Assembly: GCA_003158175.1 (NCBI GenBank)
Contig: PMHJ01000037.1
Coordinates: forward strand, 62,713 to 126,712
From: Candidatus Cybelea septentrionalis
Lineage (GTDB): Bacteria; Vulcanimicrobiota; Vulcanimicrobiia; Vulcanimicrobiales; Vulcanimicrobiaceae
Length of the DNA stretch: 64,000 nucleotides
Direction of reading: 5' to 3'
Positions 1 to 64,000 of this stretch are shown here, one piece after another. A model generated the notes under the pieces. That model made no database searches, was not told the DNA's origin, and was given only the letters and a program-made list of their open reading frames with translations. Both the position numbers and the translations under genes were made by a program. Every line of letters begins with the position of its first letter. Position 1 is the first letter of the stretch.

Positions 1-125
1 GCAAACTCCTGGGCAAGGGGCACGGTCCCTCGAAAAAGACCGCGCAACAAGCGGCGGCCGAGGCCGCACTGCTCTCGCTCACTCCGGCGAGCGACGAAGG
101 CTTGGCCCGCGCGGTAGGCACGTGA
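1..125 (+). CDS. rnc: Ribonuclease III, C-terminal fragment
   Basis: Only the last 40 codons are in the window, read in frame from base 3 to the TGA at 123-125. The residues match the end of a double-stranded-RNA-binding domain: a G-x-G-x-S-K-K-x-A-x-Q-x-A-A-A pattern followed by an Ala/Leu-rich helix, as in the RNase III C-terminus. The family cleaves double-stranded RNA in rRNA and mRNA processing. The next gene, smc, starts inside this stop codon (GTGA overlap), and rnc-smc is a common bacterial gene pair, which supports the call. The catalytic domain lies outside the window. Confidence 0.85.
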   Translation, partial: KLLGKGHGPSKKTAQQAAAEAALLSLTPASDEGLARAVGT

Positions 126-3100
126 AACTCAAGAAGGTTCGAACGTTCGGCTTCAAAACGTTTGCCGAACCGACGGCGCTGGAGTTCGGCGACGGCGTTA
201 CGGCGATCGTCGGTCCGAACGGTTCCGGAAAGTCCAACCTCGTCGATGCGTTTCGATGGGTGCTGGGTGAGACGTCGACCAAGAGTATACGATCGGGACG
301 GTTGGAAGACGTCATCTTCGCCGGCAACGAAAGCCGCAAGCCGCTCGGTCTCGCCGAAGTCTCGATTCTGTTCGACAACTCCGACGGCGCGTTGCCGATC
401 GACTTCAACGAAGTCGAAATAACCCGGCGCGCCTATCGAGTGGGTGAGAGCGAATACTTCATCAACCGCAGCCAGGTACGTTTACGCGACGTGCTCGACT
501 TGGTCATGGGCACCGGCCTCGGACCCGGTTCTTATGCCATCGTTTCGCAAGGACAAATCGATGCAATCCTCGTCAGCAAGCCGGCGGAGCGGCGCTCGCT
601 TTTCGAAGAGACCGCGGGCATCGGCAAGTTTCTTGCGCGCAAACACGAATCGATGCGCCGCCTGGAACGCACCGAGCAGAACGCCATCCGCATCAGCGAC
701 CTTATTTCGGAGCTGGAACGGCGAATTCCGGAGTTGGAGAGTCAGCTTCGCCGGGCCAAGCGCTACCGGCGCGTCAGCGCGCGTCTTCGCGATCTGGAGA
801 TCCTCGGTTACCTGCGAGCCGGCGCGTCGCGTCGCGCCGAAAGGCTCTCGTTACGCGACGAGCTAGAGCGAGGCGAGGAGCAGCGCGCGGCGGCCGCCGC
901 GAAGGCTGCAACGCTAGGCGCGGAACTTACGAGCCTGCGAACGCAGCTCTACCGATGCGAACTGCAGCTCGAAGAGTTGCGCTCGAAGTCACAGAGCGAG
1001 CGTAACGACGTCGCACGTGTCGAAGCAGAGTACGCAGCCGCGCTCGCGCGTCGTGAGGCGCTCGAGCGGCAATCGACGCAAACCTCGGAGGACGCCGCAC
1101 GGGTGCTTGGAGAGCGCGCGTTGCTCGTTACGGCGATGGATCAGCTGGAAGCACGCCTCGCACCGGTATCGCAAGCGTTGGAAGAAGCGCGGGAGCGCGA
1201 ACTCGAGGCGCAAGCGACGCTCTCGCGGGCGCGCGCGCAACTCGAAAAAGTTTTTACCGAGCTGCGCGAGGTCGAAGCCGGCGCGACGGAGCTGGCAACC
1301 CGCAAGGCGGAGCGGCGGGTTCAAGCCCAAACGCGTCGCACTGAGGTCGAGCGTCTCGAACGAGAGGAGCAGACCGCCCGCGAGCGCGCAGAGCAACTCG
1401 AGATTGCCGCGGGCGGGGCGTCACACCGTCACGGCGAAGGGCGGCGCCACATCGCAGCGCTTGAAGCAGAGCTGCTCGATGCGCGGGGTCGCGCGGAGAA
1501 CGCGGAGCTCCAGGCCGCTGCCGCCCAAGAGGAAGTCGTGGCGGCGCAGGGCGCTCATCGCGATCAAACCGGCGACGTCGCAGCGGCGCAATCGCGTCTG
1601 CACACGATCGAAGAGCTGGAAAATTCGCTCGAGGGGCACGTTCCCGGAACGCGAGCAGTCGTCGAAGCGCGGCAACGCGGCGAGCTGCGCGGGATCGAGG
1701 ACATCGTTTCGAATCTCATCACGACGCAAGAACGGTACGCCCGCGCGATGGACGTTGCTTTCGGCGCTCGGCTTTCCAACGTCGTCACGACGACCTCGGA
1801 AGATGCCGAACGTTGCGTCGAATTTCTCAATCGCAAAGAGGCCGGCCGCGCAACTTTTCTACCGCTCGATACCCTTTCCGATCGCCAAGGCCGAAGTCTC
1901 GAAGCTGGGCTGGCCGCGGTCCCCGGAGTACTCGGCTACGCGCACACGCTGCTACAGACGGCGCCGCGCTACGCGAGCATCGTCAACTTCTTGGTTGGCA
2001 ACGTTTTGATCGTCGATCGGCTCGAGACCGGCATCGAGCTCGTCCGCGAGCGAGGCGTGCGAGACACGATCGTGACGCTGAGCGGCGAGCAAATCACCGG
2101 AGGCGGTGCGATTACCGGCGGCCGGTTTGCGCGCGAGCGCTCGATCCTTTCCCGGCGATTTCTGGCTGCTAGTCTTCGCGAAGCGTTGGCGGACATGCGG
2201 CTGCGACTCGACGATTCCGAGCAGGCCCTGCGAGGAGCTCAGGCTCGCGCCCACGCTGCCATTGGAGAGCGCGATGCCGCGCGGGAGCGTCAGGCGCGCG
2301 CGGAGTCGCAGCTCGTCGGCTTGCGCGCGCAAACCGCGGCTCTTACCGAAGAAGTCGAGCGCACGCAGGCCGAGCTCAACACTGCGCGCGCCGCGACGGC
2401 TTCCCTTCACGAACAGGTTTTGCGCTCTCGAGAGCTGCAGCGCGAGTACGAGCGCAGCGACCCCGAAGCCCAAAAAAGCGACGACGAACGGCTGCGCCTG
2501 GAAGCCGAGCTCGCACGCGTCCGTGAGGAGATTGCCGCCGCGCAAACGACGCAGACCGCGGCGAGCGCGCATGCCGCCGATTTGCGCGAGCGAGCCGGCG
2601 GGCTCGCCGCCGAACGCGACGCGTCCAACGCGAGGCTGGGAATGCTCGATCAGGATCGCGCGCGCGCCGGGTCGGCACGGGAGCGGATGCTGGCCGAGAT
2701 CGCTCTGCTGATGGAAGAAACCCGCAGCGCGCACCTTCATCTCGAAGGTCTGTGGCGCGGCGTCGTTTCGCTCGACGCGCGGCTCGAGCAATCGCGCAAA
2801 GAGCGTGAAGAACTCGTAACGGGACAGGCTCGCGTCGAATCGGAGCTGCGGTTGGCCGAACAGGAAGAGCGCGAGGCCGCGGCCGGCGGCGAGCGTCACC
2901 GCACGCGATTGGCGCAGATCGAAGCCGAACTGGGAATGCTGGTCTCTCAGTTCGCGCAACATCCAGCCACGAATGAAGAATGCGCTGACGTGGAGAGCCG
3001 GTATCGGGACGAAGCCGATGCGGTCGTCGAAGAGCTTCCACGACTGCGCGACGACCTCGCGCGTTTGGAGTCGAACGTCAACCTCAACGCGGAGGCCGAG

Positions 3101-3685
3101 CGCGATGACGTCGCGCAGCGCGAGGAGTTCCTTCGGGTGCAGCTCGACGATCTCGCAAAGGCGCGGGCGACGCTGCTCGAGTCAATTCAGGAGATCGAAC
3201 GGGAGAGTCAAGCGCAGTTCAACGCGACGTTCGAGCGAGTTGCCGCGGCGTTCTCGACAACCTACGGACGGCTTTTTGCGGGCGGTCAGGCGAAGATGTG
3301 GCAGACGGAGCCCGCCAATCTCGCGGAAACCGGCATTGAAATCGCGGTACAGCCGCCGGGCAAAAAACAGATGCCGCTGGCCGCGCTCTCGGGCGGCGAG
3401 CGCGCGATGACCGCCGCGGCTCTAATTTTTGCGCTCATCGAGATCAAGCCCGCGCCGTTCTACCTGCTCGACGAGGTGGACGCCGCACTTGACGATGCGA
3501 ACATCGAGCGGTTCTGTCAGATGGTGCGAGAGTTCGCCGCAAAGTCTCAAATGCTTATCGTCACGCACAATAAGAAGACGATGGAGAGCGCGGATCGTCT
3601 ATACGGCGTAACGACCAAAGAAGCCGGCGTCAGCGCGATTGTTTCCGCAGAGCTCGCCGCGCAGGCGGAGATGTCGGTTGCCTGA
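122..3685 (+). CDS. smc: Chromosome partition protein SMC
   Basis: Full-length SMC ATPase (1187 aa), the condensin subunit that organises and segregates the chromosome with ScpA and ScpB. The N-terminal Walker A motif GPNGSGKSN lies near residues 31-39. Long Glu/Arg/Ala-rich coiled coils flank a globular hinge at about 510-640. The C-terminal half of the ATPase carries the LSGGE signature at residue 1089 and the Walker B stretch FYLLDEVDAALDD from residue 1113. Start is GTG at 122, overlapping the rnc stop. The length is normal for bacterial SMC. The extreme Ala/Arg/Glu richness of the coils fits a GC-rich genome and is not a sign of decay. Confidence 0.97.
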   Translation: MKLKKVRTFGFKTFAEPTALEFGDGVTAIVGPNGSGKSNLVDAFRWVLGETSTKSIRSGRLEDVIFAGNESRKPLGLAEVSILFDNSDGALPIDFNEVEITRRAYRVGESEYFINRSQVRLRDVLDLVMGTGLGPGSYAIVSQGQIDAILVSKPAERRSLFEETAGIGKFLARKHESMRRLERTEQNAIRISDLISELERRIPELESQLRRAKRYRRVSARLRDLEILGYLRAGASRRAERLSLRDELERGEEQRAAAAAKAATLGAELTSLRTQLYRCELQLEELRSKSQSERNDVARVEAEYAAALARREALERQSTQTSEDAARVLGERALLVTAMDQLEARLAPVSQALEEARERELEAQATLSRARAQLEKVFTELREVEAGATELATRKAERRVQAQTRRTEVERLEREEQTARERAEQLEIAAGGASHRHGEGRRHIAALEAELLDARGRAENAELQAAAAQEEVVAAQGAHRDQTGDVAAAQSRLHTIEELENSLEGHVPGTRAVVEARQRGELRGIEDIVSNLITTQERYARAMDVAFGARLSNVVTTTSEDAERCVEFLNRKEAGRATFLPLDTLSDRQGRSLEAGLAAVPGVLGYAHTLLQTAPRYASIVNFLVGNVLIVDRLETGIELVRERGVRDTIVTLSGEQITGGGAITGGRFARERSILSRRFLAASLREALADMRLRLDDSEQALRGAQARAHAAIGERDAARERQARAESQLVGLRAQTAALTEEVERTQAELNTARAATASLHEQVLRSRELQREYERSDPEAQKSDDERLRLEAELARVREEIAAAQTTQTAASAHAADLRERAGGLAAERDASNARLGMLDQDRARAGSARERMLAEIALLMEETRSAHLHLEGLWRGVVSLDARLEQSRKEREELVTGQARVESELRLAEQEEREAAAGGERHRTRLAQIEAELGMLVSQFAQHPATNEECADVESRYRDEADAVVEELPRLRDDLARLESNVNLNAEAERDDVAQREEFLRVQLDDLAKARATLLESIQEIERESQAQFNATFERVAAAFSTTYGRLFAGGQAKMWQTEPANLAETGIEIAVQPPGKKQMPLAALSGGERAMTAAALIFALIEIKPAPFYLLDEVDAALDDANIERFCQMVREFAAKSQMLIVTHNKKTMESADRLYGVTTKEAGVSAIVSAELAAQAEMSVA

Positions 3686-5261
3686 CGCCCCGGCGGCAAC
3701 GAGACGCGCGGCACTCATCTCTGTTTTCGACAAGACCGGTTCGGCGGAGTTGGCCCACGCACTCGAGCGGCGCGGCATCGAAATTTACGCCACGGGTGGA
3801 ACGCGAGCATTCTTAGCGCAGCAGGGCGTACGGGCCAGAGACGTTGAGGACGTCACCGGTTTTCCCGCGCTCTTCGGCGGCCGCGTCAAGACTCTGCATC
3901 CCAAGATCTTCGGCGCGATACTCTACGATCGAACCGATCGCGAGCACACGTCGCAAGCGTTGAAATACGCGATTGCCGAGATCTGCGCGGTCGTCGTAAA
4001 CCTCTATCCTTTTGAATCGACGGTAGCGCGTCCCGGTACGTCGGAAGAAGAAGCGATCGAGCAGATCGATATCGGGGGCGTGGCGTTGTTGAGAGCTGCG
4101 GCCAAAAACTTCGAGCACGTCACCGTCCTAACGCATCCTTCGCAGTATGCGGAGTATCGAGCCGCAATCGAGTCGGGTGACGTGCCACCGGCGCTGCGCC
4201 GCAAGTATGCAATCGCGGCCTACGAACGCACCGCGGAGTATGACGTTGCGATCTCGCACTACCTCGCCGCAGCGGGGGAAGTCTTGCCCAGCGAGCTTCC
4301 CGGCGCTCTGGCACTGACGTTGCCCCTTGCCAAACGTTTGCGGTACGGCACGAATCCGCAGGAGCGCGCGGCATTCTACCTCGACCGATCCGAGCGTCTG
4401 CCCGAGCAGCTCCATGGTAAGGCGCTCTCCTATAATAATTTGCTCGATCTCGATGCGACGCTGCGGCTGCTCTCCCGCGCCCCGCTCGGCGCCGAGTTTG
4501 GAAGCGATCGCGAACGCTTCATTCGCGCGGCGGTGGTAAAGCATACGGTCCCCTGCGGTGTCGCCCAACGTTCGCGCGTCGGCCTGGCCGTTCGAGAAGC
4601 GCTCGAGGCCGATCCGGTTTCGGCATTCGGGGGAATCGTCGCAGCCGATGCTCCGATCGACGCCGCCGCTGCGCAAGCGCTCGGCCGGTACTTTCTCGAG
4701 ATCGTGGCCGCGCCGGATTTCGATTCGGATGCGCTCGACCTCCTCAAGAAAAAAAAGAATCTTCGAATTATGCGCTTTGGGAAAGCGCTTCCCGACGAGT
4801 TGGCGCACGAGTTGCGCCTCCGAAGCGCGCTCGGCGGCGTTCTCGCGGAAAACGACGATCCGGCCGCGCCGGCGGAGGAGTGGCGCGTCGTCAGCCGGCG
4901 ACAACCAAGCCCGCAGCAATGGCACGATCTGGCGTTTGCTTGGGATGTCGTCCGGCACGTAAAAAGCAACGGCATCGTGATCGTTAACGGCGGAACGACC
5001 CGTGGAATCTGCGCGGGGCAGACAAACCGGGTGAGCGCGGTGCAGATCGCGTCGCAGCGCGCCGGCGACCATGCCAAGGGCGCCGCGTGCGCCAGCGACG
5101 GGTTCTTTCCGTTTGCCGACGGTTTGGAGGCCGCCGTTGCCGGTGGATGCGCGGCGATTATCGCGCCCGGCGGATCGGTTCGAGACGGTGAAGTCGTCGC
5201 GGCGGCGGATCGCCTCGACGTCGCGCTGGTTTTTTCGAGCTATCGCTATTTTCTGCATTAG
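3678..5261 (+). CDS. purH: Bifunctional AICAR transformylase/IMP cyclohydrolase
   Basis: PurH performs the last two steps of de novo purine synthesis, from AICAR and 10-formyl-THF to IMP. The N-terminal MGS-like cyclohydrolase domain has ISVFDKTG, the YATGGT loop and the VKTLHPK motif. The C-terminal transformylase domain has RYGTNPQE, the Lys-His pair in VKHTVPCGVA, the ICAGQTNRVSAVQIA stretch and ASDGFFPFAD. I chose TTG 3678 because GGAG lies 8 nt upstream and the product (527 aa) then begins just ahead of the conserved fold; this start lies inside the smc end (8 nt overlap). Most relatives read KHxNPCG, so Val in place of Asn is a small deviation. A VOC gene follows after 12 nt. Confidence 0.95.
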   Translation: MPDAPAATRRAALISVFDKTGSAELAHALERRGIEIYATGGTRAFLAQQGVRARDVEDVTGFPALFGGRVKTLHPKIFGAILYDRTDREHTSQALKYAIAEICAVVVNLYPFESTVARPGTSEEEAIEQIDIGGVALLRAAAKNFEHVTVLTHPSQYAEYRAAIESGDVPPALRRKYAIAAYERTAEYDVAISHYLAAAGEVLPSELPGALALTLPLAKRLRYGTNPQERAAFYLDRSERLPEQLHGKALSYNNLLDLDATLRLLSRAPLGAEFGSDRERFIRAAVVKHTVPCGVAQRSRVGLAVREALEADPVSAFGGIVAADAPIDAAAAQALGRYFLEIVAAPDFDSDALDLLKKKKNLRIMRFGKALPDELAHELRLRSALGGVLAENDDPAAPAEEWRVVSRRQPSPQQWHDLAFAWDVVRHVKSNGIVIVNGGTTRGICAGQTNRVSAVQIASQRAGDHAKGAACASDGFFPFADGLEAAVAGGCAAIIAPGGSVRDGEVVAAADRLDVALVFSSYRYFLH

Positions 5262-5273
5262 GAGGAGCCTCGT

Positions 5274-5657
5274 ATGCCGCGTTTTCTTCACACGTCGATC
5301 TTTGTCAACGACATGAACGAGTCGATCGATTTTTACACCGAGAAGCTTGGATTGCGCCTGCTCGACGGCCCCTTTCACTATCCCGGTAACGCCGACATGG
5401 CCTTCGTGGGAAATGATTGGAACTCGTACATCGAGCTCGTCTACGACTTGGAAGAGCATCCTCCGTATGCGTTGGGTAACCGCTACGAACACCTGGCTCT
5501 CGAAGCCGACGGCGACCTTCGCGAGTACGTCGATGCACTCCGAGCCGAAGGCGTGAGGATTCTCAAAGATGTCTACAAATCTCCCGGCGGTACCCGCGCG
5601 ATTGCCTTCGTAGAAGATCCAAACGGCATCCCGGTCGAGCTCTTAGAACCTCGTTAG
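5274..5657 (+). CDS. VOC superfamily (glyoxalase I-like) protein
   Basis: A 127-aa protein of the vicinal-oxygen-chelate fold, closest in appearance to lactoylglutathione lyase (GloA). It has the N-terminal strand HTSIFVNDMNESIDFYTEKL, a central E-L-V-Y metal-ligand strand, the HLALEADG strand, and a C-terminal FVEDPNGIPVELLE in which the last Glu is the usual metal ligand. The paired beta-alpha-beta modules and length fit GloA. A strong Shine-Dalgarno (AGGAGG, 5260-5265) overlaps the purH stop codon and fixes ATG 5274 as the start. Glutathione use is not evident from sequence, so the substrate should be treated as unknown; methylglyoxal detoxification is the simplest guess. Confidence 0.8.
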   Translation: MPRFLHTSIFVNDMNESIDFYTEKLGLRLLDGPFHYPGNADMAFVGNDWNSYIELVYDLEEHPPYALGNRYEHLALEADGDLREYVDALRAEGVRILKDVYKSPGGTRAIAFVEDPNGIPVELLEPR

Positions 5658-5666
5658 CGATACTCG

Positions 5667-6806
5667 TCAGCGGTAGATGAAAGGATCGGCCGGCGGCGCG
5701 ATGCGTTGTGCGCTGCCGGCAACCAGGCGAAGGTTGCCGCCGATGCTCTCGATGCGTCCGTCCACCCGCAGCCAGCTCCCCGCCGCGAAGCGGGGTGTGC
5801 GGTCGAGACGGACGACGACGGGAGCCGCATCGGCGCGACAGCACGTGATCGCGTAGCGCACCAAAGCGCTCTCGGCCCCGCTGCGCGCAAGCGTTCCCGT
5901 GAACGTCAAATGCTCTCCCGCAAAGAGATCGGCGAGCGTCGTTTCGGTGGCGTGGTACTGCGGCGGCGGAGCGCCGATCATCGCGCCGGCGAGCATCAAA
6001 ACCGGCGCGCATCGCCGCGTTGGGCTTTGCTCGCGTCGATACGCGATCGCGCAGATCAGTGCCGCGCCGGCGCACGCCGCCATCAGGGGTGCGATCGCGG
6101 GATGAACGAGTGCGTCTCCGCGCCGCGATGCGACGATTGCAAATGCTACGGCCAAGAGCGCGTAGGCGAGCGCATCGTGGCCTTTTTCCGAATGCGTCGG
6201 TCGCCGAAGAGCGCGCAGATCGATGATTCCGGCCACGCAGAGAAAGGCCGCCGCGGCGATTGGAGCTTGGACGCGCAATGCGCCGGCGACGGCAACGGCC
6301 CCAAGCCCACAGGGCGCCGTCATAAAGCCGAGCATCGCGCCTGCCGCGGCACCGAGGATCGGTGGAAGCTTTGCGGGGTCAACCGCGGCCGCGAACTGCG
6401 TCGCGGCACCGGTGAGGATTGCCGGCGGAAGAAGTGCGGCAAACTCAGCGAGCAGGTCCGGCGGTTGCGGGCAGCCGGGACGGCGATCTCCGCGGTGGAG
6501 CAAACGCGCGACCGCGAAGGCGGCCCCCAAGCGCGCGGCGGCGACGACCGGACCGAAGAGTAGCCACGTCGCCGCGGCCGCCGGAAGTGAGCGCGCCGAT
6601 GGTCCGGCCGTGCAACCGCAACCGAGATAGGCCATGGCATTGGAATGGCGCAGGAGGCGTCCGGCAATGATGCCGGCGAGCAAGAATGGCGCGGCTTCAA
6701 AAAGAGCGCTCGCCGACGTTGCCAGCGCGCAGCGCAGGGCGTCCGGCGTGGAGAGCGTCGCGAGGGCGAGTAGTGCGCCTGCATAGAGTGCGATACGCAC
6801 CCGCAA
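5667..6806 (-). CDS. Permease (YcgR/DUF318-like) fused to YcgQ/TIGR03943-like domain
   Basis: A 379-aa membrane protein. Residues about 1-105 and 120-200 form two permease-like halves with several hydrophobic helices, a GCGC motif at 62-65 followed by PSARSLPAAAAT, and TAPCGLGAVAVAGALR near 164-179, as in the predicted permease family DUF318/ArsP-like. Residues about 235-275 add further membrane segments. The tail (about 295-370) is a soluble beta-rich domain with ITCCRADAAPVVVRL (Cys322-Cys323), typical of the YcgQ/TIGR03943 (DUF1980) putative permease subunit. In Bacillus these parts are separate neighbouring genes, so this looks like a natural fusion. The substrate is unknown. TTG 6806 or GTG 6800 are possible starts. 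The gene is convergent with the VOC gene. Confidence 0.7.
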   Translation of the reverse strand: MRVRIALYAGALLALATLSTPDALRCALATSASALFEAAPFLLAGIIAGRLLRHSNAMAYLGCGCTAGPSARSLPAAAATWLLFGPVVAAARLGAAFAVARLLHRGDRRPGCPQPPDLLAEFAALLPPAILTGAATQFAAAVDPAKLPPILGAAAGAMLGFMTAPCGLGAVAVAGALRVQAPIAAAAFLCVAGIIDLRALRRPTHSEKGHDALAYALLAVAFAIVASRRGDALVHPAIAPLMAACAGAALICAIAYRREQSPTRRCAPVLMLAGAMIGAPPPQYHATETTLADLFAGEHLTFTGTLARSGAESALVRYAITCCRADAAPVVVRLDRTPRFAAGSWLRVDGRIESIGGNLRLVAGSAQRIAPPADPFIYR

Positions 6807-6865
6807 CCATCACGCATGCCGCCGCAATGGCTAGTCAATCGGCCCGGCGAACCGGTCGGCCGAAC

Positions 6866-8140
6866 ATGGCGGAGAACTTTCGCGCCCCACGCGGCACCCA
6901 GGACTTCGTTCCTCCCGAATCCGGGCGCTTGAACGAGCTCGAAGCACGGATACACGTGCTCGCGGCGCGTTTCGGCTACCGCGAGATTCGCACGCCGGTC
7001 TTCGAGTCGACCGAACTCTTCGTCCGCGGCGTCGGCGCGCAGACCGACATCGTGGAAAAAGAGATGTACACGTTCGCCGACCGCTCCGGCCGTAGCTTGA
7101 CGCTGCGCCCCGAATGGACGGCGCCGGTGGTCCGTGCCGCGCTCGAACACCATCTCTTTGCGCTCGGGCCGCTTCGACTCTATTACATCGGACCGATTTT
7201 CCGCTACGAGCGTCCGCAGAAGGGCCGCTATCGCCAATCGCATCAGTTCGGCGTCGAGTGTTTTGGCTTTCCGGGTCCCGAAGCGGACTTGGAAGTGATC
7301 TCGCTCGCGTGGGAGCTGGTACGCGGATACGGGATCGACGATGCGGTGCTCAACCTTAACTCGATCGGCGACGAGCGTTGCCGGCCGGCTTATCGCGACG
7401 CGTTGATCGCGCACTTCAGTCCGCATCTGGCCGAGATGAGCGAAGAGTCGCGTTTGCGGATCGAGCGGAATCCGCTGCGCTTGCTCGACAGCAAGGATCC
7501 GGTCGACGTTCCGTACGTGCAGAGCGCGCCCGCATTGGAATCGTTTCTTTGCGCGCCGTGCCGGGAGCACTTTGACGCGCTCAAATCGTATCTCGATTTG
7601 GCCGGCATTCCGTTTACCATCAACCCGCGGATCGTTCGCGGACTCGATTACTACGGAAGAACCGTTTTCGAGATCACGTCGAGCGTCCTCGGCGCGCAGA
7701 GCAGCGTTTGCGGCGGCGGCCGGTACGACGGATTGGTGCAATCGCTTGGCGGCCCGGATGTGCCTGCAGTCGGCTTCGCTCTTGGCATGGAGCGCTTTCT
7801 CATGATGCTGCAAGCCCGCGACTCGCAAGCCCAAGCTCCGCGACGCGGCCTCCAAGCCATCGCGCTGGGAGCACAAGCGCGCACCGTCCTGGCACCGATC
7901 GTCGCGGAGCTGCGCCGCACGCTTGAGGCGCCAACCTTTGCCGACTATCTCGAGCGTAAGCTGCTGGCTCAGTTGAAGATCGCTGACGGTAACCGGGCGC
8001 GCTATGCGTTGATTCTCGGCAGCGACGAGCTCGCCGCGGGTGAGGCGGTATTGCGGGACCTGGAGCACCGAAGCGATCGCCGAGTGCCGTTAGGTTCGAT
8101 AAGAGTCCTTGTCGAGCTTCTCGTAGAAGCGGGACTGTAA
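6866..8140 (+). CDS. hisS: Histidyl-tRNA synthetase
   Basis: Class II aminoacyl-tRNA synthetase charging tRNA-His (424 aa). It starts with the hallmark RGTQDF after ATG 6866; an in-frame ATG at 6827 would add 13 unconserved residues. Motif 2 appears as FRYERPQKGRYRQSHQFGVE, the histidine-specific loop as RGLDYYGRTVFE, and motif 3 as GGGRYDGL followed by VGFALGMERF. The C-terminal anticodon-binding domain is shorter than in many relatives but present. The gene heads a long coupled run, with its TAA sharing one base with the accB ATG. In many Firmicutes hisS lies next to aspS; here aspS is at the other end of the same run. Confidence 0.96.
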   Translation: MAENFRAPRGTQDFVPPESGRLNELEARIHVLAARFGYREIRTPVFESTELFVRGVGAQTDIVEKEMYTFADRSGRSLTLRPEWTAPVVRAALEHHLFALGPLRLYYIGPIFRYERPQKGRYRQSHQFGVECFGFPGPEADLEVISLAWELVRGYGIDDAVLNLNSIGDERCRPAYRDALIAHFSPHLAEMSEESRLRIERNPLRLLDSKDPVDVPYVQSAPALESFLCAPCREHFDALKSYLDLAGIPFTINPRIVRGLDYYGRTVFEITSSVLGAQSSVCGGGRYDGLVQSLGGPDVPAVGFALGMERFLMMLQARDSQAQAPRRGLQAIALGAQARTVLAPIVAELRRTLEAPTFADYLERKLLAQLKIADGNRARYALILGSDELAAGEAVLRDLEHRSDRRVPLGSIRVLVELLVEAGL

Positions 8141-8577
8141 TGGACGAGCGCTATGCCGAAGAGACGCAAACGTTACGCGAGCTGCTGGCGCTCATGCACG
8201 AGCACGACCTCGACACGATTAAGGTAAAACTGGGCGACGCAGTCTACGAGCTCTCACGCGCGAACTCCGAGCAGGCGCCGCAGGCTGACGGCTTCTCCTC
8301 CGCATCGGCCGGCGAAAGCGTGCCGGAGGCGGGTGCGAACGTTACGAAGGTGCTGGCGCCGTTGACCGGCGTGTTCTATCTTGCATCGTCACCCGATGCC
8401 GCGCCGTATGCCGACGTCGGCGACCGGGTCGAGGCCGGCGACGTCCTGTGCGTGCTCGAAGCGATGAAGCTCTTCAACGAAATTCAGAGCGATTATTCGG
8501 GTACGATCGTGCGCATCGTGCCAGGCAACGGCGAGCTGGTATCGCAGGGTGAAGAACTTTTCTGGATCGAGCAGTGA
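8140..8577 (+). CDS. accB: Biotin carboxyl carrier protein of acetyl-CoA carboxylase
   Basis: A 145-aa AccB. The N-terminal helix and the Asp/Leu-rich stretch match the family start, a Ser/Ala/Glu-rich linker spans about 45-65, and the biotinyl domain carries VLEAMKLFNEI with the biotin-accepting Lys at residue 110. The protein carries CO2 on biotin between biotin carboxylase and carboxyltransferase in fatty-acid synthesis. It is unusual that accC is not beside it and that it lies between hisS and a heptose-synthesis gene. The coupling to both neighbours (TAATG and GTGA overlaps) makes co-expression very likely, linking lipid supply to LPS assembly by position only. Confidence 0.93.
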   Translation: MDERYAEETQTLRELLALMHEHDLDTIKVKLGDAVYELSRANSEQAPQADGFSSASAGESVPEAGANVTKVLAPLTGVFYLASSPDAAPYADVGDRVEAGDVLCVLEAMKLFNEIQSDYSGTIVRIVPGNGELVSQGEELFWIEQ

Positions 8578-9179
8578 ACGATAAGATGGCGCGGTACCAC
8601 GGACGCCGTGGTTTCGACGAGTTGCTCGCCGACCGGCGCGTGCTTCTCGATCTGCCGCAGTATCGCGAGCAAGTCGAAGCCATCGTCGATGCGGTCGTTG
8701 CGGCTCTTCGGGCGCGCAAGAAAGTCCTGTGGTGCGGAAACGGGGGCAGCGCGGCGGAAGCACAGCACATGGCTGCCGAACTTTCCGGGCGTTACTTGCG
8801 CGAACGGCCGGGTCTGAACAGCGAAGCCCTTTCTGTTAACTCGTCGACCCTGACGTGTGTGGGCAACGATTACGGATACGACTTCGTCTTCTCTCGCCAG
8901 GTGGAAGCGTTTGCGCAACCGGGCGACGTCGTGATCGGCATGACGACCAGCGGCAGCTCCCGAAACGTCGTGCTCGCGCTGCAGGCCGCGAAGCGGCGCG
9001 GTGCGGTGACGGTTGCGTTTACCGGCAACGGCGGCGGCGAAGTTCTCGAATATTCCGATCTTGCACTGCTCGGCCCCGATGGATACGCAGCGATCGTCCA
9101 AGAAGTGCATCAGGTCATGGCGCACATCGTCTGCGATTTAGTAGAGCAGCGCTTGATTTTCGAAGGCGGCTTACCGTGA
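8574..9179 (+). CDS. gmhA: Sedoheptulose-7-phosphate isomerase
   Basis: SIS-domain isomerase (201 aa) converting sedoheptulose 7-phosphate to D-glycero-D-manno-heptose 7-phosphate, the first step of ADP-heptose synthesis. Diagnostic stretches are WCGNGGSAAEAQHMAAEL, which carries the phosphate-binding loop, the GMTTSGSS loop, and VQEVHQVMAH near the C-terminus with the conserved Glu/His. Start GTG 8574 overlaps the accB stop (GTGA). The heptose kinase and adenylyltransferase genes follow directly, giving a near-complete pathway. The phosphatase GmhB and the epimerase HldD are not in the window. Confidence 0.95.
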   Translation: MNDKMARYHGRRGFDELLADRRVLLDLPQYREQVEAIVDAVVAALRARKKVLWCGNGGSAAEAQHMAAELSGRYLRERPGLNSEALSVNSSTLTCVGNDYGYDFVFSRQVEAFAQPGDVVIGMTTSGSSRNVVLALQAAKRRGAVTVAFTGNGGGEVLEYSDLALLGPDGYAAIVQEVHQVMAHIVCDLVEQRLIFEGGLP

Positions 9180-10162
9180 CCTCGCTGATGGCGCCCGACG
9201 CGCGGACGCTCTTCGAGCGTGCGAAGGGACGGCGGATTCTCGTCATCGGCGACCTGATGATCGACGAATGGATTTGGGGTACGGTCACGCGCATCTCGCC
9301 CGAGGCGCCGGTTCCCGTCGTCGCGGTCGCCGACCATTCGTTCACGCTCGGCGGAGCCGGTAACGTTGCCAGCAATTTGCGGGCTTTACGCGCCGGCGTC
9401 GTGTTTGCGGGAACGATCGGCGACGATGCGTTCGGCGTGCTGGTTCGCAGCCTGCTGCAAGAACAGCAAGTGGACGATTCGGGAATCTTCACGTTGGCCG
9501 ATCGGCCAACCACGCGCAAGACGCGAGTCGTGGCACACAATCAGCAAGTCGTGCGCGCGGATTGGGAGTCGACCACGCCGCCTCCCGACGACGACCGCGG
9601 ACGGATTGCCGCGTTCGTTCGCCGGCGGGCGGCGGATTGCGACGCCGTAATTTTGAGCGACTACGCGAAAGGGCTGCTCTGTAGGGAAATCGTCGAAGCG
9701 ACGTCGATCTGTCCCCTCGTACTGGCGGATCCCAAACCGCAGAATGTCGACTTGTTGCGCGGCGTCACGTGCGTCGCGCCGAATGTGGGCGAGGCATCCA
9801 CGATGACGGGCATCTCCATCGTCGACGATGCGAGCCTCGAACGGGCCGGAGTGCGCCTGCTCGAGATGCTCGATTGCCGGTACGCGGTCATTACGCGCGG
9901 CGAACATGGCATGGCGCTCTTCGGACGCGACGGCCAGCGTTTGAGAATTCCCTCGGTCGCGCGGACCGTTTACGACGTGAGCGGTGCGGGCGATACGGTT
10001 ATTGCCGTGCTCGCGCTGGCGCTGGCGGCCGGCGCGGTCATCGAGCAGGCGATGCAGCTCGCCAACTTTGCCGCCGGAGTCGTCGTCGAGAAGCTCGGAA
10101 CCGCAACCGCATCGCCCGAAGAGATCGTGGCGCTCGTCGAGCCGGCGACGGCATCGGGATGA
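9176..10162 (+). CDS. rfaE1: D-glycero-beta-D-manno-heptose-7-phosphate kinase
   Basis: PfkB-family sugar kinase (328 aa) corresponding to the N-terminal half of HldE. It opens with ILVIGDLMIDEWIWG and RISPEAPVPVV, continues with LGGAGNVASNLRAL, and ends with the catalytic anion hole and base DVSGAGDTVIA. It phosphorylates heptose 7-phosphate at C1. Start GTG 9176 overlaps the gmhA stop; ATG 9188 is a possible alternative. An open frame continues upstream of 9176, but it is antisense-free overlap with gmhA and shows no family similarity. The adenylyltransferase half is a separate downstream gene, so the activity pair is split as in HldA/HldC organisms. Confidence 0.94.
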   Translation: MTSLMAPDARTLFERAKGRRILVIGDLMIDEWIWGTVTRISPEAPVPVVAVADHSFTLGGAGNVASNLRALRAGVVFAGTIGDDAFGVLVRSLLQEQQVDDSGIFTLADRPTTRKTRVVAHNQQVVRADWESTTPPPDDDRGRIAAFVRRRAADCDAVILSDYAKGLLCREIVEATSICPLVLADPKPQNVDLLRGVTCVAPNVGEASTMTGISIVDDASLERAGVRLLEMLDCRYAVITRGEHGMALFGRDGQRLRIPSVARTVYDVSGAGDTVIAVLALALAAGAVIEQAMQLANFAAGVVVEKLGTATASPEEIVALVEPATASG

Positions 10163-10662
10163 ACGCGGCGCTCTTCTTTGGCTGGCTGCTGCGCACGCAG
10201 GAGGCGGTGGACTGGCGGGAAGATCTGCGCGCCAAGGGCCGCAGCGTCGTCTTTACCAACGGTTGCTTCGACGTGCTGCATGCAGGTCACGTCGAGTATC
10301 TTGCATGGGCGCGCGCGCAGGGTGACGCACTGATCGTCGGTTTGAATGAAGACGATTCGGTGCGCCAAATCAAAGGCCGGGCCCGGCCGATCGTGCCGTT
10401 CCGGGACCGCGCCGAACTCTTGCTGGCGTTGCGCAGCGTAGACGCGGTCGTGGGATTTTCGGAGCGCACGCCCGAGGTCTTACTCGATCGCATTCGGCCC
10501 GACGTCCACGTCAAGAGCGACCAGTATCGTGAAGAAGAGCTTCCGGAACGAAGCGTAGTGCTTGCGTACGGCGGCCGAATCGCGCTCGCCCCGCACGCGG
10601 CCGGAAAGAGCACGACGGAGACGATCGCCCGCATCCTCGATGCGTATAGCCGTCACGGCTAA
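10159..10662 (+). CDS. rfaE2: D-glycero-beta-D-manno-heptose 1-phosphate adenylyltransferase
   Basis: Nucleotidyltransferase of the cytidylyltransferase-like fold (167 aa), equal to the C-terminal half of HldE. It shows VVFTNGCFDVLHAGHVEYL with the HxGH motif, GLNEDDSVRQIKG, and the conserved DVHVKSDQYREEELPE segment near the end. It makes ADP-heptose from heptose 1-phosphate and ATP. ATG 10159 overlaps the kinase stop (ATGA). The first 25 residues are an added helix before the nucleotidyltransferase core. Its 3' end overlaps the LpxB-like gene by 23 nt in another frame. Confidence 0.94.
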   Translation: MNAALFFGWLLRTQEAVDWREDLRAKGRSVVFTNGCFDVLHAGHVEYLAWARAQGDALIVGLNEDDSVRQIKGRARPIVPFRDRAELLLALRSVDAVVGFSERTPEVLLDRIRPDVHVKSDQYREEELPERSVVLAYGGRIALAPHAAGKSTTETIARILDAYSRHG

Positions 10663-11854
10663 CGGTCCCGGTGAGGTTGCCGGGTGGCTGCGGCCACTGC
10701 TGCGCGCTCTCTACCGGCGGCAATCGGATTTGGAGGCGCTGGTCTTTCTCGTGCCCGACGATTATGCCACTGGCTTCGAAGCGAAGATCGTGCGCGACTC
10801 GTTTCCGGCGGCACGCGTCTTCACTCCAAGAGAGTACTTAAAGTTCGCCTTAGGCGCGCGTCTGGAGGGTCTGCCGGGTCGCGCGGACGTGGTGCAGTAC
10901 ATCGGAGGTGATCTCTTGCACGCCGCGCGGATTCACGCGCGGTTGAAGGGTCGCGCCGCAACCTATAAGTTTTCACGCCGATCGTATCGTTCGCTCTTCG
11001 ATCGTGCCTTCGCGGTGGACGCACGCAACGTCGAACAGCTTGCAGCATGGGGAACTCCGTCGCAGCGAATCGAGAGAGTCGGAAACTTGGCGATCGACGG
11101 CGCGCTCTTCGAGGCCGGTTTGGAACGAGAACCGGGAACGCCGTCCGACGGAGTGCTGATCATGCCCGGCTCTCGATCCTACGAGATCGAAAATCTCGTT
11201 CCGTTTTACTTTGCGGTGGCGCTGCGCATGCTGCGGGAGCGTCCCGAGCTGCGGATTGCCTTTGCCCTTTCGCCGTTTACGTCGCGCGCGCAGGTGGCGG
11301 CGGCGATCGAAGGCGGCGGCCATCCGCGAATGTTCGGTCGAAGCGGACGGCTTGTGACGGAGGCCGGACGCGACTTTCTCGCGACGGACTCCGACGACGT
11401 GCGCATTCCTCTGCTCGCCAACGCTCTGGCGGCAGCCCGCAGTGCGCGTTTGGTCTTGACGATTCCCGGGACGAAAACGATCGAGTTGGCGGTGCTCGGT
11501 AAGCCGGTGATCGCGATCACGCCGCTCAACGCGCCGGAGCTCGTTGCCATCAACGGCCCGCTCACGTACCTCAACCGCATTCCGCTCGTCGGAGTCCCGC
11601 TCAAACGCGCGGCAGCGGTCGCCGTCGCTCGCCGCTTTGCCTTTCACACGCAGCCGAACATCGATGCAGGTTGCGCGCTCGTGCGCGAAGTGCACGGAAC
11701 GGTCACGCCGGGTCGAATCGCGCGGATCGCACTCGACTCATACGACGACCAGGCTTGGATTCGCGCATCCGGCGCCGCGTTGGAGGCGCTCTATCGCGAT
11801 CATATCGGGGCGGCAGATCGAATGGCGGATTCGCTGCTCCGCTTGGCGGCGTAG
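10640..11854 (+). CDS. Lipid-A-disaccharide synthase-like glycosyltransferase (GT-B)
   Basis: A 404-aa protein resembling LpxB (GT19). Family-like stretches are the N-terminal ITANGPGE-type start (here VTANGPGEVAGW), VQYIGGDLLHAARI, YKFSRRSYRSLFDRAF, the RVGNLAIDG strand, LIMPGSRSYEIENLVPFY, and LTIPGTKTIELAVLGKPVI. LpxB joins UDP-diacylglucosamine to lipid X in lipid A synthesis. Several canonical LpxB positions differ, and cyanobacteria and other lineages carry related proteins of uncertain activity, so I give no gene symbol. Its place between ADP-heptose genes and core glycosyltransferases supports an envelope-lipid role. ATG 10640 is chosen because the conserved fold starts there. Confidence 0.72.
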   Translation: MRIAVTANGPGEVAGWLRPLLRALYRRQSDLEALVFLVPDDYATGFEAKIVRDSFPAARVFTPREYLKFALGARLEGLPGRADVVQYIGGDLLHAARIHARLKGRAATYKFSRRSYRSLFDRAFAVDARNVEQLAAWGTPSQRIERVGNLAIDGALFEAGLEREPGTPSDGVLIMPGSRSYEIENLVPFYFAVALRMLRERPELRIAFALSPFTSRAQVAAAIEGGGHPRMFGRSGRLVTEAGRDFLATDSDDVRIPLLANALAAARSARLVLTIPGTKTIELAVLGKPVIAITPLNAPELVAINGPLTYLNRIPLVGVPLKRAAAVAVARRFAFHTQPNIDAGCALVREVHGTVTPGRIARIALDSYDDQAWIRASGAALEALYRDHIGAADRMADSLLRLAA

Positions 11855-11861
11855 AAAAGAA

Positions 11862-12740
11862 ATGGACTTTTCGGTTGTGATAGCGACGAAAGACCGGCAA
11901 GAGTATCTCCGGCGCACGCTGGAGTCGCTCGAGGGTCAAGCGTACGCGCCGTCGTTCGAGGTGATCGTCGTCGACAACGGCTCCGTCGACGAGACGAAAA
12001 GCGTCGTGCAACGCTGCGCGGGGCGCTCCATTCCGGTGCATTACCTCGCCGAGCCGCAGCCCAATCGCGGCAAGGCTCGCAATCGCGGCGTGCAAGTTGC
12101 AGCGGGCCGGTATGTCCTGTTCTGCGACGACGACGTCTGGCTGCCGCCGGCTTGGGTCGCCGCGCACGCGGCGGCGCAAAAGGGAGACGACGAGGTCGTC
12201 AACGGGCCGATCCTCAACGTGCCGTCATACGATGCGAGACCGTTGCCGACGCTCGCCAACTATTCGCGCGCATTTCTCTGCACGTGCAATGCGTCGCTCT
12301 CGAGGGAGGCGTTTCTTCGCTCCGGCGGGTTCGACGAAACCTTCGATCTCTACGGCTGGGAAGATACCGAGCTTGGCGTGCGCCTGCGCCAAGCAAAGTG
12401 CCGCTGGAGGTTTGCTTGGGATGCGTTTCTCTGGCACGTCAAGCCGCCCGCTGAGAACACACTCGAAATCGAAATCCAAAAAGCGATTGAAAAGGCGCGC
12501 ATGGGGGCCCGCTTTCTCGCCAAGCATCCTTCACGTCGGGCGCGCTTGGCGACCGGCGCACATGCGCTCAATTTACTTCGGGCTCGCTACTTTTTGCCCG
12601 ACCCCCTTCTCGCGCTCTATGCGGGTCTCTCCACAGGTGATGCACCGGGCTGGCTGCGGCGCGCAAGCCGCGGGCAACTCTTAGACGGGCTCTACACCCG
12701 AGAGCTCGTTCGCACGCTCGATGCCGGCGATGTGCGCTGA
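11862..12740 (+). CDS. Family 2 glycosyltransferase
   Basis: A 292-aa GT2 enzyme with a GT-A fold at the N-terminus: FSVVIATKDRQEYL, then VIVVDNGSVDET, RGKARNRGVQVAAGRYVLF and the metal-binding CDDDVW. An acceptor-side segment CNASLSREAFLRSGGFDE and YGWEDTELGVRLRQ (the ED motif with the likely catalytic base) follows, as in polymer or LPS sugar transferases. The tail (about 215-292) is basic and amphipathic and may touch the inner membrane. The donor sugar cannot be read from sequence. A weak AAGA ribosome site precedes ATG 11862, 7 nt after the LpxB-like gene. It is the first of five alternating GT2/GT9 genes. Confidence 0.88.
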   Translation: MDFSVVIATKDRQEYLRRTLESLEGQAYAPSFEVIVVDNGSVDETKSVVQRCAGRSIPVHYLAEPQPNRGKARNRGVQVAAGRYVLFCDDDVWLPPAWVAAHAAAQKGDDEVVNGPILNVPSYDARPLPTLANYSRAFLCTCNASLSREAFLRSGGFDETFDLYGWEDTELGVRLRQAKCRWRFAWDAFLWHVKPPAENTLEIEIQKAIEKARMGARFLAKHPSRRARLATGAHALNLLRARYFLPDPLLALYAGLSTGDAPGWLRRASRGQLLDGLYTRELVRTLDAGDVR

Positions 12741-13731
12741 GCGAGCCTTGCTCTATTGCGCCGGCGGCGGCATCGGTGACTCGCTCGTTGCATCGGTCGT
12801 TGCTCGCGCGCTGCACCAAAGGTTCGCAAAGGTCGACGCGCTCACGCTGCCATCGCATCGCGAGCTGCTCGAACGGGTGCCGGACGTCGATCGCGTTTTG
12901 GTCGATGAGGGCGAGGAAGACGCGGTCGCGACGGAACTCGCGCGCCGCGGATACAAAGCCTGCGTCGTCACGTGGGCGACTTCCAGAGCGGCACGAGTTG
13001 CGCAGCGTGCGGGCATTCCCGTTCGAGTCGGCCAGGCGCGCCGCTTATACTCGTTTCGCTTCACCAACCGGGTCGTGGTTCGAAGCGAACGAGGCGACGT
13101 TACCTCTCACTGGTCCGACGTGCTGCTCGATTTCGCGCGCGCGATCGGCTGCGACACCGGAGACCATCGCTATCGTTTCGAGCCGACGGCGCAAGATGAG
13201 CGCGAGGCTACAGAACTTCTCGCCGGCTCCGAACGCTTCATCACCCTCAATCCGTGCAACGCGATTGCATCGCAACGCAGCTTCTGGCCGCTCGAGGCCT
13301 GGGCGGCACTGGCCCGCGCGCTTCACGAGCGTTACGACGCGCGCGTGCTCGTGAGCGGTTCGCCGGCGGACGCGCACTCGACGGAAGGCATCGTTCGTCT
13401 TCTCGATGGCCGAGAAGGAATCAATTCGATCGCGGGGCGCACGAGCGTTGGCGCGTTCGGCGCGCTCGCACGGCACGCGCGCGCGTTTGTGGGAATAACT
13501 ACTGGCTCGATGCACGTTGCCGCCGCCGTCGGCTGCCCGACGGTGGGCATCTTTCCTTTTCAGTCCGATTTCCCAGAACGATGGGCACCCCTGGGCGAGC
13601 GAACGGCGGTCGTGCGGGCCTCGTATCCCTGCCACTCCGGCGATACGAAGGAACGCTGCTGCGACTACGCTTGCATCGCGAACCTCGATCATACCCGAAT
13701 CCTCGCCACCCTCGACTCGTTGATCGCATGA
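12721..13731 (+). CDS. Family 9 glycosyltransferase, probable LPS heptosyltransferase
   Basis: A 336-aa GT-B protein of the ADP-heptose:LPS heptosyltransferase family (GT9). It has an N-terminal GGGIGDSLVASVVARALH, in which the Gly-rich turn and Asp match WaaC/WaaF-like proteins, then ITLNPCNAIASQRSFWPLEAW near 177-197 and, in the nucleotide-sugar site, FVGITTGSMHVAAAVGCPTVGIF. A Cys-rich tail (HSGDTKERCCDYACI) resembles the conserved C-terminal cysteines of many heptosyltransferases. With ADP-heptose genes in the same operon, transfer of heptose to the LPS inner core is the best inference. ATG 12721 (or 12730) lies inside the preceding GT2 gene. Confidence 0.87.
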   Translation: MPAMCAERALLYCAGGGIGDSLVASVVARALHQRFAKVDALTLPSHRELLERVPDVDRVLVDEGEEDAVATELARRGYKACVVTWATSRAARVAQRAGIPVRVGQARRLYSFRFTNRVVVRSERGDVTSHWSDVLLDFARAIGCDTGDHRYRFEPTAQDEREATELLAGSERFITLNPCNAIASQRSFWPLEAWAALARALHERYDARVLVSGSPADAHSTEGIVRLLDGREGINSIAGRTSVGAFGALARHARAFVGITTGSMHVAAAVGCPTVGIFPFQSDFPERWAPLGERTAVVRASYPCHSGDTKERCCDYACIANLDHTRILATLDSLIA

Positions 13732-14633
13732 TAGCGACGACGATACAGCTATGTACCTACAACCGTGCGACGCTGCTCGAGCGGGTGCTGGAGGCCGCGT
13801 TCGATCAGACGGCCTCCGACGATGCGTATGAAGTCGTGGTGGTCGACGACGGCTCGAGCGACGAAACCCCGTCGGTCATCGAGCGAGCGCGTTCGCGCGC
13901 GACGTGTCCGTTTACGGTCGTACGCCAAGCCAACCGCGGACTCGCCGCCGCCCGGAACGCCGGAATCGCGCGAGCGTCCGGCGAGCGCATCATTTTTATC
14001 GACGACGACGTGCTCGCGCTTCCCAACTTCGTGCAGGAGCATATGCGCAGCGCTGCGGCGCGTCCCGACGCAATCGTGCGGGGGGGCGCCATCGAGGTCG
14101 AATCGCTCGACGAGTTACCGCCGCCCGTCTGGGGCATCAAAAACTACAGCGGCAACTACTTTTGGACGACGAACGTCTCCGTACCGCTCGCGACGATACG
14201 CGGGATCGGCGGATTCGACGAATCGTTCTCGGAGTATGGCTGGGAGGATATCGACGTCGGCTTGCGCCTGCGCGCCGCAGGAGTTAAGGCAGTCTTCAAT
14301 CCGCGCGCCCTCGTCTATCATTTCAAGCCGCGCCTTCGCGTAAGCAGCATCGAAGCAATGATGCGACAGGCAAGGGCCAAGGCGCGTACCGCCGTCGCGC
14401 TCGCGCGCCTTCATCCTCACTGGCGCGCGTATCTTGCGACCGGAATCAATCCGGCACAACGGCGATTTGCGGCGTGGCGACGCCGGCTGGGATTGGCCGA
14501 TCGCCTGCGCGGCCGGCTCGCAGGCCTTAGCGAGCGAGAACTCACGTCGCGCGAAGTACGACTCTCGCGGGCACTCGCGAACGAAGCCTATTTTGAAGAG
14601 CTGGAGCGCGCGCTGCGAGTCGCGAGTTCGTGA
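13728..14633 (+). CDS. Family 2 glycosyltransferase
   Basis: A 301-aa GT2 enzyme: IQLCTYNRATLLERVL, EVVVVDDGSSDETP, RGLAAARNAGIARASG, the FIDDDV metal motif, NVSVPLATIRGIGGFDE and YGWEDIDVGLRLRAAG. The layout parallels the GT2 genes at 11862 and 15603, and the long basic C-terminal region with HPHWRAYLATGINP resembles the HPSRRARLATGAH segment of the first, so the three are likely diverged duplicates. ATG 13728 overlaps the GT9 stop (ATGA). Acceptor is presumably an LPS core or other envelope glycan. The open frame upstream of this start is a shadow of the GT9 gene. Confidence 0.88.
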   Translation: MIATTIQLCTYNRATLLERVLEAAFDQTASDDAYEVVVVDDGSSDETPSVIERARSRATCPFTVVRQANRGLAAARNAGIARASGERIIFIDDDVLALPNFVQEHMRSAAARPDAIVRGGAIEVESLDELPPPVWGIKNYSGNYFWTTNVSVPLATIRGIGGFDESFSEYGWEDIDVGLRLRAAGVKAVFNPRALVYHFKPRLRVSSIEAMMRQARAKARTAVALARLHPHWRAYLATGINPAQRRFAAWRRRLGLADRLRGRLAGLSERELTSREVRLSRALANEAYFEELERALRVASS

Positions 14634-15610
14634 GGATTCTGCTGTCTCGAACCGATCGCATCGGGGACTTAGTGCTCTCAACGCCTGCGATCGCCACGGT
14701 CCGGGCCTCGTTCCCCGACGCGCACCTCGCCATTGTGACCAGCGAATACAACCGCGTGGTCGTCGAGCGCGACGGCGACATCGACGAGCTCATCGTCCTG
14801 CCGCGCGGCGCAAAGGCCCGCTCGTTCGGCGCGACCTTGACCGGGTACGACGTCGCGGTTGCGCTTGCACCGCGCTTCGTCGATCTGCAGATCGTGGGAG
14901 CAACGCGCGCACCCCTTCGAATCGGCTATACGTACGAGCGCCGCTGGTTTGCGCGGCTGACGGCCGGTCTCTTCCTCAATAGCATCATGGTTTCCGAAGC
15001 GGACCCCGACCTGTGCGATCGCGAGCCGAACCGCACCGTGCGCCATGAGGTCTTGCAGCTGCTCGATCTCGTCGCGCTCGCCGGCGCGCACCGGCGCGTC
15101 ACGTCGCTGCGGCTCGACTTAGTCGATGCGGATCGAACGATCGCGCGAACGCTTCCCGAGAGTCCCATCGTGCTGCACCTTGCTCCGAGATGGTTTACCG
15201 GCGGCAGCACGCTGGCGGGAACGCTCGCGATGGTGAAGGAACTGGCCTCGCTTGCCCCAGTTGTTATCACGTGTGCGCGCGAATGCGAACCGCAGGCTGC
15301 GGCTTTTGAAGCCAGCGGCAACATCACTCACTGTCTGCGCGGCTTGCCCTTCCATCAATGGGCCGCCGTGCTGGAACGCGCTCGAGTGGTGGTAACCGTC
15401 GACACGGGCGCTACGCACGTTGCAAGCGCCGTCCATCGGCCAACGCTGGTCGCCTTCGAGCACGCATACTTCCGCCTGAACTCTCAAGAGTGGTCGCCAT
15501 ATGGCGTGCCTCACGTCTTGGTGCGCAAACCGCCACGCGCAGATCCTGAGCTGCTCGAGCGATTTCGCCACGAAATCACCGCCGGCGTCGCCGCTCTGAT
15601 GCATGCCTGA
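14630..15610 (+). CDS. Family 9 glycosyltransferase
   Basis: A 326-aa GT9 protein. It starts with ILLSRTDRIGDLVLSTPAI, the classical heptosyltransferase opening, and continues with LPRGAKARSF, the IGYTYERRWFARLTAG segment, IVLHLAPRWFTGGS and the donor-site VVTVDTGATHVASAV. It differs from the GT9 gene at 12721 in the second half and lacks its Cys-rich tail, so it probably uses another acceptor position. Start GTG 14630 overlaps the previous stop (GTGA). The donor may be ADP-heptose or another nucleotide sugar; sequence alone does not decide. Confidence 0.87.
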   Translation: MRILLSRTDRIGDLVLSTPAIATVRASFPDAHLAIVTSEYNRVVVERDGDIDELIVLPRGAKARSFGATLTGYDVAVALAPRFVDLQIVGATRAPLRIGYTYERRWFARLTAGLFLNSIMVSEADPDLCDREPNRTVRHEVLQLLDLVALAGAHRRVTSLRLDLVDADRTIARTLPESPIVLHLAPRWFTGGSTLAGTLAMVKELASLAPVVITCARECEPQAAAFEASGNITHCLRGLPFHQWAAVLERARVVVTVDTGATHVASAVHRPTLVAFEHAYFRLNSQEWSPYGVPHVLVRKPPRADPELLERFRHEITAGVAALMHA

Positions 15611-16496
15611 TATCTCGGTCGTCATTCCGACCTACAATCGTCTCGACACGCTCTCGCGCGTGTTGCCGACGCTCCTCGGTCAAGACCTCGAGCCTTCGCA
15701 GTACGAGTTGCTCGTCTGCGATTCGAACTCGACCGACGGTACGGCCGAGTTTCTTGCCGGGATCGCTCAGACGCATGGGAATATCCGTCACCTGGCGGGG
15801 CCGTATAGCGGCCGGGCAGCGGCTCGTAACGCGGGCATCGCGCAGGCGCGCTCCGGCATCGTCCTTTTCAACGACGCCGACATCTTCGCGTCGCGCGATC
15901 TTCTCTCGACGCATCTGCGGCGTCATAGGACACGAACCGGCATTGCCGTCGTCGGATTGGAGGTTCAAGTTCGCGATTTCGAAGAGTACGAGTACAAGCG
16001 AGATCATCCAGACGCGCGCGGGCATCTGCATCCGCCGTCGCGAAGAAAACTTTCGTGGCTTTATTTTCTTACCGGCAACGCATCCGTGAGACGCGAGGAT
16101 CTGCTGCGCGCCGGCTGCTTCGACGAGAGTTTTACCGGCTACGGCCACGAGGACCTGGAGCTCGGGTACCGCTTGCAAAGCCTCGGCATCGAGATCGTGT
16201 ACGAACCGCTTGCGGTGAATTACCATTGTCAGGACGTTGCGTATGGAGATCAAAAGGAAAAAATGCGCCTGGCCGGACGTTCGACTGCGCGCTTCTATCG
16301 CAAGCACCCGCACGCACGTGTGATGTTCAATCTGGGCATGACTCCTTTATCGCTTTGGGCGCACTCCGCGCTTACACGGATGCCGCTTCTGCTAGGCGCC
16401 ATCGCGCGCAGCGCGGAACGCTCGCGGCTAGCGCGCGAGCTTTTGCTGCAGTACCACTACGTCTCCGGGATAAAGGAAGCTCGTGACGAGAGATAA
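15603..16496 (+). CDS. Family 2 glycosyltransferase
   Basis: A 297-aa GT2 enzyme with SVVIPTYNRLDTLSRVL, LLVCDSNSTDGTAEFL, SGRAAARNAGIAQARSG and VLFNDADIF, where the usual D-x-D is N-D-A-D, still offering Asp ligands. LTGNASVRREDLLRAGCFDE and YGHEDLELGYRLQSLG form the acceptor and catalytic-base region. The tail has HPHARVMFNLGMTPLSLW, a weakly hydrophobic segment that may sit on the membrane. ATG 15603 overlaps the GT9 stop by 8 nt, and the 3' end overlaps aspS by 14 nt. The role is inferred from context: last of five envelope glycosyltransferases. Confidence 0.87.
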   Translation: MPDISVVIPTYNRLDTLSRVLPTLLGQDLEPSQYELLVCDSNSTDGTAEFLAGIAQTHGNIRHLAGPYSGRAAARNAGIAQARSGIVLFNDADIFASRDLLSTHLRRHRTRTGIAVVGLEVQVRDFEEYEYKRDHPDARGHLHPPSRRKLSWLYFLTGNASVRREDLLRAGCFDESFTGYGHEDLELGYRLQSLGIEIVYEPLAVNYHCQDVAYGDQKEKMRLAGRSTARFYRKHPHARVMFNLGMTPLSLWAHSALTRMPLLLGAIARSAERSRLARELLLQYHYVSGIKEARDER

Positions 16497-18252
16497 GTTT
16501 TCGTGCGGCGCGCTACGCGCCGCCGATGCGGACAAGATGGTCGAGCTTTGCGGCTGGATCAATCGCCGGCGCGATCACGGCGGTCTGATATTCGTCGACC
16601 TCCGCGACCACGAAGGCGTGACGCAGATCGTTTTTGATCCGGGGCATCCGAGCTTTGCCCAGGCCGAGCATCTGCGCAACGAAGACGTCCTGCGCGTTCG
16701 CGGTACGGTTCGCACCCGGCCGGCGGGAACGGAGAATCCGCGACTCGCAACGGGCGACGTCGAAGTGGCGATCGACGAGCTGGAAATTCTCAATCGCTCG
16801 CTCGTTCCGCCATTTCAAGTCAACGCCGACGAGGATGTGGACGAGAACCTTCGCCTCGAGTATCGTTACCTCGATCTGCGACGTCCGCGGATGCAGGAGA
16901 ACATTCGCTTGCGCCACCGCATCATCAAAGCGATGCGGGACTTCTGCGACGAACGCGGGTTTGTCGAAATCGAGACGCCGATGCTCATCAAGTCGACGCC
17001 TGAAGGAGCGCGCGACTACCTCGTTCCCAGCCGCCTTTACCCTGGGTCGTTCTACGCGCTGCCGCAGTCGCCGCAGATGCTCAAACAAATCTCGATGATC
17101 GCGGGCTTCGGCCGCTACATGCAAATTGCACGCTGCATGCGCGACGAAGACCAGCGCGCCGATCGTCAGCCCGAGTTCACGCAGCTGGACCTCGAGATGT
17201 CGTTCTGCACGCAAGAGGAAGTTCTGGAGACGATGGAATCGTGCATGCGTTACGTCTGGCAAACGGTGCTCGGCATCGAGCTGCCGCCGTTCGCGCGGCT
17301 GACGCATCAAGAAGCGATCGCGAAATACGGGCTCGACAAGCCAGACCTGCGCTTCGGTCTGGAGTTGGCCAATGTCGAGGCGGTCTTTGCCGGCACCGAG
17401 TTCGTCGTCTTTAAATCGGCGATCGCGGGCGGCGGCTCGATCGTGGCGTTGCGTTATCCTGGGGGCGCGGCGCTCTCGCGGCGCGACTTCGACAACTTGA
17501 CCGAGATGGCCAAACAGTTCGGCGGCAAGGGGATGGTCTGGATCTCGCTCGCGCCCGAAGGAATGAAATCCTCAGCCGCAAAGTTTCTCACGGACGCCGA
17601 CGTTGCCGCCGTGTCAACCGCGGTCGGAGCCGAGCCCGGCGACGCGATCCTGCTCTTTGCCGACACGACTGCGCTCGCGCATGCGGTCGCCGGGAAGATG
17701 CGTAACGAGGTCGGCGAGCGATGCCGTTTGCGCGACCCGCAGTGCTTTGCTTTCGGTTGGGTGACCGGCTTTCCGTATCTGGAAATCGACGAGGAGAGCG
17801 GAAAGCCGGCGCCAGCGCATCATGCGTTCACGGCGCCGGCGCCGGGCGATTGGGCACTGATCGATCGAGCTCCGATGGAGATGCGCGCCCAGCATTACGA
17901 CCTCGTGCTCAACGGATGGGAGCTCGGTTCGGGCTCGATCCGAATCCACAAGCCCGAGGAGCAGCGCAGAATTTTCGAAATGTTGGGCTTGAGCGCGGAT
18001 CAGATCGAGGAGCGTTTCGGATTCTTCGTGCGCGCACTCGAATATGGGGCGCCGCCCCATGGCGGCATGGCGCTGGGCATCGATCGCATCGTGATGATCG
18101 CGTGCGGCGAGGAGAACATTCGCGAGGTTATCGCGTTCCCGAAGAATCAAGGCGCTCGGGATTTGATGATGGATGCGCCGAGCCCGGTACCGGATCAGCT
18201 GATCGCGGATCTGCATCTTCGCCGCGCGCCAGAATCTCCTTCGCGCGGGTAA
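16483..18252 (+). CDS. aspS: Aspartyl-tRNA synthetase, probably non-discriminating
   Basis: Bacterial-type AspRS of 589 aa. The N-terminal anticodon-binding OB fold has GWINRRRDHGGLIF. Class II motif 2 is ARCMRDEDQRADRQPEFTQL, a GAD insertion domain follows at about 285-415, and motif 3 ends with PPHGGMALGIDRIVMI. Residues His32 and Gly82 match, from memory, the positions (His31, Gly81) tied to relaxed tRNA-Asn recognition in the Pseudomonas aeruginosa enzyme, so indirect Asn-tRNA formation through GatCAB is plausible. Start GTG 16483 lies inside the preceding glycosyltransferase gene. The last 125 bases also encode the C-terminus of the opposite-strand glycosylase. Confidence 0.96.
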   Translation: MTRDKFSCGALRAADADKMVELCGWINRRRDHGGLIFVDLRDHEGVTQIVFDPGHPSFAQAEHLRNEDVLRVRGTVRTRPAGTENPRLATGDVEVAIDELEILNRSLVPPFQVNADEDVDENLRLEYRYLDLRRPRMQENIRLRHRIIKAMRDFCDERGFVEIETPMLIKSTPEGARDYLVPSRLYPGSFYALPQSPQMLKQISMIAGFGRYMQIARCMRDEDQRADRQPEFTQLDLEMSFCTQEEVLETMESCMRYVWQTVLGIELPPFARLTHQEAIAKYGLDKPDLRFGLELANVEAVFAGTEFVVFKSAIAGGGSIVALRYPGGAALSRRDFDNLTEMAKQFGGKGMVWISLAPEGMKSSAAKFLTDADVAAVSTAVGAEPGDAILLFADTTALAHAVAGKMRNEVGERCRLRDPQCFAFGWVTGFPYLEIDEESGKPAPAHHAFTAPAPGDWALIDRAPMEMRAQHYDLVLNGWELGSGSIRIHKPEEQRRIFEMLGLSADQIEERFGFFVRALEYGAPPHGGMALGIDRIVMIACGEENIREVIAFPKNQGARDLMMDAPSPVPDQLIADLHLRRAPESPSRG

Positions 18253-18913
18253 AAATCGCGTCGAACATCCCAACGGTCAGCTTACCCGTGTTCGTATTCT
18301 GCCGGCTCGGATGAAAAGAGGCGATCGCGGAAATCGTTCGCCGGCCGTTGCGGGCGACGTACTGTGCGCCATGCGAGAAGACCGGCTTGGGCGTCTCGAA
18401 CGCAAAGCGGCGCCGGTCGAGCACGCGAGCAACGGCGTTGAAACCGATCGCACCGAGCCCGACCATGACCACTATCCGATCGAGGGCGTCGAACTCTTCG
18501 AGTAAGTAAGGGAAGCAGTTCTTTAGCTCTACGGGAGTCGGCTTGTTCCCAGGCGGCGCGCAACGCGCCGCAGCGGTAATGTAGCAGTCGGCGAGCACCA
18601 GGCCGTCGTTGCGATCGCGTGCGACCGGGGCGGAGGCAAAACCCGCGCGATAGAGCGCGGGAAAGAGAAAGTCGCCCGATGCGTCACCGGTAAAGGGGCG
18701 CCCGGTGCGATTGCTGCCATGAGCTCCGGGAGCGAGCCCAACCAAAACCATGCGGGCGAGCGTGTCGCCGAAGCCCGGTACGGGCTTCCCCCAGTAGCTG
18801 CAGTCGCGATGCGCGCGCTTCTTTTCGCGCGCGACCTGCGCGGTGTACGCCCGGAGTTCCGGGCAGCGCCGGCAGCGCACGACGGCAGCCGAAATCGCGG
18901 CGATGTCTCGCAC
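18128..18913 (-). CDS. Uracil-DNA glycosylase, family 5 (UDGb)
   Basis: A 261-aa iron-sulfur uracil-DNA glycosylase. The signature GLAPGAHGSNRTGRPFTGD (active-site motif 1 of family 5), CRRCPELRAY with the first cluster cysteines (14 and 17), further cysteines in RCAPPGNKPTP and NCFPYL, and the late FHPSRQN motif all fit UDGb. It removes uracil and some other deaminated bases from DNA. The family normally ends soon after the SRQNT segment. Here about 35 extra residues run antisense through the end of aspS, giving an unusual 125-bp tail-to-tail overlap. The start ATG 18913 is close to the end of the upstream peptidase gene on the same strand (3 nt gap). Confidence 0.9.
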   Translation of the reverse strand: MRDIAAISAAVVRCRRCPELRAYTAQVAREKKRAHRDCSYWGKPVPGFGDTLARMVLVGLAPGAHGSNRTGRPFTGDASGDFLFPALYRAGFASAPVARDRNDGLVLADCYITAAARCAPPGNKPTPVELKNCFPYLLEEFDALDRIVVMVGLGAIGFNAVARVLDRRRFAFETPKPVFSHGAQYVARNGRRTISAIASFHPSRQNTNTGKLTVGMFDAIFTRAKEILARGEDADPRSADPVPGSAHPSSNPERLDSSGTR

Positions 18914-18916
18914 GCC

Positions 18917-19837
18917 TTAGAGCGCGCCGGCCAGCACGTCGGCGAATTCGACGCCCACCGGCGCCACAACGTAGGCGATGCCGTCGTTGCGTTGCCAAAT
19001 TCGCTCGATTGCCGCGCGCGGATAGACGACGCGCACGTTTGGAGCGGCTGGGTCGTTCATCGCGCAGTCGCCACCGCGCGTAAATCCGCAAAGCACGGCG
19101 AGATGGCCGTCGGAATGAGGTAACGGCGCGCCGGGCAGCTCTCCAGGGACCCACGAGTATGAAATGGCCAACGGGAGATTGCGCTCGATCAAACGCTGGG
19201 CGTGGTCGAGATTACGCAGATGCGCTACGATGGCTCGAAAGCCGAGCCTGCCGCTGTAGGCCACGTTGAAGGCCCAGTTTCCCGTTCCATTGTAGGCGCG
19301 ATCGAAAACCGCGAGCGCGGCCTGCTCGAGGGGGAGATCGATACCGTGATAGGCGTGAATCATGCAAAGGCTGGCTGGGCTGCACCATCCGCGTTCCTCC
19401 TTCGTTGGTTTCGTCGAAGGGTATTGCGAGCGCGCGGGTACGTCGAGAATAAACGCGTCTCGCGCGTAAGGGAACGACGGGCTCGAATGCACGGGAGCGG
19501 AGAATGCGAGCAGCTCGAATCGGACGCCGGGCGCGCGCACTTCGATCCCGTCGAAGGGCTGCAGAGCGGAGATGACGTCGACTTCCACGTTCGTGCCGGC
19601 ATGCGCGGGGCTCAATGACGTAGCGGCATCGCTTTGCCACTCCGAATGATCGAGCCAATCGCCGTCGGTTTGGTGCGCGCGCAGCAGACGAAACGCAATC
19701 CGTCCTTTCGGTGCGAGGGTGTTCCAGCTCAACACCCCGGTGCGCGTCGGTTCGAAGAAGAGCGTCGCGCTGCCCTGCGCCCCTAGCGTCTGCGCGAAAG
19801 CGGGAGCGTTCAAATTCGCCACTGCCACGCGTTCCAC
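18917..19837 (-). CDS. C39-family cysteine peptidase
   Basis: A 306-aa protein with a C-terminal papain-like domain of the peptidase C39_2 type: RGWCSPASLCMIHAYHG with the nucleophile Cys152, HSDGHLAVLCGF with His245, and NDPAA with Asn261/Asp262 completing the site. Residues 1-125 form a beta-rich accessory domain (LSWNTLAPKGRIAFRLL, VRFELLAFS), often seen ahead of this peptidase. No signal peptide is evident. It is translated from the same message as a peptide-binding lipoprotein, with the starts and stops overlapping (GTG 19837, or 19828, inside the upstream gene end). A role in processing imported peptides is inferred from that context. Confidence 0.78.
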   Translation of the reverse strand: MERVAVANLNAPAFAQTLGAQGSATLFFEPTRTGVLSWNTLAPKGRIAFRLLRAHQTDGDWLDHSEWQSDAATSLSPAHAGTNVEVDVISALQPFDGIEVRAPGVRFELLAFSAPVHSSPSFPYARDAFILDVPARSQYPSTKPTKEERGWCSPASLCMIHAYHGIDLPLEQAALAVFDRAYNGTGNWAFNVAYSGRLGFRAIVAHLRNLDHAQRLIERNLPLAISYSWVPGELPGAPLPHSDGHLAVLCGFTRGGDCAMNDPAAPNVRVVYPRAAIERIWQRNDGIAYVVAPVGVEFADVLAGAL

Positions 19838-21432
19838 GTGTCGCCGATGAACGCCGCCGGAACGTAGTTGTTCAGATCGTCGTTGATCGCCGTGTAATCG
19901 GTCTCCCAGCTAAAAAAGACCGCCGGCACCAGTTCCCGGATGCGCTCCTCTTCGCGCTGGTAGAGCCGCTTACGCGCCGCGAGGTCGAACGTGCTCGCCG
20001 CCGCCAGGCTCGTCGCGTTCACGAGGGGATCGTCGAGCCACGACGTGTTCGCGCCGTGCGGAGGAATGAAGGCGCCGTCCCAGCTCCCGGAGTTATCCGG
20101 ATCCGGTCCGTTCGTTTCGACGGACCACTCGAGATCGTACTTTCCCGTGTACAGGGGCCCGTCCATCGCAAAGAGATAGCTTCCGGGATAGTTACGAACC
20201 TCGACGTCGATGCCGACGGCGCGCAGCATCGATTGGATCAGCACCTGCGATTCGGTGTTCTCTTGATGGCCGGTCGTTGCGTAGATGCTCAGATGCATCG
20301 CGAGCGCGCCTTTGTGGAGAGTGCCGTCGGCGTCCGGCCTCCATCCGGCCGTCGCGAGCAGACGCTTTGCGTCGGCTGGATCGTAGCGGTACGGCGGTAA
20401 CGTTGGCGCGGCCCAAAGTTCGGGGTAGATGTCCGAGACCGCGAGTGAGTCCAACCCGTGATACACCGTCGCTTCGATGCGTCTCCAATCGATTGCCTCG
20501 GCAATTGCGCGGCGTACTCGCGCGTCGGCCAGCTGTGGACGGCTCAGGTTGAGTCCGAGGTGTCGCCAGTTCGCGATCGTCCGGCGCTTCACGGTGATGC
20601 CGGAGATGCTTTGCAGACGGGCGATATCGTTCACGTTAACGGTCGGATAGACGTCAACTTCGTGCGTTGCGAGCTCGTTAAAGAGAGTGTTGACGTCGGG
20701 AACGACCTTCCACACGACCTCTTTGAGGTGCGGCGGCCCGCGAAAATAGCGGCGGTTTGGAACGAAGGTTAACGAGCTTCCGTGGTTCCACCGCTCGAGC
20801 ACGAACGGTCCGCTGGAGAGCGGACTTTCGTTGAAGCTTGACTGGCGCAGGTTGCCGGCCTTTGCAAGCAGATGCGCAGGCATCGGCGGATACGCGGCGC
20901 CGCCGATTGCGAGAATTCCTAGGACTGCCACGTTCGGCCGTTTGAGCGCGATGACGATCGTGTAGGGATTCGGTGCGCTCGCCGAGGCGATGTCGTCCCA
21001 TCCGTACGTCGTCTTGGCGGCGTTGAGCGGATTTCGGACGGCGCTATAGGTGAAGAGCCAATCGGCCGCCGTTAGCGGCGCGCCGTCTGCCCAGACGACG
21101 CCTTTGCGCAGATGCACGAGGATCGTCTTACCGTCGCGGCTGATCCCGCCGTTGCGCAGCGTCGGTACCTGAGTCGCCAGATCGGGGATGTAGTTACCTT
21201 GCGCATCGTAACGAAGGATGAACGAAAAGAGCAGGCCGACGATCGCGTCGCTGGCGGCGCTGTGCGCGTACATTAGGTTGAGGCTATCGGGCTCTTCGTC
21301 TTCACCGATGCGCAGAACGCCGGGAATCGTCCACGAGTTCCGTTCGCCCTTCGGCGGTGCCGCCGCTTTCGAGCAACCCGAAACTGCGACGAGCAGCGCC
21401 AGCGCAGCCGCCGCGATACGGCCGGAGTTCAC
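19810..21432 (-). CDS. Peptide ABC transporter substrate-binding lipoprotein (SBP_bac_5)
   Basis: A 540-aa family 5 extracytoplasmic binding protein. The N-terminus is a lipoprotein signal: a short charged start, ALALLVAVSGC, with the lipobox Cys near residue 20. The mature protein has the family opening (RIGEDEEPDSLNLMY), a middle GMTVKRR-like segment ISGITVKRRT, VRRAIAEAIDWRRIEA, the AKRLLATAGW motif and a Trp-rich end. It should capture peptides or related ligands outside the inner membrane. No permease or ATPase genes are adjacent, so the partner transporter is elsewhere. Start GTG 21432 overlaps the dgcN stop (GTGA). The C39 peptidase gene follows with overlap. Confidence 0.9.
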   Translation of the reverse strand: MNSGRIAAAALALLVAVSGCSKAAAPPKGERNSWTIPGVLRIGEDEEPDSLNLMYAHSAASDAIVGLLFSFILRYDAQGNYIPDLATQVPTLRNGGISRDGKTILVHLRKGVVWADGAPLTAADWLFTYSAVRNPLNAAKTTYGWDDIASASAPNPYTIVIALKRPNVAVLGILAIGGAAYPPMPAHLLAKAGNLRQSSFNESPLSSGPFVLERWNHGSSLTFVPNRRYFRGPPHLKEVVWKVVPDVNTLFNELATHEVDVYPTVNVNDIARLQSISGITVKRRTIANWRHLGLNLSRPQLADARVRRAIAEAIDWRRIEATVYHGLDSLAVSDIYPELWAAPTLPPYRYDPADAKRLLATAGWRPDADGTLHKGALAMHLSIYATTGHQENTESQVLIQSMLRAVGIDVEVRNYPGSYLFAMDGPLYTGKYDLEWSVETNGPDPDNSGSWDGAFIPPHGANTSWLDDPLVNATSLAAASTFDLAARKRLYQREEERIRELVPAVFFSWETDYTAINDDLNNYVPAAFIGDTWNAWQWRI

Positions 21433-22496
21433 GGTTGGGATGGCGCGCCCAACGGCGGCCGTTTGACGATGTGTGCAGAGATCTGCGAATAGAAGTCATC
21501 CGCACCGAAGCGGACGACGTCGTCGGCGGGCAGTTGTGTTTCGTCGCGCGCCCGCGCGATTTCGGCGCGAGCTCGCGCCTCGCTTAAGCCGCGGGTGTTC
21601 AGGGCGATGCCGACGACGGGTGCGGCCTTGACGGTTTCGAGCAACGCCTCGTGAACGGCGATCAGGTCTTTGTAGCCGAGAACCGGCGTTGCATAGGATT
21701 CGATGTGAGTGCGGCTTGGATCGCAGACGAGAACCAACGCGTCCGGCCCGCACCCGGTCATCAACGCGAGCGTCACCGGTGCATAGGCCGGGTGGTTGAT
21801 CGCGCCCTGCCCCTCGACGACGATGAGATCGGCGCCTTCGTGCGCCGCGTAGAGCACGAGTTGTTCGGCGGCGCCGGCCGCGAAATCGGCAATGACGCGA
21901 TCGACCGAAATTCCCCATCCTGCTATGACGATACCGGTCTGACCGGTCGGGACAAATCGAGCCCTTTTTCCCGCCGCACACGCGGCCGCAACGAGTTCGA
22001 GCGCGACCGTCATTTTGCCGACCGCGCAATCGTTGCCGACGGTGAGAAGAACCGGCGCCTGCACCCGATACGCGTCGCCGGAAAAGAGCGGAACCTCGGG
22101 AGGTTCCCGCACGTCCCAGATCGGTGAGCCTGCGGCGCGCGCGGCGCTTCGAAACTCGCGGTCGATTCCGAGTATCTCGTGCAGGCCGCTGACGATCTCG
22201 AGCTTCGCGCCGATTGCTTGCACGACGGCGGCGCGCCAATCGGGTGGAAGGCCGCCGCCCTTCGGCGCCGTTCCGATGAGCAGCGACGTCGGAGCGTACT
22301 CCAGCGCCTGCGCGACGCTGCCGACGATGGGTGCGTCGCTGTCGAGGTACGCAAGCACGTCGCGCACGCGCCGCCCAGCGTGCGTCGGGTCGATTACCGC
22401 CACCACCTCGTCAGTACCATAGCGAATCACGCCGTGCGCGGTCTTCGCATCGTGCTCGAAGCGATCCGGAGCGAGAATCGCGTAACGTCGCCTCAC
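21429..22496 (-). CDS. dgcN: DUF1611 protein, probable D-glutamate N-acetyltransferase DgcN
   Basis: A 355-aa DUF1611 protein. An N-terminal Rossmann-like part (about 1-110) with VAVIDPTHAGRRV precedes a P-loop domain with TVGNDCAVGKMTVALEL, FVPTGQTGIVIAGWG, LIVVEGQGAINHPAY and LVCDPSRTHIESY. The family was recently linked to D-glutamate catabolism, where DgcN acetylates D-Glu and DgcA, an enolase-superfamily epimerase, racemises the product. An enolase-superfamily epimerase gene lies directly upstream with a GTGA overlap, matching that pair. The assignment rests on family and adjacency, not on a demonstrated substrate. GTG 22496 is the start; the longer open frame upstream only overlaps dgcA. 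Confidence 0.75.
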   Translation of the reverse strand: MRRRYAILAPDRFEHDAKTAHGVIRYGTDEVVAVIDPTHAGRRVRDVLAYLDSDAPIVGSVAQALEYAPTSLLIGTAPKGGGLPPDWRAAVVQAIGAKLEIVSGLHEILGIDREFRSAARAAGSPIWDVREPPEVPLFSGDAYRVQAPVLLTVGNDCAVGKMTVALELVAAACAAGKRARFVPTGQTGIVIAGWGISVDRVIADFAAGAAEQLVLYAAHEGADLIVVEGQGAINHPAYAPVTLALMTGCGPDALVLVCDPSRTHIESYATPVLGYKDLIAVHEALLETVKAAPVVGIALNTRGLSEARARAEIARARDETQLPADDVVRFGADDFYSQISAHIVKRPPLGAPSQP

Positions 22497-23512
22497 AGCA
22501 ACGTGCCTTCGCGGACACCCAGCCCGGGTGCTTGCGGAATCAACACTTTGCCCGCCTCGTAGCGCACTCCGATAAATGGGTCGCGTGATATCAAGAGCGG
22601 CCCGTCGAGATCCGCCCAATCCGCCAGCGGCGAGACGTGTGCGGCGGCCGTCGCGGCGATTGCGCTCTCCACCATGCAGCCGATCATGACCTTCAATCCC
22701 ATCGCTCGCGCGGTGTGGATCATCGCCAGCGCGCCACGAATACCTCCGGCCTTGGCGAGCTTGACGTTGACGCCGTCGATGCAGCCATATAACGGCGGAA
22801 GATCGCTAGCAACGAGGCAATCTTCATCGGCGACGATAGGTATGGAAACGCGGTCGCGAATCGCTCGCAGCCACTGCGGATTGCCCGCGGCGACGGGCTG
22901 TTCGCAAAACTCGATCTCGTAGCGTTGCAGCTCGCGCAAAATCATAATCGCCTCGTCCACGTTCCAACCTTCGTTGGCGTCGAGACGAAGCGCGCCGCCG
23001 TACCGTCCCCGGATCGCGGCGACGACCTCGACCTGTTCGGAGAGCGTGCCGATTCCGAGCTTGACTTTGAGAATCGGATAGTGCGCGGCCTCATCGACCT
23101 TGCGCAGCGTCATTTGCGGGTCGGCGATGCCGATCGTGAACGAAGTCAACGGCGCGCGCGATGGATCGAGACCCAACAGCGCGTAAAGCGGTTTGCCGAG
23201 CTCTTTGCCGATCAGATCGTGGAGCGCGAGGTCGAGCCCCGCGCGCGCCGCTGCGGGGATCTCCGCGCGCAACAGCGATTCGAGGCGGAAGGGATCGTCG
23301 CAAGCGAGCGGATGCGCTCGGAGATACGCAATGACGCTCTCCACGGACTCCCCATAGCGCTCGATCGGCGTGGCCTCGCCGATACCCTCGAGCTCCGCGG
23401 CTCGAACGCGGACGACTGCGGTGCGCGCGATTGCTTCTTCTCCGCGCGCAATCTTGAAGACGTGCACGAGCGGGAGCTCCATCGCGCTGACCGAGATCGA
23501 GAGCGGAGACAT
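22493..23512 (-). CDS. dgcA: Dipeptide epimerase / N-acetyl-D-Glu racemase-like enolase superfamily protein
   Basis: A 339-aa muconate-lactonizing-subgroup enolase protein. The capping domain is followed by a TIM barrel with ILKVKLG (first catalytic Lys pair), LRLDANEGW (metal Asp), FCEQPV (metal Glu), IVADEDC (metal Asp) and VNVKLAKAGG (second catalytic Lys). Ala-Glu-type dipeptide epimerases and DgcA share this pattern. Next to the DUF1611 gene, DgcA is the more likely role: racemising N-acetyl-D-Glu. L-Ala-D/L-Glu epimerase in murein peptide recycling is the alternative, and would also fit the peptide-binding protein downstream. ATG 23512 is chosen; residues encoded upstream are not conserved. 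Confidence 0.78.
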   Translation of the reverse strand: MSPLSISVSAMELPLVHVFKIARGEEAIARTAVVRVRAAELEGIGEATPIERYGESVESVIAYLRAHPLACDDPFRLESLLRAEIPAAARAGLDLALHDLIGKELGKPLYALLGLDPSRAPLTSFTIGIADPQMTLRKVDEAAHYPILKVKLGIGTLSEQVEVVAAIRGRYGGALRLDANEGWNVDEAIMILRELQRYEIEFCEQPVAAGNPQWLRAIRDRVSIPIVADEDCLVASDLPPLYGCIDGVNVKLAKAGGIRGALAMIHTARAMGLKVMIGCMVESAIAATAAAHVSPLADWADLDGPLLISRDPFIGVRYEAGKVLIPQAPGLGVREGTLL

Positions 23513-23770
23513 CGGCCTCGCACTTCGTGGGCGCACCGGTTTCTACCGGCTTGCCCTTCGGAGGCGCAGGCACTTGACTCACGGTGGTACGGTAGAGGGG
23601 CTCGACTGCGCTTAGCGCGCAGCGAACGTAGGTACCGAACCGACTTATACTACCTAGGGAGCATCAGCTCCGGATACGACGGAGCGGCGGGCTCGAGATG
23701 CCTGCCCCAAACCGGCGCCCGGGCCGCACCCACCTGCGAGAATGCAGGTTCGTACCGCGTACGCAAGACG
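23513..23770 (-). other. Structured intergenic leader ahead of the dgcA operon
   Basis: This 258-base gap has no convincing gene. It holds several hairpins: CTGCGC/GCGCAG at 23606-23622, CCTGC/GCAGG at 23733-23748, a GGCGGGC/GCCTGCC stem at 23686-23706, and a segment GCTCC (23667-23671) that can pair either with GGAGC at 23658-23662 or with GGAGC at 23681-23685. Read on the minus strand, it would be the 5' region of dgcA, with TATAAG at 23643-23648 as a possible -10 box. The mutually exclusive stems look switch-like, but I match it to no known RNA family. Confidence 0.35.
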
Positions 23771-24505
23771 CTATTTGTGGTTGAGTTCTTCGTATTGGGC
23801 GCAAAGCGCTTGGCGCCATGTCGCGATCGCGGCCGCAAGCCGCTCCGTCGTTGCCGCGCCCAACGCCTCATCGATGGCAACATATCCGCGAAAAGCTGCG
23901 AAAGCACGGGTCGCTGCGGCGACCGTCTGCTCTGTTTGTTTGCACAGTCCGCTCCACAGTAAGACGGTGTTGGGTGCAAGCGCTTGTGCGTCGCTGGCGG
24001 CGTCGAGCTCCTGCGGATCGGGTCCGTATCGCAGCCAGGCGGAGTCGGTCTCTTTGACGACGCGCTTGCAATCTTGAGTCCCGGCGGCAAACGTGTTCGG
24101 GGCGTTACGCAAAGCCAGCGTGACGTTGAGACGCTTTGCCAGCGACGTGGCCAAGGCGAGCCGCTCTAACTGTTCGCTCCACGAGCATTCGGTCTGGAGT
24201 GCGAGCGAGGCCGCAAGCACCGGCGCGCCCAGGGAGGCCGCATCGCTAAGCACCTTCGTCACGTGCTCCGCCTCCGAGCAAAAGAAGCTCGAGTCGCTCA
24301 GCGCTGCAATCGAGAGCCCCCAGTCGGTCGCCATCTTCTTGATCTGCGCGAGGTAGTCGTCGTCCGCTCGCGGGAAATGCCGCACGTCTAAGACGACGCC
24401 GTCGCAACCCAACTCGCGCGCGCACAGGTCCAAGAACTCGAGTTGCGTGAGCTCGCCGCTCTCGATCTCGCGGTGGAGGGCACTGCTCGCGCAGGCAAGC
24501 TTCAT
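23771..24505 (-). CDS. Sugar phosphate isomerase/epimerase-like TIM-barrel protein
   Basis: A 244-aa protein with the AP-endonuclease-2-like TIM-barrel pattern: an N-terminal LACASSALH strand, [37 protein letters not shown] and late VLLWSGLCK strands. Metal-ligand positions are only partly recognisable, so enzymatic activity is uncertain. It is divergent from glyA with 91 bases between the starts, a space that probably holds promoters for both. It might belong to the dgcA transcription unit downstream, but the 258-base gap argues for a separate unit. ATG 24505 is the only good start. Confidence 0.6.
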
Positions 24506-24596
24506 CGGCCTCGGATTTTCGACCGCTCGCCGTTGCTCACCCTCATCGCTAGAAACCGAAGGTCACCGGGCCGCAAATCCCCAAAGACCTTTGGTA

Positions 24597-25844
24597 GTGG
24601 ACATTTTAACGCCGAATCGCATCGAAGGGGGCGACCCCGAAGTCTTTGCCGCCATTGCAGGCGAAGAGCGCCGGCAAAGAGAGAACCTCGAGCTCATCGC
24701 TTCGGAGAACTACACGAGCCGCGCGGTGCGCGAAGCAAACGCCTGCGTGATGACCAACAAATACGCGGAAGGTTATCCCGGCAAGCGGTATTACGGTGGC
24801 TGTCAGTGGGTCGACGTCGCCGAAACGCTTGCGCTGGAGCGGCTGAAACAAATCTTCGGCGCAGATCATGCCAACGTCCAGCCGCACTCCGGCGCCCAAG
24901 CGAACATGGCAGTCTTCATGGCCCTGTTGCAGCCCGGCGATACGGTTCTCGGAATGTCGCTCGCCCATGGCGGCCATCTGACTCATGGAACCAAGGTCAG
25001 TTTCTCGGGAAAGCTCTACAATGCAATCGCCTACGGGGTCCGTAAAGACACCGAGCTAATCGATTTCGACCAAGTTCGAGCGCTCGCTCGCGAACATAAG
25101 CCGAAGCTGATCGTTGCCGGCGCGAGCGCGTATCCCCGCGTGATGGAGTACGAGCCGTTTCGCGAGATCGCATCGGAGATCGGCGCGGCGCTCCTCGTCG
25201 ATTTTGCGCACATCGCGGGGCTCGTCGCGGTTGGGCTCCATCCTTCGCCGATTCCGCTGGCGGACTTCGTCTCGTCCACGACGCACAAAACGCTGCGCGG
25301 TCCGCGCGGTGGCTTCGTCCTATGTACGCAGAACTGGGCCGCACCCTTGGACAAGAGCGTTTTTCCAGGAATTCAGGGCGGCCCTCTGATGCATACGATT
25401 GCCGCGAAAGCGGTGGCCTTCGGTGAGGCGCTGCGTCCCGATTTTAAGACGTACCAAGAACGGGTCGTGGAAAATGCTCGCGTTATGGCCGAAGAGTTTA
25501 TGCGCGCCGGACTGCGTTTGGTCGGGGGAGGAACCGACACGCATCTCATGCTCGTCGACGTTTCGGTTAAGGGTCTGACCGGAAAGGCGGTCGAGGCCTA
25601 CCTCGATGAGATCAACGTCACGGTCAACAAGAACGCGATTCCCTTCGATACGCAGAAGCCCATGGTTGCCAGCGGCATTCGAATCGGCACGCCGGCTATC
25701 ACGACGCGGGGTTTTGACGCGCAAGATTGTCGCGAAGTGGCCCGTATCATTTGCGACGCGCTCGGCGACATCGAAGAGCGTCGCGAGATTGCGCGGCTTG
25801 GGGGACGGGTTCGCGAATTGACCTCGCGCTACGACGTTCCATAA
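24597..25844 (+). CDS. glyA: Serine hydroxymethyltransferase
   Basis: PLP enzyme (415 aa) interconverting serine and glycine with tetrahydrofolate. It has [53 protein letters not shown]-like [30 protein letters not shown] and [13 protein letters not shown] with the PLP lysine at residue 231. GTG 24597 is preferred because the conserved N-terminus starts there and the length becomes typical; longer open frame upstream is unconserved. A dCMP deaminase gene follows after 14 nt and shares the folate/one-carbon theme (glycine and thymidylate supply). In many Firmicutes glyA leads into the wecB-atp-murA region as here. Confidence 0.96.
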
Positions 25845-25858
25845 TCGGTCCTAACGCC

Positions 25859-26296
25859 GTGCGCCCCGGTTGGGACGAGTATTTCATGCAAATCGCGCAT
25901 ACGGTAAGCACGCGTGCGACCTGTCCGCGAGCCTCGGTTGGTTGCGTTTTGATGCGCGCGCACCGCATCTTGACGACGGGCTACAACGGGGCGCCACGCG
26001 GCGTCGCTCACTGCACGGAGGTCGGCTGCACGCTAATCGGCGAGCATTGCCTCCGGGCGACGCACGCCGAAGCCAACGCGGTGGTGCAGGGAGCGCTGCA
26101 CGGCGTCAGCCTGCAAGATGCCACGGCCTACTGCACGCACCAGCCGTGCGTGAGCTGTTCGAAACTGCTCATTAGCGCGGGCGTGACGAGAATCGTTTAC
26201 GAGCAGCCGTACCCCGACACGGTCGCCAGTCAGTTGCTGGCGGAAGCCGGAGTAGCGCTGGTCGCGTTTTCCACGCTCGAGGGACTCCGCGGTTGA
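25859..26296 (+). CDS. Deoxycytidylate (dCMP) deaminase
   Basis: A 145-aa zinc deaminase similar to ComEB-type dCMP deaminase, which makes dUMP for thymidylate synthesis. It opens with RPGWDEYFMQIAHTVSTRATCPR, the start of this subfamily (shown here by WDEYFM and RATCPR), has GYNGAPRG, the catalytic THAEANAV (zinc His and proton-shuttle Glu) and PCVSC zinc cysteines. CTEVGCTLIGEHC supplies additional zinc ligands of the dCMP subgroup. GTG 25859 gives the family-typical N-terminus. No strong ribosome site is seen. wecA starts inside its stop codon (TTGA). Confidence 0.9.
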   Translation: MRPGWDEYFMQIAHTVSTRATCPRASVGCVLMRAHRILTTGYNGAPRGVAHCTEVGCTLIGEHCLRATHAEANAVVQGALHGVSLQDATAYCTHQPCVSCSKLLISAGVTRIVYEQPYPDTVASQLLAEAGVALVAFSTLEGLRG

Positions 26297-27342
26297 GCCG
26301 ACACTTGCTCACCGCGGGCACGATCTATGCCACGACCTTTGCCATTGCGGCCATGGTCAGCTTGCTGGCAACGCCGCTGGTCATGCGGCTCGCCAACCGT
26401 CTCGGGATCGTCGACCGGGACGACGGCGAGCGGCGAATGCACGACACGCCAAAGCCGCGGGTGGGCGGAATTGCGGTCTTCTTCGGCTTCTCCTTCGCTC
26501 TCTTCGCCGTTCTGGGCGTGTCGATGACGTCGCCGGTGCGGTTGCTGCCCGAGGCCGATCAGTTCGATGCGGTTCACCGGCTCGTGGGGCTGCTCTTTGG
26601 AAGCTTGTTGATCGTCGGCGTCGGCGTCTGGGACGACGTGATGCAGATGCGTCCTCGGAACAAGCTCGTCGCTCAGATCGTCGTGGCGTTGATCTCGATG
26701 TTGTACGGCTTCATCATTCCGGGCATCACCAATCCGTTCGACCACAATCCCGGAACCAACTGGATCGATTTTCCGTGGTGGGTCGGCGTTCCGGTGACGC
26801 TGATCTGGTACGTCGGCATGATGAACGCAATCAACTTTCTCGACGGCCTCGACGGCCTGCTGGCGGGGGTCGCCGCAATCTCGAGCGTCTTTCTCTTCGT
26901 CATCGCGGTGCTGCACGCAAACCCCGTCGTCGCGCTGGTCGTGATCGCGTTGGCCGGCGCGGCGCTCGGCTTTCTGCCCTATAACTTCAACCCCGCACGA
27001 ATCATTCTCGGCGATTCGGGCTCGCTCTTCATCGGTTACGTGTTCGGCACCGTTTCGATCATCGGCGCCAGCAAAACCGCGATTGCGATCAGCGTCGTGG
27101 TGCCGTTGCTCGTGCTGGCGCTCCCGGTGCTCGATACGGCAGCGGTGATCGTGCGTCGCGCCAGGAGCGGCAAACGCATCACCGAAGCGGATCGCGGCCA
27201 TTTTCACCATCAGCTGATTTTCCGCTTCGGTCTCAACGTTCGCCAGGCGGTGCTCGTCCTCTATGCCGTCTGCTTGGCATTGGGCGCGGTCGCGCTCTTC
27301 TTCTCGGGCGAGTTCACGCACGTCTTTCGGCACGCAACGTAG
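26293..27342 (+). CDS. wecA: UDP-GlcNAc:undecaprenyl-phosphate GlcNAc-1-phosphate transferase
   Basis: Polytopic membrane enzyme (349 aa, about ten hydrophobic helices) of the MraY/WecA/TagO family that starts lipid-linked glycan synthesis. It shows GIVDRDDGERRMHDTPKPRVGG near 38-59 (seen in VDRDDG and PKPRVGG), the Asp-rich loop of GVGVWDDV, NAINFLDGLDGLLAG, the Mg site in ILGDSGSLFIGY, and the His-rich GHFHHQL cytoplasmic loop that marks WecA rather than MraY. Start TTG 26293 overlaps the deaminase stop. wecB follows after 3 nt, so the pair likely supplies UDP-ManNAc and GlcNAc-lipid for an O-antigen or wall-linked polymer. Confidence 0.93.
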   Translation: MSRHLLTAGTIYATTFAIAAMVSLLATPLVMRLANRLGIVDRDDGERRMHDTPKPRVGGIAVFFGFSFALFAVLGVSMTSPVRLLPEADQFDAVHRLVGLLFGSLLIVGVGVWDDVMQMRPRNKLVAQIVVALISMLYGFIIPGITNPFDHNPGTNWIDFPWWVGVPVTLIWYVGMMNAINFLDGLDGLLAGVAAISSVFLFVIAVLHANPVVALVVIALAGAALGFLPYNFNPARIILGDSGSLFIGYVFGTVSIIGASKTAIAISVVVPLLVLALPVLDTAAVIVRRARSGKRITEADRGHFHHQLIFRFGLNVRQAVLVLYAVCLALGAVALFFSGEFTHVFRHAT

Positions 27343-27345
27343 CCA

Positions 27346-28515
27346 ATGACGAACGCGTTACGTGTGATGAGCGTGTTCGGGACGCGCCCGGATACGATCA
27401 AGATGGCCCCAGTCGTTCGCGCTTTGCAATCCCATCCGGATATCGTTGCGCGCGTTTGCGTCACCGCCCAGCACCGGCAAATGCTCGACGATCTGCTCGA
27501 GTTCTTCGCGATCGCACCCGACTACGATCTCAACGTGATGACCGAGGATCAAAGCCTCACTGAGATCACGACGCGCGTGCTGATCGGTATGGAACCGGTG
27601 TTGCGCGAGGCGCGTCCCGATGTCGTTTTGGTTCACGGCGATACGACGACGAGCACGGCCGCGGCGCTCGCAGCCTTCTATCAACAGATACCGGTGGGCC
27701 ACGTCGAGGCCGGATTGCGCACGAGCAATCGCTGGCAGCCCTATCCCGAAGAGATGAATCGTCGTCTGACGGCGACGCTTGCGACCTACCATTTCGCCCC
27801 GACGCTCTTGGCTCGGGAACATCTTCTCGCAGAGAACGTCGCGGCCGGCGACGTCGTCGTGACCGGGAACACGGTCATCGACGCGTTTCTCGAGACGGCG
27901 GCACGCGACGATCTTTCCCTCCCTCCCCGCTGGAGCGAGCTCGATTCGAGAGCGCCGGCGATTGTCGTGACCGCGCACCGACGCGAGAACCACGACCATA
28001 TGCGGGAGATCTGCGAGGCGCTGCGCGCGATTGCCGAGCTGCCGTCGAAGCCCCAGCTCTACTGGCCGGTGCACCCGTCGCCCCGTGTCGCGCCCATCGC
28101 CCGCGAAATCCTTGGGGGGATGCCGGGAGTGATGCTGGTCGATCCGATCGATTACGGCGAGATGGTGGCCGCGGTGAGAGGATCGGCCTTTGTTCTTACC
28201 GATTCGGGCGGTCTGCAAGAGGAGGCGCCGTGCATCGGCAAACCGGTGCTCGTTATGCGCGAGGAGACCGAACGCCCAGAGGGTCTGGCCGCGGGAACGC
28301 TTGCTCTCGTCGGTCACGACCGCGAACGCATCGTCGGTGCGGCGCGCCTGTTGCTCGAGGACCGCGCAGCCTATGCGGCGATGGCCCACGCGCGCAATCC
28401 GTACGGAGACGGCCAGGCGGCCTCGCGAATCGTGCGGTGGCTCGCGGCGCGTCTGCGAGGCGGGGAGTACCCCGAGCCCTTCGAAGCGCAAGCGACCGCC
28501 GCGCAAGGCTCGTGA
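27346..28515 (+). CDS. wecB: UDP-N-acetylglucosamine 2-epimerase, non-hydrolysing
   Basis: A 389-aa GT-B-like epimerase producing UDP-ManNAc. Markers are VFGTRPDTIKMAPVV (family form GTRPEAIKM, here with Asp-Thr), VTAQHRQMLDD, VHGDTTTSTAAALAAFY, GHVEAGLRT, YPEEMNRRL, VTAHRRENH, and the late LTDSGGLQEEAPCIGKPVL and MREETERPEG. All catalytic Asp, Glu and His positions I know for the family appear present. It lies 3 nt after wecA and overlaps the small AtpZ-like gene (GTGA). In Bacillus the same gene (mnaA) directly precedes the atp operon. Confidence 0.95.
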   Translation: MTNALRVMSVFGTRPDTIKMAPVVRALQSHPDIVARVCVTAQHRQMLDDLLEFFAIAPDYDLNVMTEDQSLTEITTRVLIGMEPVLREARPDVVLVHGDTTTSTAAALAAFYQQIPVGHVEAGLRTSNRWQPYPEEMNRRLTATLATYHFAPTLLAREHLLAENVAAGDVVVTGNTVIDAFLETAARDDLSLPPRWSELDSRAPAIVVTAHRRENHDHMREICEALRAIAELPSKPQLYWPVHPSPRVAPIAREILGGMPGVMLVDPIDYGEMVAAVRGSAFVLTDSGGLQEEAPCIGKPVLVMREETERPEGLAAGTLALVGHDRERIVGAARLLLEDRAAYAAMAHARNPYGDGQAASRIVRWLAARLRGGEYPEPFEAQATAAQGS

Positions 28516-28700
28516 GGGTTTTTCTGCCGGTGCTCTTCGCCGGCGGAAGTTTTACCGGCGCTGCGATACTCGGGCTCCTGGCGGGGATCGTGGCGGCTCA
28601 GCGGCTGAGCGCACCTTTGCTTGTTCCTGCCGGCTTGACGCTTGGGTTGATCGTTGGAGGCTACACCGCGCTCCGGCTACTGGCGAAGTCCATGGAATGA
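28512..28700 (+). CDS. Small AtpZ-like membrane protein
   Basis: A 62-aa protein with two hydrophobic helices (about 4-25 and 33-55), each with small-residue motifs (GAAILGLLAGIV, GLTLGLIVGGYTAL), and a basic end. This is the layout of AtpZ/AtpI-type subunits encoded at the head of atp operons, proposed to help F1Fo assembly or Mg/Ca passage. Start GTG 28512 overlaps the wecB stop, and atpI begins inside its stop (ATGA). Assignment is by size, topology and position; sequence identity to known AtpZ cannot be judged here. Confidence 0.6.
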   Translation: MRVFLPVLFAGGSFTGAAILGLLAGIVAAQRLSAPLLVPAGLTLGLIVGGYTALRLLAKSME

Positions 28701-29095
28701 TACCCACGACGGGCGGTGGGGAGGATATGGCTCTCGCGGCTTACTACCGTCTCAAATGGCGCGTGGCCGCCGGATCGTTCGCGGTCGCTGCGGTCCTCGC
28801 GCTGTTGCTGGTTCCGTTCGTTTGGTATGCCGGTCTCGCGCTCTTGATCGGGACCACGTGCGGGATTGCCAACATGCTTGCCATAATGCGGGGGAGCGAG
28901 CGACTGGTGGAAACGCGCAGCGCCCTCGTCTTTGGGTTAAGTAGTTTACCGCGGCTGGCCGCCTTTAGTATAGTAGCCGCGGCGTTAGCGGCCCGCGGAC
29001 CGTGGTGGTCGCTCGGGCCATTTCTTGCCGGTTTCTTTATTCCGCTCGCTGCGTACGCCTGGAGTGCGCTGCGAGTCTTCCGACCGAAGCCTTAA
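28697..29095 (+). CDS. atpI: ATP synthase subunit I
   Basis: A 132-aa protein with four predicted membrane helices (about 24-42, 44-62, 77-97, 105-125), matching the ATP synthase I family that assists c-ring assembly. LRYK-like basic residues (YYRLKWRVAAG) precede helix 1, and the GTTCGIANMLAIMRG turn separates helices 2 and 3, as in family members. ATG 28697 gives an ATGA overlap with the upstream small gene. atpB follows 14 nt later. Low sequence conservation of the family makes position an important part of the evidence. Confidence 0.72.
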   Translation: MIPTTGGGEDMALAAYYRLKWRVAAGSFAVAAVLALLLVPFVWYAGLALLIGTTCGIANMLAIMRGSERLVETRSALVFGLSSLPRLAAFSIVAAALAARGPWWSLGPFLAGFFIPLAAYAWSALRVFRPKP

Positions 29096-29109
29096 CGGAC
29101 CAAACATCA

Positions 29110-29841
29110 GTGCACGAACAGATCGGCGAACATCACCTTTGGCAGCTTCCGGTGCTCGGGCCGGTGCATGCCGACACCATTGTGACGACCTGGCTCGTCA
29201 TGATCGTTGCTTTGGTTTTCTTCGGATGGATCGGCGCCAGCTATCGGTCGCCATACGTCACGAAACGCCAAGCCGTTTTGGAAGCCGTTTTCAACTACAT
29301 GGCCGACCTGGTCACGAGCGTTCTCGGAGAGGGCGGAGAGCCGTTCGTTCCGTTTTTCGTCGCACTCTTTCTCTTCATTTTCTTGCTCAATCAGTTCGGC
29401 ATCGTGCCGCTCAAGGAGTTCGGCCTGCCGTTCGGAGGCTCGCCGACCGCCGATCTCAACACCGTCGTTCCGATGGCGCTCTTAATTTTTTGCATGATTC
29501 AAATTGCGGCGTTTCGCAAGAAGGGGCTGGGATATCTCGGTCACGTTTTTAAGCCGTTCCCCATCCTTTTCCCGATCAACGTTCTGGACGAGATTCTTCG
29601 CCCGGTAACGCTGGCCGCGCGACTCTTCTTCAACATCTTCGTCGGAGAGTTGCTCTTCATCATCGTATCCTCGATCATCCTCGCGCGGATCAGCATTGGA
29701 GCCTTCAATCTCTCATTCGGCGTGGCAGTCGTACCTTTCCTGATCCAGTTTTTCAACTTTTTCGTTGGAACGATCCAAGCTTTCGTTTTTACGCTGCTGG
29801 CAATCGTCTATCTTTCGCTGGCGCTTGCCGACGAACATTAG
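29110..29841 (+). CDS. atpB: ATP synthase Fo subunit a
   Basis: The proton-channel subunit a (243 aa) with five or six membrane helices. The conserved helix reads LRPVTLAARLFFNIFVGELL (Arg171 is the essential channel arginine), and the last helix has FIQAFVFTLL-like TIQAFVFTLLAIVYL. An early conserved segment NLFGLVP is represented by LLNQFGIVPLKEFG. GTG 29110 is used because no other start lies near the family N-terminus; the ribosome site is weak. The gene lies between atpI and atpE in the standard order. Confidence 0.95.
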   Translation: MHEQIGEHHLWQLPVLGPVHADTIVTTWLVMIVALVFFGWIGASYRSPYVTKRQAVLEAVFNYMADLVTSVLGEGGEPFVPFFVALFLFIFLLNQFGIVPLKEFGLPFGGSPTADLNTVVPMALLIFCMIQIAAFRKKGLGYLGHVFKPFPILFPINVLDEILRPVTLAARLFFNIFVGELLFIIVSSIILARISIGAFNLSFGVAVVPFLIQFFNFFVGTIQAFVFTLLAIVYLSLALADEH

Positions 29842-29853
29842 AAAGGAACGTCC

Positions 29854-30132
29854 TTGAATCCAGAAGCATTAATCGCAGCCGCAGCACTGATCTGTTTCGG
29901 CATCATCATTTCAGGCGTGGCATTTGGGTCGGCCGTGGGTGACGGAACCGTCGCCGCAAAAGCCGTCGAAGCGATCTCTCGCCAGCCCGAAGCGCGGCCC
30001 AACATCTTTCTGTTCATGTTCCTGGGCGTCGGAGTGCTGGAGGCCGTACCGTTTATCGCGATTGCCCTCTCCTTTTACATTCTGCTCGTGGTCGCGAAGG
30101 TTCCGGCAATCATTACCGCGTTGGTTAAATAA
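29854..30132 (+). CDS. atpE: ATP synthase Fo subunit c
   Basis: A 92-aa hairpin of two membrane helices that forms the rotor ring. Helix 1 has the Gly-rich packing motif (SGVAFGSAVGDG), the polar loop has the RQPE signature, and helix 2 has GVLEAVPFIAI with the ion-binding carboxylate Glu63. The residues around Glu63 are hydrophobic and lack the Gln/Ser/Thr ligands of sodium-type rings, so proton coupling is inferred. Start TTG 29854 follows AAAGGA. Length is slightly above the common 80 residues because of the tail. Confidence 0.95.
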   Translation: MNPEALIAAAALICFGIIISGVAFGSAVGDGTVAAKAVEAISRQPEARPNIFLFMFLGVGVLEAVPFIAIALSFYILLVVAKVPAIITALVK

Positions 30133-30138
30133 CCTCAA

Positions 30139-30579
30139 ATGTCGTTTTTGTCGATTTGGCCCCCAGGGACCATGGTCGTACAGCTAATCAACTTCGTGAT
30201 TTTTTTCGCGATTTTGAATGTAGTTTTCTTACGGCCGGTCTCGTCGGCGATTCGGCGGAGACGTCAGTATATCAATGGCCTCGTCTCGGATTACGACGAG
30301 CACCAAGCGGAGGCGCGGAGTCTACGCGAGCAGGCCGAGGCAGTTCGAGCTTCGGCTCGGCTCAAAGCGGAGCAGCGCGTCGGGGCGGCGCGGGCTCAAG
30401 CGTCCAACGAGGCGGCGGAGTTGGCAACCCGCTACTCGCAACGGGTCCAAAGCGTCGTCGGGGAGGCGCAGCAAACCGCGCAACGCGAGTTCGATGAAGC
30501 CCAAGGCGGCGAATCGGAGGCGGCGCGGAGAGTGGCGAACTTCATGCTCGATCGAGTTATTCCGGAGGCGTCGGGATGA
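30139..30579 (+). CDS. atpF: ATP synthase Fo subunit b (first copy)
   Basis: A 146-aa stator protein with one N-terminal membrane helix (VVQLINFVIFFAILNVVFL) and a long Ala/Arg/Glu/Gln coiled coil. The segment LRPVSSAIRRRRQYINGLVSDYDEH is the usual b-subunit join between membrane and stalk. The second b-type gene overlaps its stop (ATGA), so the stalk is probably a b/b' heterodimer as in cyanobacteria and phototrophs. Which copy is functionally b and which b' cannot be settled from sequence alone. It follows atpE by 6 nt. Confidence 0.85.
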   Translation: MSFLSIWPPGTMVVQLINFVIFFAILNVVFLRPVSSAIRRRRQYINGLVSDYDEHQAEARSLREQAEAVRASARLKAEQRVGAARAQASNEAAELATRYSQRVQSVVGEAQQTAQREFDEAQGGESEAARRVANFMLDRVIPEASG

Positions 30580-31079
30580 ACGAAGAACGGCTTTATCTCG
30601 AGATCTCGATCTGGAGTCAGGTCGTCTCGTCGATTCTCTTTCTCGGCGCGCTCGTTTTCATTTGGAACAAGTGGATACAGCCGGTCGTTATGGCCGCACA
30701 GGAGCGCAGCAACGCGCAGATTGCGGAATCGGAACGCCATCGCGACGAGGCTAGAGGCGCCCTTAACGCTTTGCGCGAGGAGATCGATAGCGCGCGACGG
30801 GATGCCGAACTGATCGAGCAGCGAGCGGAGCTTCACGCTCAGCGCGAGCGCGAGACGATCCTCAAAGAGGCAACCGAAGCCGGCGAACGCGCCTTGCGCG
30901 ATGCCGGCGGCGAGTTGGAGCGCGCGCGCGCGGCGGCGCGCCTGCGGCTTCGCGACGAACTCTTGGAGCGGGCGCTGCAAATCGCGCGTCGCGACGCCGT
31001 GCGCCGCGTCGACCCCGCGCTCGATTCGCGCCTGGTCGAACGCTTCGTCGGCTCGCTGGAGGAGATCGCCGGTGGTTAA
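30576..31079 (+). CDS. ATP synthase Fo subunit b' (second copy)
   Basis: A 167-aa b-type subunit. An N-terminal membrane helix (SQVVSSILFLGALVFIW) is followed by NKWIQPVVMAAQERSNAQIAESE, the b-family stalk entrance (key part PVVMAAQER), and a charged coiled coil to the end. It is clearly diverged from the preceding b gene and longer. Its C-terminus should contact delta and alpha. ATG 30576 overlaps the previous stop; atpH starts inside the last codons. Two unlike b genes in tandem point to a heterodimeric peripheral stalk. Confidence 0.85.
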   Translation: MNEERLYLEISIWSQVVSSILFLGALVFIWNKWIQPVVMAAQERSNAQIAESERHRDEARGALNALREEIDSARRDAELIEQRAELHAQRERETILKEATEAGERALRDAGGELERARAAARLRLRDELLERALQIARRDAVRRVDPALDSRLVERFVGSLEEIAGG

Positions 31080-31614
31080 CCGCACGCTAGCGCGCCGCTA
31101 CGCAATTGCCGCGCTCGCCGTAGGCCGGGAACGCGGCGTCGTCAAGCGCGTCGGCGTCGATTTGGCGACCGTCGCGGACGCGATAGGCCGGCGCGGATTA
31201 GTCCACGATTTTTTCGTCGCGCCGGTGATCGACCGTCGCGTGAAGGAGCGCGTTCTTTCGCAGGCCTTCGAAGAGAGAATCGACCCGGTCGCGCTCCACA
31301 CGCTCTTACTCTTGGTGCGCAAACGTCGCGAGGCTTTGCTCGGCACGATCGTCGAGGAGTACCTTGCGTTGGAGCGAGCCGCTCGCGGCGCCGAGACCCT
31401 GGCCTTGGAATCCGCAAGAGCGCTCGACGCTGCCGAATATCGAGAATTGATTGAGAGACTCGAGCGCCTCTACGGTAAAAAGTTCGAAGTCACGCAACGG
31501 GTTAACGCCGATCTCATCGGCGGCCTGCGCCTCCTGATGGGAGATCGCTTAATCGACGCGACCGTCGCCGGACGCCTCGATGCTCTCGCGCGCCAACTCC
31601 ACACAACGGCCTAA
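31072..31614 (+). CDS. atpH: ATP synthase F1 subunit delta
   Basis: A 180-aa delta subunit (OSCP homologue) linking the peripheral stalk to the top of F1. It starts with NRTLARRYAIAALAVGRERG, the family entrance helix, has VIDRRVKERVLSQAFEERIDPVALHTLLLLVRKRR (core LHTLLLLVRKRR) in the N-terminal bundle, and ends with YGKKFEVTQRVNADLIGGLRLLMGDRLIDATVAG, whose I-G-G-x-R-x-x-x-G-D-x-x-I-D pattern is diagnostic. GTG 31072 overlaps the b' stop by 8 nt. atpA begins 12 nt downstream. Confidence 0.93.
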   Translation: MVNRTLARRYAIAALAVGRERGVVKRVGVDLATVADAIGRRGLVHDFFVAPVIDRRVKERVLSQAFEERIDPVALHTLLLLVRKRREALLGTIVEEYLALERAARGAETLALESARALDAAEYRELIERLERLYGKKFEVTQRVNADLIGGLRLLMGDRLIDATVAGRLDALARQLHTTA

Positions 31615-31626
31615 GAAAGTTGATGA

Positions 31627-33126
31627 ATGATAAACGCTGACGAAATCGCCAGTATCCTCAAAACGCAGATCGAGCAGTTCAAGACCGAGATTCAAGAAGA
31701 TGAGATTGGGACGGTCATTTCCGTCGGCGCGAACCTCGCTCGCGTTTATGGATTGCGCGGCGTACGATCCTCGGAGCTGGTCGAGTTTGCCAACGGGCTG
31801 CAGGGCGTCGCGCTGAACCTCGAAGAGGACAATGTCGGCGTCGTGATCATGGGCTCCGATTCCGAGATCAAAGAGGGCGATAGCGTGCGGCGGACAGGCC
31901 GCATCGCTTCCGTGCCGGTCGGCGATGCTCTGCTCGGCCGGATTGTCAATCCACTGGGCCAACCTATCGACGGCAAGGGCGAGATTGCAACGACGCGTTT
32001 CCGTACGATCGAGAACGTCGCGCCCACCGTCGTGCAGCGGCAGCCCGTCAAGCAGCCGTTGCAGACCGGAATCCGCGTGATCGATGCCCTCATTCCCATT
32101 GGAAAGGGACAGCGCGAGCTCATTATCGGGGATCGTTCGACCGGAAAGACCGCCATGGCGATCGATGCGATCATCAATCAGAAAGGGCGCGACGTATGCT
32201 GCGTTTACGTCGCGATCGGACAGAAGAATTCGACGGTCGCCGCGCTCGCCCAGATTCTCGAACAGAAAGGTGCGATGGCCTACACGACCATCGTCGCGGT
32301 CAGCCCGTCCGAAGCGGCGGCGCTTCGCTGGCTGGCGCCGTTTGCCGGTTGTGCGATGGCCGAGGAATTTATGTATGCCGGCAAAGACGTTCTGATCGTC
32401 TACGACGACCTCACCAAGCACGCTCAATCGTACCGCGAGATGTCGCTGTTGCTGCGCCGGCCGCCGGGACGTGAGGCGTACCCGGGCGACGTCTTTTATT
32501 TGCATTCACGGCTGCTGGAGCGCGCCGCGAAGCTCTCCGACGAGATGGGAGGCGGCTCGATGACGGCGCTTCCGGTGATCGAGACGCAGGCCGGCGACTT
32601 TTCCGCGTACATTCCAACCAACGTCATCTCCATTACCGACGGCCAAATCTACCTGACGCCGCAGCTGTTTTTCCAAGGAATTCGGCCGGCGGTCGATATC
32701 GGTCTCTCCGTCTCGCGAGTCGGTGGGGCGGCGCAGACGAAGGCGATGAAATCCGTGGCTGGTCAGCTGAAACTCGAGCTGGCGCAATATCGCGACCTCG
32801 CCGCGTTTGCCAAGCTCTCGAGCGATCTCGACAAGGCGACGCAAAAACAGCTCGCGCGCGGCGAGAAGCTCACCGAACTGCTCAAGCAACCGCAGTATCA
32901 ACCGCAGGCGACCGAAGAGCAGGTCGTGATTATCTATGCCGCGACCAATGGATTCGCCGGCGACGTTCCGACCGTTCGGCTCGCCGCCTGGGCCGCGGGG
33001 CTGATCGACTTCTTGCGCGCGGATCATTCGCAGATTCTCACATCGATCGCAGAGAGCGGCGCGCTGTCGGACGACACTCGCAAGCAGCTCGACGCGGCCC
33101 TGGCAGAGTTCAACAAGAGCTTCTAG
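31627..33126 (+). CDS. atpA: ATP synthase F1 subunit alpha
   Basis: Non-catalytic nucleotide-binding subunit (499 aa). It has the beta-barrel N-terminus ([18 protein letters not shown]), the P-loop [56 protein letters not shown] (core LTKHAQSYR), [19 protein letters not shown] and the arginine-finger region [13 protein letters not shown]. Length and motifs are normal. AAGAAAG near the start serves as a ribosome site. atpG begins 3 nt after the stop. Confidence 0.97.
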
Positions 33127-33129
33127 GAA

Positions 33130-34014
33130 ATGCCGTCGGTACGAGATCTGCGCGACCGCATCCGGTCGCTCAAGAATACTCAACAGATCACCAAAGCGAT
33201 GAAACAGGTCGCCGCTGCAAAGATTCGCCGCGCCGAAGAGGCCCGCAAGCGCGCTCGTCCTTACGCCGACGCACTCGCGGAGATGCTTGCGGACTTGATG
33301 GCGGCGGTTTCGTCCGTCGATCACCCATTCATGAAACCGGGGAACGCGAGCGCCCCCGCGGGCATCGTTCTCATGAGCGCCGATAAGGGGCTCGCCGGCG
33401 CCTTCAACTCCAACGTCATTCACGCAGGCGAGACGTTCGCCCGCGGCCGCAGCGGCGTTCGTTACTACACGGTGGGCCTCAAGGCGCGTAACGCCGTGCG
33501 ACGGATGGGCGTCTCGGAGCATCCAACCTGGCCGCTCGGCGCGTCAAAGATCGCCACCGCGCGCGAGATTGCGAGTCGGACGGCTGACGACTTCGTGCAC
33601 GGCACCATCTCCGAGATCGTATTGGTCTCGCAGAAACTCGTATCGATGATGTCGCAGCGCCCCGAAACGCGTAAGCTCGTGCCCGTGCTCGCAGAAGATC
33701 TAAAGGCCTTCGCCGCTACCGGCGGCGAGGAGCAGACTCGCGCCGCTCGCGGCGCCGTAGAGTTTTCCCCTTCGCCGGAGTTCGTGCTCTCGCGATTGCT
33801 TCCGAAGTATCTCGAGTTCACGATCTATTCCGCGATGCTCGAAACCGAGGCGGCGTTCTTTGCAGCGCAGCTCGTTGCGATGACCAACGCCACCGACAAC
33901 GCATCGAAACTGATCGACGAGCTAACGATCGCGATGAACAACGCCCGCCAAGCCGCAATCACAAAGGAACTGCTAGAGATCGTCGGCGGCGCGGAAGCTT
34001 TGGGCGTAGAGTGA
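33130..34014 (+). CDS. atpG: ATP synthase F1 subunit gamma
   Basis: Rotor shaft subunit (294 aa). The N-terminal helix PSVRDLRDRIRSLKNTQQITKAMKQVAA (core KNTQQITKAMKQVAA) and the C-terminal helix EAAFFAAQLVAMTNATDNASKLI (core AMTNATDNA) form the coiled-coil shaft, and a Rossmann-like middle with SADKGLAGAFNSN lies between. The last 11 bases including the TGA stop form part of the left arm of a large inverted repeat that begins at 34004. atpD therefore lies 225 bases further on instead of directly adjacent, unlike the rest of the operon. Confidence 0.95.
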   Translation: MPSVRDLRDRIRSLKNTQQITKAMKQVAAAKIRRAEEARKRARPYADALAEMLADLMAAVSSVDHPFMKPGNASAPAGIVLMSADKGLAGAFNSNVIHAGETFARGRSGVRYYTVGLKARNAVRRMGVSEHPTWPLGASKIATAREIASRTADDFVHGTISEIVLVSQKLVSMMSQRPETRKLVPVLAEDLKAFAATGGEEQTRAARGAVEFSPSPEFVLSRLLPKYLEFTIYSAMLETEAAFFAAQLVAMTNATDNASKLIDELTIAMNNARQAAITKELLEIVGGAEALGVE

Positions 34015-34178
34015 GCTCTTGAAGCGAGAGACACGCCGGCGCTCCGGGGCGTACGAGGGAGGAGCGAAGCCAGGATGGCGAGAGCGACGACGAGTCGAGC
34101 AGCTTTTTCGCTGGATGCGAAAAAGCGAGCGTCCCCGGAGCGCCGGCGTGTCTCTCGCTTCAAGAGCTCACTCTACGC
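34004..34178. repeat. Large hairpin element, copy A (46-bp inverted repeat with 83-nt core)
   Basis: Bases 34004-34049 and 34133-34178 are perfect inverted repeats of 46 bp. Between them lies an 83-nt core (34050-34132) that contains a second hairpin, GCTTTTTCGC / GCGAAAAAGC at 34102-34126. The left arm includes the atpG stop codon. A related 83-nt core, in reverse orientation and about 87% identical, occurs in copy B at 44936-45018, but the arms there are unrelated in sequence. Folded RNA would form a very long stem. No T-run follows, so it is not a standard intrinsic terminator. A -10-like TATCTT (34213-34218) lies downstream before atpD. Confidence 0.92.
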
Positions 34179-34203
34179 GCGCTCACCTCGACGTAGTCTC
34201 TAG

Positions 34204-36085
<1,882 letters not shown>

Positions 36086-36120
36086 GCGAGTTAGCAGGCT
36101 ACGCGAACGGTAGTTTCGAT

Positions 36121-37470
36121 ATGCTCGATCGCCTCGAAACGACGCTCAGAGTACGGGGCGGCGCGCGCCTGGAAGGTTCGGTTGCAACGCACGGCGCGAA
36201 GAATGCCGCGCTGCCGATTATGGCCGCGGCTCTGCTGGCGCGAGGCACGGTAACGCTCCACCGCGTGCCGCACATCACCGACGTCTCGGTGATGTGGTCG
36301 TTACTGGAGGCTTTGGGCGCCCGCATTCGCTACGAAGACAAGAACACGGTGACGATCGACGCAAGCAACGTCGCATCCTATCGCGCACCGTACGCGCTCG
36401 TGCGCAAGCTCGCCGCTTCGTTCGACATCGTCGGCGCGCTCCTGGGGCGCTTTGGGCGAGCCGAGGTTCCGCTTCCCGGCGGTTGCGTGTTGGGTACGCG
36501 CGCGACGGACATGCACGAGCAAGCCTTCGTGGCTCTGGGATGCGACGTGCATAACGCACACGGCTATCTCATCGCCGCATCGCGGGGTCCAAAGTTATCC
36601 GGAGCCCCGATCGAGTTCCGTATCCCAAGCGTGGGTGCCACCAAGAACGCAATGCTTGCTGCGGTGCTGGCCAAGGGAACGACGACGTTAAAAAACGTTG
36701 CGATGGAACCCGAGGTCGTGGACCTCGCGAACTTTCTTGTCGCGATGGGTGCGCGGATTGCAGGTCAGGGAACCGACACGATCGCCATTGAGGGGGTCCG
36801 CGAGCTGCACGGCGTCGAGTACGAGATCATCGCGGACCGCGTCGTGACCGGCACGCTTTTGCTGGCAGGCTCGGTAACTCGCGGCGACGTGACGGTGACC
36901 GGCTGCCGGCCGGATCACTTGCAAGCCCTAACCGATAAGCTGGTGGAATGCGGAGTCGTTACCGTTACGGGCGACGACTGGATCAGGGTGAAGGCCGATG
37001 GCATTACCGGTGGGACGGACATTCTTACCGCTCCATATCCGGGTTTCCCGACCGATCTCCAACCGCAAATGGTTGGCTTTCTCTGTACCTGCCCGGGCAC
37101 CAGCGTCGTCGAAGAGTCAATCTTCAACGCTCGCTTTTCGTACGTCAACGAGTTGGCCCGCATGGGAGCCGAGGTCAAAGTGACGATGGAAAGTAATGCT
37201 GCCATCATCAAAGGTCCCAAGCAGCTTTCCGGGGCACCGGTGGAAGCACCGGACATTCGCGCCGGCGCGGGTCTCGTAATCGCCGCCCTCGCAGCCGCGG
37301 GCGAAACCGAAATCATTGGGCTGGAATACATCGATCGCGGCTACGACCGTTTGGAAGAGATGCTTTCGGAGCTGGGCGGCCAGGTGCAGCGCAGCAGCGG
37401 CGTGACGCCGCTCGTCGAGCCGGCGGGATTCTTTGAAACGAGCGAATATCCGCGAGTTTCGGCGAGCTAG
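36121..37470 (+). CDS. murA: UDP-N-acetylglucosamine 1-carboxyvinyltransferase
   Basis: MurA (449 aa) catalyses the first committed step of peptidoglycan synthesis, adding enolpyruvate to UDP-GlcNAc. The N-terminal GAKNAALPIMAAALLA, the loop PLPGGCVLGTRATDMH with catalytic Cys122 (fosfomycin-sensitive type), the IPSVGATKNAMLAAVLAKG repeat, TDLQPQMVGFLC and the late DIRAGAGLVIAALAA with IDRGYD are all present. The length is about 25-30 residues above average because of a C-terminal tail. It sits between atpC and an mreB-family gene, the order also found in Bacillus-like genomes. Confidence 0.96.
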   Translation: MLDRLETTLRVRGGARLEGSVATHGAKNAALPIMAAALLARGTVTLHRVPHITDVSVMWSLLEALGARIRYEDKNTVTIDASNVASYRAPYALVRKLAASFDIVGALLGRFGRAEVPLPGGCVLGTRATDMHEQAFVALGCDVHNAHGYLIAASRGPKLSGAPIEFRIPSVGATKNAMLAAVLAKGTTTLKNVAMEPEVVDLANFLVAMGARIAGQGTDTIAIEGVRELHGVEYEIIADRVVTGTLLLAGSVTRGDVTVTGCRPDHLQALTDKLVECGVVTVTGDDWIRVKADGITGGTDILTAPYPGFPTDLQPQMVGFLCTCPGTSVVEESIFNARFSYVNELARMGAEVKVTMESNAAIIKGPKQLSGAPVEAPDIRAGAGLVIAALAAAGETEIIGLEYIDRGYDRLEEMLSELGGQVQRSSGVTPLVEPAGFFETSEYPRVSAS

Positions 37471-37481
37471 CGCTTTCTTAG

Positions 37482-38477
<996 letters not shown>

Positions 38478-38533
38478 GCGCCCGGGGACCCGTGGCACAG
38501 CGAAGACTCGGGTCGACGAGGAATGATGAGGAA

Positions 38534-39208
38534 ATGGCTCTGGAATGCGTGGGGCGCGTCATCGATGCATCGACCACGCGGATTGAGGACGTTGCCGAAG
38601 AGGTTGCGCGTGTGGTCTTCTCCGGCGGAACGGTCATCTTACCCAACGACACGAGTTATTTCATCGGCTGCGATCCCTACGATTCGGCCGCCATCGATCG
38701 CGTTTACGCGGCCAAAGGGCGACCGGACAGCCGGCCGCTGACGATGCACGTGGCGTCGACACAAGAGTTTCTCGAATATGCATTTGAGAATCCGTTGGCG
38801 GCGACCGTCGCCAAACGGCTGCTTCCCGGTCCGGTGATCGTACTGATTCGCAAACCGGCCTTTATCAGCGACGAGCTGGCTGCAGGCTTGCACACGCTCG
38901 CTTTCCGTGTGCCGGACGAGCCCTTCGCGCGCGCGTTACTCGAACGTTGCGGGCCGATTGCCGGCACCACCGCAGTCCGTCCGGGAGGCCCCCCATATCT
39001 CGGGGACGACGATGGCTCGATGCTTCCGCCCGCGGATCTGCTCGTCGCGCACGGGCCGGTTCCATACGCCGTCGAATCCTCCATCATCGATATTTCGGGC
39101 GCGCGTCCTCGGCTGCTGCGCGAAGGTGCCGTTTCGGAGAGTCGTTTCGCAGCGCTTCTTGGGCCGATTGAGCGTCCTTCGGTAAAGGTACGTACGCAAC
39201 TTTTATGA
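38534..39208 (+). CDS. tsaC: L-threonylcarbamoyladenylate synthase
   Basis: A 224-aa YrdC/Sua5-domain protein making TC-AMP for the tRNA t6A modification. Typical elements are the early GGTVILPNDTSYFIGCD (usual form PTDTxYGLGCD), KGRPDSRPLTMHV, ATVAKRLLPGPVIVLI, LAFRVPDEPFARALL, GPIAGTTAVRPGGPP (usual form TSAN.SG) and the final RLLREGAVS. No C-terminal Sua5 domain is present, so it is the short TsaC type. ATG 38534 follows a GATGAGGA ribosome site. The LptA-like gene starts in its stop codon. Confidence 0.9.
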   Translation: MALECVGRVIDASTTRIEDVAEEVARVVFSGGTVILPNDTSYFIGCDPYDSAAIDRVYAAKGRPDSRPLTMHVASTQEFLEYAFENPLAATVAKRLLPGPVIVLIRKPAFISDELAAGLHTLAFRVPDEPFARALLERCGPIAGTTAVRPGGPPYLGDDDGSMLPPADLLVAHGPVPYAVESSIIDISGARPRLLREGAVSESRFAALLGPIERPSVKVRTQLL

Positions 39209-39975
39209 TTCGCCTTCTTGCGCTGTTCGTTGGCACACTGGCTCTCGTTGCCCTCGCCAAGCCTTCTTCCGCACCCTCGCAACAGCCGAGCGTCTTTCCA
39301 TCGCAGCAGCCGAGCGGCTCGCCATCGCTGCCGTCGAGCATTTCACCATCGCCGCTGAAGGGGTCCCGGAGGTCGCCGAATGCAAGCCCTTCGCCGGGCT
39401 CTGCCCCTGCAGCATTCGATCTCGGCGTTTGGACGGTTCACGCCAGCTCGCTCGACGCAAACTTCAAGACGGGCGATTTCAGTACGCCCGCCAAGGTCGT
39501 CATGACCCGCGTCGGCGGCGACGTTACCGCAGATCGCGCCAACGGCAACTACAAAAAACAAGTGCTCTATCTCAACGGCCACGTGGTGATGCACGATTCG
39601 CAAGGCGCCGCCGGAAGTCTGACGGAGAGTGGCGGCGGGTCTCATCAGTCGAGCCCATCGACGCTTACTGCCGATAAAGCGCAGATCGACGGAGCGGCGA
39701 AACTATACAGGGCCATCGGAAACGTTCATTACGTGCAAGCCGATACCAACGTTACCGCGGACAACGGCACGTTGGACGACCAAGCACATACCTTGCTTCT
39801 GCAAGGCGCCGTGCATATTGTTGCAGGGACGCGAAAGATGAGCGCTGGCAAAGTATTGTACAACACGCAAACCGGAGATGCTCACGCCGAGAAAGACGTT
39901 ACGATGCAGTTTCCCAGCGAGTTTCATCGGAAATTGGCGACTCCGAAGCCGCTCAAGGTGCCCGCCCCACCGTAA
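39205..39975 (+). CDS. LptA/OstA-like LPS transport protein
   Basis: A 256-aa exported protein. The N-terminal signal helix (IRLLALFVGTLALVALA) is followed by a 50-residue Ser/Pro/Gln-rich linker with imperfect S-Q-Q-P-S repeats. The rest (about 70-245) shows the repeated beta-strand pattern of the OstA/LptA family, such as VTADRANGNYKKQVLYLNGHVVMHD, LTADKAQIDGAAKLYRAIGNVHYV and MSAGKVLYNTQTGDAHAE (motif forms ADxAxxD and GNVxxV). The family bridges LPS through the periplasm. It supports a diderm envelope. Confidence is limited because the family is repeat-based and loosely conserved. Confidence 0.72.
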   Translation: MIRLLALFVGTLALVALAKPSSAPSQQPSVFPSQQPSGSPSLPSSISPSPLKGSRRSPNASPSPGSAPAAFDLGVWTVHASSLDANFKTGDFSTPAKVVMTRVGGDVTADRANGNYKKQVLYLNGHVVMHDSQGAAGSLTESGGGSHQSSPSTLTADKAQIDGAAKLYRAIGNVHYVQADTNVTADNGTLDDQAHTLLLQGAVHIVAGTRKMSAGKVLYNTQTGDAHAEKDVTMQFPSEFHRKLATPKPLKVPAPP

Positions 39976-39985
39976 AGGCGGGGAC

Positions 39986-41275
39986 ATGCTCTTCGATTTT
40001 CAGCCAATCGTCATGCCGTTAGCCGCGCGAATGCGGCCTCGCACGCTCGACGAGTTCGTTGGACAGCGAGAGTTGCTGGGGGCTGGACGCGCGCTGCGCG
40101 CTGCGATCGAACGCGACGCCGTCCCGTCGATGATTTTGTGGGGCCCGCCGGGCAGCGGCAAGACGACGCTGGCCGAAATCATCGCGGGTCGTACCGGCGC
40201 CCATTTCGAGCGAATGTCGGCCGTAAGTGCGGGCGTGAGCGACCTGCGGCGCGTTCTGGGCGACGCGAGAGTTCGGCGCCGCTCCGGAAAACCGACGATC
40301 CTCTTCATCGACGAGATTCATCGCTTCAACAAGGCGCAACAGGACGTCGTATTGCCCTTCGTCGAGGATGGTACGGTCACGCTGATCGGCGCCACGACGG
40401 AAAACCCGTCGTTTGAGGTCAACTCGGCGTTGCTCTCACGAGCTCGAGTCTTTGTGCTTGACGCGCTCTCCGATGAGGAGGTTGGAACGATCGTCGATGG
40501 CGCGTTGCGCGACGCAGAGCGCGGCCTGGGCGCGAAGGAGCTTCACGTCGATGAGGAGGCTCGAGCGCTGTTGGTTGGCCTTGCAAATGGCGACGCGCGC
40601 GCGGCTCTGAGCTCGCTCGAGCTAGCCGCCGCTTCTGCGCGCGGGGAGCCGCCGCGCATCGACGTCGAGGTAGTGCGTGAAGCGATGCAGCGCCGCAACG
40701 CCCGGTACGACAAGGGCGGCGAGATGCACTACGATACGATCAGCGCGTTGATCAAATCCGTTCGTGCAAGCGATCCGGACGCGTCGCTGTACTGGCTTGC
40801 GCGTCTGATCGAGGGCGGCGAAGACCCGCTTTTTATCGCGCGACGATTGGTCATTTTTGCGTCGGAAGACATTGGGCTTGCGGATTCCACCGCGCTGCAA
40901 GTGGCCGTCGCGGCGCAGCAGGCGGTGCACTTTGTCGGAATGCCCGAGGGCTTCTTTCCGTTGGCTCACGCGACGCTCTATCTTGCGACGGCCCCAAAAA
41001 GCAACAGTGTCGGCTCGAGCTACGGCGCCGCTATGGCCGACGTTTTGGAGACGCGCAACGATCCAGTGCCTTTGCATCTGCGGAACGCGCCGACCCGGTT
41101 GATGCGTCAGCTCAACTACGGTCAGGGTTACCACTACGCGCACGACGACTACGACGTCGAGCAGCTCAACCTGCCGCCGAGTCTGGCCGAACGGAAGTAC
41201 TACGTTCCGAGGAAGCAGGGGGCCGAACTGATCATCGCGGAGCGCGAGGCAGAAAGAAGAAGGCGGTCCGAGTGA
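39986..41275 (+). CDS. rarA: Replication-associated recombination protein A
   Basis: AAA+ clamp-loader-like ATPase (429 aa) of the RarA/MgsA/WRNIP1 family that acts at stalled forks. It has [19 protein letters not shown], Walker [29 protein letters not shown] (Walker B), [25 protein letters not shown] (sensor core [10 protein letters not shown]) and a C-terminal helical tetramerisation domain with [15 protein letters not shown] and [10 protein letters not shown]-like segments. AAAGG and ATG 39986 fix the start. The last residues are Arg-rich. Confidence 0.94.
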
Positions 41276-41313
41276 TACTCGAACCGCCAGTTTCCCGTTG
41301 CTACTTCTCGGAG

Positions 41314-41336
41314 TTGTGCGTTGGAGCTTCGCACAA
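41314..41336. promoter_or_regulatory. Inverted repeat upstream of the cysteine desulfurase gene
   Basis: TTGTGCG (41314-41320) and CGCACAA (41330-41336) form a perfect 7-bp inverted repeat with a 9-bp spacer. It lies 34 bases before the GTG start of the desulfurase gene, and a CATACT -10-like box (41352-41357) lies between. This could be an operator for a dimeric regulator or an RNA hairpin. No specific regulator can be named. Confidence 0.4.
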
Positions 41337-41369
41337 GTCAATGATAGTGCAGCATACTTGGAGCATTCT

Positions 41370-42587
41370 GTGAATTCAATTCGAATTTATTTGGACCACG
41401 CAGCCACGACACCGGTGCGCGACGAGGTCGCGAATGCGGTGCGCGAGGCCGCCGACCAATGTAATTTTAATCCAAGCTCCCTGCATTTTGAGGGACGGCG
41501 GGCGCGCGCGGCGCTGGACACCGCGCGCGATTGCGTGGCCGCAGCTATCGGCGCGACCCGCGCCGAGATCCTGTTCACATCGGGCGGAACCGAAGCGAAT
41601 AATTTGGCCTTGCTCGGCGCGACGCGAGGGCTCGGCCGCCGGGGGCACGTTGTCGCCTCGGCGATCGAGCACCACGCCGTACTCGCGGCCGTGGACCGGC
41701 TGCGTGAAGATGGATTCGAAGCGAGCTTGGTGCCGGTCGACCGCCAGGGGCGGGTCGAGCCGGCGGAGTTCGAGCGATCGCTCCGCACCGGGACCCTCCT
41801 GGCCTCAGTCATGTACGCGAACAACGAGGTGGGAGCCGTGCAGCCGATCGCCGAGCTTGCGGAGATCGCCCGCCGCCGAGGCGTCCTCTTTCACACCGAT
41901 GCGGTCGCGGCTCCGACCTGGCTGCCGATCGACGTGCGGGCACTTGGAGTCGATTTGCTCTCGATCTCGGCGCATAAGTTTTACGGGCCCAAAGGCGTCG
42001 GGGTGCTGTACCTGCGTCGAGGAGTTTCCTTGGCCCCGATCATTGTCGGCGGCGGGCAAGAGTCGGGCCGCCGCTCCGGTACGGAGAACGTGCCGGGCAT
42101 CGTGGGCATGGCGCGAGCGCTCGAGCTGGCCGTCGCGCAACGCGCCCAGGCTGCCGGAGATGTCGCGCCCCTGCGCGATCGCTTGGAAGCTGGGATCCGC
42201 TCGCGGGTGGCCGGTGTCAGCGTCAACGGCGGCGATGCCCCAAGGCTCGCCAACTGCAGCAACCTTAGTTTCGCCGGGGTCGACCCGGCGGCGCTCATCA
42301 TCGCGCTCGACCTTGCGGGAGTCTCCGCCTCGGCCGGAAGCGCTTGCACGTCCGGCACGCTCGAGCCCAGCCACGTCTTAGCGGCCATGGCTTGGGAGGG
42401 GGCGGGCCCTGCGAGCGGCGTTCGGCTCTCTCTCGGCACGGCGACGACGGCGGCGGAGATCGAGCGCGTTCTCAACATCCTCCCCGCAGTGGTGGCGGAT
42501 ATAAGGGCTTCGGGCGGCCCCGTCACAATCGCGGGGGGAATGGGTAGACTCGAAACGAACCGCGCGCGGCTGGAGGCAGGAGCTTGA
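41370..42587 (+). CDS. Cysteine desulfurase (NifS/IscS family)
   Basis: PLP enzyme (405 aa) supplying sulfur for iron-sulfur clusters or tRNA thiolation. It shows YLDHAATTPVR, NPSSLHFEGRRAR, FTSGGTEANNLAL, the IEHHAV site, ANNEVGAVQPI, HTDAVAAP, SISAHKFYGPKGVG with PLP Lys203, and SASAGSACTSGTLEPSHVL with catalytic Cys326 in the longer loop of the NifS/IscS class. GTG 41370 has GGAG upstream. No IscU, IscA or MnmA gene is adjacent, so the recipient is unknown. Its stop overlaps the next gene (TTGA). Confidence 0.93.
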   Translation: MNSIRIYLDHAATTPVRDEVANAVREAADQCNFNPSSLHFEGRRARAALDTARDCVAAAIGATRAEILFTSGGTEANNLALLGATRGLGRRGHVVASAIEHHAVLAAVDRLREDGFEASLVPVDRQGRVEPAEFERSLRTGTLLASVMYANNEVGAVQPIAELAEIARRRGVLFHTDAVAAPTWLPIDVRALGVDLLSISAHKFYGPKGVGVLYLRRGVSLAPIIVGGGQESGRRSGTENVPGIVGMARALELAVAQRAQAAGDVAPLRDRLEAGIRSRVAGVSVNGGDAPRLANCSNLSFAGVDPAALIIALDLAGVSASAGSACTSGTLEPSHVLAAMAWEGAGPASGVRLSLGTATTAAEIERVLNILPAVVADIRASGGPVTIAGGMGRLETNRARLEAGA

Positions 42588-42937
42588 ACGGAACGCAGTA
42601 TGGTCCACTCATCCTTGACGTCCTCGCGGGCGTGGGCATCCTGCTGGTCGGCGTTGGGATTTTTGTCGCTGCACTGGCGCTTGCTAAAACGCTGGGCCGA
42701 CTACGGACGACGCTGGACGAGGTGGACAAGCAACTCGAAAACATCGGCACGCCCGTCGGCAACACGCTGGCGCACGTTGACGAAGTGACGAGATCGATCG
42801 AGGAGACGGTAGGTACTCTTTCGCGCACTGCCGACCTTACCAAAAGCGCCGTTACGCCCGCCATCGTTAACATAGGCGCGGCAATTGGCGGCATCAGTGC
42901 CGGTTTACGACGCTTTGTTACGGGAAAGACTAAATAG
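42584..42937 (+). CDS. DUF948 (YtxG-like) membrane protein
   Basis: A 117-aa protein with one N-terminal membrane helix (LILDVLAGVGILLVGVGIFVAALAL) and a helical, heptad-like tail containing LRTTLDEVDKQLENIGTPVGNTL (core VDKQLENIG). This is the DUF948 pattern of Bacillus YtxG, a general stress protein. TTG 42584 overlaps the desulfurase stop. A YtxH-like gene and a SigB regulon core follow, matching the Bacillus association of ytxG-ytxH with SigB. Confidence 0.75.
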   Translation: MNGTQYGPLILDVLAGVGILLVGVGIFVAALALAKTLGRLRTTLDEVDKQLENIGTPVGNTLAHVDEVTRSIEETVGTLSRTADLTKSAVTPAIVNIGAAIGGISAGLRRFVTGKTK

Positions 42938-42955
42938 CTAGGGAGTAATTCAATT

Positions 42956-43294
42956 ATGGGCAAAGGCAATGGCGGAGGTCGATTCTTCGCCGGTTTTCTG
43001 ATCGGTGCAGTCGCTGGTGTGGCGGCGGCCACATTTTTGACCCAAGAGGAGGCACGCGATCGCCTCGCCGGCAAGGCCCGCGAGGCGGGGAATTTTGCGA
43101 TGGACGCGACCGGCGACCTTCGCGAGAAGGTTGGCGACGTTACCTCGCAATGGCAGTCGAGTGTATCGGATTTGTACGAACGGGGCAGGCAAGTCGTCGA
43201 GAGCGCCCGCTCCAATTTAGATGCCGCCGTTGCCGAGGGGCAGACGACGGCACAAGAGACTCGCGACGAACTCCAACGCAAGGCGGAGGGATAG
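42956..43294 (+). CDS. YtxH-domain protein
   Basis: A 112-aa YtxH-like protein. The Gly-rich start and membrane helix RFFAGFLIGAVAGVAAATFL are followed by the family QEEARDRLAGKAREAG segment and an amphipathic, Lys/Glu/Ala-rich helix with repeats of the E-K-x-x-D-x-x type. Such proteins are small stress-induced membrane-anchored helices with unknown mechanism. A ribosome site GGGAG precedes ATG 42956. The end of the gene contains the Shine-Dalgarno of rsbV. Confidence 0.8.
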   Translation: MGKGNGGGRFFAGFLIGAVAGVAAATFLTQEEARDRLAGKAREAGNFAMDATGDLREKVGDVTSQWQSSVSDLYERGRQVVESARSNLDAAVAEGQTTAQETRDELQRKAEG

Positions 43295-43298
43295 CGAT

Positions 43299-43643
43299 TT
43301 GGACATCAAGGTGAACGTGCGGGAGGCTCCCGGCGATTGTTACGTGGTCGACCTTAGCGGCGAAATCGACGTCTACACGTCACCGAAGGTGAAAGACGCA
43401 ATCGGGGAGCTGATCGACCGAGGCGTCTACTTCCTCGTCATCAATCTGGAGAAAGTACGTTATATCGATTCCACGGGTCTGGGCGTCTTGATCGGTGGAC
43501 TCAAACGCGTGCGCGAGCACGGCGGATCGGTAAATCTCGTATGCACCAATCCGCAGATTAAGAAGATCTTCGACATAACGGGCTTGGTCAAGATCTTCGG
43601 TATCTTTGAAAGTGAAGACGCGGCGATGAAAGCGTTGGTATGA
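43299..43643 (+). CDS. rsbV: Anti-sigma factor antagonist (RsbV/SpoIIAA-like)
   Basis: STAS-domain protein (114 aa). The family core VDLSGEIDVYTSPKVKDAI and YIDSTGLGVLIGGLKRVRE is present, with the phosphorylatable Ser58 in D-S-T-G-L-G. Unphosphorylated, it binds the anti-sigma kinase and frees the sigma factor. GGAGG at 43285-43289 with 9-nt spacing selects TTG 43299 as the start. The kinase gene overlaps its stop (ATGA), and the sigma gene follows. Confidence 0.93.
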   Translation: MDIKVNVREAPGDCYVVDLSGEIDVYTSPKVKDAIGELIDRGVYFLVINLEKVRYIDSTGLGVLIGGLKRVREHGGSVNLVCTNPQIKKIFDITGLVKIFGIFESEDAAMKALV

Positions 43644-44077
43644 ATCCGGCCGTCGAGCATTCGCATACCGAGCTCGTCGAATTGCGTATTCCTTCTCGAC
43701 CCGAATGGGTCGCACTAGCGCGCCTCGCCGCCGCGACCGTTGCCAACCGCGTTCGCTTTTCAATCGAGGAGATCGAAGACGTGAAGCTGGCCGTCGCGGA
43801 GGCGTGCACGGCCGTTATTCAGCATGACGGACACGGCGAATTCATCGACGTAACCTGCGAAGCGCTCTCCGACCTGCTACGCATTCGCGTGCGCGACAGC
43901 GGACGTCAGGGCGGCGCGCGCGCGCAAGCGCAGAACATGAACTTCGATGAAGCCCGCATCGCCGGGCTGGGGGTTTTTCTCATTCGGACGTTGATGGACG
44001 AAGTTAGCTACGACGTCAGTCCGCAAGGGACGGATCTGCAAATGGTCAAGAGGCTGACCGGCGCGACGGACCACTAG
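43640..44077 (+). CDS. rsbW: Anti-sigma factor serine kinase (RsbW-like)
   Basis: A 145-aa GHKL ATPase. It has the N-box-like EDVKLAVAEACTAVIQH (usual ExxxNxxxH, here with Thr in place of Asn), VRDSGRQGG (G1), and RIAGLGVFLIRTLMDEVSY (G2), the layout of RsbW and SpoIIAB. It would bind and block the sigma factor and phosphorylate RsbV. The N-box residue change (C-T-A-V-I-Q-H) is worth noting but occurs in relatives. No RsbU-type phosphatase gene is in the window. Confidence 0.9.
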   Translation: MNPAVEHSHTELVELRIPSRPEWVALARLAAATVANRVRFSIEEIEDVKLAVAEACTAVIQHDGHGEFIDVTCEALSDLLRIRVRDSGRQGGARAQAQNMNFDEARIAGLGVFLIRTLMDEVSYDVSPQGTDLQMVKRLTGATDH

Positions 44078-44084
44078 GCCAATA

Positions 44085-44888
44085 GTGCAAGAACGGGACC
44101 AAGCGCGACGCGACCGCGAGCGGACCCGCGCCCTCTTCGAGCGCTTCATCGAGCGGCGCGAGCGGCACTCGCAACACGATCAGACCCCAGATTCGCAATA
44201 CGAGGGACTGCGCGAGGAACTCGCCGTCGTTCATCTCAATCTCGTGCGGTTTCTTGCAGTGAGATTTGCCAATCGTGGAGAGCCGCTCGACGACTTGGTG
44301 CAAGTCGGAACCGTCGGACTGCTCAAGGCGATCGACCGTTTCGACCTCGAACGCGGCGTCGAGTTCACGACGTACGCGACGCCGACGATCGTCGGCGAGA
44401 TCAAGCGATACTTTCGCGATAAGGGCTGGGCGGTGAAGGTACCTCGCCGTCTGCAAGAGCTCAATCTCGCCGTCAACCGCGCGACCGATAAGCTCTCGAT
44501 ATCGCTCGGTCGCAGCCCGACGGTAACCGAGTTGGCGGAGCACCTCCGAGCAGGCGAAGACGAGATTTTGGAGGCCCAGGAACTAGGTCAGGCTTATAAC
44601 CTCCTCTCACTCGACAGCGAGATCTCGGGCGAAACCGATAAAAAGTCGCAGACGCTCGCGGACACCGTCGGCATCGCCGACGCCGGCCTCGAGCTCCTCG
44701 AAGACCGCGCGAATCTCGAACGGGCCTTTCGGGTCCTCACCGGCCGGGAGCGGGTGATCATCTACCTTCGCTTTTACGAGTCGGTCTCGCAGACGGAGAT
44801 CGCCAAGCGGCTCAACGTCTCGCAGATGCACGTCTCGCGCCTGCAGGCAAAGGCCCTGGACAAGCTCCGCTCGGTTCTCGCCGAATAG
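44085..44888 (+). CDS. sigB: RNA polymerase sigma factor, SigB/SigF/SigG group
   Basis: A 267-aa group 3 sigma factor. Region 2 has HLNLVRFLAVRFANRG, DDLVQVGTVGLLKAIDRFDLERGVEFTTYATPTIVGEIKRYFRDKGW (core DLVQVGTVGLLKAIDRFD), region 3 has VPRRLQELNLAVNRAT, and region 4 has LTGRERVIIYLRFYESVSQTEIAKRLNVSQMHVSRLQ (core QTEIAKRLNVSQMHVSRL). It should direct a stress or envelope regulon under RsbW/RsbV control. GTG 44085 follows rsbW by 7 nt. The stop codon TAG is the first triplet of hairpin element copy B. Confidence 0.92.
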   Translation: MQERDQARRDRERTRALFERFIERRERHSQHDQTPDSQYEGLREELAVVHLNLVRFLAVRFANRGEPLDDLVQVGTVGLLKAIDRFDLERGVEFTTYATPTIVGEIKRYFRDKGWAVKVPRRLQELNLAVNRATDKLSISLGRSPTVTELAEHLRAGEDEILEAQELGQAYNLLSLDSEISGETDKKSQTLADTVGIADAGLELLEDRANLERAFRVLTGRERVIIYLRFYESVSQTEIAKRLNVSQMHVSRLQAKALDKLRSVLAE

Positions 44889-45068
44889 CGGCCGCTGCAG
44901 GAGCGGTCAGGGTCGCACGCACCCGTGCCGCGGGGACGCTCGCTTTTTCGCGTCCTGCGAAAAAGCTGCTCGCTTCGTCGTCGCTCCCGGCATCCTGCCT
45001 CCGCTCCTCCTTCAGACGCCCCGCCGCACGGGTGCGGGCGACCCTGACCGCTCCTGCAGCGGCCGCTA
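44886..45068. repeat. Large hairpin element, copy B (50-bp inverted repeat with 83-nt core)
   Basis: Bases 44886-44935 and 45019-45068 form a 50-bp inverted repeat with two mismatches. The 83-nt core (44936-45018) is the reverse complement of the copy A core at about 87% identity (11 differences) and holds the same inner hairpin, GCTTTTTCGC / GCGAAAAAGC (44942-44966). The arms have no resemblance to those of copy A. The left arm begins exactly at the sigB stop codon. The alaS extended -10 box begins 10 bases after the right arm. Confidence 0.92.
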
Positions 45069-45077
45069 CGTGGTCCC

Positions 45078-45086
45078 TGCTATAAT
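45078..45086 (+). promoter_or_regulatory. Extended -10 promoter of alaS
   Basis: The sequence TGCTATAAT has a consensus TATAAT (45081-45086) and the upstream TG of an extended -10. No good -35 is seen at the usual distance. Transcription would begin around 45092-45094, at or next to the alaS GTG codon (45093), so the mRNA would be leaderless. No Shine-Dalgarno is present, which agrees. Confidence 0.7.
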
Positions 45087-45092
45087 TCAACG

Positions 45093-47735
45093 GTGAAGAG
45101 CCAGGAGCTTAGGCAGGCGTGGATTGATTTCTGGGTTGGCAAGCAGCATAAGCGGCTTCCGCCGGCGAGTCTGGTCCCGCACGAGATGTCGACGACGCTC
45201 TTTACGATCGCCGGGATGGAGCAGTTCGTGCCCGTCTTTCTCGGCGAACAGCCCGCTCCCGCTCCGCGCGTCGTGACGGTGCAGCGCTGTCTTCGGGTTG
45301 CGGGTGCGAAGAGCGATATCGAGAGCGTCGGGAGGACGGGGCGGCACGGCACTTTTTTGGAGATGCTCGGCAACTTCAGCTTTGGCGACTATTACAAGCG
45401 CGAAGCGATCGGGTGGGCGTGGGAGTTCGTCACGCAGGTGCTTGCGCTCGATCCCGCGCGCTTGTACGTTACCGTGCACACGGATGACGATGAAGCGGCG
45501 CGAATTTGGAGCGGGGAAGTTGGCCTCGATCCGGCGCGCATCACGCGGTTTGATGAAGATAACTTCTGGACGATGGGTGCGACTGGTCCGTGCGGGCCGT
45601 GTACCGAGATCTTTTACGATACGGGCGTGGAGCACGCGAGCGGCGCCGACGACACGGGGCCAAATCGCGGGAACCGGTACGTCGAGATCTGGAACGTCGT
45701 CTTTCAACAGTACAATCGAACGTCCGACGGTAAGCTCGAAGATTTGCCGCGTAAGTCCATCGACACGGGCGCCGGTTTCGAACGGATGCTCGCCGTCTGC
45801 AACGGCTTTGCCTCGATGTATCAGACCGACCTCTTCACCGATTTGGTCGCGGCGCAGCCGCCGATAGGTCACACGACGCTCGAGCCGCGCGAGCAGCGGG
45901 CGCGCCAGAATATCATCGCGGATCATCTTCGCTCGGCGACGTTCTTGATCAATGACGGCGTCTATCCATCGAACACCGACCGAGGGTTCGTGCTGCGTTT
46001 TCTGATTCGCCGCGCGATTCGCAATGGAAGACTGCTCGGCTACCCCGACGGCTTCTTCTCCGAGCTCGTGCCCGCAGCGGTGCTGTCGCTGCGGCCCGGC
46101 TATCCGGAGCTTCGCGAAAGTGCCGCGCGGATAACGACGGCGCTGCGTCAAGAAGAGCAGACGTTCGACCGGACCCTGGAGCGGGGCATGACGATGCTGG
46201 AGCGCGTCATCGACGACGCAATTGAACGGCGTGGGCGAGTGATCGGTGGAGAGGAAGCGTTCTCGCTGCATGATACGTTCGGCTTCCCTCTCGAGCTAAC
46301 GCGCGAAATCGCGGGCGAGCGCGGCGCCGTCGTCGATACGGTCGCGTTCGACCGCCTGATGGAAGAGCAGCGCGAACGCGCGCGCCGCGACGCCGCCGCG
46401 AAGCGCGACGTGGCGGCGGTAACGGATCTGCCGGCGATCAGCAGCAGCTTTACCGGTTACGATGAGGGCCTCGAAGCCGACGGTGAGGTCGTGGCGGCGC
46501 TCAAAGAAGGAAAGTCAGTCGCTTCGCTATCGCAAGGAGACGAAGGTGTGCTGATTTTGGATCGCACGCCGTTCTATGCGGAGCGCGGTGGTCAGATCGG
46601 CGATCGCGGACGAATCCTACGCACTTCGACAGGCTCAGTGTCGACAGGCTCGGTGGAGGCGCTCTTCGAGGTGCGCGACACCCAGTATATGGGCGAAGCG
46701 ATCGCGCACTACGGCAGCGTCATCGAGGGAGAGTTTTCGGCCGGCGATCGGGTCCGCGCCGGCGTTCTTGAATCGTGGCGGCGCGAGATTCGGCGGCACC
46801 ACACGTCCGCGCACCTTTTGCAACGCGCGCTCAAAGATGTGCTCGGCGACGAGGTGAATCAAGCGGGTTCGTGGGTCGGCATCGACCGCATGCGCTTCGA
46901 CTTCCGCTGGCCGAAAGGCGCGCTGACGCTCGAACAACGGCGCGCCGTTGCCCATCGCGTCAACGAGATGATCCGCGACGACGCGCATCTGGTCACACGC
47001 GTGCTTCCACTCGAGGAAGCAAGAAAGACCGGAGCGATTTGGATGGCCGGGGAAAAGTACGGCGACATGATTCGCGTCGTTGAGGCGGGCCCTTCCGTTG
47101 AGTTCTGCGGCGGCACGCATTCGCACTCAACCGGTGAACTCGGGCTCTTCGTGATTTTGTCGGAATCGTCGATCGGCAGCGGCATTCGCAGAATCGAGTC
47201 GTGCGTTTCGGCGGCCGCCGAGGATCACGTCAACAAGCAGAGCGACCTCATCGGCACGCTTTCGGCCTCGATGTCGGCGGCGCCTGACGAGTTGCTCGAG
47301 CGGCTCGAGCGCATGCAGCGCGACCTCAAAGAGATGCAGACGGCGGTCGGTCAGCTGCGCGCTCGATTTGCGGCGGCCGACGCCGACGCATACGTCGCAA
47401 AGGCCGAGCAAAAAGGGGATCGCGCCTTCGTCGGCGCGGTGCTCCATGAAGCCAACGGCGAAGCTCTTCGCCATCTCAACACGGCAATCCGAAATCGCTT
47501 TCGCAGCGGTGTCGTGGCGCTGGCGGGTATCGACAACGGCACCGTCAGCCTTTTGGTCAGCGCGAGCGACGATCTGATCGGCGACGGCATTCACGCGGGC
47601 AAACTGATGAAGCTGGCGGCCCCGCTGGTCGCGGGTAAAGGCGGCGGTCAGGCGGCACTGGCACAGGGCGGCGGAAGCGACGGCGCCGGCGTCGAGGCGG
47701 CCCTCCAAGCGATTCGCGACGCCGTGCTGGCGTGA
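45093..47735 (+). CDS. alaS: Alanyl-tRNA synthetase
   Basis: Full-length AlaRS (880 aa). The class II core has TIAGMEQFVPVFLGE, RVAGAKSDIESVGRTGRHGTFLEMLGNFSFGDYYKREA (core GRTGRHGTFLEMLGNFSFGD) and GPCGPCTEIFYD. The editing domain has RRHHTSAHLLQRAL, and later FCGGTHSHSTGELG with zinc-site residues. The C-terminal C-Ala domain ends with GKGGGQAALAQGGG. GTG 45093 fits the family N-terminus (MKSQELRQAWIDFW). At residues 512-521 there is an in-frame STGSV-STGSV duplication encoded by a tandem 15-bp repeat. The stop overlaps the next gene (GTGA). Confidence 0.97.
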   Translation: MKSQELRQAWIDFWVGKQHKRLPPASLVPHEMSTTLFTIAGMEQFVPVFLGEQPAPAPRVVTVQRCLRVAGAKSDIESVGRTGRHGTFLEMLGNFSFGDYYKREAIGWAWEFVTQVLALDPARLYVTVHTDDDEAARIWSGEVGLDPARITRFDEDNFWTMGATGPCGPCTEIFYDTGVEHASGADDTGPNRGNRYVEIWNVVFQQYNRTSDGKLEDLPRKSIDTGAGFERMLAVCNGFASMYQTDLFTDLVAAQPPIGHTTLEPREQRARQNIIADHLRSATFLINDGVYPSNTDRGFVLRFLIRRAIRNGRLLGYPDGFFSELVPAAVLSLRPGYPELRESAARITTALRQEEQTFDRTLERGMTMLERVIDDAIERRGRVIGGEEAFSLHDTFGFPLELTREIAGERGAVVDTVAFDRLMEEQRERARRDAAAKRDVAAVTDLPAISSSFTGYDEGLEADGEVVAALKEGKSVASLSQGDEGVLILDRTPFYAERGGQIGDRGRILRTSTGSVSTGSVEALFEVRDTQYMGEAIAHYGSVIEGEFSAGDRVRAGVLESWRREIRRHHTSAHLLQRALKDVLGDEVNQAGSWVGIDRMRFDFRWPKGALTLEQRRAVAHRVNEMIRDDAHLVTRVLPLEEARKTGAIWMAGEKYGDMIRVVEAGPSVEFCGGTHSHSTGELGLFVILSESSIGSGIRRIESCVSAAAEDHVNKQSDLIGTLSASMSAAPDELLERLERMQRDLKEMQTAVGQLRARFAAADADAYVAKAEQKGDRAFVGAVLHEANGEALRHLNTAIRNRFRSGVVALAGIDNGTVSLLVSASDDLIGDGIHAGKLMKLAAPLVAGKGGGQAALAQGGGSDGAGVEAALQAIRDAVLA
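46626..46655 (+). repeat. In-frame tandem 15-bp repeat inside alaS
   Basis: TCGACAGGCTCAGTG (46626-46640) is followed by TCGACAGGCTCGGTG (46641-46655), 14 of 15 identical, encoding STGSV twice. The unit with preceding TT resembles the short TTCGACAGGCTCAG repeat that recurs in many bacterial genomes. Nothing similar is expected at this position of AlaRS. Confidence 0.75.
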
Positions 47736-48424
47736 ACCACTTGCGTGCGGTCTCGATGCTTGCATTGGTGGCGTCGGTGGGCGCGAGCGCAGGCCACCTT
47801 GACTCGCAATACGTTTTGCAGCGGTACGCTTTGGCACTCGTTGCGGCCTCCGCTCCGAAAGTCGTCGTCTTCTCGTACACCGTCTCGCAAGTCGGACCTA
47901 GCAACATCGAGCAACACCATCGAATTTACCGCAGCGGACTCGACGTGCGGGACGATACCCTTTCAGTCGATGGAATAACGTTGCTTCGTAAGGTGGTGCG
48001 CATCTCGCGGCATGTGGATCGTTATGCGATCGCGCGCTTTGCGCCGAGCACGGCGTCGTACGAGCTGCTCTTTCTCGGAACCGTCAAAGAGGGCCGGCAT
48101 TTTGACTACGTCTACGAAGCGACGCCGTTGAATCGTTCTTCCGGCGCACGGATCGACCGGTTGACGATCGATGGCTCGAACTTCCTTCCGCGCGTCGTCC
48201 ACTTCCAGAGCGGCAACGCCGGCGTCGAAGGCGGTGGCGAGGTCGAGTTCGGGCCTTCCGGCAAGTATTGGATGCCGGTCGTCGCCGATGCCAGCGCGCA
48301 AGTCGGCGGCAAACCGGCACGCGAGCGGATTACCTGGAGCGATTATCGTTTCCCGCAGAGTTTACCACCCTCAACATTCCAGGCGCCTCAACCGCTCCCA
48401 CAGGCGACGCTTCCGACCATTTGA
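47732..48424 (+). CDS. Hypothetical exported protein
   Basis: A 230-aa protein I do not recognise. The first 20 residues form a probable signal peptide (LRAVSMLALVASVGASAG). The mature part has alternating beta strands (VVVFSYTVSQVG, YELLFLGTVKEGRHFDYVYEATPL, RIDRLTIDGSNFLPRVVHFQSG), somewhat like LolA/LolB-type or outer membrane lipoprotein-sorting folds, though no family motif is clear. The end is Pro/Gln-rich. Start GTG 47732 overlaps the alaS stop, and the membrane protein downstream starts in its stop (TTGA), so the two were probably kept together. Confidence 0.55.
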   Translation: MNHLRAVSMLALVASVGASAGHLDSQYVLQRYALALVAASAPKVVVFSYTVSQVGPSNIEQHHRIYRSGLDVRDDTLSVDGITLLRKVVRISRHVDRYAIARFAPSTASYELLFLGTVKEGRHFDYVYEATPLNRSSGARIDRLTIDGSNFLPRVVHFQSGNAGVEGGGEVEFGPSGKYWMPVVADASAQVGGKPARERITWSDYRFPQSLPPSTFQAPQPLPQATLPTI

Positions 48425-49572
48425 CCGCACGAATTCGGCCGGCGTACGTTGCTGCCTTCGTCGCCTTCGTGGTGACGGCGGTCGCATCGCAGCTTCACGC
48501 GACGCCGTATAACAACTTCGTGCTGCTGGCGCAGGCCTTTTTAGCGGGTCACACGTGGATCGATTGGCCGGGCTCCTACATCGATGCGCTGCCGTACAAC
48601 GGCCATTACTTCGTGATCGAAGGCCCGCTGCCGGCGTTGCTGCTGATGCCGCTCGTCGCGCTCTTCGGAGCGCGAACGAACCAGACCGGCTTGGCGGTTG
48701 TGCTCGCCGCCGTCGCGATCGGCGCGGCGTGGGAGCTCGGCGAGCGTTTTGGAGTACGCCGCACGAGCATCGCGTGGATCTGTGCCTTCCTCTTGGCGGG
48801 AACCGATCTCTTGTGGTGCGCGATGCTCGGCGACGTGTGGTTTACGGCGCACGTTTCCGCGGTCTGCTTTACCTTGCTGGCTTTGGTCGAGCTTGCCGGC
48901 AAGCGGCGCGGCTGGCTCGTCGCGATCTTTGCCGCTTGCGCCTTCGAGTCACGCTTTTCGATGATCGTCGCGTTACCCGTTTACGCGTTTCTGCTGGCGA
49001 CCGGGTCGCCGCGTGCCGTGCAAGTGCGACGGCTCGGCTCGTTCTGTGCAATGCTCGTTCCGGTCGGCATCCTCTGGGTTCTTTACAACGAGGCGCGCTG
49101 GGGAACGCTGAGCGACATCGGTTACAGCGCCTGGTACCATCTGGACCAAGTCGGAATGCCGACCGGCTCGCCGTTTCGCTTAGAGTATCTGCCCAATCAG
49201 TTGTCGTCGTTTTTCGCGCAGCTGCCGACGCTCTTGCCGAGTTTCCCGTGGCTCCGTCCGGAGTTTTCGGGCGTCGCCCTAACGTGGACGTCCCCCGCGT
49301 TACTGCTCGCGTTCTTCGCTCGATCACCCGTTCGTAGGGTGCTCGCACTCTGGATCGCGGCCATCTTGGTCGCGATCCCGAACTTCCTCTATTACGTGAA
49401 CGGTTTCGCGCAGTTCGGGATGCGGCATGCACTCGACTTCGAACCATTTCTCGTCGCGCTCATGATGCTCGCCGTACGCGAGCGCGTGCCGGCATGGGGG
49501 AAAGCCCTCATCGCCTATTCGGTCGTTGTCGGAGTTTGGGGATGCTGGTATTGGCTGCAGTTCGTCCGGTGA
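48421..49572 (+). CDS. Polytopic membrane protein, possible GT-C glycosyltransferase
   Basis: A 383-aa protein with about ten hydrophobic helices. An extracytoplasmic loop near 25-60 has YNNFVLLAQAFLAGHTWIDWPG and IDALPYNGHYFVIEGPLPALLL (noted here by HTWIDWPG and GHYFVIEGPLPALL), with acidic and aromatic residues like the first loop of lipid-linked-sugar GT-C enzymes (dolichyl-phosphate mannosyltransferase type). Classification is tentative. TTG 48421 overlaps the upstream stop. The gene is convergent with the YyaL-like gene with only 6 nt between. Confidence 0.55.
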   Translation: MTARIRPAYVAAFVAFVVTAVASQLHATPYNNFVLLAQAFLAGHTWIDWPGSYIDALPYNGHYFVIEGPLPALLLMPLVALFGARTNQTGLAVVLAAVAIGAAWELGERFGVRRTSIAWICAFLLAGTDLLWCAMLGDVWFTAHVSAVCFTLLALVELAGKRRGWLVAIFAACAFESRFSMIVALPVYAFLLATGSPRAVQVRRLGSFCAMLVPVGILWVLYNEARWGTLSDIGYSAWYHLDQVGMPTGSPFRLEYLPNQLSSFFAQLPTLLPSFPWLRPEFSGVALTWTSPALLLAFFARSPVRRVLALWIAAILVAIPNFLYYVNGFAQFGMRHALDFEPFLVALMMLAVRERVPAWGKALIAYSVVVGVWGCWYWLQFVR

Positions 49573-49578
49573 CTCCGA

Positions 49579-51330
49579 TCAGACCGGTATCGCGTCAAAC
49601 GCGCCGCGCAGATCTCCGGGCCGCACGACCGGGGCTCCGCAGGTCTGCCCCACGCATAGGTATGCGGCGGGACGGGGTTCGGCGGGCAACGACGCTTCGG
49701 CGGCCGCCTTACTCGTTAGCGTCCGGACCGAAACGAACGGTGACGGAAGCCGTAGGGCAGCTTCGCGAAACTCGTCGGTCTGCTTCGCGTCACCGACGAT
49801 GCGAAGCACGACCTCGGGCGAGAGACACCGGCGCAGCGCGCGCGCATAGGGCGCCGCAAACGAGCCGGCGTTCGCAGCGGTAGCCGCGTAGAGCGCGAGC
49901 GTTTGCTTCACGCGATCGCGGTGCGCAGACTGCCCGTTAAGTGCATCCAAACGCAAGAGCGCGTCCGCGAGCAGGCCGTTCTCCACGATCGGACAATCGG
50001 GAATTGCGAGATTGCCGAAGGATTCGCGGCCCGCAAGGCGGTCGTAAAATCCGCCTTCCGGCGCTTGGAAAGCCTCGATCGTCGTTTGCGCAAGCGCTCG
50101 CGCGCGCTCCAAGAAACGCTCCTCTCCGCTTACTTCGTGCGCATCGAGCAGGGCGCGAAGGTAGGCAGCGTGATCGACGAGCAAACCGCGCACCTCGGGC
50201 GCGCCGCCCGGTACGAGCACATGATAGAGTAAGCCGTCCGAATCGACGAGGCGCGACGCCACGTTATCGAGCGTTGTGATCGCTTGCGCGAGCAGCACAT
50301 CGTCATCGAGCGCTCGCGCAACGTGAAAGAATGCGCCAGCGAGCGCGCACGTCCAGTTGGTGTACGAGCTGCGATCGACGAACGGTGCGACGAGCCGGCG
50401 GCGCTCGTCGAGCGGCAGCGCGAAGTACGCTTCGTCGGCATCTTGACTGCCGCCGAAGAACCCTGTCTGCGGGTCGAGCAGGACGTTGCGAACGTAGTTT
50501 GTCGCCGACACCAGCGTCGCGTGAAAATCGTCGGTGGGAGCGAAAATCGCGAGCGTCGCGAGAACGCGGAGCAGCCCTGCGTGATCCTCGGCCATCTTCT
50601 CAAAATGCGGGACGCTCCAGTCGCGCGTCGTCGAGTATCGGAAGAAACCGCCCTCGACGTGATCGTACATTCCACCCCGTGCCATGCCGCCCATCGTCTT
50701 CGAAACCATCGTGTAATAGCGCTGATTGCCCGAAACGCGCCACTCGGATAGCAAAAACTCGAGTACCTCCGGCTGCGGAAACTTCGGCTCGTCGCCGAAA
50801 CCGCCGAACTCTTCGTCAAAGTTACGTTCGAGATTTTCGAGCAGGCGTGTAATCGGTGCGTCGCCTATCTCGCCGGGAACAACGGGTTCGCGCAGCGCGT
50901 CATGCGATCGCGACATCGCTGGAAGCTCGGCGATTTCGTTCTTTTGCTCGTCGTAAAAGCGCGCGATCTGCTCGAGCGCACGCTGCATCTGCGTTGGCGG
51001 CAAGTAGGTCGCGCCGGTCAGCGTTCGTCCGTCGGGCGTCAGAAATGCCGTTGTGGGCCAGCCGCCCATGTTATAGCGCGCGTTGATGTCGGGGCGTCTG
51101 TCATTGTCGACGCGTACGGGAACGAAGCGGCGGTTGATCGTTTCAATGACGCCGGGGTCGGAGTAGGTCGTCTCGTCCATCACGTGACACCAATGACACC
51201 AGACGGCGGAGATCGAGAGCAGGATCGGCCGGTCCTGCGCCTCCGCGCGAGCAAATGTCTGGGCTTCCCAGGGCATCCAAGCGATTTCGTGGGCTCGGTT
51301 GGGTCTGGGCGAGAAACGAAAGTCACTCAT
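49579..51330 (-). CDS. YyaL-like thioredoxin-domain protein (DUF255)
   Basis: A 583-aa protein. The N-terminal DUF255 thioredoxin-like domain has RPNRAHEIAWMPW, ILLSISAVWCHWCHVMDETTYSD (active WCHWC), and FVPVRVDNDRRPDINARYNMGGWPTTAFLTPDGR (core GGWPTTAFLTPDG). The remainder (about 170-580) is an alpha/alpha toroid of the six-hairpin glycosidase/epimerase type with DHVEGGFFRYSTTRDWSVPHFEKM (core FFRYSTTRDWSVPHFEKM). The family (COG1331, spermatogenesis-associated protein 20 relatives) has no settled function. Start ATG 51330 overlaps the end of the small membrane gene. It appears intact at normal length, perhaps slightly short at the end. Confidence 0.85.
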   Translation of the reverse strand: MSDFRFSPRPNRAHEIAWMPWEAQTFARAEAQDRPILLSISAVWCHWCHVMDETTYSDPGVIETINRRFVPVRVDNDRRPDINARYNMGGWPTTAFLTPDGRTLTGATYLPPTQMQRALEQIARFYDEQKNEIAELPAMSRSHDALREPVVPGEIGDAPITRLLENLERNFDEEFGGFGDEPKFPQPEVLEFLLSEWRVSGNQRYYTMVSKTMGGMARGGMYDHVEGGFFRYSTTRDWSVPHFEKMAEDHAGLLRVLATLAIFAPTDDFHATLVSATNYVRNVLLDPQTGFFGGSQDADEAYFALPLDERRRLVAPFVDRSSYTNWTCALAGAFFHVARALDDDVLLAQAITTLDNVASRLVDSDGLLYHVLVPGGAPEVRGLLVDHAAYLRALLDAHEVSGEERFLERARALAQTTIEAFQAPEGGFYDRLAGRESFGNLAIPDCPIVENGLLADALLRLDALNGQSAHRDRVKQTLALYAATAANAGSFAAPYARALRRCLSPEVVLRIVGDAKQTDEFREAALRLPSPFVSVRTLTSKAAAEASLPAEPRPAAYLCVGQTCGAPVVRPGDLRGAFDAIPV

Positions 51331-51607
51331 CGATGTCGGACGCTCCGCGCAGGAACGAGCTAAGGTAGAACACGGAGATGACCGCATACAGCGCAAGTGC
51401 GGCGATGCCTGCCGACACCAGTCCCAGCCAGAGGGCTACGCAGAAAAACGCCGCGAACGTTAGACCGATCGCGCCGTAGGCGACGTGCGTCGTACGGTTC
51501 ATGCCGTAGACTTCCCGTTCGTAATACCCGCCTCGCGAGCGGCTGCGCCGCCACGCGATTGCAGCGATACCCAGCGAAAGCACCAGTCCGGCGGCACTGT
51601 AGAACAT
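51323..51607 (-). CDS. Small membrane protein, unknown function
   Basis: A 94-aa protein with three hydrophobic segments (about 3-19, 43-62, 64-85) separated by a basic loop ([22 protein letters not shown]). It matches no family I know. It overlaps the YyaL-like start by 8 nt, which supports translation as a unit. ATG 51607 is 44 bases from the ligD start on the other strand; a TAGAAA sequence just upstream could be a -10 box for a very short leader. Confidence 0.5.
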   Translation of the reverse strand: MFYSAAGLVLSLGIAAIAWRRSRSRGGYYEREVYGMNRTTHVAYGAIGLTFAAFFCVALWLGLVSAGIAALALYAVISVFYLSSFLRGASDIDE

Positions 51608-51651
51608 TCGTTTCTAAGAGTAACGTATGGGTACGTCGAACGCCAACGACG

Positions 51652-53256
51652 ATGGCAAAAAAGAGCGACGCCGTCCGGCCCGGTTCGCTGACGACCTACC
51701 GCAAGAAGCGCGATTTCAAGGCGACCCCGGAGCCGAGCGGTCGCAAGGAAAAGGCCGCCAAAACGATGCGCTTCGTCGTGCAGATGCATCGGGCAACGCG
51801 ACTGCACTACGATTTTCGCCTGGAGGCCGGCGGCGTGCTTGCATCGTGGGCCGTCCCCAAGGGGCCGACCCTGGCCCCGGGTGATCGGCGGCTCGCGATG
51901 CACGTCGAGGATCACCCGCTGGATTACCGCGACTTCGAGGGGAACATTCCCGCGGGCCAGTACGGCGCGGGCAGCGTGATCGTTTGGGATCGCGGTACCT
52001 ACACACTCGCCGAAGGGACGGATCCGGCCGCGGAAATCGGCGCGGGAAAGATCAAGTTCGTCCTGCACGGCAAGAAGCTCAACGGTGAGTTCACGCTCGT
52101 CAAAATTAAGGCGCGTGAAGACGAGCACGGCGATCCTTGGCTATTGATCAAGGATCGCGACGAACACGCCGACTCCGATTACGATCCCGCCGAGCACCCC
52201 GAGTCGGCCAAGAGTGGCAAGACGCTCGCCGATATCGCTGCCGATCCGCGCGCGCGTACTTGGCAATCGAAACCGTCGGCGCGCCAGGCCGCGGCGCCGC
52301 GACGGAGTAGCGCCGTCAAGCGCGACCCTCTGCCGCATCCCAAATCGTTGATGCTGGCAACGCTCGTCGCCGAGCCGTTCGACGATCCTGCGTGGCTTTT
52401 TGAAATTAAGTGGGACGGTTATCGCGCGCTCTGCACGGTTGAGGACGGCAAGGTCTCGCTGACGTCGCGCAATGGCCTCGATATGCTCAAGCGCTTTCCG
52501 GGCCTCACGGAACTCTCGGGCGCGTTTGCAAGCCTGCCGGTAATGGTGGACGGCGAGATCGTCAGCTTGGATTCGCAGGGCCGTTCGGAGTTTCAGCGCC
52601 TGCAAGAGTCGCAGAAAAAGCCGGCCGGCCTTACCTTTGCAGCTTTCGATTTACTCTATGCCGACGGCGAGGATCTGCGGTCGAAACCGCTCGACGAGCG
52701 CAAGAAACTCCTGGAACGTTTGATTCGAGATAACCAGCTCGTCCTCTACTCCAAGCACGTTGTCGGCCGCGGCAAGGAGCTCTTCGAAGTCGCGCGCCGG
52801 CGTAAGCTCGAAGGTATCATTGGAAAGCGAGGCGACTCGACGTATCAAGAGCGGCGCAGCCGCGACTGGGTCAAGATCAAGACGAGTTACGAGCAAGAGT
52901 TCGTCGTCGGCGGCTGGACCGAACCCAAGGGTAGCCGCAAGGGCTTCGGAGCCTTGCTGCTCGGCGTTTACGAAAAGAAGAAACTGCGGTACGTCGGCTC
53001 TGTCGGAACGGGCTTTACCGTCGCAAAACTTGCCGAGCTCTACGAACGGCTGCAAAAAATCGAGCGCAAGAGTTCGCCGTTCGTCAACGACGTCGACGCA
53101 AACGCTCCGACCCATTGGTGCTCGCCGCAACTCGTCGCCGAGGTGCGTTTTGCCGAATGGACGCGCGATGGTTATCTGCGCCAACCCGCGTACGTCGGTC
53201 TCCGCCTGGACAAGCCTGCCGCCGATGTCGTGGCGGAAATCCCGGTGGACGCGTGA
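51652..53256 (+). CDS. ligD: LigD-type protein: 3'-phosphoesterase plus ATP-dependent DNA ligase
   Basis: A 534-aa NHEJ protein. The N-terminal phosphoesterase domain (about 10-160) has FVVQMHRATRLHYDFRLEAGG (core HRATRLHYDFRLE), WAVPKGPTLAPGDRRLAMHVEDHPLDY (core MHVEDHPLDY) and EGNIPAGQYGAGSVIVWDRG. After a basic linker the ligase domain has FEIKWDGYRAL with the adenylated Lys253, VDGEIVSLD, FAAFDLLYADGEDLR, EGIIGKRGDS and WVKIKT, then an OB fold. The polymerase domain usual in LigD is a separate downstream gene overlapped by GTGA. ATG 51652 is chosen because the basic N-terminus and family start lie there. Confidence 0.93.
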   Translation: MAKKSDAVRPGSLTTYRKKRDFKATPEPSGRKEKAAKTMRFVVQMHRATRLHYDFRLEAGGVLASWAVPKGPTLAPGDRRLAMHVEDHPLDYRDFEGNIPAGQYGAGSVIVWDRGTYTLAEGTDPAAEIGAGKIKFVLHGKKLNGEFTLVKIKAREDEHGDPWLLIKDRDEHADSDYDPAEHPESAKSGKTLADIAADPRARTWQSKPSARQAAAPRRSSAVKRDPLPHPKSLMLATLVAEPFDDPAWLFEIKWDGYRALCTVEDGKVSLTSRNGLDMLKRFPGLTELSGAFASLPVMVDGEIVSLDSQGRSEFQRLQESQKKPAGLTFAAFDLLYADGEDLRSKPLDERKKLLERLIRDNQLVLYSKHVVGRGKELFEVARRRKLEGIIGKRGDSTYQERRSRDWVKIKTSYEQEFVVGGWTEPKGSRKGFGALLLGVYEKKKLRYVGSVGTGFTVAKLAELYERLQKIERKSSPFVNDVDANAPTHWCSPQLVAEVRFAEWTRDGYLRQPAYVGLRLDKPAADVVAEIPVDA

Positions 53257-54221
53257 GCTCCAAAGAACGTTCGACCGTTAGCGTCGGTGCGCAAATGCTC
53301 TCGCTCTCCAATCTCGAGAAGCTGCTGTGGCCGCGCGACGGTTACACAAAAGGCGATCTGATCGCCTATTACCGAAGCGTCGCTCCGCGTGCCATCGCGC
53401 ACTTGAAGGATCGGCCGCTCACGCTGCAGCGCTATCCCAATGGAATCGACGGCGAAACCTTTTTTGAGAAGCAGATGCCGCGCGGCATGCCGGAGTGGAT
53501 CGAGCGCGTGACCGTTCCGACGCCCGGAGGATCGCGCAGCGAGGTCACCTTTGCGCTCTGCAACGACGAACCGAGCCTCGTCTATTTTGCAAACCTCGCG
53601 GCGATCGTTTTGCACGTCTGGACGTCGCGCGTGCCGGCGCTCGACGAACCCGAGTTCGTGCTCTTCGATCTCGATCCCGGAGAGAAGTGTACGCTGCGGA
53701 CGCTTGCGACGGTGACGTTGGCAATTCGAACCCTGCTCGCCGAAATCGGATTGAAGCCGTTGGTCAAAACGACCGGCGGTTACGGATTGCACGTGGTCGT
53801 TCCACTCGCCGCGGGTTACTCGTACGAGACGGCCAAAGTCTTCGCCGAAATCGTTGCCCGCCACGCGGCCGCCGAGCTCGGCGAGCTCGCGACGCTACAA
53901 CGCACGATCGCCAAGCGCCCACAAACCGCGGTCTACATCGACTACGTTCAGGTCGGCCTTGGCAAGACGATCGTGGCGCCCTACTCGGTACGCGCGCGCG
54001 ACGGCGCACCGGTCTCGACGCCGCTCCACTGGGCCGAGGTCGAGGGCTTTGCTCGGCGCTCAGCCCTAGCGCCTGCCGATGAGTTCGCCAAGCACACGAT
54101 CCGCACGTTGCCGGGGCGCGTGGCGCGTGAAGGGGACCTCTGGGGGCCGAAAGCCTGGAAGAAGCAGAGGCTGGAGGGGCCCAGCGCCAAGGCCGGTCGG
54201 CTTTGGACGGAGCGGGGGTAG
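53253..54221 (+). CDS. LigD polymerase domain protein (primase-polymerase)
   Basis: A 322-aa archaeo-eukaryotic primase family polymerase for end joining. It starts with MLSLSNLEKLLWPRDGYTKGDLIAYY (core NLEKLLWPRDGYTKGDL), has RPLTLQRYPNGIDGETFFEKQMP (core LQRYPNGIDG), the catalytic FDLDPGE (Asp139 and Asp141), KTTGGYGLHVVVPL and the third carboxylate region YIDYVQVGLGKTIVAPYSVRARDGAPVSTPL (core APYSVRARDGAPVSTPL). It fills gaps and adds ribonucleotides at breaks. GTG 53253 overlaps the ligase gene. Ku follows after 36 nt. Confidence 0.93.
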   Translation: MSSKERSTVSVGAQMLSLSNLEKLLWPRDGYTKGDLIAYYRSVAPRAIAHLKDRPLTLQRYPNGIDGETFFEKQMPRGMPEWIERVTVPTPGGSRSEVTFALCNDEPSLVYFANLAAIVLHVWTSRVPALDEPEFVLFDLDPGEKCTLRTLATVTLAIRTLLAEIGLKPLVKTTGGYGLHVVVPLAAGYSYETAKVFAEIVARHAAAELGELATLQRTIAKRPQTAVYIDYVQVGLGKTIVAPYSVRARDGAPVSTPLHWAEVEGFARRSALAPADEFAKHTIRTLPGRVAREGDLWGPKAWKKQRLEGPSAKAGRLWTERG

Positions 54222-54242
54222 CAAACAGACCGGCCCCTTGGG

Positions 54243-54248
54243 TAGAAT
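54243..54248 (+). promoter_or_regulatory. Possible -10 box of ku
   Basis: TAGAAT lies nine bases before the ku ATG (54258), which would place the transcript start within about three bases of the start codon. No -35 match and no ribosome site are evident. This is weaker than the alaS case and rests on one hexamer. Confidence 0.4.
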
Positions 54249-54257
54249 AGTCGGGCT

Positions 54258-55094
54258 ATGGCACATGCAATCTGGTCGGGAGCCATTAACTTCGGGCTCG
54301 TCACGATACCGGTCAAGCTCTTTACGGCGGTAAAGGCCGACGATCTCTCCTTCAATATGCTGCACAAGAAGGATGAGGGGCGCATCAAGTACGAGCGCGT
54401 CTGCAGCGTGGACGGAAAACCCGTCCCCTGGGACGAGATCGTCAAGGGGTACGAATACGAAAAGGGTCAGTATGTCTTGCTGACCGACGAGGACTTCGCA
54501 AAGGTCAACCCGGAGGCGACTCAATCGGTGGATATCGTCGAGTTCGTCGAGCTCGACAAGATCAGCCCGATGTTTTTCGACAAGCCGTATTATCTCGAGC
54601 CGACCAAACAGGGCCGCCATGCCTACGCGCTGCTTCGCGAGGCGCTTGCCGGCAGCAATCGCGTCGCCATCGCGCGGGTCGTCATTCGCACCAAGGAATA
54701 TATCGCGGCGGTAAAGCCCATTGGGGATGCGCTCGTTCTGGAGTTGATGCATTGGGCGAACGAGATCGTGGCCTCCGATACGCTCGATCTACCGGGGACC
54801 GAGAAGCTGCCGGAGAAAGAGATGCAGATGGCTCGCATGCTCATCGACACGATGAGCGTCGACGAGTTCGAGCCGCAGAAGTTCTCCAACAACTATCACG
54901 ACCAGCTGTTGGCGATGATCGAAGCGCGCGCGGCCGGCAAGGAGTTGCCGAAGGCTAAGAAGGCGCCGGCGCGATCGAAAGTCGTCAATCTCATGGACGT
55001 GCTGGCGCAGAGCCTCGAAGCGAGCAAGAAGCGGCGCAGCGACGCAAACGGCAAGCCGGCCGAAGCGAAGCGAAGGAAAAAGACGGCCGCTTAA
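54258..55094 (+). CDS. ku: Non-homologous end-joining protein Ku
   Basis: Bacterial Ku (278 aa), the ring that binds DNA ends. It opens with AHAIWSGAINFGLVTIPVKLFTAV (core WSGAINFGLVTIPVKL), has MLHKKDEGRIKYERVC, WDEIVKGYEYEKGQYVLLTDEDF (core GYEYEKGQYVLLTDED), PYYLEP, LREAL, and VIRTKEYIAAVKP. After the core there is a basic Lys/Arg tail that would aid DNA binding. It is the last gene of the NHEJ set and converges with a tiny ORF, the two stop codons overlapping by 3 bases. Confidence 0.95.
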   Translation: MAHAIWSGAINFGLVTIPVKLFTAVKADDLSFNMLHKKDEGRIKYERVCSVDGKPVPWDEIVKGYEYEKGQYVLLTDEDFAKVNPEATQSVDIVEFVELDKISPMFFDKPYYLEPTKQGRHAYALLREALAGSNRVAIARVVIRTKEYIAAVKPIGDALVLELMHWANEIVASDTLDLPGTEKLPEKEMQMARMLIDTMSVDEFEPQKFSNNYHDQLLAMIEARAAGKELPKAKKAPARSKVVNLMDVLAQSLEASKKRRSDANGKPAEAKRRKKTAA

Positions 55095-55204
55095 GACTTC
55101 CCGCCGAACATGTCGCGTAGGACTGCACCGGCCACCAGCCCGGCCTGCGTGCTCTGCGTCATCGTCTCTCTGCCACGTGTGGTGCCCGTAAGCTTTGATT
55201 TCAT
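55091..55204 (-). CDS. Very small ORF, function unknown
   Basis: A possible 37-aa product whose ATG overlaps the stop codon of the MFS gene (ATGA), the same coupling seen between real genes here. A second start at Met15 would give 23 residues, with sequence QAGLVAGAVLRDMFGGKS at the end. It has no recognised domain and is convergent with ku, sharing three stop bases. Chance overlap is possible; only comparison with related genomes would show conservation. Confidence 0.3.
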   Translation of the reverse strand: MKSKLTGTTRGRETMTQSTQAGLVAGAVLRDMFGGKS

Positions 55205-56406
55205 GCTGTGGCCTCCGTTTCTATTGCGGCCTCTTCCCCGCGCGCGCTTCGCAAACCCATGACCAACGCGAGGCCGGCGAGCGCCAGCGATTCCACGCCG
55301 GCAAAGCCCGGTCCGTACCCCGACAGCAACCCAGTGGAGACCGGGGGCGCGAGAATTCCCGAGAGCGAATCGAGCGACGAGCTCGTGCCCAGCACCATCC
55401 CTTGATCGCGATCTGAAGCGGCGTTGCTGATCAGCGCGGTGATGCCCGTGTTCGTGAGCGCCATGCCGAACGCGAAGAGCAGCATCAATGCGGAGAGTAT
55501 CAGGATGTTGTGAACGAACGGTACGACCGCAAAACCGGCGACTAGTGACGTCAGGCCGACGTTTGACATCCAGCGATCGCCCAGGCGCGCGGAGATGCGC
55601 CCGACCATAACGACGTTCATGAAGACGTTGAAGACCGCGAAGATCGAAAAGAGATAATCGGTCTCTGCCAGCGCAAACCCGAGCTGGCGTTGCAGGTAGA
55701 GCGCAAAAACCGCGAACCACCCGTAGAGTGCCAGCGCAATCGCGAGCTTTTGCCAGAGAATGCGGCCGAGGCGCGGTTTGCCGAAACTGGCCAAGAGCGT
55801 TGCGATCGCGAAGCGATTCTGATCGTGCGTCCGCGCGCGGGATTCCGGAAGCATGACGATCGTGACGATCAAGGTCAGGAACTGCAGCGCGGCGGCGACA
55901 AGAAACGGGACGGCGAAACCGTATCGTGAGTAGAGAAGGCCGCCGCCCGCCGGACCGAAGACCATGCCTGCGGCGAACATGGCACCGATCAATCCGAAGG
56001 CGCGCGACCGCTCGCGCGGCTCGACGAGGTCGGCAACGTAGGCTTGCGTGATGCTGATATTTCCACCAGACACGCCTTCGAGGGCGCGCGCGACGAAGAC
56101 GACCGCAATCGGCGCAAGCGAAAGCGCGCCGGCAATATTCGGCGCCAGACCGAGCATCGCCCAACCGATCGTAGCGCCGATTTGACTGATGATGAGGACG
56201 CTCTTGCGGCCGATCCGGTCGGAGATGGTTCCCCACAGCGGCGCCGAGACGAACTGGCAGAACGAAAAGGTCGCGACGAGTAGACCCACGACATAGGGCG
56301 ATGCGCCGAAATGCGTCACGAAGTACGGCAGCATCGGAATCAGCATGCTGAAGCCGACGATGTCGATGAACGTCACGCCGAGAATCGGTAGCAGCTTTCG
56401 AATCAT
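55201..56406 (-). CDS. MFS transporter, TetA-like drug/proton antiporter group
   Basis: A 401-aa, 12-helix major facilitator. The N-terminal PILGVTFIDIVGFSMLIPMLPYF and the loop 2-3 motif GTISDRIGRKSVLI (family GxxxDRxGRR) resemble TetA-type exporters, and GLIGAMFAAGMVFGPAGGGLL is the helix 5 antiporter motif (GxxxGPxxGG). The substrate is unknown. The gene starts 21 bases after the HtrA-like gene, so the two may be co-transcribed. It is not necessarily a drug pump; the family is broad. Confidence 0.85.
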   Translation of the reverse strand: MIRKLLPILGVTFIDIVGFSMLIPMLPYFVTHFGASPYVVGLLVATFSFCQFVSAPLWGTISDRIGRKSVLIISQIGATIGWAMLGLAPNIAGALSLAPIAVVFVARALEGVSGGNISITQAYVADLVEPRERSRAFGLIGAMFAAGMVFGPAGGGLLYSRYGFAVPFLVAAALQFLTLIVTIVMLPESRARTHDQNRFAIATLLASFGKPRLGRILWQKLAIALALYGWFAVFALYLQRQLGFALAETDYLFSIFAVFNVFMNVVMVGRISARLGDRWMSNVGLTSLVAGFAVVPFVHNILILSALMLLFAFGMALTNTGITALISNAASDRDQGMVLGTSSSLDSLSGILAPPVSTGLLSGYGPGFAGVESLALAGLALVMGLRSARGEEAAIETEATA

Positions 56407-56427
56407 GCTCTACCGCTCATTCGCCGG

Positions 56428-57384
56428 CTACTCGGGGGACTCTACCGGCAAGACGATGCGTGACAGGCGCTCGTTACGTCGCAGCAGCTCTATCCGGTAC
56501 GGACGGGTGAGGTCGACGCTCGTCAGAACTTTATGCAGCGCGTCGACGCCCAGCAGCGGTTGGGCCTCGAATAGAAGCAGCACGTCGCCGGTTTTCAGCT
56601 GGGCGGTATCGGCTGGGCTTCCCGGCTCCACGGAGTCGATTACGATCGCTCGACGATCGGCCAATCCGAGTCGCCGCGCAAACGCCGGTGCGAGCACGAT
56701 GTCTTGTGCGGCAATGCCGAGGTAACCGCGCCGCACGCGGCCGTCGCGCATCAAGAGGCCGGCGACGTGCTTGGCCGTGTTGACGGCGATTGCGAAACAC
56801 AGACCTTGGCCCGGAAGCACCGCCGTGTTCACGCCGACGACGTCGCCGCTTGCAGAGACGAGGGGGCCGCCGGAGTTCCCTGGATTGAGTGCCGCGTCGG
56901 TTTGAATGATGTTGTCCATGAGGCGTCCCGACTGCGAGCGTAACGTGCGGCCCAGCGCGCTTACGACGCCCGCCGTCACGGTATACGCAAGCCCATACGG
57001 ATTGCCGACGGCGATGGCGAGTTGACCCGGCCGCAGGAACGCCGAGTCTCCAAGTGAGGCGTGCGCGAGGTCGGGTGCATCCACGCGAAGCACCGCCAAA
57101 TCCGAATGCGGATCGTCGCCGACGAGCGTCGCCGGGAGCTCACGCCCGTCGAGCAGCGCGACGGTGATGCGTTGCGCCTCGTGCACGACGTGGCTGTTCG
57201 TGAGGATGAAGCCGTCCGGCGTGAAGACGAAGCCGCTCCCGTTTCCGCCGTGCCGGCCGTTTCGTACGTCGATGCAGACGACCGCCGGGCTGACCCTTTC
57301 TGCCGCTGCCGTGACCGCCCGTGAGTAGGGATCGAGCGCGGACGCATCTTCGACCGCGAGAATTGGAAGAGACATACCGGTCAC
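56428..57384 (-). CDS. HtrA/DegP-like serine protease with PDZ domain, no visible signal
   Basis: A 318-aa S1C protease. The catalytic triad is His65 (TNSHVV), Asp95 (SDLAVL) and Ser171 (NPGNSGGPL), followed by a single PDZ domain at about 215-305 ([29 protein letters not shown], core [13 protein letters not shown]). Unlike most DegP/DegS proteins it lacks an N-terminal signal or membrane helix, so it may act in the cytoplasm. The start is ATG 57384 or ATG 57375; neither adds a hydrophobic segment. The gene is upstream of the MFS transporter. Confidence 0.88.
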
Positions 57385-57461
57385 TCCAAACCGGCCGTCA
57401 CCCTTGGGGTTTCGATGGAGCGGGGCAGCACGACGACCGTCGCGAATCGAGCTTGACCCGC

Positions 57462-57545
57462 GCCCAGATGGCGGAATTGGTAGACGCGCTGGTTTCAGGT
57501 ATCAGTGGTGGCAACATCGTGGGGGTTCGAGTCCCTTTCTGGGCA
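57462..57545 (+). tRNA. tRNA-Leu (anticodon CAG)
   Basis: The acceptor stem GCCCAGA (57462-57468) pairs with TCTGGGC (57538-57544), followed by discriminator A (57545). The D arm has GGCGGAATTGGTAGACGC, the anticodon stem CTGGT/ATCAG holds CAG at 57496-57498, a long variable arm typical of class II tRNA follows, and the T loop is TTCGAGT. CCA is not encoded. The T stem contains two G-U pairs. The tRNA stands alone between two minus-strand genes. Confidence 0.93.
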
Positions 57546-57632
57546 GTAGAGTTTTGAAGTCCTATTCGGGTTAACGACAGCGCTATTTTCTTAGGCGACC
57601 GGATCCCGGCAACGTTGACTATTCAAGGCTCT

Positions 57633-58880
57633 TTAGGTTGTCGTAGAAGCCGGCGGGGCTATGGCGCGGCTAGCGAGTAACGCCGGCACGACGCCGAGTA
57701 TCTGAAGAAGCGCCAAACAACGCCACGCAACGTCGAAACCGTACACCTGCGCGAGCGCTCCGAAGAGCGCCGGCGTTACAAAGGCCGCCAGCAGCGTCCA
57801 CGTCAGCCCGACCCCGAGCGCGCTCCCCGAATGCTCCTCGCCGCCGATCTCCGCAAACCCGATGACGCTCACACCGAGCCACCCTTCCGCCGTAAAACCC
57901 AGAGCGGCTGCCAAGAACGCGGCCCACAACGCTGGCGTTCCCGCGGTGATCGAAGCAAATGCCAACGCGATGGCGGCAACGAGCACGCAGACCACGGCGA
58001 GCGGCAACGCTCTACTCCCGGTAAAGAGATGGTCGCTCAGCCACCCCCATGAGAGCCTGCCGAAGATAGCCGCCACCTGCGAGAGCGTGAAGAGCGCGAG
58101 TGCCAAGCTCAACGGGTAGCCCGCGCGATGCACGAGCGTCAGTGTAAGAAATCCAATCAGAACGAGCTGCCCGGCGATCAAAACCATTGAGGTTAGCGTG
58201 AGCAGAATGAGGCGAGATTCTCGAGCGATTTGGAGCATCTCGGCCAACATCGTACGCAGGGATACGCGCTGGCCCTCCAACTCGGAGGGCTCGCGATAGT
58301 ACTGCGAAGCGATCGTGCTCGCAACGAACGTCAGTATGCCGGCAGCGGCGAGCGCGGCGCGATAGTCGTGGCGCAGCGCGATGGCGGGGAGCAGCAGCGA
58401 CCCCAAGACGCCTGCGATTGGGACCCCGCATTGCCGAATCCCCATGGCGATGCCGCGGTCCGCTTTTTTGAAAAAGAAGATGATGGCGTGGCTGCCGGCC
58501 GGCGTTACGGCGGCGTACCCGATTCCGTAGACGAGCAGCCAGAGCAAGAGCCACGAGAAGCTTGCGACCAGCGAGGCTGCAACTAGCGAAAGGCTCATGA
58601 GCACGCCGCTCCAGCGCACGACCGCCTTGTCGCCGAAGCGGTCGGTCAGCAGACCAGCGACCGAAGTCATCGCGACCGATCCGATAAGCTGAATGGAGAG
58701 CAGCCATCCGAGTTGCGCCTGATCGAGGTGAAGTGCCGACTTGAAGAAGGGCATGAGGGCGCCCGTCGACATGATGGCCAGTGACGCGCCGATCATCGCG
58801 CCGGTAAAGAGCGCGAGCACCTCGTAGCGCGACTCGGGCATCGGATTATGCGGTCTGGCCCGGCGCTTGGGGGAATGCAT
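57633..58880 (-). CDS. MFS transporter
   Basis: A 415-aa major facilitator with 12 predicted helices. The helix 2-3 loop LTDRFGDKAVVRWSG is a variant of the DRxGRR motif. GSHAIIFFFKKADRGIAMGIRQCGVPIAG (core DRGIAMGIRQCGVPIAG) and the second-half SWGWLSDHLF follow the pattern of organic-anion or nitrate/cyanate-type MFS proteins. No substrate can be assigned. ATG 58880 is used; ATG 58841 closer to the first helix is equally possible. It faces the small membrane gene across a 46-base divergent space. Confidence 0.8.
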   Translation of the reverse strand: MHSPKRRARPHNPMPESRYEVLALFTGAMIGASLAIMSTGALMPFFKSALHLDQAQLGWLLSIQLIGSVAMTSVAGLLTDRFGDKAVVRWSGVLMSLSLVAASLVASFSWLLLWLLVYGIGYAAVTPAGSHAIIFFFKKADRGIAMGIRQCGVPIAGVLGSLLLPAIALRHDYRAALAAAGILTFVASTIASQYYREPSELEGQRVSLRTMLAEMLQIARESRLILLTLTSMVLIAGQLVLIGFLTLTLVHRAGYPLSLALALFTLSQVAAIFGRLSWGWLSDHLFTGSRALPLAVVCVLVAAIALAFASITAGTPALWAAFLAAALGFTAEGWLGVSVIGFAEIGGEEHSGSALGVGLTWTLLAAFVTPALFGALAQVYGFDVAWRCLALLQILGVVPALLASRAIAPPASTTT

Positions 58881-58926
58881 CTCGAGGAGGGTCTCTTCGG
58901 CGCATTGCGGCGAAGTTCTGTTTTTA

Positions 58927-59193
58927 GTGAATCGTCGGCAGGAGCTGCTCCAACGTTATCTGACGATGCTCGTCCTCACGGCGCCGGCCGCTGCGATCGT
59001 GTGGTTTGTCTTTCACGGCGTCTACGAGAGTTTGAGCATCTCCGAAAAAGCCATCGGGTATGTCGATCCGATGACCCAAATGGGAATAACGCTTGGGTAT
59101 TGGGCGATGATCGGCGGCACGGTTATTTTGGCGGGTATTGCGGGCTGGTCGGCGATTCAGCTGGTTCGTCTTCTGATCGCGCCGCGCCGGTAG
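58927..59193 (+). CDS. Small two-helix membrane protein
   Basis: An 88-aa protein with two hydrophobic helices (about 13-31 and 54-78), a basic start (NRRQELLQRY) and end (APRR). No family is recognised. GTG 58927 follows a T-rich stretch, and an open frame extends upstream without a better start. It lies 1 nt before the diacylglycerol kinase-like gene, suggesting an operon. Confidence 0.45.
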   Translation: MNRRQELLQRYLTMLVLTAPAAAIVWFVFHGVYESLSISEKAIGYVDPMTQMGITLGYWAMIGGTVILAGIAGWSAIQLVRLLIAPRR

Positions 59194-59194
59194 C

Positions 59195-60073
59195 GTGCGC
59201 GTTTCGCTCGTCGTCAATCCGCGCTCGCGGCGCGGACGCCGGTTCGGCGCAGCCGTCCGCGCACAACTCACACACATGGGGGTCGAGCCCGTCACGGCGA
59301 GTGCGCCGGGCGCCCCGCTCGATGCCATCGTCGTCGCCGGGGGTGACGGCACGTTTGCACGCCAGATCTCGCGCGCAATTGAGCTCGACGTACCGATCGG
59401 GCTCGTGTCGCTGGGCACCTTCAACGACCTCGCACGCACGCTGGCGATTCCGTTCGATCTCGCTGCGGCCTGCGCGTTGATCGCGTCGGGTCAGAATCGA
59501 CGGATCGACGTCGCTCGCGTCAACGGCGTCTATTATGCGACTGAGGCGAGCGTCGGCATCTCGAGCCGCATTACGAGATTGCAGAAATCCTCTGACAAAC
59601 AGCGTTTTGGATTCGCCGCCATTGCGCTGAGCGCGCTACGCGCGATTCGATTCGCGCGCCCTTTTCACGCCGAAGTCGCCTTCGACAGCGAGCGGGCGAG
59701 CTTGAAAACGATCCAGTTAACAGTAGCGAACAGCCAAAGTTTCGGCGGCTTCATAACGGTGGGCGACGCGGCAATCGACGACGGCTGGCTCGATCTCTAT
59801 GCCGTCGAGGGTGAAGGCTTCCTAACGGCGATGCGAGTTTTCTCGGCGATCGTCTCGCACCAGGGACGATTCGCCAAAGGGGTTCACACCTTCCGTTCGA
59901 TTGCGTTTTCGGTAAACACCCGCCGCCGGCACCGCATCACCGCCGATGGAGAGCCGGCCGGCACCACGCCGGCTCGCTTCGAAATTCTTCCCGCGGCACT
60001 ACGTGTCTTTGCGCCATCGGGCTTACCTGCTACAGAACAAAACCGGTTCGTACCGCGGGGCGGACATACTTGA
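59195..60073 (+). CDS. Diacylglycerol kinase-family lipid kinase
   Basis: A 292-aa protein of the DAGK catalytic family (YegS/DgkB type). It has VSLVVNPRSRRGR, VVAGGDGTFARQI (nucleotide-binding GGDGT), GLVSLGTFNDLARTL (usual GTxNDFAR), and DDGWLDLYAV in the C-terminal beta domain. It would phosphorylate diacylglycerol or a related lipid at the membrane. GTG 59195 is next to the upstream gene. The 3' end overlaps the opposite-strand binding-protein gene by 44 bases. Confidence 0.87.
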   Translation: MRVSLVVNPRSRRGRRFGAAVRAQLTHMGVEPVTASAPGAPLDAIVVAGGDGTFARQISRAIELDVPIGLVSLGTFNDLARTLAIPFDLAAACALIASGQNRRIDVARVNGVYYATEASVGISSRITRLQKSSDKQRFGFAAIALSALRAIRFARPFHAEVAFDSERASLKTIQLTVANSQSFGGFITVGDAAIDDGWLDLYAVEGEGFLTAMRVFSAIVSHQGRFAKGVHTFRSIAFSVNTRRRHRITADGEPAGTTPARFEILPAALRVFAPSGLPATEQNRFVPRGGHT

Positions 60074-61211
60074 ATCCGTCGCTACCGATGGCGTACAGAT
60101 AGATGTTGGGAATGAGCGGATCACCACTCACGTTGAAGGCGAACTGACCGATAAGCGCCGTGAACGTGCCACCGCGCTGCAACTCGTTCAACAGCGCCGT
60201 GCGCGTCGTTGCGTAGCCGCGCTGCGAAGCGGAAATGATGAGCTGGGCGGCCGCATAACCGTAAGCGGAGAAGGTGGTGATTTGCGTGACCTCTCGCTGA
60301 AAGTCGGTAACGAGCTGCATCGCGCTGGGAATGCGATCGAGCGGCGGCATGGACGATGCGACGTACGCTCCGTCGAGCGCTTTCGCGTAGGTGGTAATCG
60401 TCTCGGTGTTATAGAATCCGTCGGCGGCACCGAAGTCGCCCGTGTACCCAGCGATACGCATCGCTTCGGCAACCGGTCCCAGCTCGGCCGTCTTTCCGGC
60501 AAGAAAGACGTATCCGGGACTGCGGTCCATCACCGTTCGCGCCGCTTGCGCGGGATCGGTTTTGTCGATCGGAAAGAGCAGCAAGTCTGAATCGTGATGA
60601 CTGCTCTTGGCCGCGGTCACGAATCCGCGCGCGACGTCGTAACCGTAGTCGCCGTCGAAGGCGATGGCTATCGTCGGAATGCCTCGCTTATCTTCGAGCG
60701 CCGCGCCGGCAAAAAGCCGCCCCGAGCCGCTGTCCTTGGCCGGGAGGCGATACACGTTATGGTAACCGCGCGCGGTGACCGCATCGGCCGTAACGGTCGG
60801 CACGATAACGGCGAAACCCGTGTTCGCATAGTGCGAAAGCGCCGCCAGCGTCATTGGCGCGGTGAGGTTGCCGACTACTGCGATCACCGTCGAATCGGCT
60901 GCTGCGACGTTGGCGTTGGAGGCGGCAAGGCCCGGGTCGTTGCGGTCGTCTATGCCTCGGAATCCCCAGACGTTAGATATCACCGCGTTAAAGCGATTCT
61001 GCTCGTCGACGGCGGCCTGCACGCCTTTGACGACTTCCTGGCCGTACTTTCCCAATGTGCCGGAGAGCGTGACGTTGACGGCGATGGTGAGCTGCTGCAA
61101 GAACTGCTGGTTGAGCGGGTTGAGCGGCTGGCCGGGAATGATCTGCGCAGCCGCGTGCGTTGTGCCGGCGGCAACCGCGCCCGCGGCCGCAATGAACGCG
61201 CGGCGCTTCAT
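60030..61211 (-). CDS. ABC transporter substrate-binding protein (branched-chain amino acid type)
   Basis: A 393-aa Peripla_BP_6 protein. The N-terminus is a signal peptide with twin arginines (KRRAFIAAAGAVAAGTTHAAA), possibly Tat-dependent. The mature part has GVQAAVDEQNRFNAV, VIAVVGNLTAPMTLAALSHYAN (usual VIGxxxSxxxxA), and YGYAAAQLII. It is an orphan: no permease or ATPase genes are adjacent. The gene is coupled to ubiA by an ATGA overlap, so the link to quinone synthesis may be accidental. Confidence 0.85.
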   Translation of the reverse strand: MKRRAFIAAAGAVAAGTTHAAAQIIPGQPLNPLNQQFLQQLTIAVNVTLSGTLGKYGQEVVKGVQAAVDEQNRFNAVISNVWGFRGIDDRNDPGLAASNANVAAADSTVIAVVGNLTAPMTLAALSHYANTGFAVIVPTVTADAVTARGYHNVYRLPAKDSGSGRLFAGAALEDKRGIPTIAIAFDGDYGYDVARGFVTAAKSSHHDSDLLLFPIDKTDPAQAARTVMDRSPGYVFLAGKTAELGPVAEAMRIAGYTGDFGAADGFYNTETITTYAKALDGAYVASSMPPLDRIPSAMQLVTDFQREVTQITTFSAYGYAAAQLIISASQRGYATTRTALLNELQRGGTFTALIGQFAFNVSGDPLIPNIYLYAIGSDGFKYVRPAVRTGFVL

Positions 61212-62056
61212 CGGTACGCTCGCACCGTCGTCAGCAAGAAGACGACCGAAAACGTCATGTTCGAAAGAAAGACCCGTTCGTTGATGACGAACAGATTGGC
61301 GCCGCTACGAAAGAGATACTCTTCATACAGGATGAGAATCGCCAACGCCGCGATGCCGAGATAGTATGACGGGCCGGCGCCGTCGAGCGTTCCGGCACCC
61401 GCTAGCAACGCGAGCGTCCCCAGATGAAGCAGGATCGGCAAGGAGCGTCCGCTGCGCTCCCCAAAGCGAGCCGGCAGCGACGCGATTCCCTGCTCGCGGT
61501 CCACGGATAGGTCCATGAGCGCATAGATGATGTCGAATCCCGCGACCCACATCGTGACCGCCGCGAAGAGCACGACCGCAGGGAGCGTGATCCTCCCGGC
61601 GATTGCGACGTAGGCTCCCAACGGTGCCAAGCCATCGACCGCGCCCAGCACGAAATGAGTGAGCCACGTGAAGCGTTTGCAGAGCGGATAGATCAGTAAA
61701 AGGACGACGGCGATCGGCAAAAGCTTTAGACATAGTGGATTGAGCATCCACGCTGCCCATAAGAGAATGCTGAGTCCCGCGGCCGCGGCCCACAGCATCG
61801 TTGAAGCAGGCAGCAAACCGCTCGCCAGCGCTCGCCGCTGCGTGCGCGGATTGCGGGCGTCGATTTCGCGATCGAGAAAGCGATTCGCCGCCATCGCCGC
61901 CGTTCGCGCTCCCAGCACGGCTAGCGTTATCCAGCCAAGTTGTGCGAGCGTTGGAATCCCGCGGGCGGCTAGGATGGCGCCGACATAGGCAAAGGGCAGT
62001 GCGAAGAGCGTATGCTCGACGCGAATCTCGCGCAAGAAAAGGCTGACGGCTCTCAT
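61208..62056 (-). CDS. UbiA-family prenyltransferase
   Basis: A 282-aa membrane prenyltransferase with about eight helices. The first Asp-rich motif is NRFLDREID and the second is YALMDLSVD (N/D-x-x-x-D-x-x-x-D), the diphosphate-Mg sites. FALPFAYVGAILA marks the first helix. It adds a polyprenyl chain to an aromatic acid. With UbiD next door, it could be UbiA-like (4-hydroxybenzoate) or MqnP-like (futalosine menaquinone pathway). ATG 62056 overlaps the ubiD stop; the open frame upstream has no family similarity. Confidence 0.85.
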   Translation of the reverse strand: MRAVSLFLREIRVEHTLFALPFAYVGAILAARGIPTLAQLGWITLAVLGARTAAMAANRFLDREIDARNPRTQRRALASGLLPASTMLWAAAAGLSILLWAAWMLNPLCLKLLPIAVVLLLIYPLCKRFTWLTHFVLGAVDGLAPLGAYVAIAGRITLPAVVLFAAVTMWVAGFDIIYALMDLSVDREQGIASLPARFGERSGRSLPILLHLGTLALLAGAGTLDGAGPSYYLGIAALAILILYEEYLFRSGANLFVINERVFLSNMTFSVVFLLTTVRAYR

Positions 62057-63564
62057 TTCATCAGCGCGGTGTAGGCGGCCGGTCCCTGTCCCGACCAATC
62101 GTTTGCGCAGAGGGCGCGCGCGATGGAATCGAGCCCGTAGTCGCGCCAACGCTCGCTCACCATCCTGCGAGTCTGGGCGTCCATGATCATGTCGGGCGGC
62201 CACTCGCGCGTGTAGCCCTCCGATGCATCTTTGCGCGTGGCGTCGATGCCGATCTTCGTGCCGTACGCAATACTATAGGAGCCGTGATCGAGGTCGTCTA
62301 CCGGACCGGGCATCATCACGATGTCGCGTTCGGGCGCGAGATTGTTGAGAACATACCACGCGACTTCGCGTGCGTTCGCTACGTCGATGTCGGCATCGAC
62401 GATGACGAGCGCGCGCGTAAGCATCATCATGTGACCCAGTCCCCAAAGCGCGTTCATAACCTTTTTCGCGTGGCCCGGATAGGACTTGCGAATCGAGACG
62501 ATCGCAAGGTTGTGAAATCCGCCTTCAACCGGCAGATTCATGTCGACGACCTCGGGAAGCATCGCTTGCAGCAGCGGCAAGAAAATGCGCTCCGTCGCTT
62601 TGCCGAGCCACGCATCCTCCATCGGCGGCTTGCCGACGACGGTCGCGGCATAAATTGGATTGCGACGATGCGTGATGCACGTTACGTTAAAGGTTGGATA
62701 GCGATCCGCTAAGCTGTAGACGCCGGTATGATCGCCGAACGGTCCTTCTAGCCGTAGATCCTCATTGTCGACGTATCCCTCGAGCACGAACTCGGCATCG
62801 GCGGGAACCATCAGGTCCACGGTTTTTGCCTGCGTCAGCTCCACCGGCTTGCCTCGCAGGAAACCAGCAAATGCGAACTCATCGAGAAGCGGCGGCAGCG
62901 GCGCCGTCGCTGCGTACGTGAGTGCCGGGTCGGTACCGATTGCGACGGCGACCGGAACGGATCTACCCCAGGCGTCCGCGTGCGCCCGCCCGTGTTTGTG
63001 ACGTTGCCAATGCATGCCGGTCTGCGTCGCGTTGTAGACCTGCATCCGGTACATCCCGACGTTCGTGCGCCCGCTGCGGGGATCTTTGGTAATTACGAGC
63101 GGCAACGTGATGAACGGTCCCGCATCCAGCGGCCACGTCGTTAAGACCGGCAACTTCGTTAGATCGGGCGGATCCATCACCACATCGTGAACGCTACCGT
63201 TGCGTACGATCTTTGGAATTGCGTTGGCCAGCGGTGCGAAGTGCAACGCACTCGTGAGTTTTTCTAGGGCCGAGCCCGACGGCGGTTTGAAGTCGAGGAG
63301 GGCTCGAATGCGGGCCGCCACGGCATCGAGGCCTTCTGCATCTAAAGCCAGCGCCATCCGTCGATGCGTGCCGAACTGGTTGGTCAGCACCGGGAACTCC
63401 GAACCTTGGACGTCGGAAAACAACAAGGCCGGACCGCCGGCCTTGACGACGCGGTTCGTGATTTCGCTAATTTCTAGCCGCGGATCGACGCTCGCCGAAA
63501 CGACATGGAGTTCGCCGGCTTTGCGCAACGCATCGACAAAGGCGCGAAGCGATCGAAATGGCAT
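62053..63564 (-). CDS. UbiD-family decarboxylase
   Basis: A 503-aa prenylated-FMN-dependent aromatic acid decarboxylase. It has FRSLRAFVDALRKAGEL, the MQVYNATQTGMHWQRHKHG segment (usual Y-R-x-Q-V-x-G-P-x-x-x-x-x-H-x-x-x-H), PVAVAIGTDPA, EGYVDNEDLRLEGPFGDHTGVYS (with the Glu ligands and catalytic carboxylates, core EGPFGDHTG), PMEDAWLGKATERIFLPLL (usual PP-x-E-D) and NALWGLG. Coupled to ubiA, it fits the decarboxylation after prenylation in ubiquinone or menaquinone synthesis. No ubiX-type flavin prenyltransferase is in the window. Confidence 0.9.
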   Translation of the reverse strand: MPFRSLRAFVDALRKAGELHVVSASVDPRLEISEITNRVVKAGGPALLFSDVQGSEFPVLTNQFGTHRRMALALDAEGLDAVAARIRALLDFKPPSGSALEKLTSALHFAPLANAIPKIVRNGSVHDVVMDPPDLTKLPVLTTWPLDAGPFITLPLVITKDPRSGRTNVGMYRMQVYNATQTGMHWQRHKHGRAHADAWGRSVPVAVAIGTDPALTYAATAPLPPLLDEFAFAGFLRGKPVELTQAKTVDLMVPADAEFVLEGYVDNEDLRLEGPFGDHTGVYSLADRYPTFNVTCITHRRNPIYAATVVGKPPMEDAWLGKATERIFLPLLQAMLPEVVDMNLPVEGGFHNLAIVSIRKSYPGHAKKVMNALWGLGHMMMLTRALVIVDADIDVANAREVAWYVLNNLAPERDIVMMPGPVDDLDHGSYSIAYGTKIGIDATRKDASEGYTREWPPDMIMDAQTRRMVSERWRDYGLDSIARALCANDWSGQGPAAYTALMK

Positions 63565-63639
63565 GGCGTCGTGCTTATGCGCGCGGTGGGCGGTATCCGC
63601 CTAGTGGGCTCCTACGACGGGTAGGGCTTCAGTACTTCC

Positions 63640-64000
63640 CTAGGACTCGCGCGCAGGAAAGGCTGCGACAAAACGCGCGCCACCGTTGGAGGATCGGTCG
63701 ATCTCGACCGCGCCGCCGTGGGCGTATGCGATCCAGCGTACGATCGCGAGACCGAGTCCCGTGCCCGAACCGTCGTGCGCGTGGCGATAAAAGCGTTCGA
63801 AGACCCGATCGCGCTCGCTTACGGGGATGCCGTCGCCATCGTCTTCTACGACGATTTCGCAGAGCCGGCCCGCTTGGCGCGAGCTAATGCGCACGACCTG
63901 TCGGGCGTGACGGATCGCATTATCGAGCAGGTTCACGGAAAGCTCGCGCAGGCGCCGTTCGTCGCCGTCGACGATCGCGCTGTCCGGCGCGACGTCGAGC
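63640..64000 (-). CDS. Sensor histidine kinase, C-terminal fragment
   Basis: The last 120 residues of a histidine kinase lie in the window, read from the right edge to TAG at 63640. The ATP-binding domain shows the N box NLLDNAIRHA, G1 VEDDGDGIP, F box ERFYRH and G2 GSGTGLGLAIVRWIAYAHGG. The protein continues beyond 64000, so its sensor part and response regulator are unseen. An internal GTG at 63936 is not a credible start because coding continues upstream. Confidence 0.9.
   Translation of the reverse strand, partial: LDVAPDSAIVDGDERRLRELSVNLLDNAIRHARQVVRISSRQAGRLCEIVVEDDGDGIPVSERDRVFERFYRHAHDGSGTGLGLAIVRWIAYAHGGAVEIDRSSNGGARFVAAFPARES

Follow-up and report, generated by a model that had tools for sequence, protein, structure and literature searches.

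REPs that carry a CGTC tag are palindromic repeats that occupy tandem and convergent gaps behind genes without a dedicated transposase, and CCTC is a variant of their tag (Di Nocera et al. 2013, PMC3733652). These repeats are single hairpins with stems of 8-9 bp, loops of 4-5 bases and a CCA tail, and GYAG has also been described as a REP tag variant (PMC3733652). In the open-access literature, we found no account of such a repeat in Eremiobacterota. The window analyzed here, i.e., the whole stretch of 64,000 nucleotides, contains the palindromic element termed copy B, which belongs to a family of extragenic palindromic repeats dispersed in genomes of Candidatus Eremiobacterota.

Copy B and its repeat family

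Copy B is an inverted repeat at positions 44886-45068 of the window, with arms of 50 nt that are complementary at 48 of 50 positions (96%) and are separated by 83 nt. As the first-pass annotation had stated, the left arm opens at the T of the sigB TAG stop codon (the sigma-factor ORF ends at 44888); the name sigB is used at the family level only (TIGR02980, SigB/SigF/SigG family). The inner hairpin was also found as described, and its 5-base loop differs at two positions between copy B (GTCCT) and a further copy in the window, copy A (ATCCA). The same annotation correctly recognized the repeat but read it on the wrong strand, as the conserved fold belongs to the complement. The left arm of copy A indeed takes in the last codons and the stop of atpG (stop at 34012-34014), and copy B ends 24 nt ahead of alaS. 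The identities of atpG, atpD, alaS and the sigma factor gene were tested. The features are as follows.

About 34004 to 34178, GA strand on the plus strand: copy A, between atpG and atpD, reversed relative to copy B; match to the covariance model R1 at 34038-34144, plus strand, 112 bits
44085 to 44888, plus strand: SigB/SigF/SigG-family sigma factor gene (TIGR02980), upstream of copy B
44886 to 44935, plus strand: left arm of copy B, forming one side of stem P1; its first bases are the TAG that ends the sigB-like gene, and it is an inverted copy of the right arm
44936 to 45018, minus strand: conserved core of copy B, 83 bases; hairpins P3 and P2 of the three-way junction form on its purine-rich (GA) strand, here the minus strand
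44942 to 44966, minus strand: P2 hairpin of copy B (GCTTTTTCGC / GCGAAAAAGC), with GYAG ahead of it on the GA strand (GCAG here); outer limits approximate
44971 to 45018, minus strand: P3 hairpin of copy B and its base; contains G·A pairs in tandem and GGA in its loop; outer limits approximate
45019 to 45068, plus strand: right arm of copy B, the other half of P1; its outer part, CCCTGACCGCTCCTGCAGCGGCCGCTACG, has a counterpart at the element-less locus of genome G016
45093 to 47735, plus strand: alaS (alanine--tRNA ligase), downstream of copy B

The R1 match in copy B covers window positions 44924-45030 on the minus strand with 108 bits, and the fold of the copy B sequence lies 15-16 standard deviations below dinucleotide shuffles. 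In the 64-kb window, a tRNA was the sole Rfam match at the gathering score, with none for the element. The search with the core revealed at least four full copies in the source genome, i.e., two beyond A and B, together with weaker relatives; these copies were found by search only. The full copies have cores that are 88-90% identical and arms that are completely different.

A DNA-level match to the core was present in 30 of 98 genomes. Using the R1 covariance model, we found the element in 65 of 118 sampled genomes, all belonging to three families (f1, f2 and f3) of one class, and no match in the other families sampled among the 118. Most sampled genomes of one soil-bacterial family carry it, as do some related families. 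The matches numbered from about 1 to at least 21 per genome, and these counts are lower bounds with 32 candidates scored per genome. Including its arms, the element spans about 118-226 bp, mostly 130-185 bp. The core had no match in the plasmids searched. A pattern scan of genome contigs for the P2 hairpin was set aside, as it returned many unrelated organisms at the chance level for a bare 24-base palindrome. Additionally, we observed that many copies are located at contig ends in four genomes, G023, G057, G007 and G001 (e.g., G057:C264:57 and G023:C90:1). The element therefore probably breaks assemblies, so that copy numbers in draft genomes are probably underestimates.

Fold of the core and the constrained strand

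The alignment of 56 copies revealed a three-way junction on the purine-rich strand, which is composed of P1 (the arms), P3 and P2. Changes on both sides were present at 35 of the 41 pairs, and the covariation score was 0.383, compared with 0.116 for shuffled alignments and at most 0.07 for slid registers. P3 contains an internal loop and three tandem G·A units, which occur either in the form G·A/A·G or as two Watson-Crick pairs. The numbers of sequences with G·A and Watson-Crick states at the three units were 39 and 13, 45 and 10, and 33 and 21, respectively, and other states were found in at most 4 of the 56 sequences at any unit. This all-or-none exchange, as read from the alignment, indicates that the G·A pairs of P3 very probably form. 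The GA strand was identified as the folding strand because the other strand would give C·T mismatches. The P3 loop contains GGA in most copies, with AGGAT in the loops of 40 of 56. GCAG or GTAG stands ahead of P2 in 45 of the 56 copies, and GCGT stands behind it in 49; the junction bases and loops are conserved across the three families.

The first-pass annotation had suggested selection on the core structure and had named covariation as a means of checking it. The core does covary, and the strong covariation together with the all-or-none exchange between tandem G·A and Watson-Crick pairs bears this suggestion out, since mutation alone would not yield such an exchange. That the element forms a repeat family, placed behind gene ends and with a core fold under selection, is almost certain.

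Altered P2 stems were observed in two further cases. In a pair of orthologous copies (L122 and L132, in G057 and G023) whose flanks are 91% identical, the entire sequence of the P2 stem is different and the fold is kept. The copy between atpG and atpD in G016 (L157) has lost the P2 hairpin and kept P3 and near-perfect arms of 35 bp.

We found that the mismatches of the variable outer arms were distributed unevenly between the strands. On the GA strand, we counted 125 G·T and 58 A·C pairs (p = 8e-7; 48 versus 16 copies), where the p value is optimistic because the copies, which include orthologues and pairs, are incompletely independent. The ratio of G·T to A·C on the GA strand was 32:14 where this strand is sense and 50:21 where it is antisense to tandem genes, while in the tandem copies, read on the mRNA-sense strand, it was 69:75 (model edges included). 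As the excess appears whichever way the tandem genes run and is gone on the mRNA strand, the constraint goes with the strand of the element itself and not with the transcript of a neighboring gene. To judge from these alignments, the constrained molecule is probably the GA strand as single-stranded DNA, or RNA of that strand. We lean slightly toward single-stranded DNA as the working form, although the G·T excess could stem from a transcript of the GA strand.

Placement, arms and candidate explanations

Gene neighborhoods were called with a simple codon-usage gene caller made for this analysis. Among 99 copies, 66 lie in tandem, 30 in convergent and 3 in divergent gaps, and three more copies are located inside called genes. 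The control gaps of at least 60 nt at the same loci were 73 tandem, 11 convergent and 41 divergent (n = 125), which shows that divergent gaps are avoided (3/99 versus 41/125). In tandem gaps, the element begins a median of 16 nt past the stop and ends 75 nt ahead of the next start, and 55 of 63 such copies are nearer to the stop than to the next start. When the distances from arm to stop were tabulated, placement was thus non-random, and the repeated targeting of gene ends that had been proposed was upheld: 72 of the 96 copies with a 3'-end neighbor are within 30 nt of its stop. The accompanying proposal of co-evolution with stop codons was not, because only 16 of these 96 have an arm that extends as far as the stop.

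Several loci are shared between genera. Eight genomes from different genera carry the element at infB, six genomes carry it at atpG, and four each at sigB and at lpdA, which suggests long residence rather than active movement. The names infB, nusG, lpdA, nuoK, guaA and moaA are presumed from the translated proteins. At the nusG locus of two genomes, two or three elements are present in alternating orientation. We also observed such groups, which resemble BIMEs, at L258 and L261 (nusG-rplK), L257, L259 and L260, where two or three alternating elements are 100-300 bp apart. In G005 (L158) and G003 (L172), a small extra ORF replaces the palindrome between atpG and atpD, which marks this gap as a hot spot of change. 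Another type of core, with other GA-rich hairpins (e.g., GGATGGCGGAGCGACGAG) and unrelated arms of its own, was found in some of the same gaps, at L007 (G000:C48:55931-55963), L156 (atpG-atpD of G009), and L191 and L195 (sigB-alaS of G013 and G001), as if different cores were able to occupy one site.

The complementarity of the arms, which had also been emphasized, is real; however, it is not clean evidence of selection. At a cation-efflux gene site common to the source genome and its sister species G014 (L003/L099), the core lies in opposite orientations between flanks that are 93% identical. The outer arm differs there by three compensated changes, and the inner arm has been exchanged for another sequence. 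In the atpG copy, an identical 2-bp insertion that distinguishes G014 from the source genome is mirrored in both arms. Replication template switching is known to yield arm homogenization and spacer inversion (PMC8604942, PMC8794818). Because of these known effects, complementarity by itself cannot serve as evidence of selection, and template switching accounts for at least part of it.

Sites that lack the element were also compared. In the sigB-alaS gap of G016, the element is absent and, of its sequence, just the right outer arm has a counterpart. Two sites occupied in G023 are empty in the sister species G057, with no clear target duplication at either. One empty G057 site, CCCGCAACCGGG, matches the right outer arm, and fits either an insertion with an inverted extension or a deletion between CCCG repeats. 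The arms are partly alike between copies inside G052 and G023/G057, and are otherwise mostly unrelated between loci. We considered whether the arms are simple inverted target duplications; given the partly alike arms in these genomes and the empty sites, which allow deletion, this is not the whole story.

With regard to partner enzymes, the Y1 transposase (PF01797) was absent from the source genome and from the copy-rich genomes G052, G060, G023 and G057, and the Y1 genes of relatives had no flanking R1 matches. RAYT/Y1, reverse transcriptase and IS110 were rejected as partners, as their occurrence profiles do not match that of the element, and no transposase was identified in these searches. 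CsrA was rejected as well, since csrA is equally present in genomes with and without the element.

The best explanation overall, which we consider somewhat probable, is a Y-shaped REP-like repeat whose GA strand is recognized as single-stranded DNA. The purine-rich strand folds as a Y with a long P1, a G·A-laced P3 and a mostly GYAG-tagged P2 around the conserved junction bases, and would be recognized in the manner of REP hairpins. A trans-acting nuclease or recombinase may move, or may once have moved, the copies. Replication template switching would re-copy the arms from each other, extend them into the flanking sequence and at times flip the core. Copies would survive behind genes, either because a large hairpin is least harmful there or because it provides a useful barrier at the mRNA 3' end. 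A more specific version, which we put forward tentatively, is that of a strand-selective single-stranded DNA element in three families of one class, in which the Y fold with tandem G·A, and not a terminal sequence, is the signal for a non-Y1 recombinase or nuclease.

The position close behind stops, the avoidance of divergent gaps, the presence inside housekeeping operons (atpG-atpD, infB, nusG-rplK and nuoK) in several genera and the very stable fold could all be expected of a hairpin at mRNA 3' ends or between cistrons, selected through the transcript of the upstream gene as a barrier to 3' exonucleases, an RNase III site or a non-canonical terminator, as proposed for E. coli REPs. We regard this as rather unlikely, because the wobble pairs are even on the mRNA strand and uneven on the GA strand, and of 93 copies, 65 have the GA strand antisense and 28 have it sense to the nearest 3'-end gene. 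A canonical intrinsic terminator was rejected as well, since the arms lack a T-tract behind them: a run of 5 or more T directly past the arm was present in 3 of 91 copies. The strand-specific constraint would agree with transcription of the GA strand as a small structured or antisense RNA, for example one that binds CsrA, and both the GGA loops and the presence of csrA in most genomes of the family are in line with such an RNA. It is nevertheless improbable: the CsrA consensus has the ANGGA spacing, which most loops lack, csrA occurs equally where the element is absent, there is no Rfam match, and a promoter in the arms cannot be conserved because the arms are unrelated between most loci. The mirrored arm changes and the core inversion would also be explained if the palindromes were functionless mutational products of template switching. 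This reading is disfavored and, in our judgment, very improbable. Such a process would convert G·A mismatches to perfect pairing, whereas the tandem G·A are either retained or replaced a whole unit at a time. In addition, the three families have kept the junction bases and loops, and the placement is non-random.

Comparison with known repeat systems

Like the CGTC REPs, the element is palindromic, is found behind genes, whether the gap is tandem or convergent, and has no linked transposase. In contrast to these single hairpins, it contains two hairpins on a long third stem, and its P3 is longer and has an internal loop. The tag itself is not general, as the P3 side opens with CGTC or CCTC in only 21 of 56 copies. 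A 35-mer taken as an alphaproteobacterial CGTC REP has an exact match in Methylosinus plasmids, and a fold with the same G·A ladder can be drawn for it. Direct sequence homology to it was rejected as marginal, because shuffles equaled the similarity between the core and the 35-mer in 12 to 166 of 500 cases.

The element shares with GTAG REPs, BIMEs and REPINs a hairpin with G[CT]AG (in 45 of 56 copies), the location at gene 3' ends and the close inverted pairs (nusG-rplK). Whereas GTAG REPs are single hairpins of 20-40 bp, the element is far larger, with three stems. Their tag is terminal; the GYAG of the element is located inside, before P2. It also differs in having no linked RAYT (Y1) in most carrier genomes and few copies per genome. 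Compared with MITEs (Correia/NEMIS, ERIC and Nezha), it is similar in its length of about 150 bp, long terminal inverted repeats, proximity to genes and arms that are partly alike within some genomes. Unlike those of MITEs, its arms are mostly unrelated between loci. The two empty sites revealed no clear target duplication, and no source transposon was found.

REP-like repeats that lack a known mobilizing enzyme have posed a puzzle ever since the description of the CGTC repeats (PMC3733652). The present family has a distinct structural signature, a strand test built into its sequence and numerous orthologous sites. With these, the effects of selection (the core and its G·A ladder) can be separated from those of template switching (the arms), and the R1 covariance model is a means to hunt for the mobilizing enzyme. 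Among REP-like extragenic palindromes, the element is a new variant that is larger and Y-shaped.
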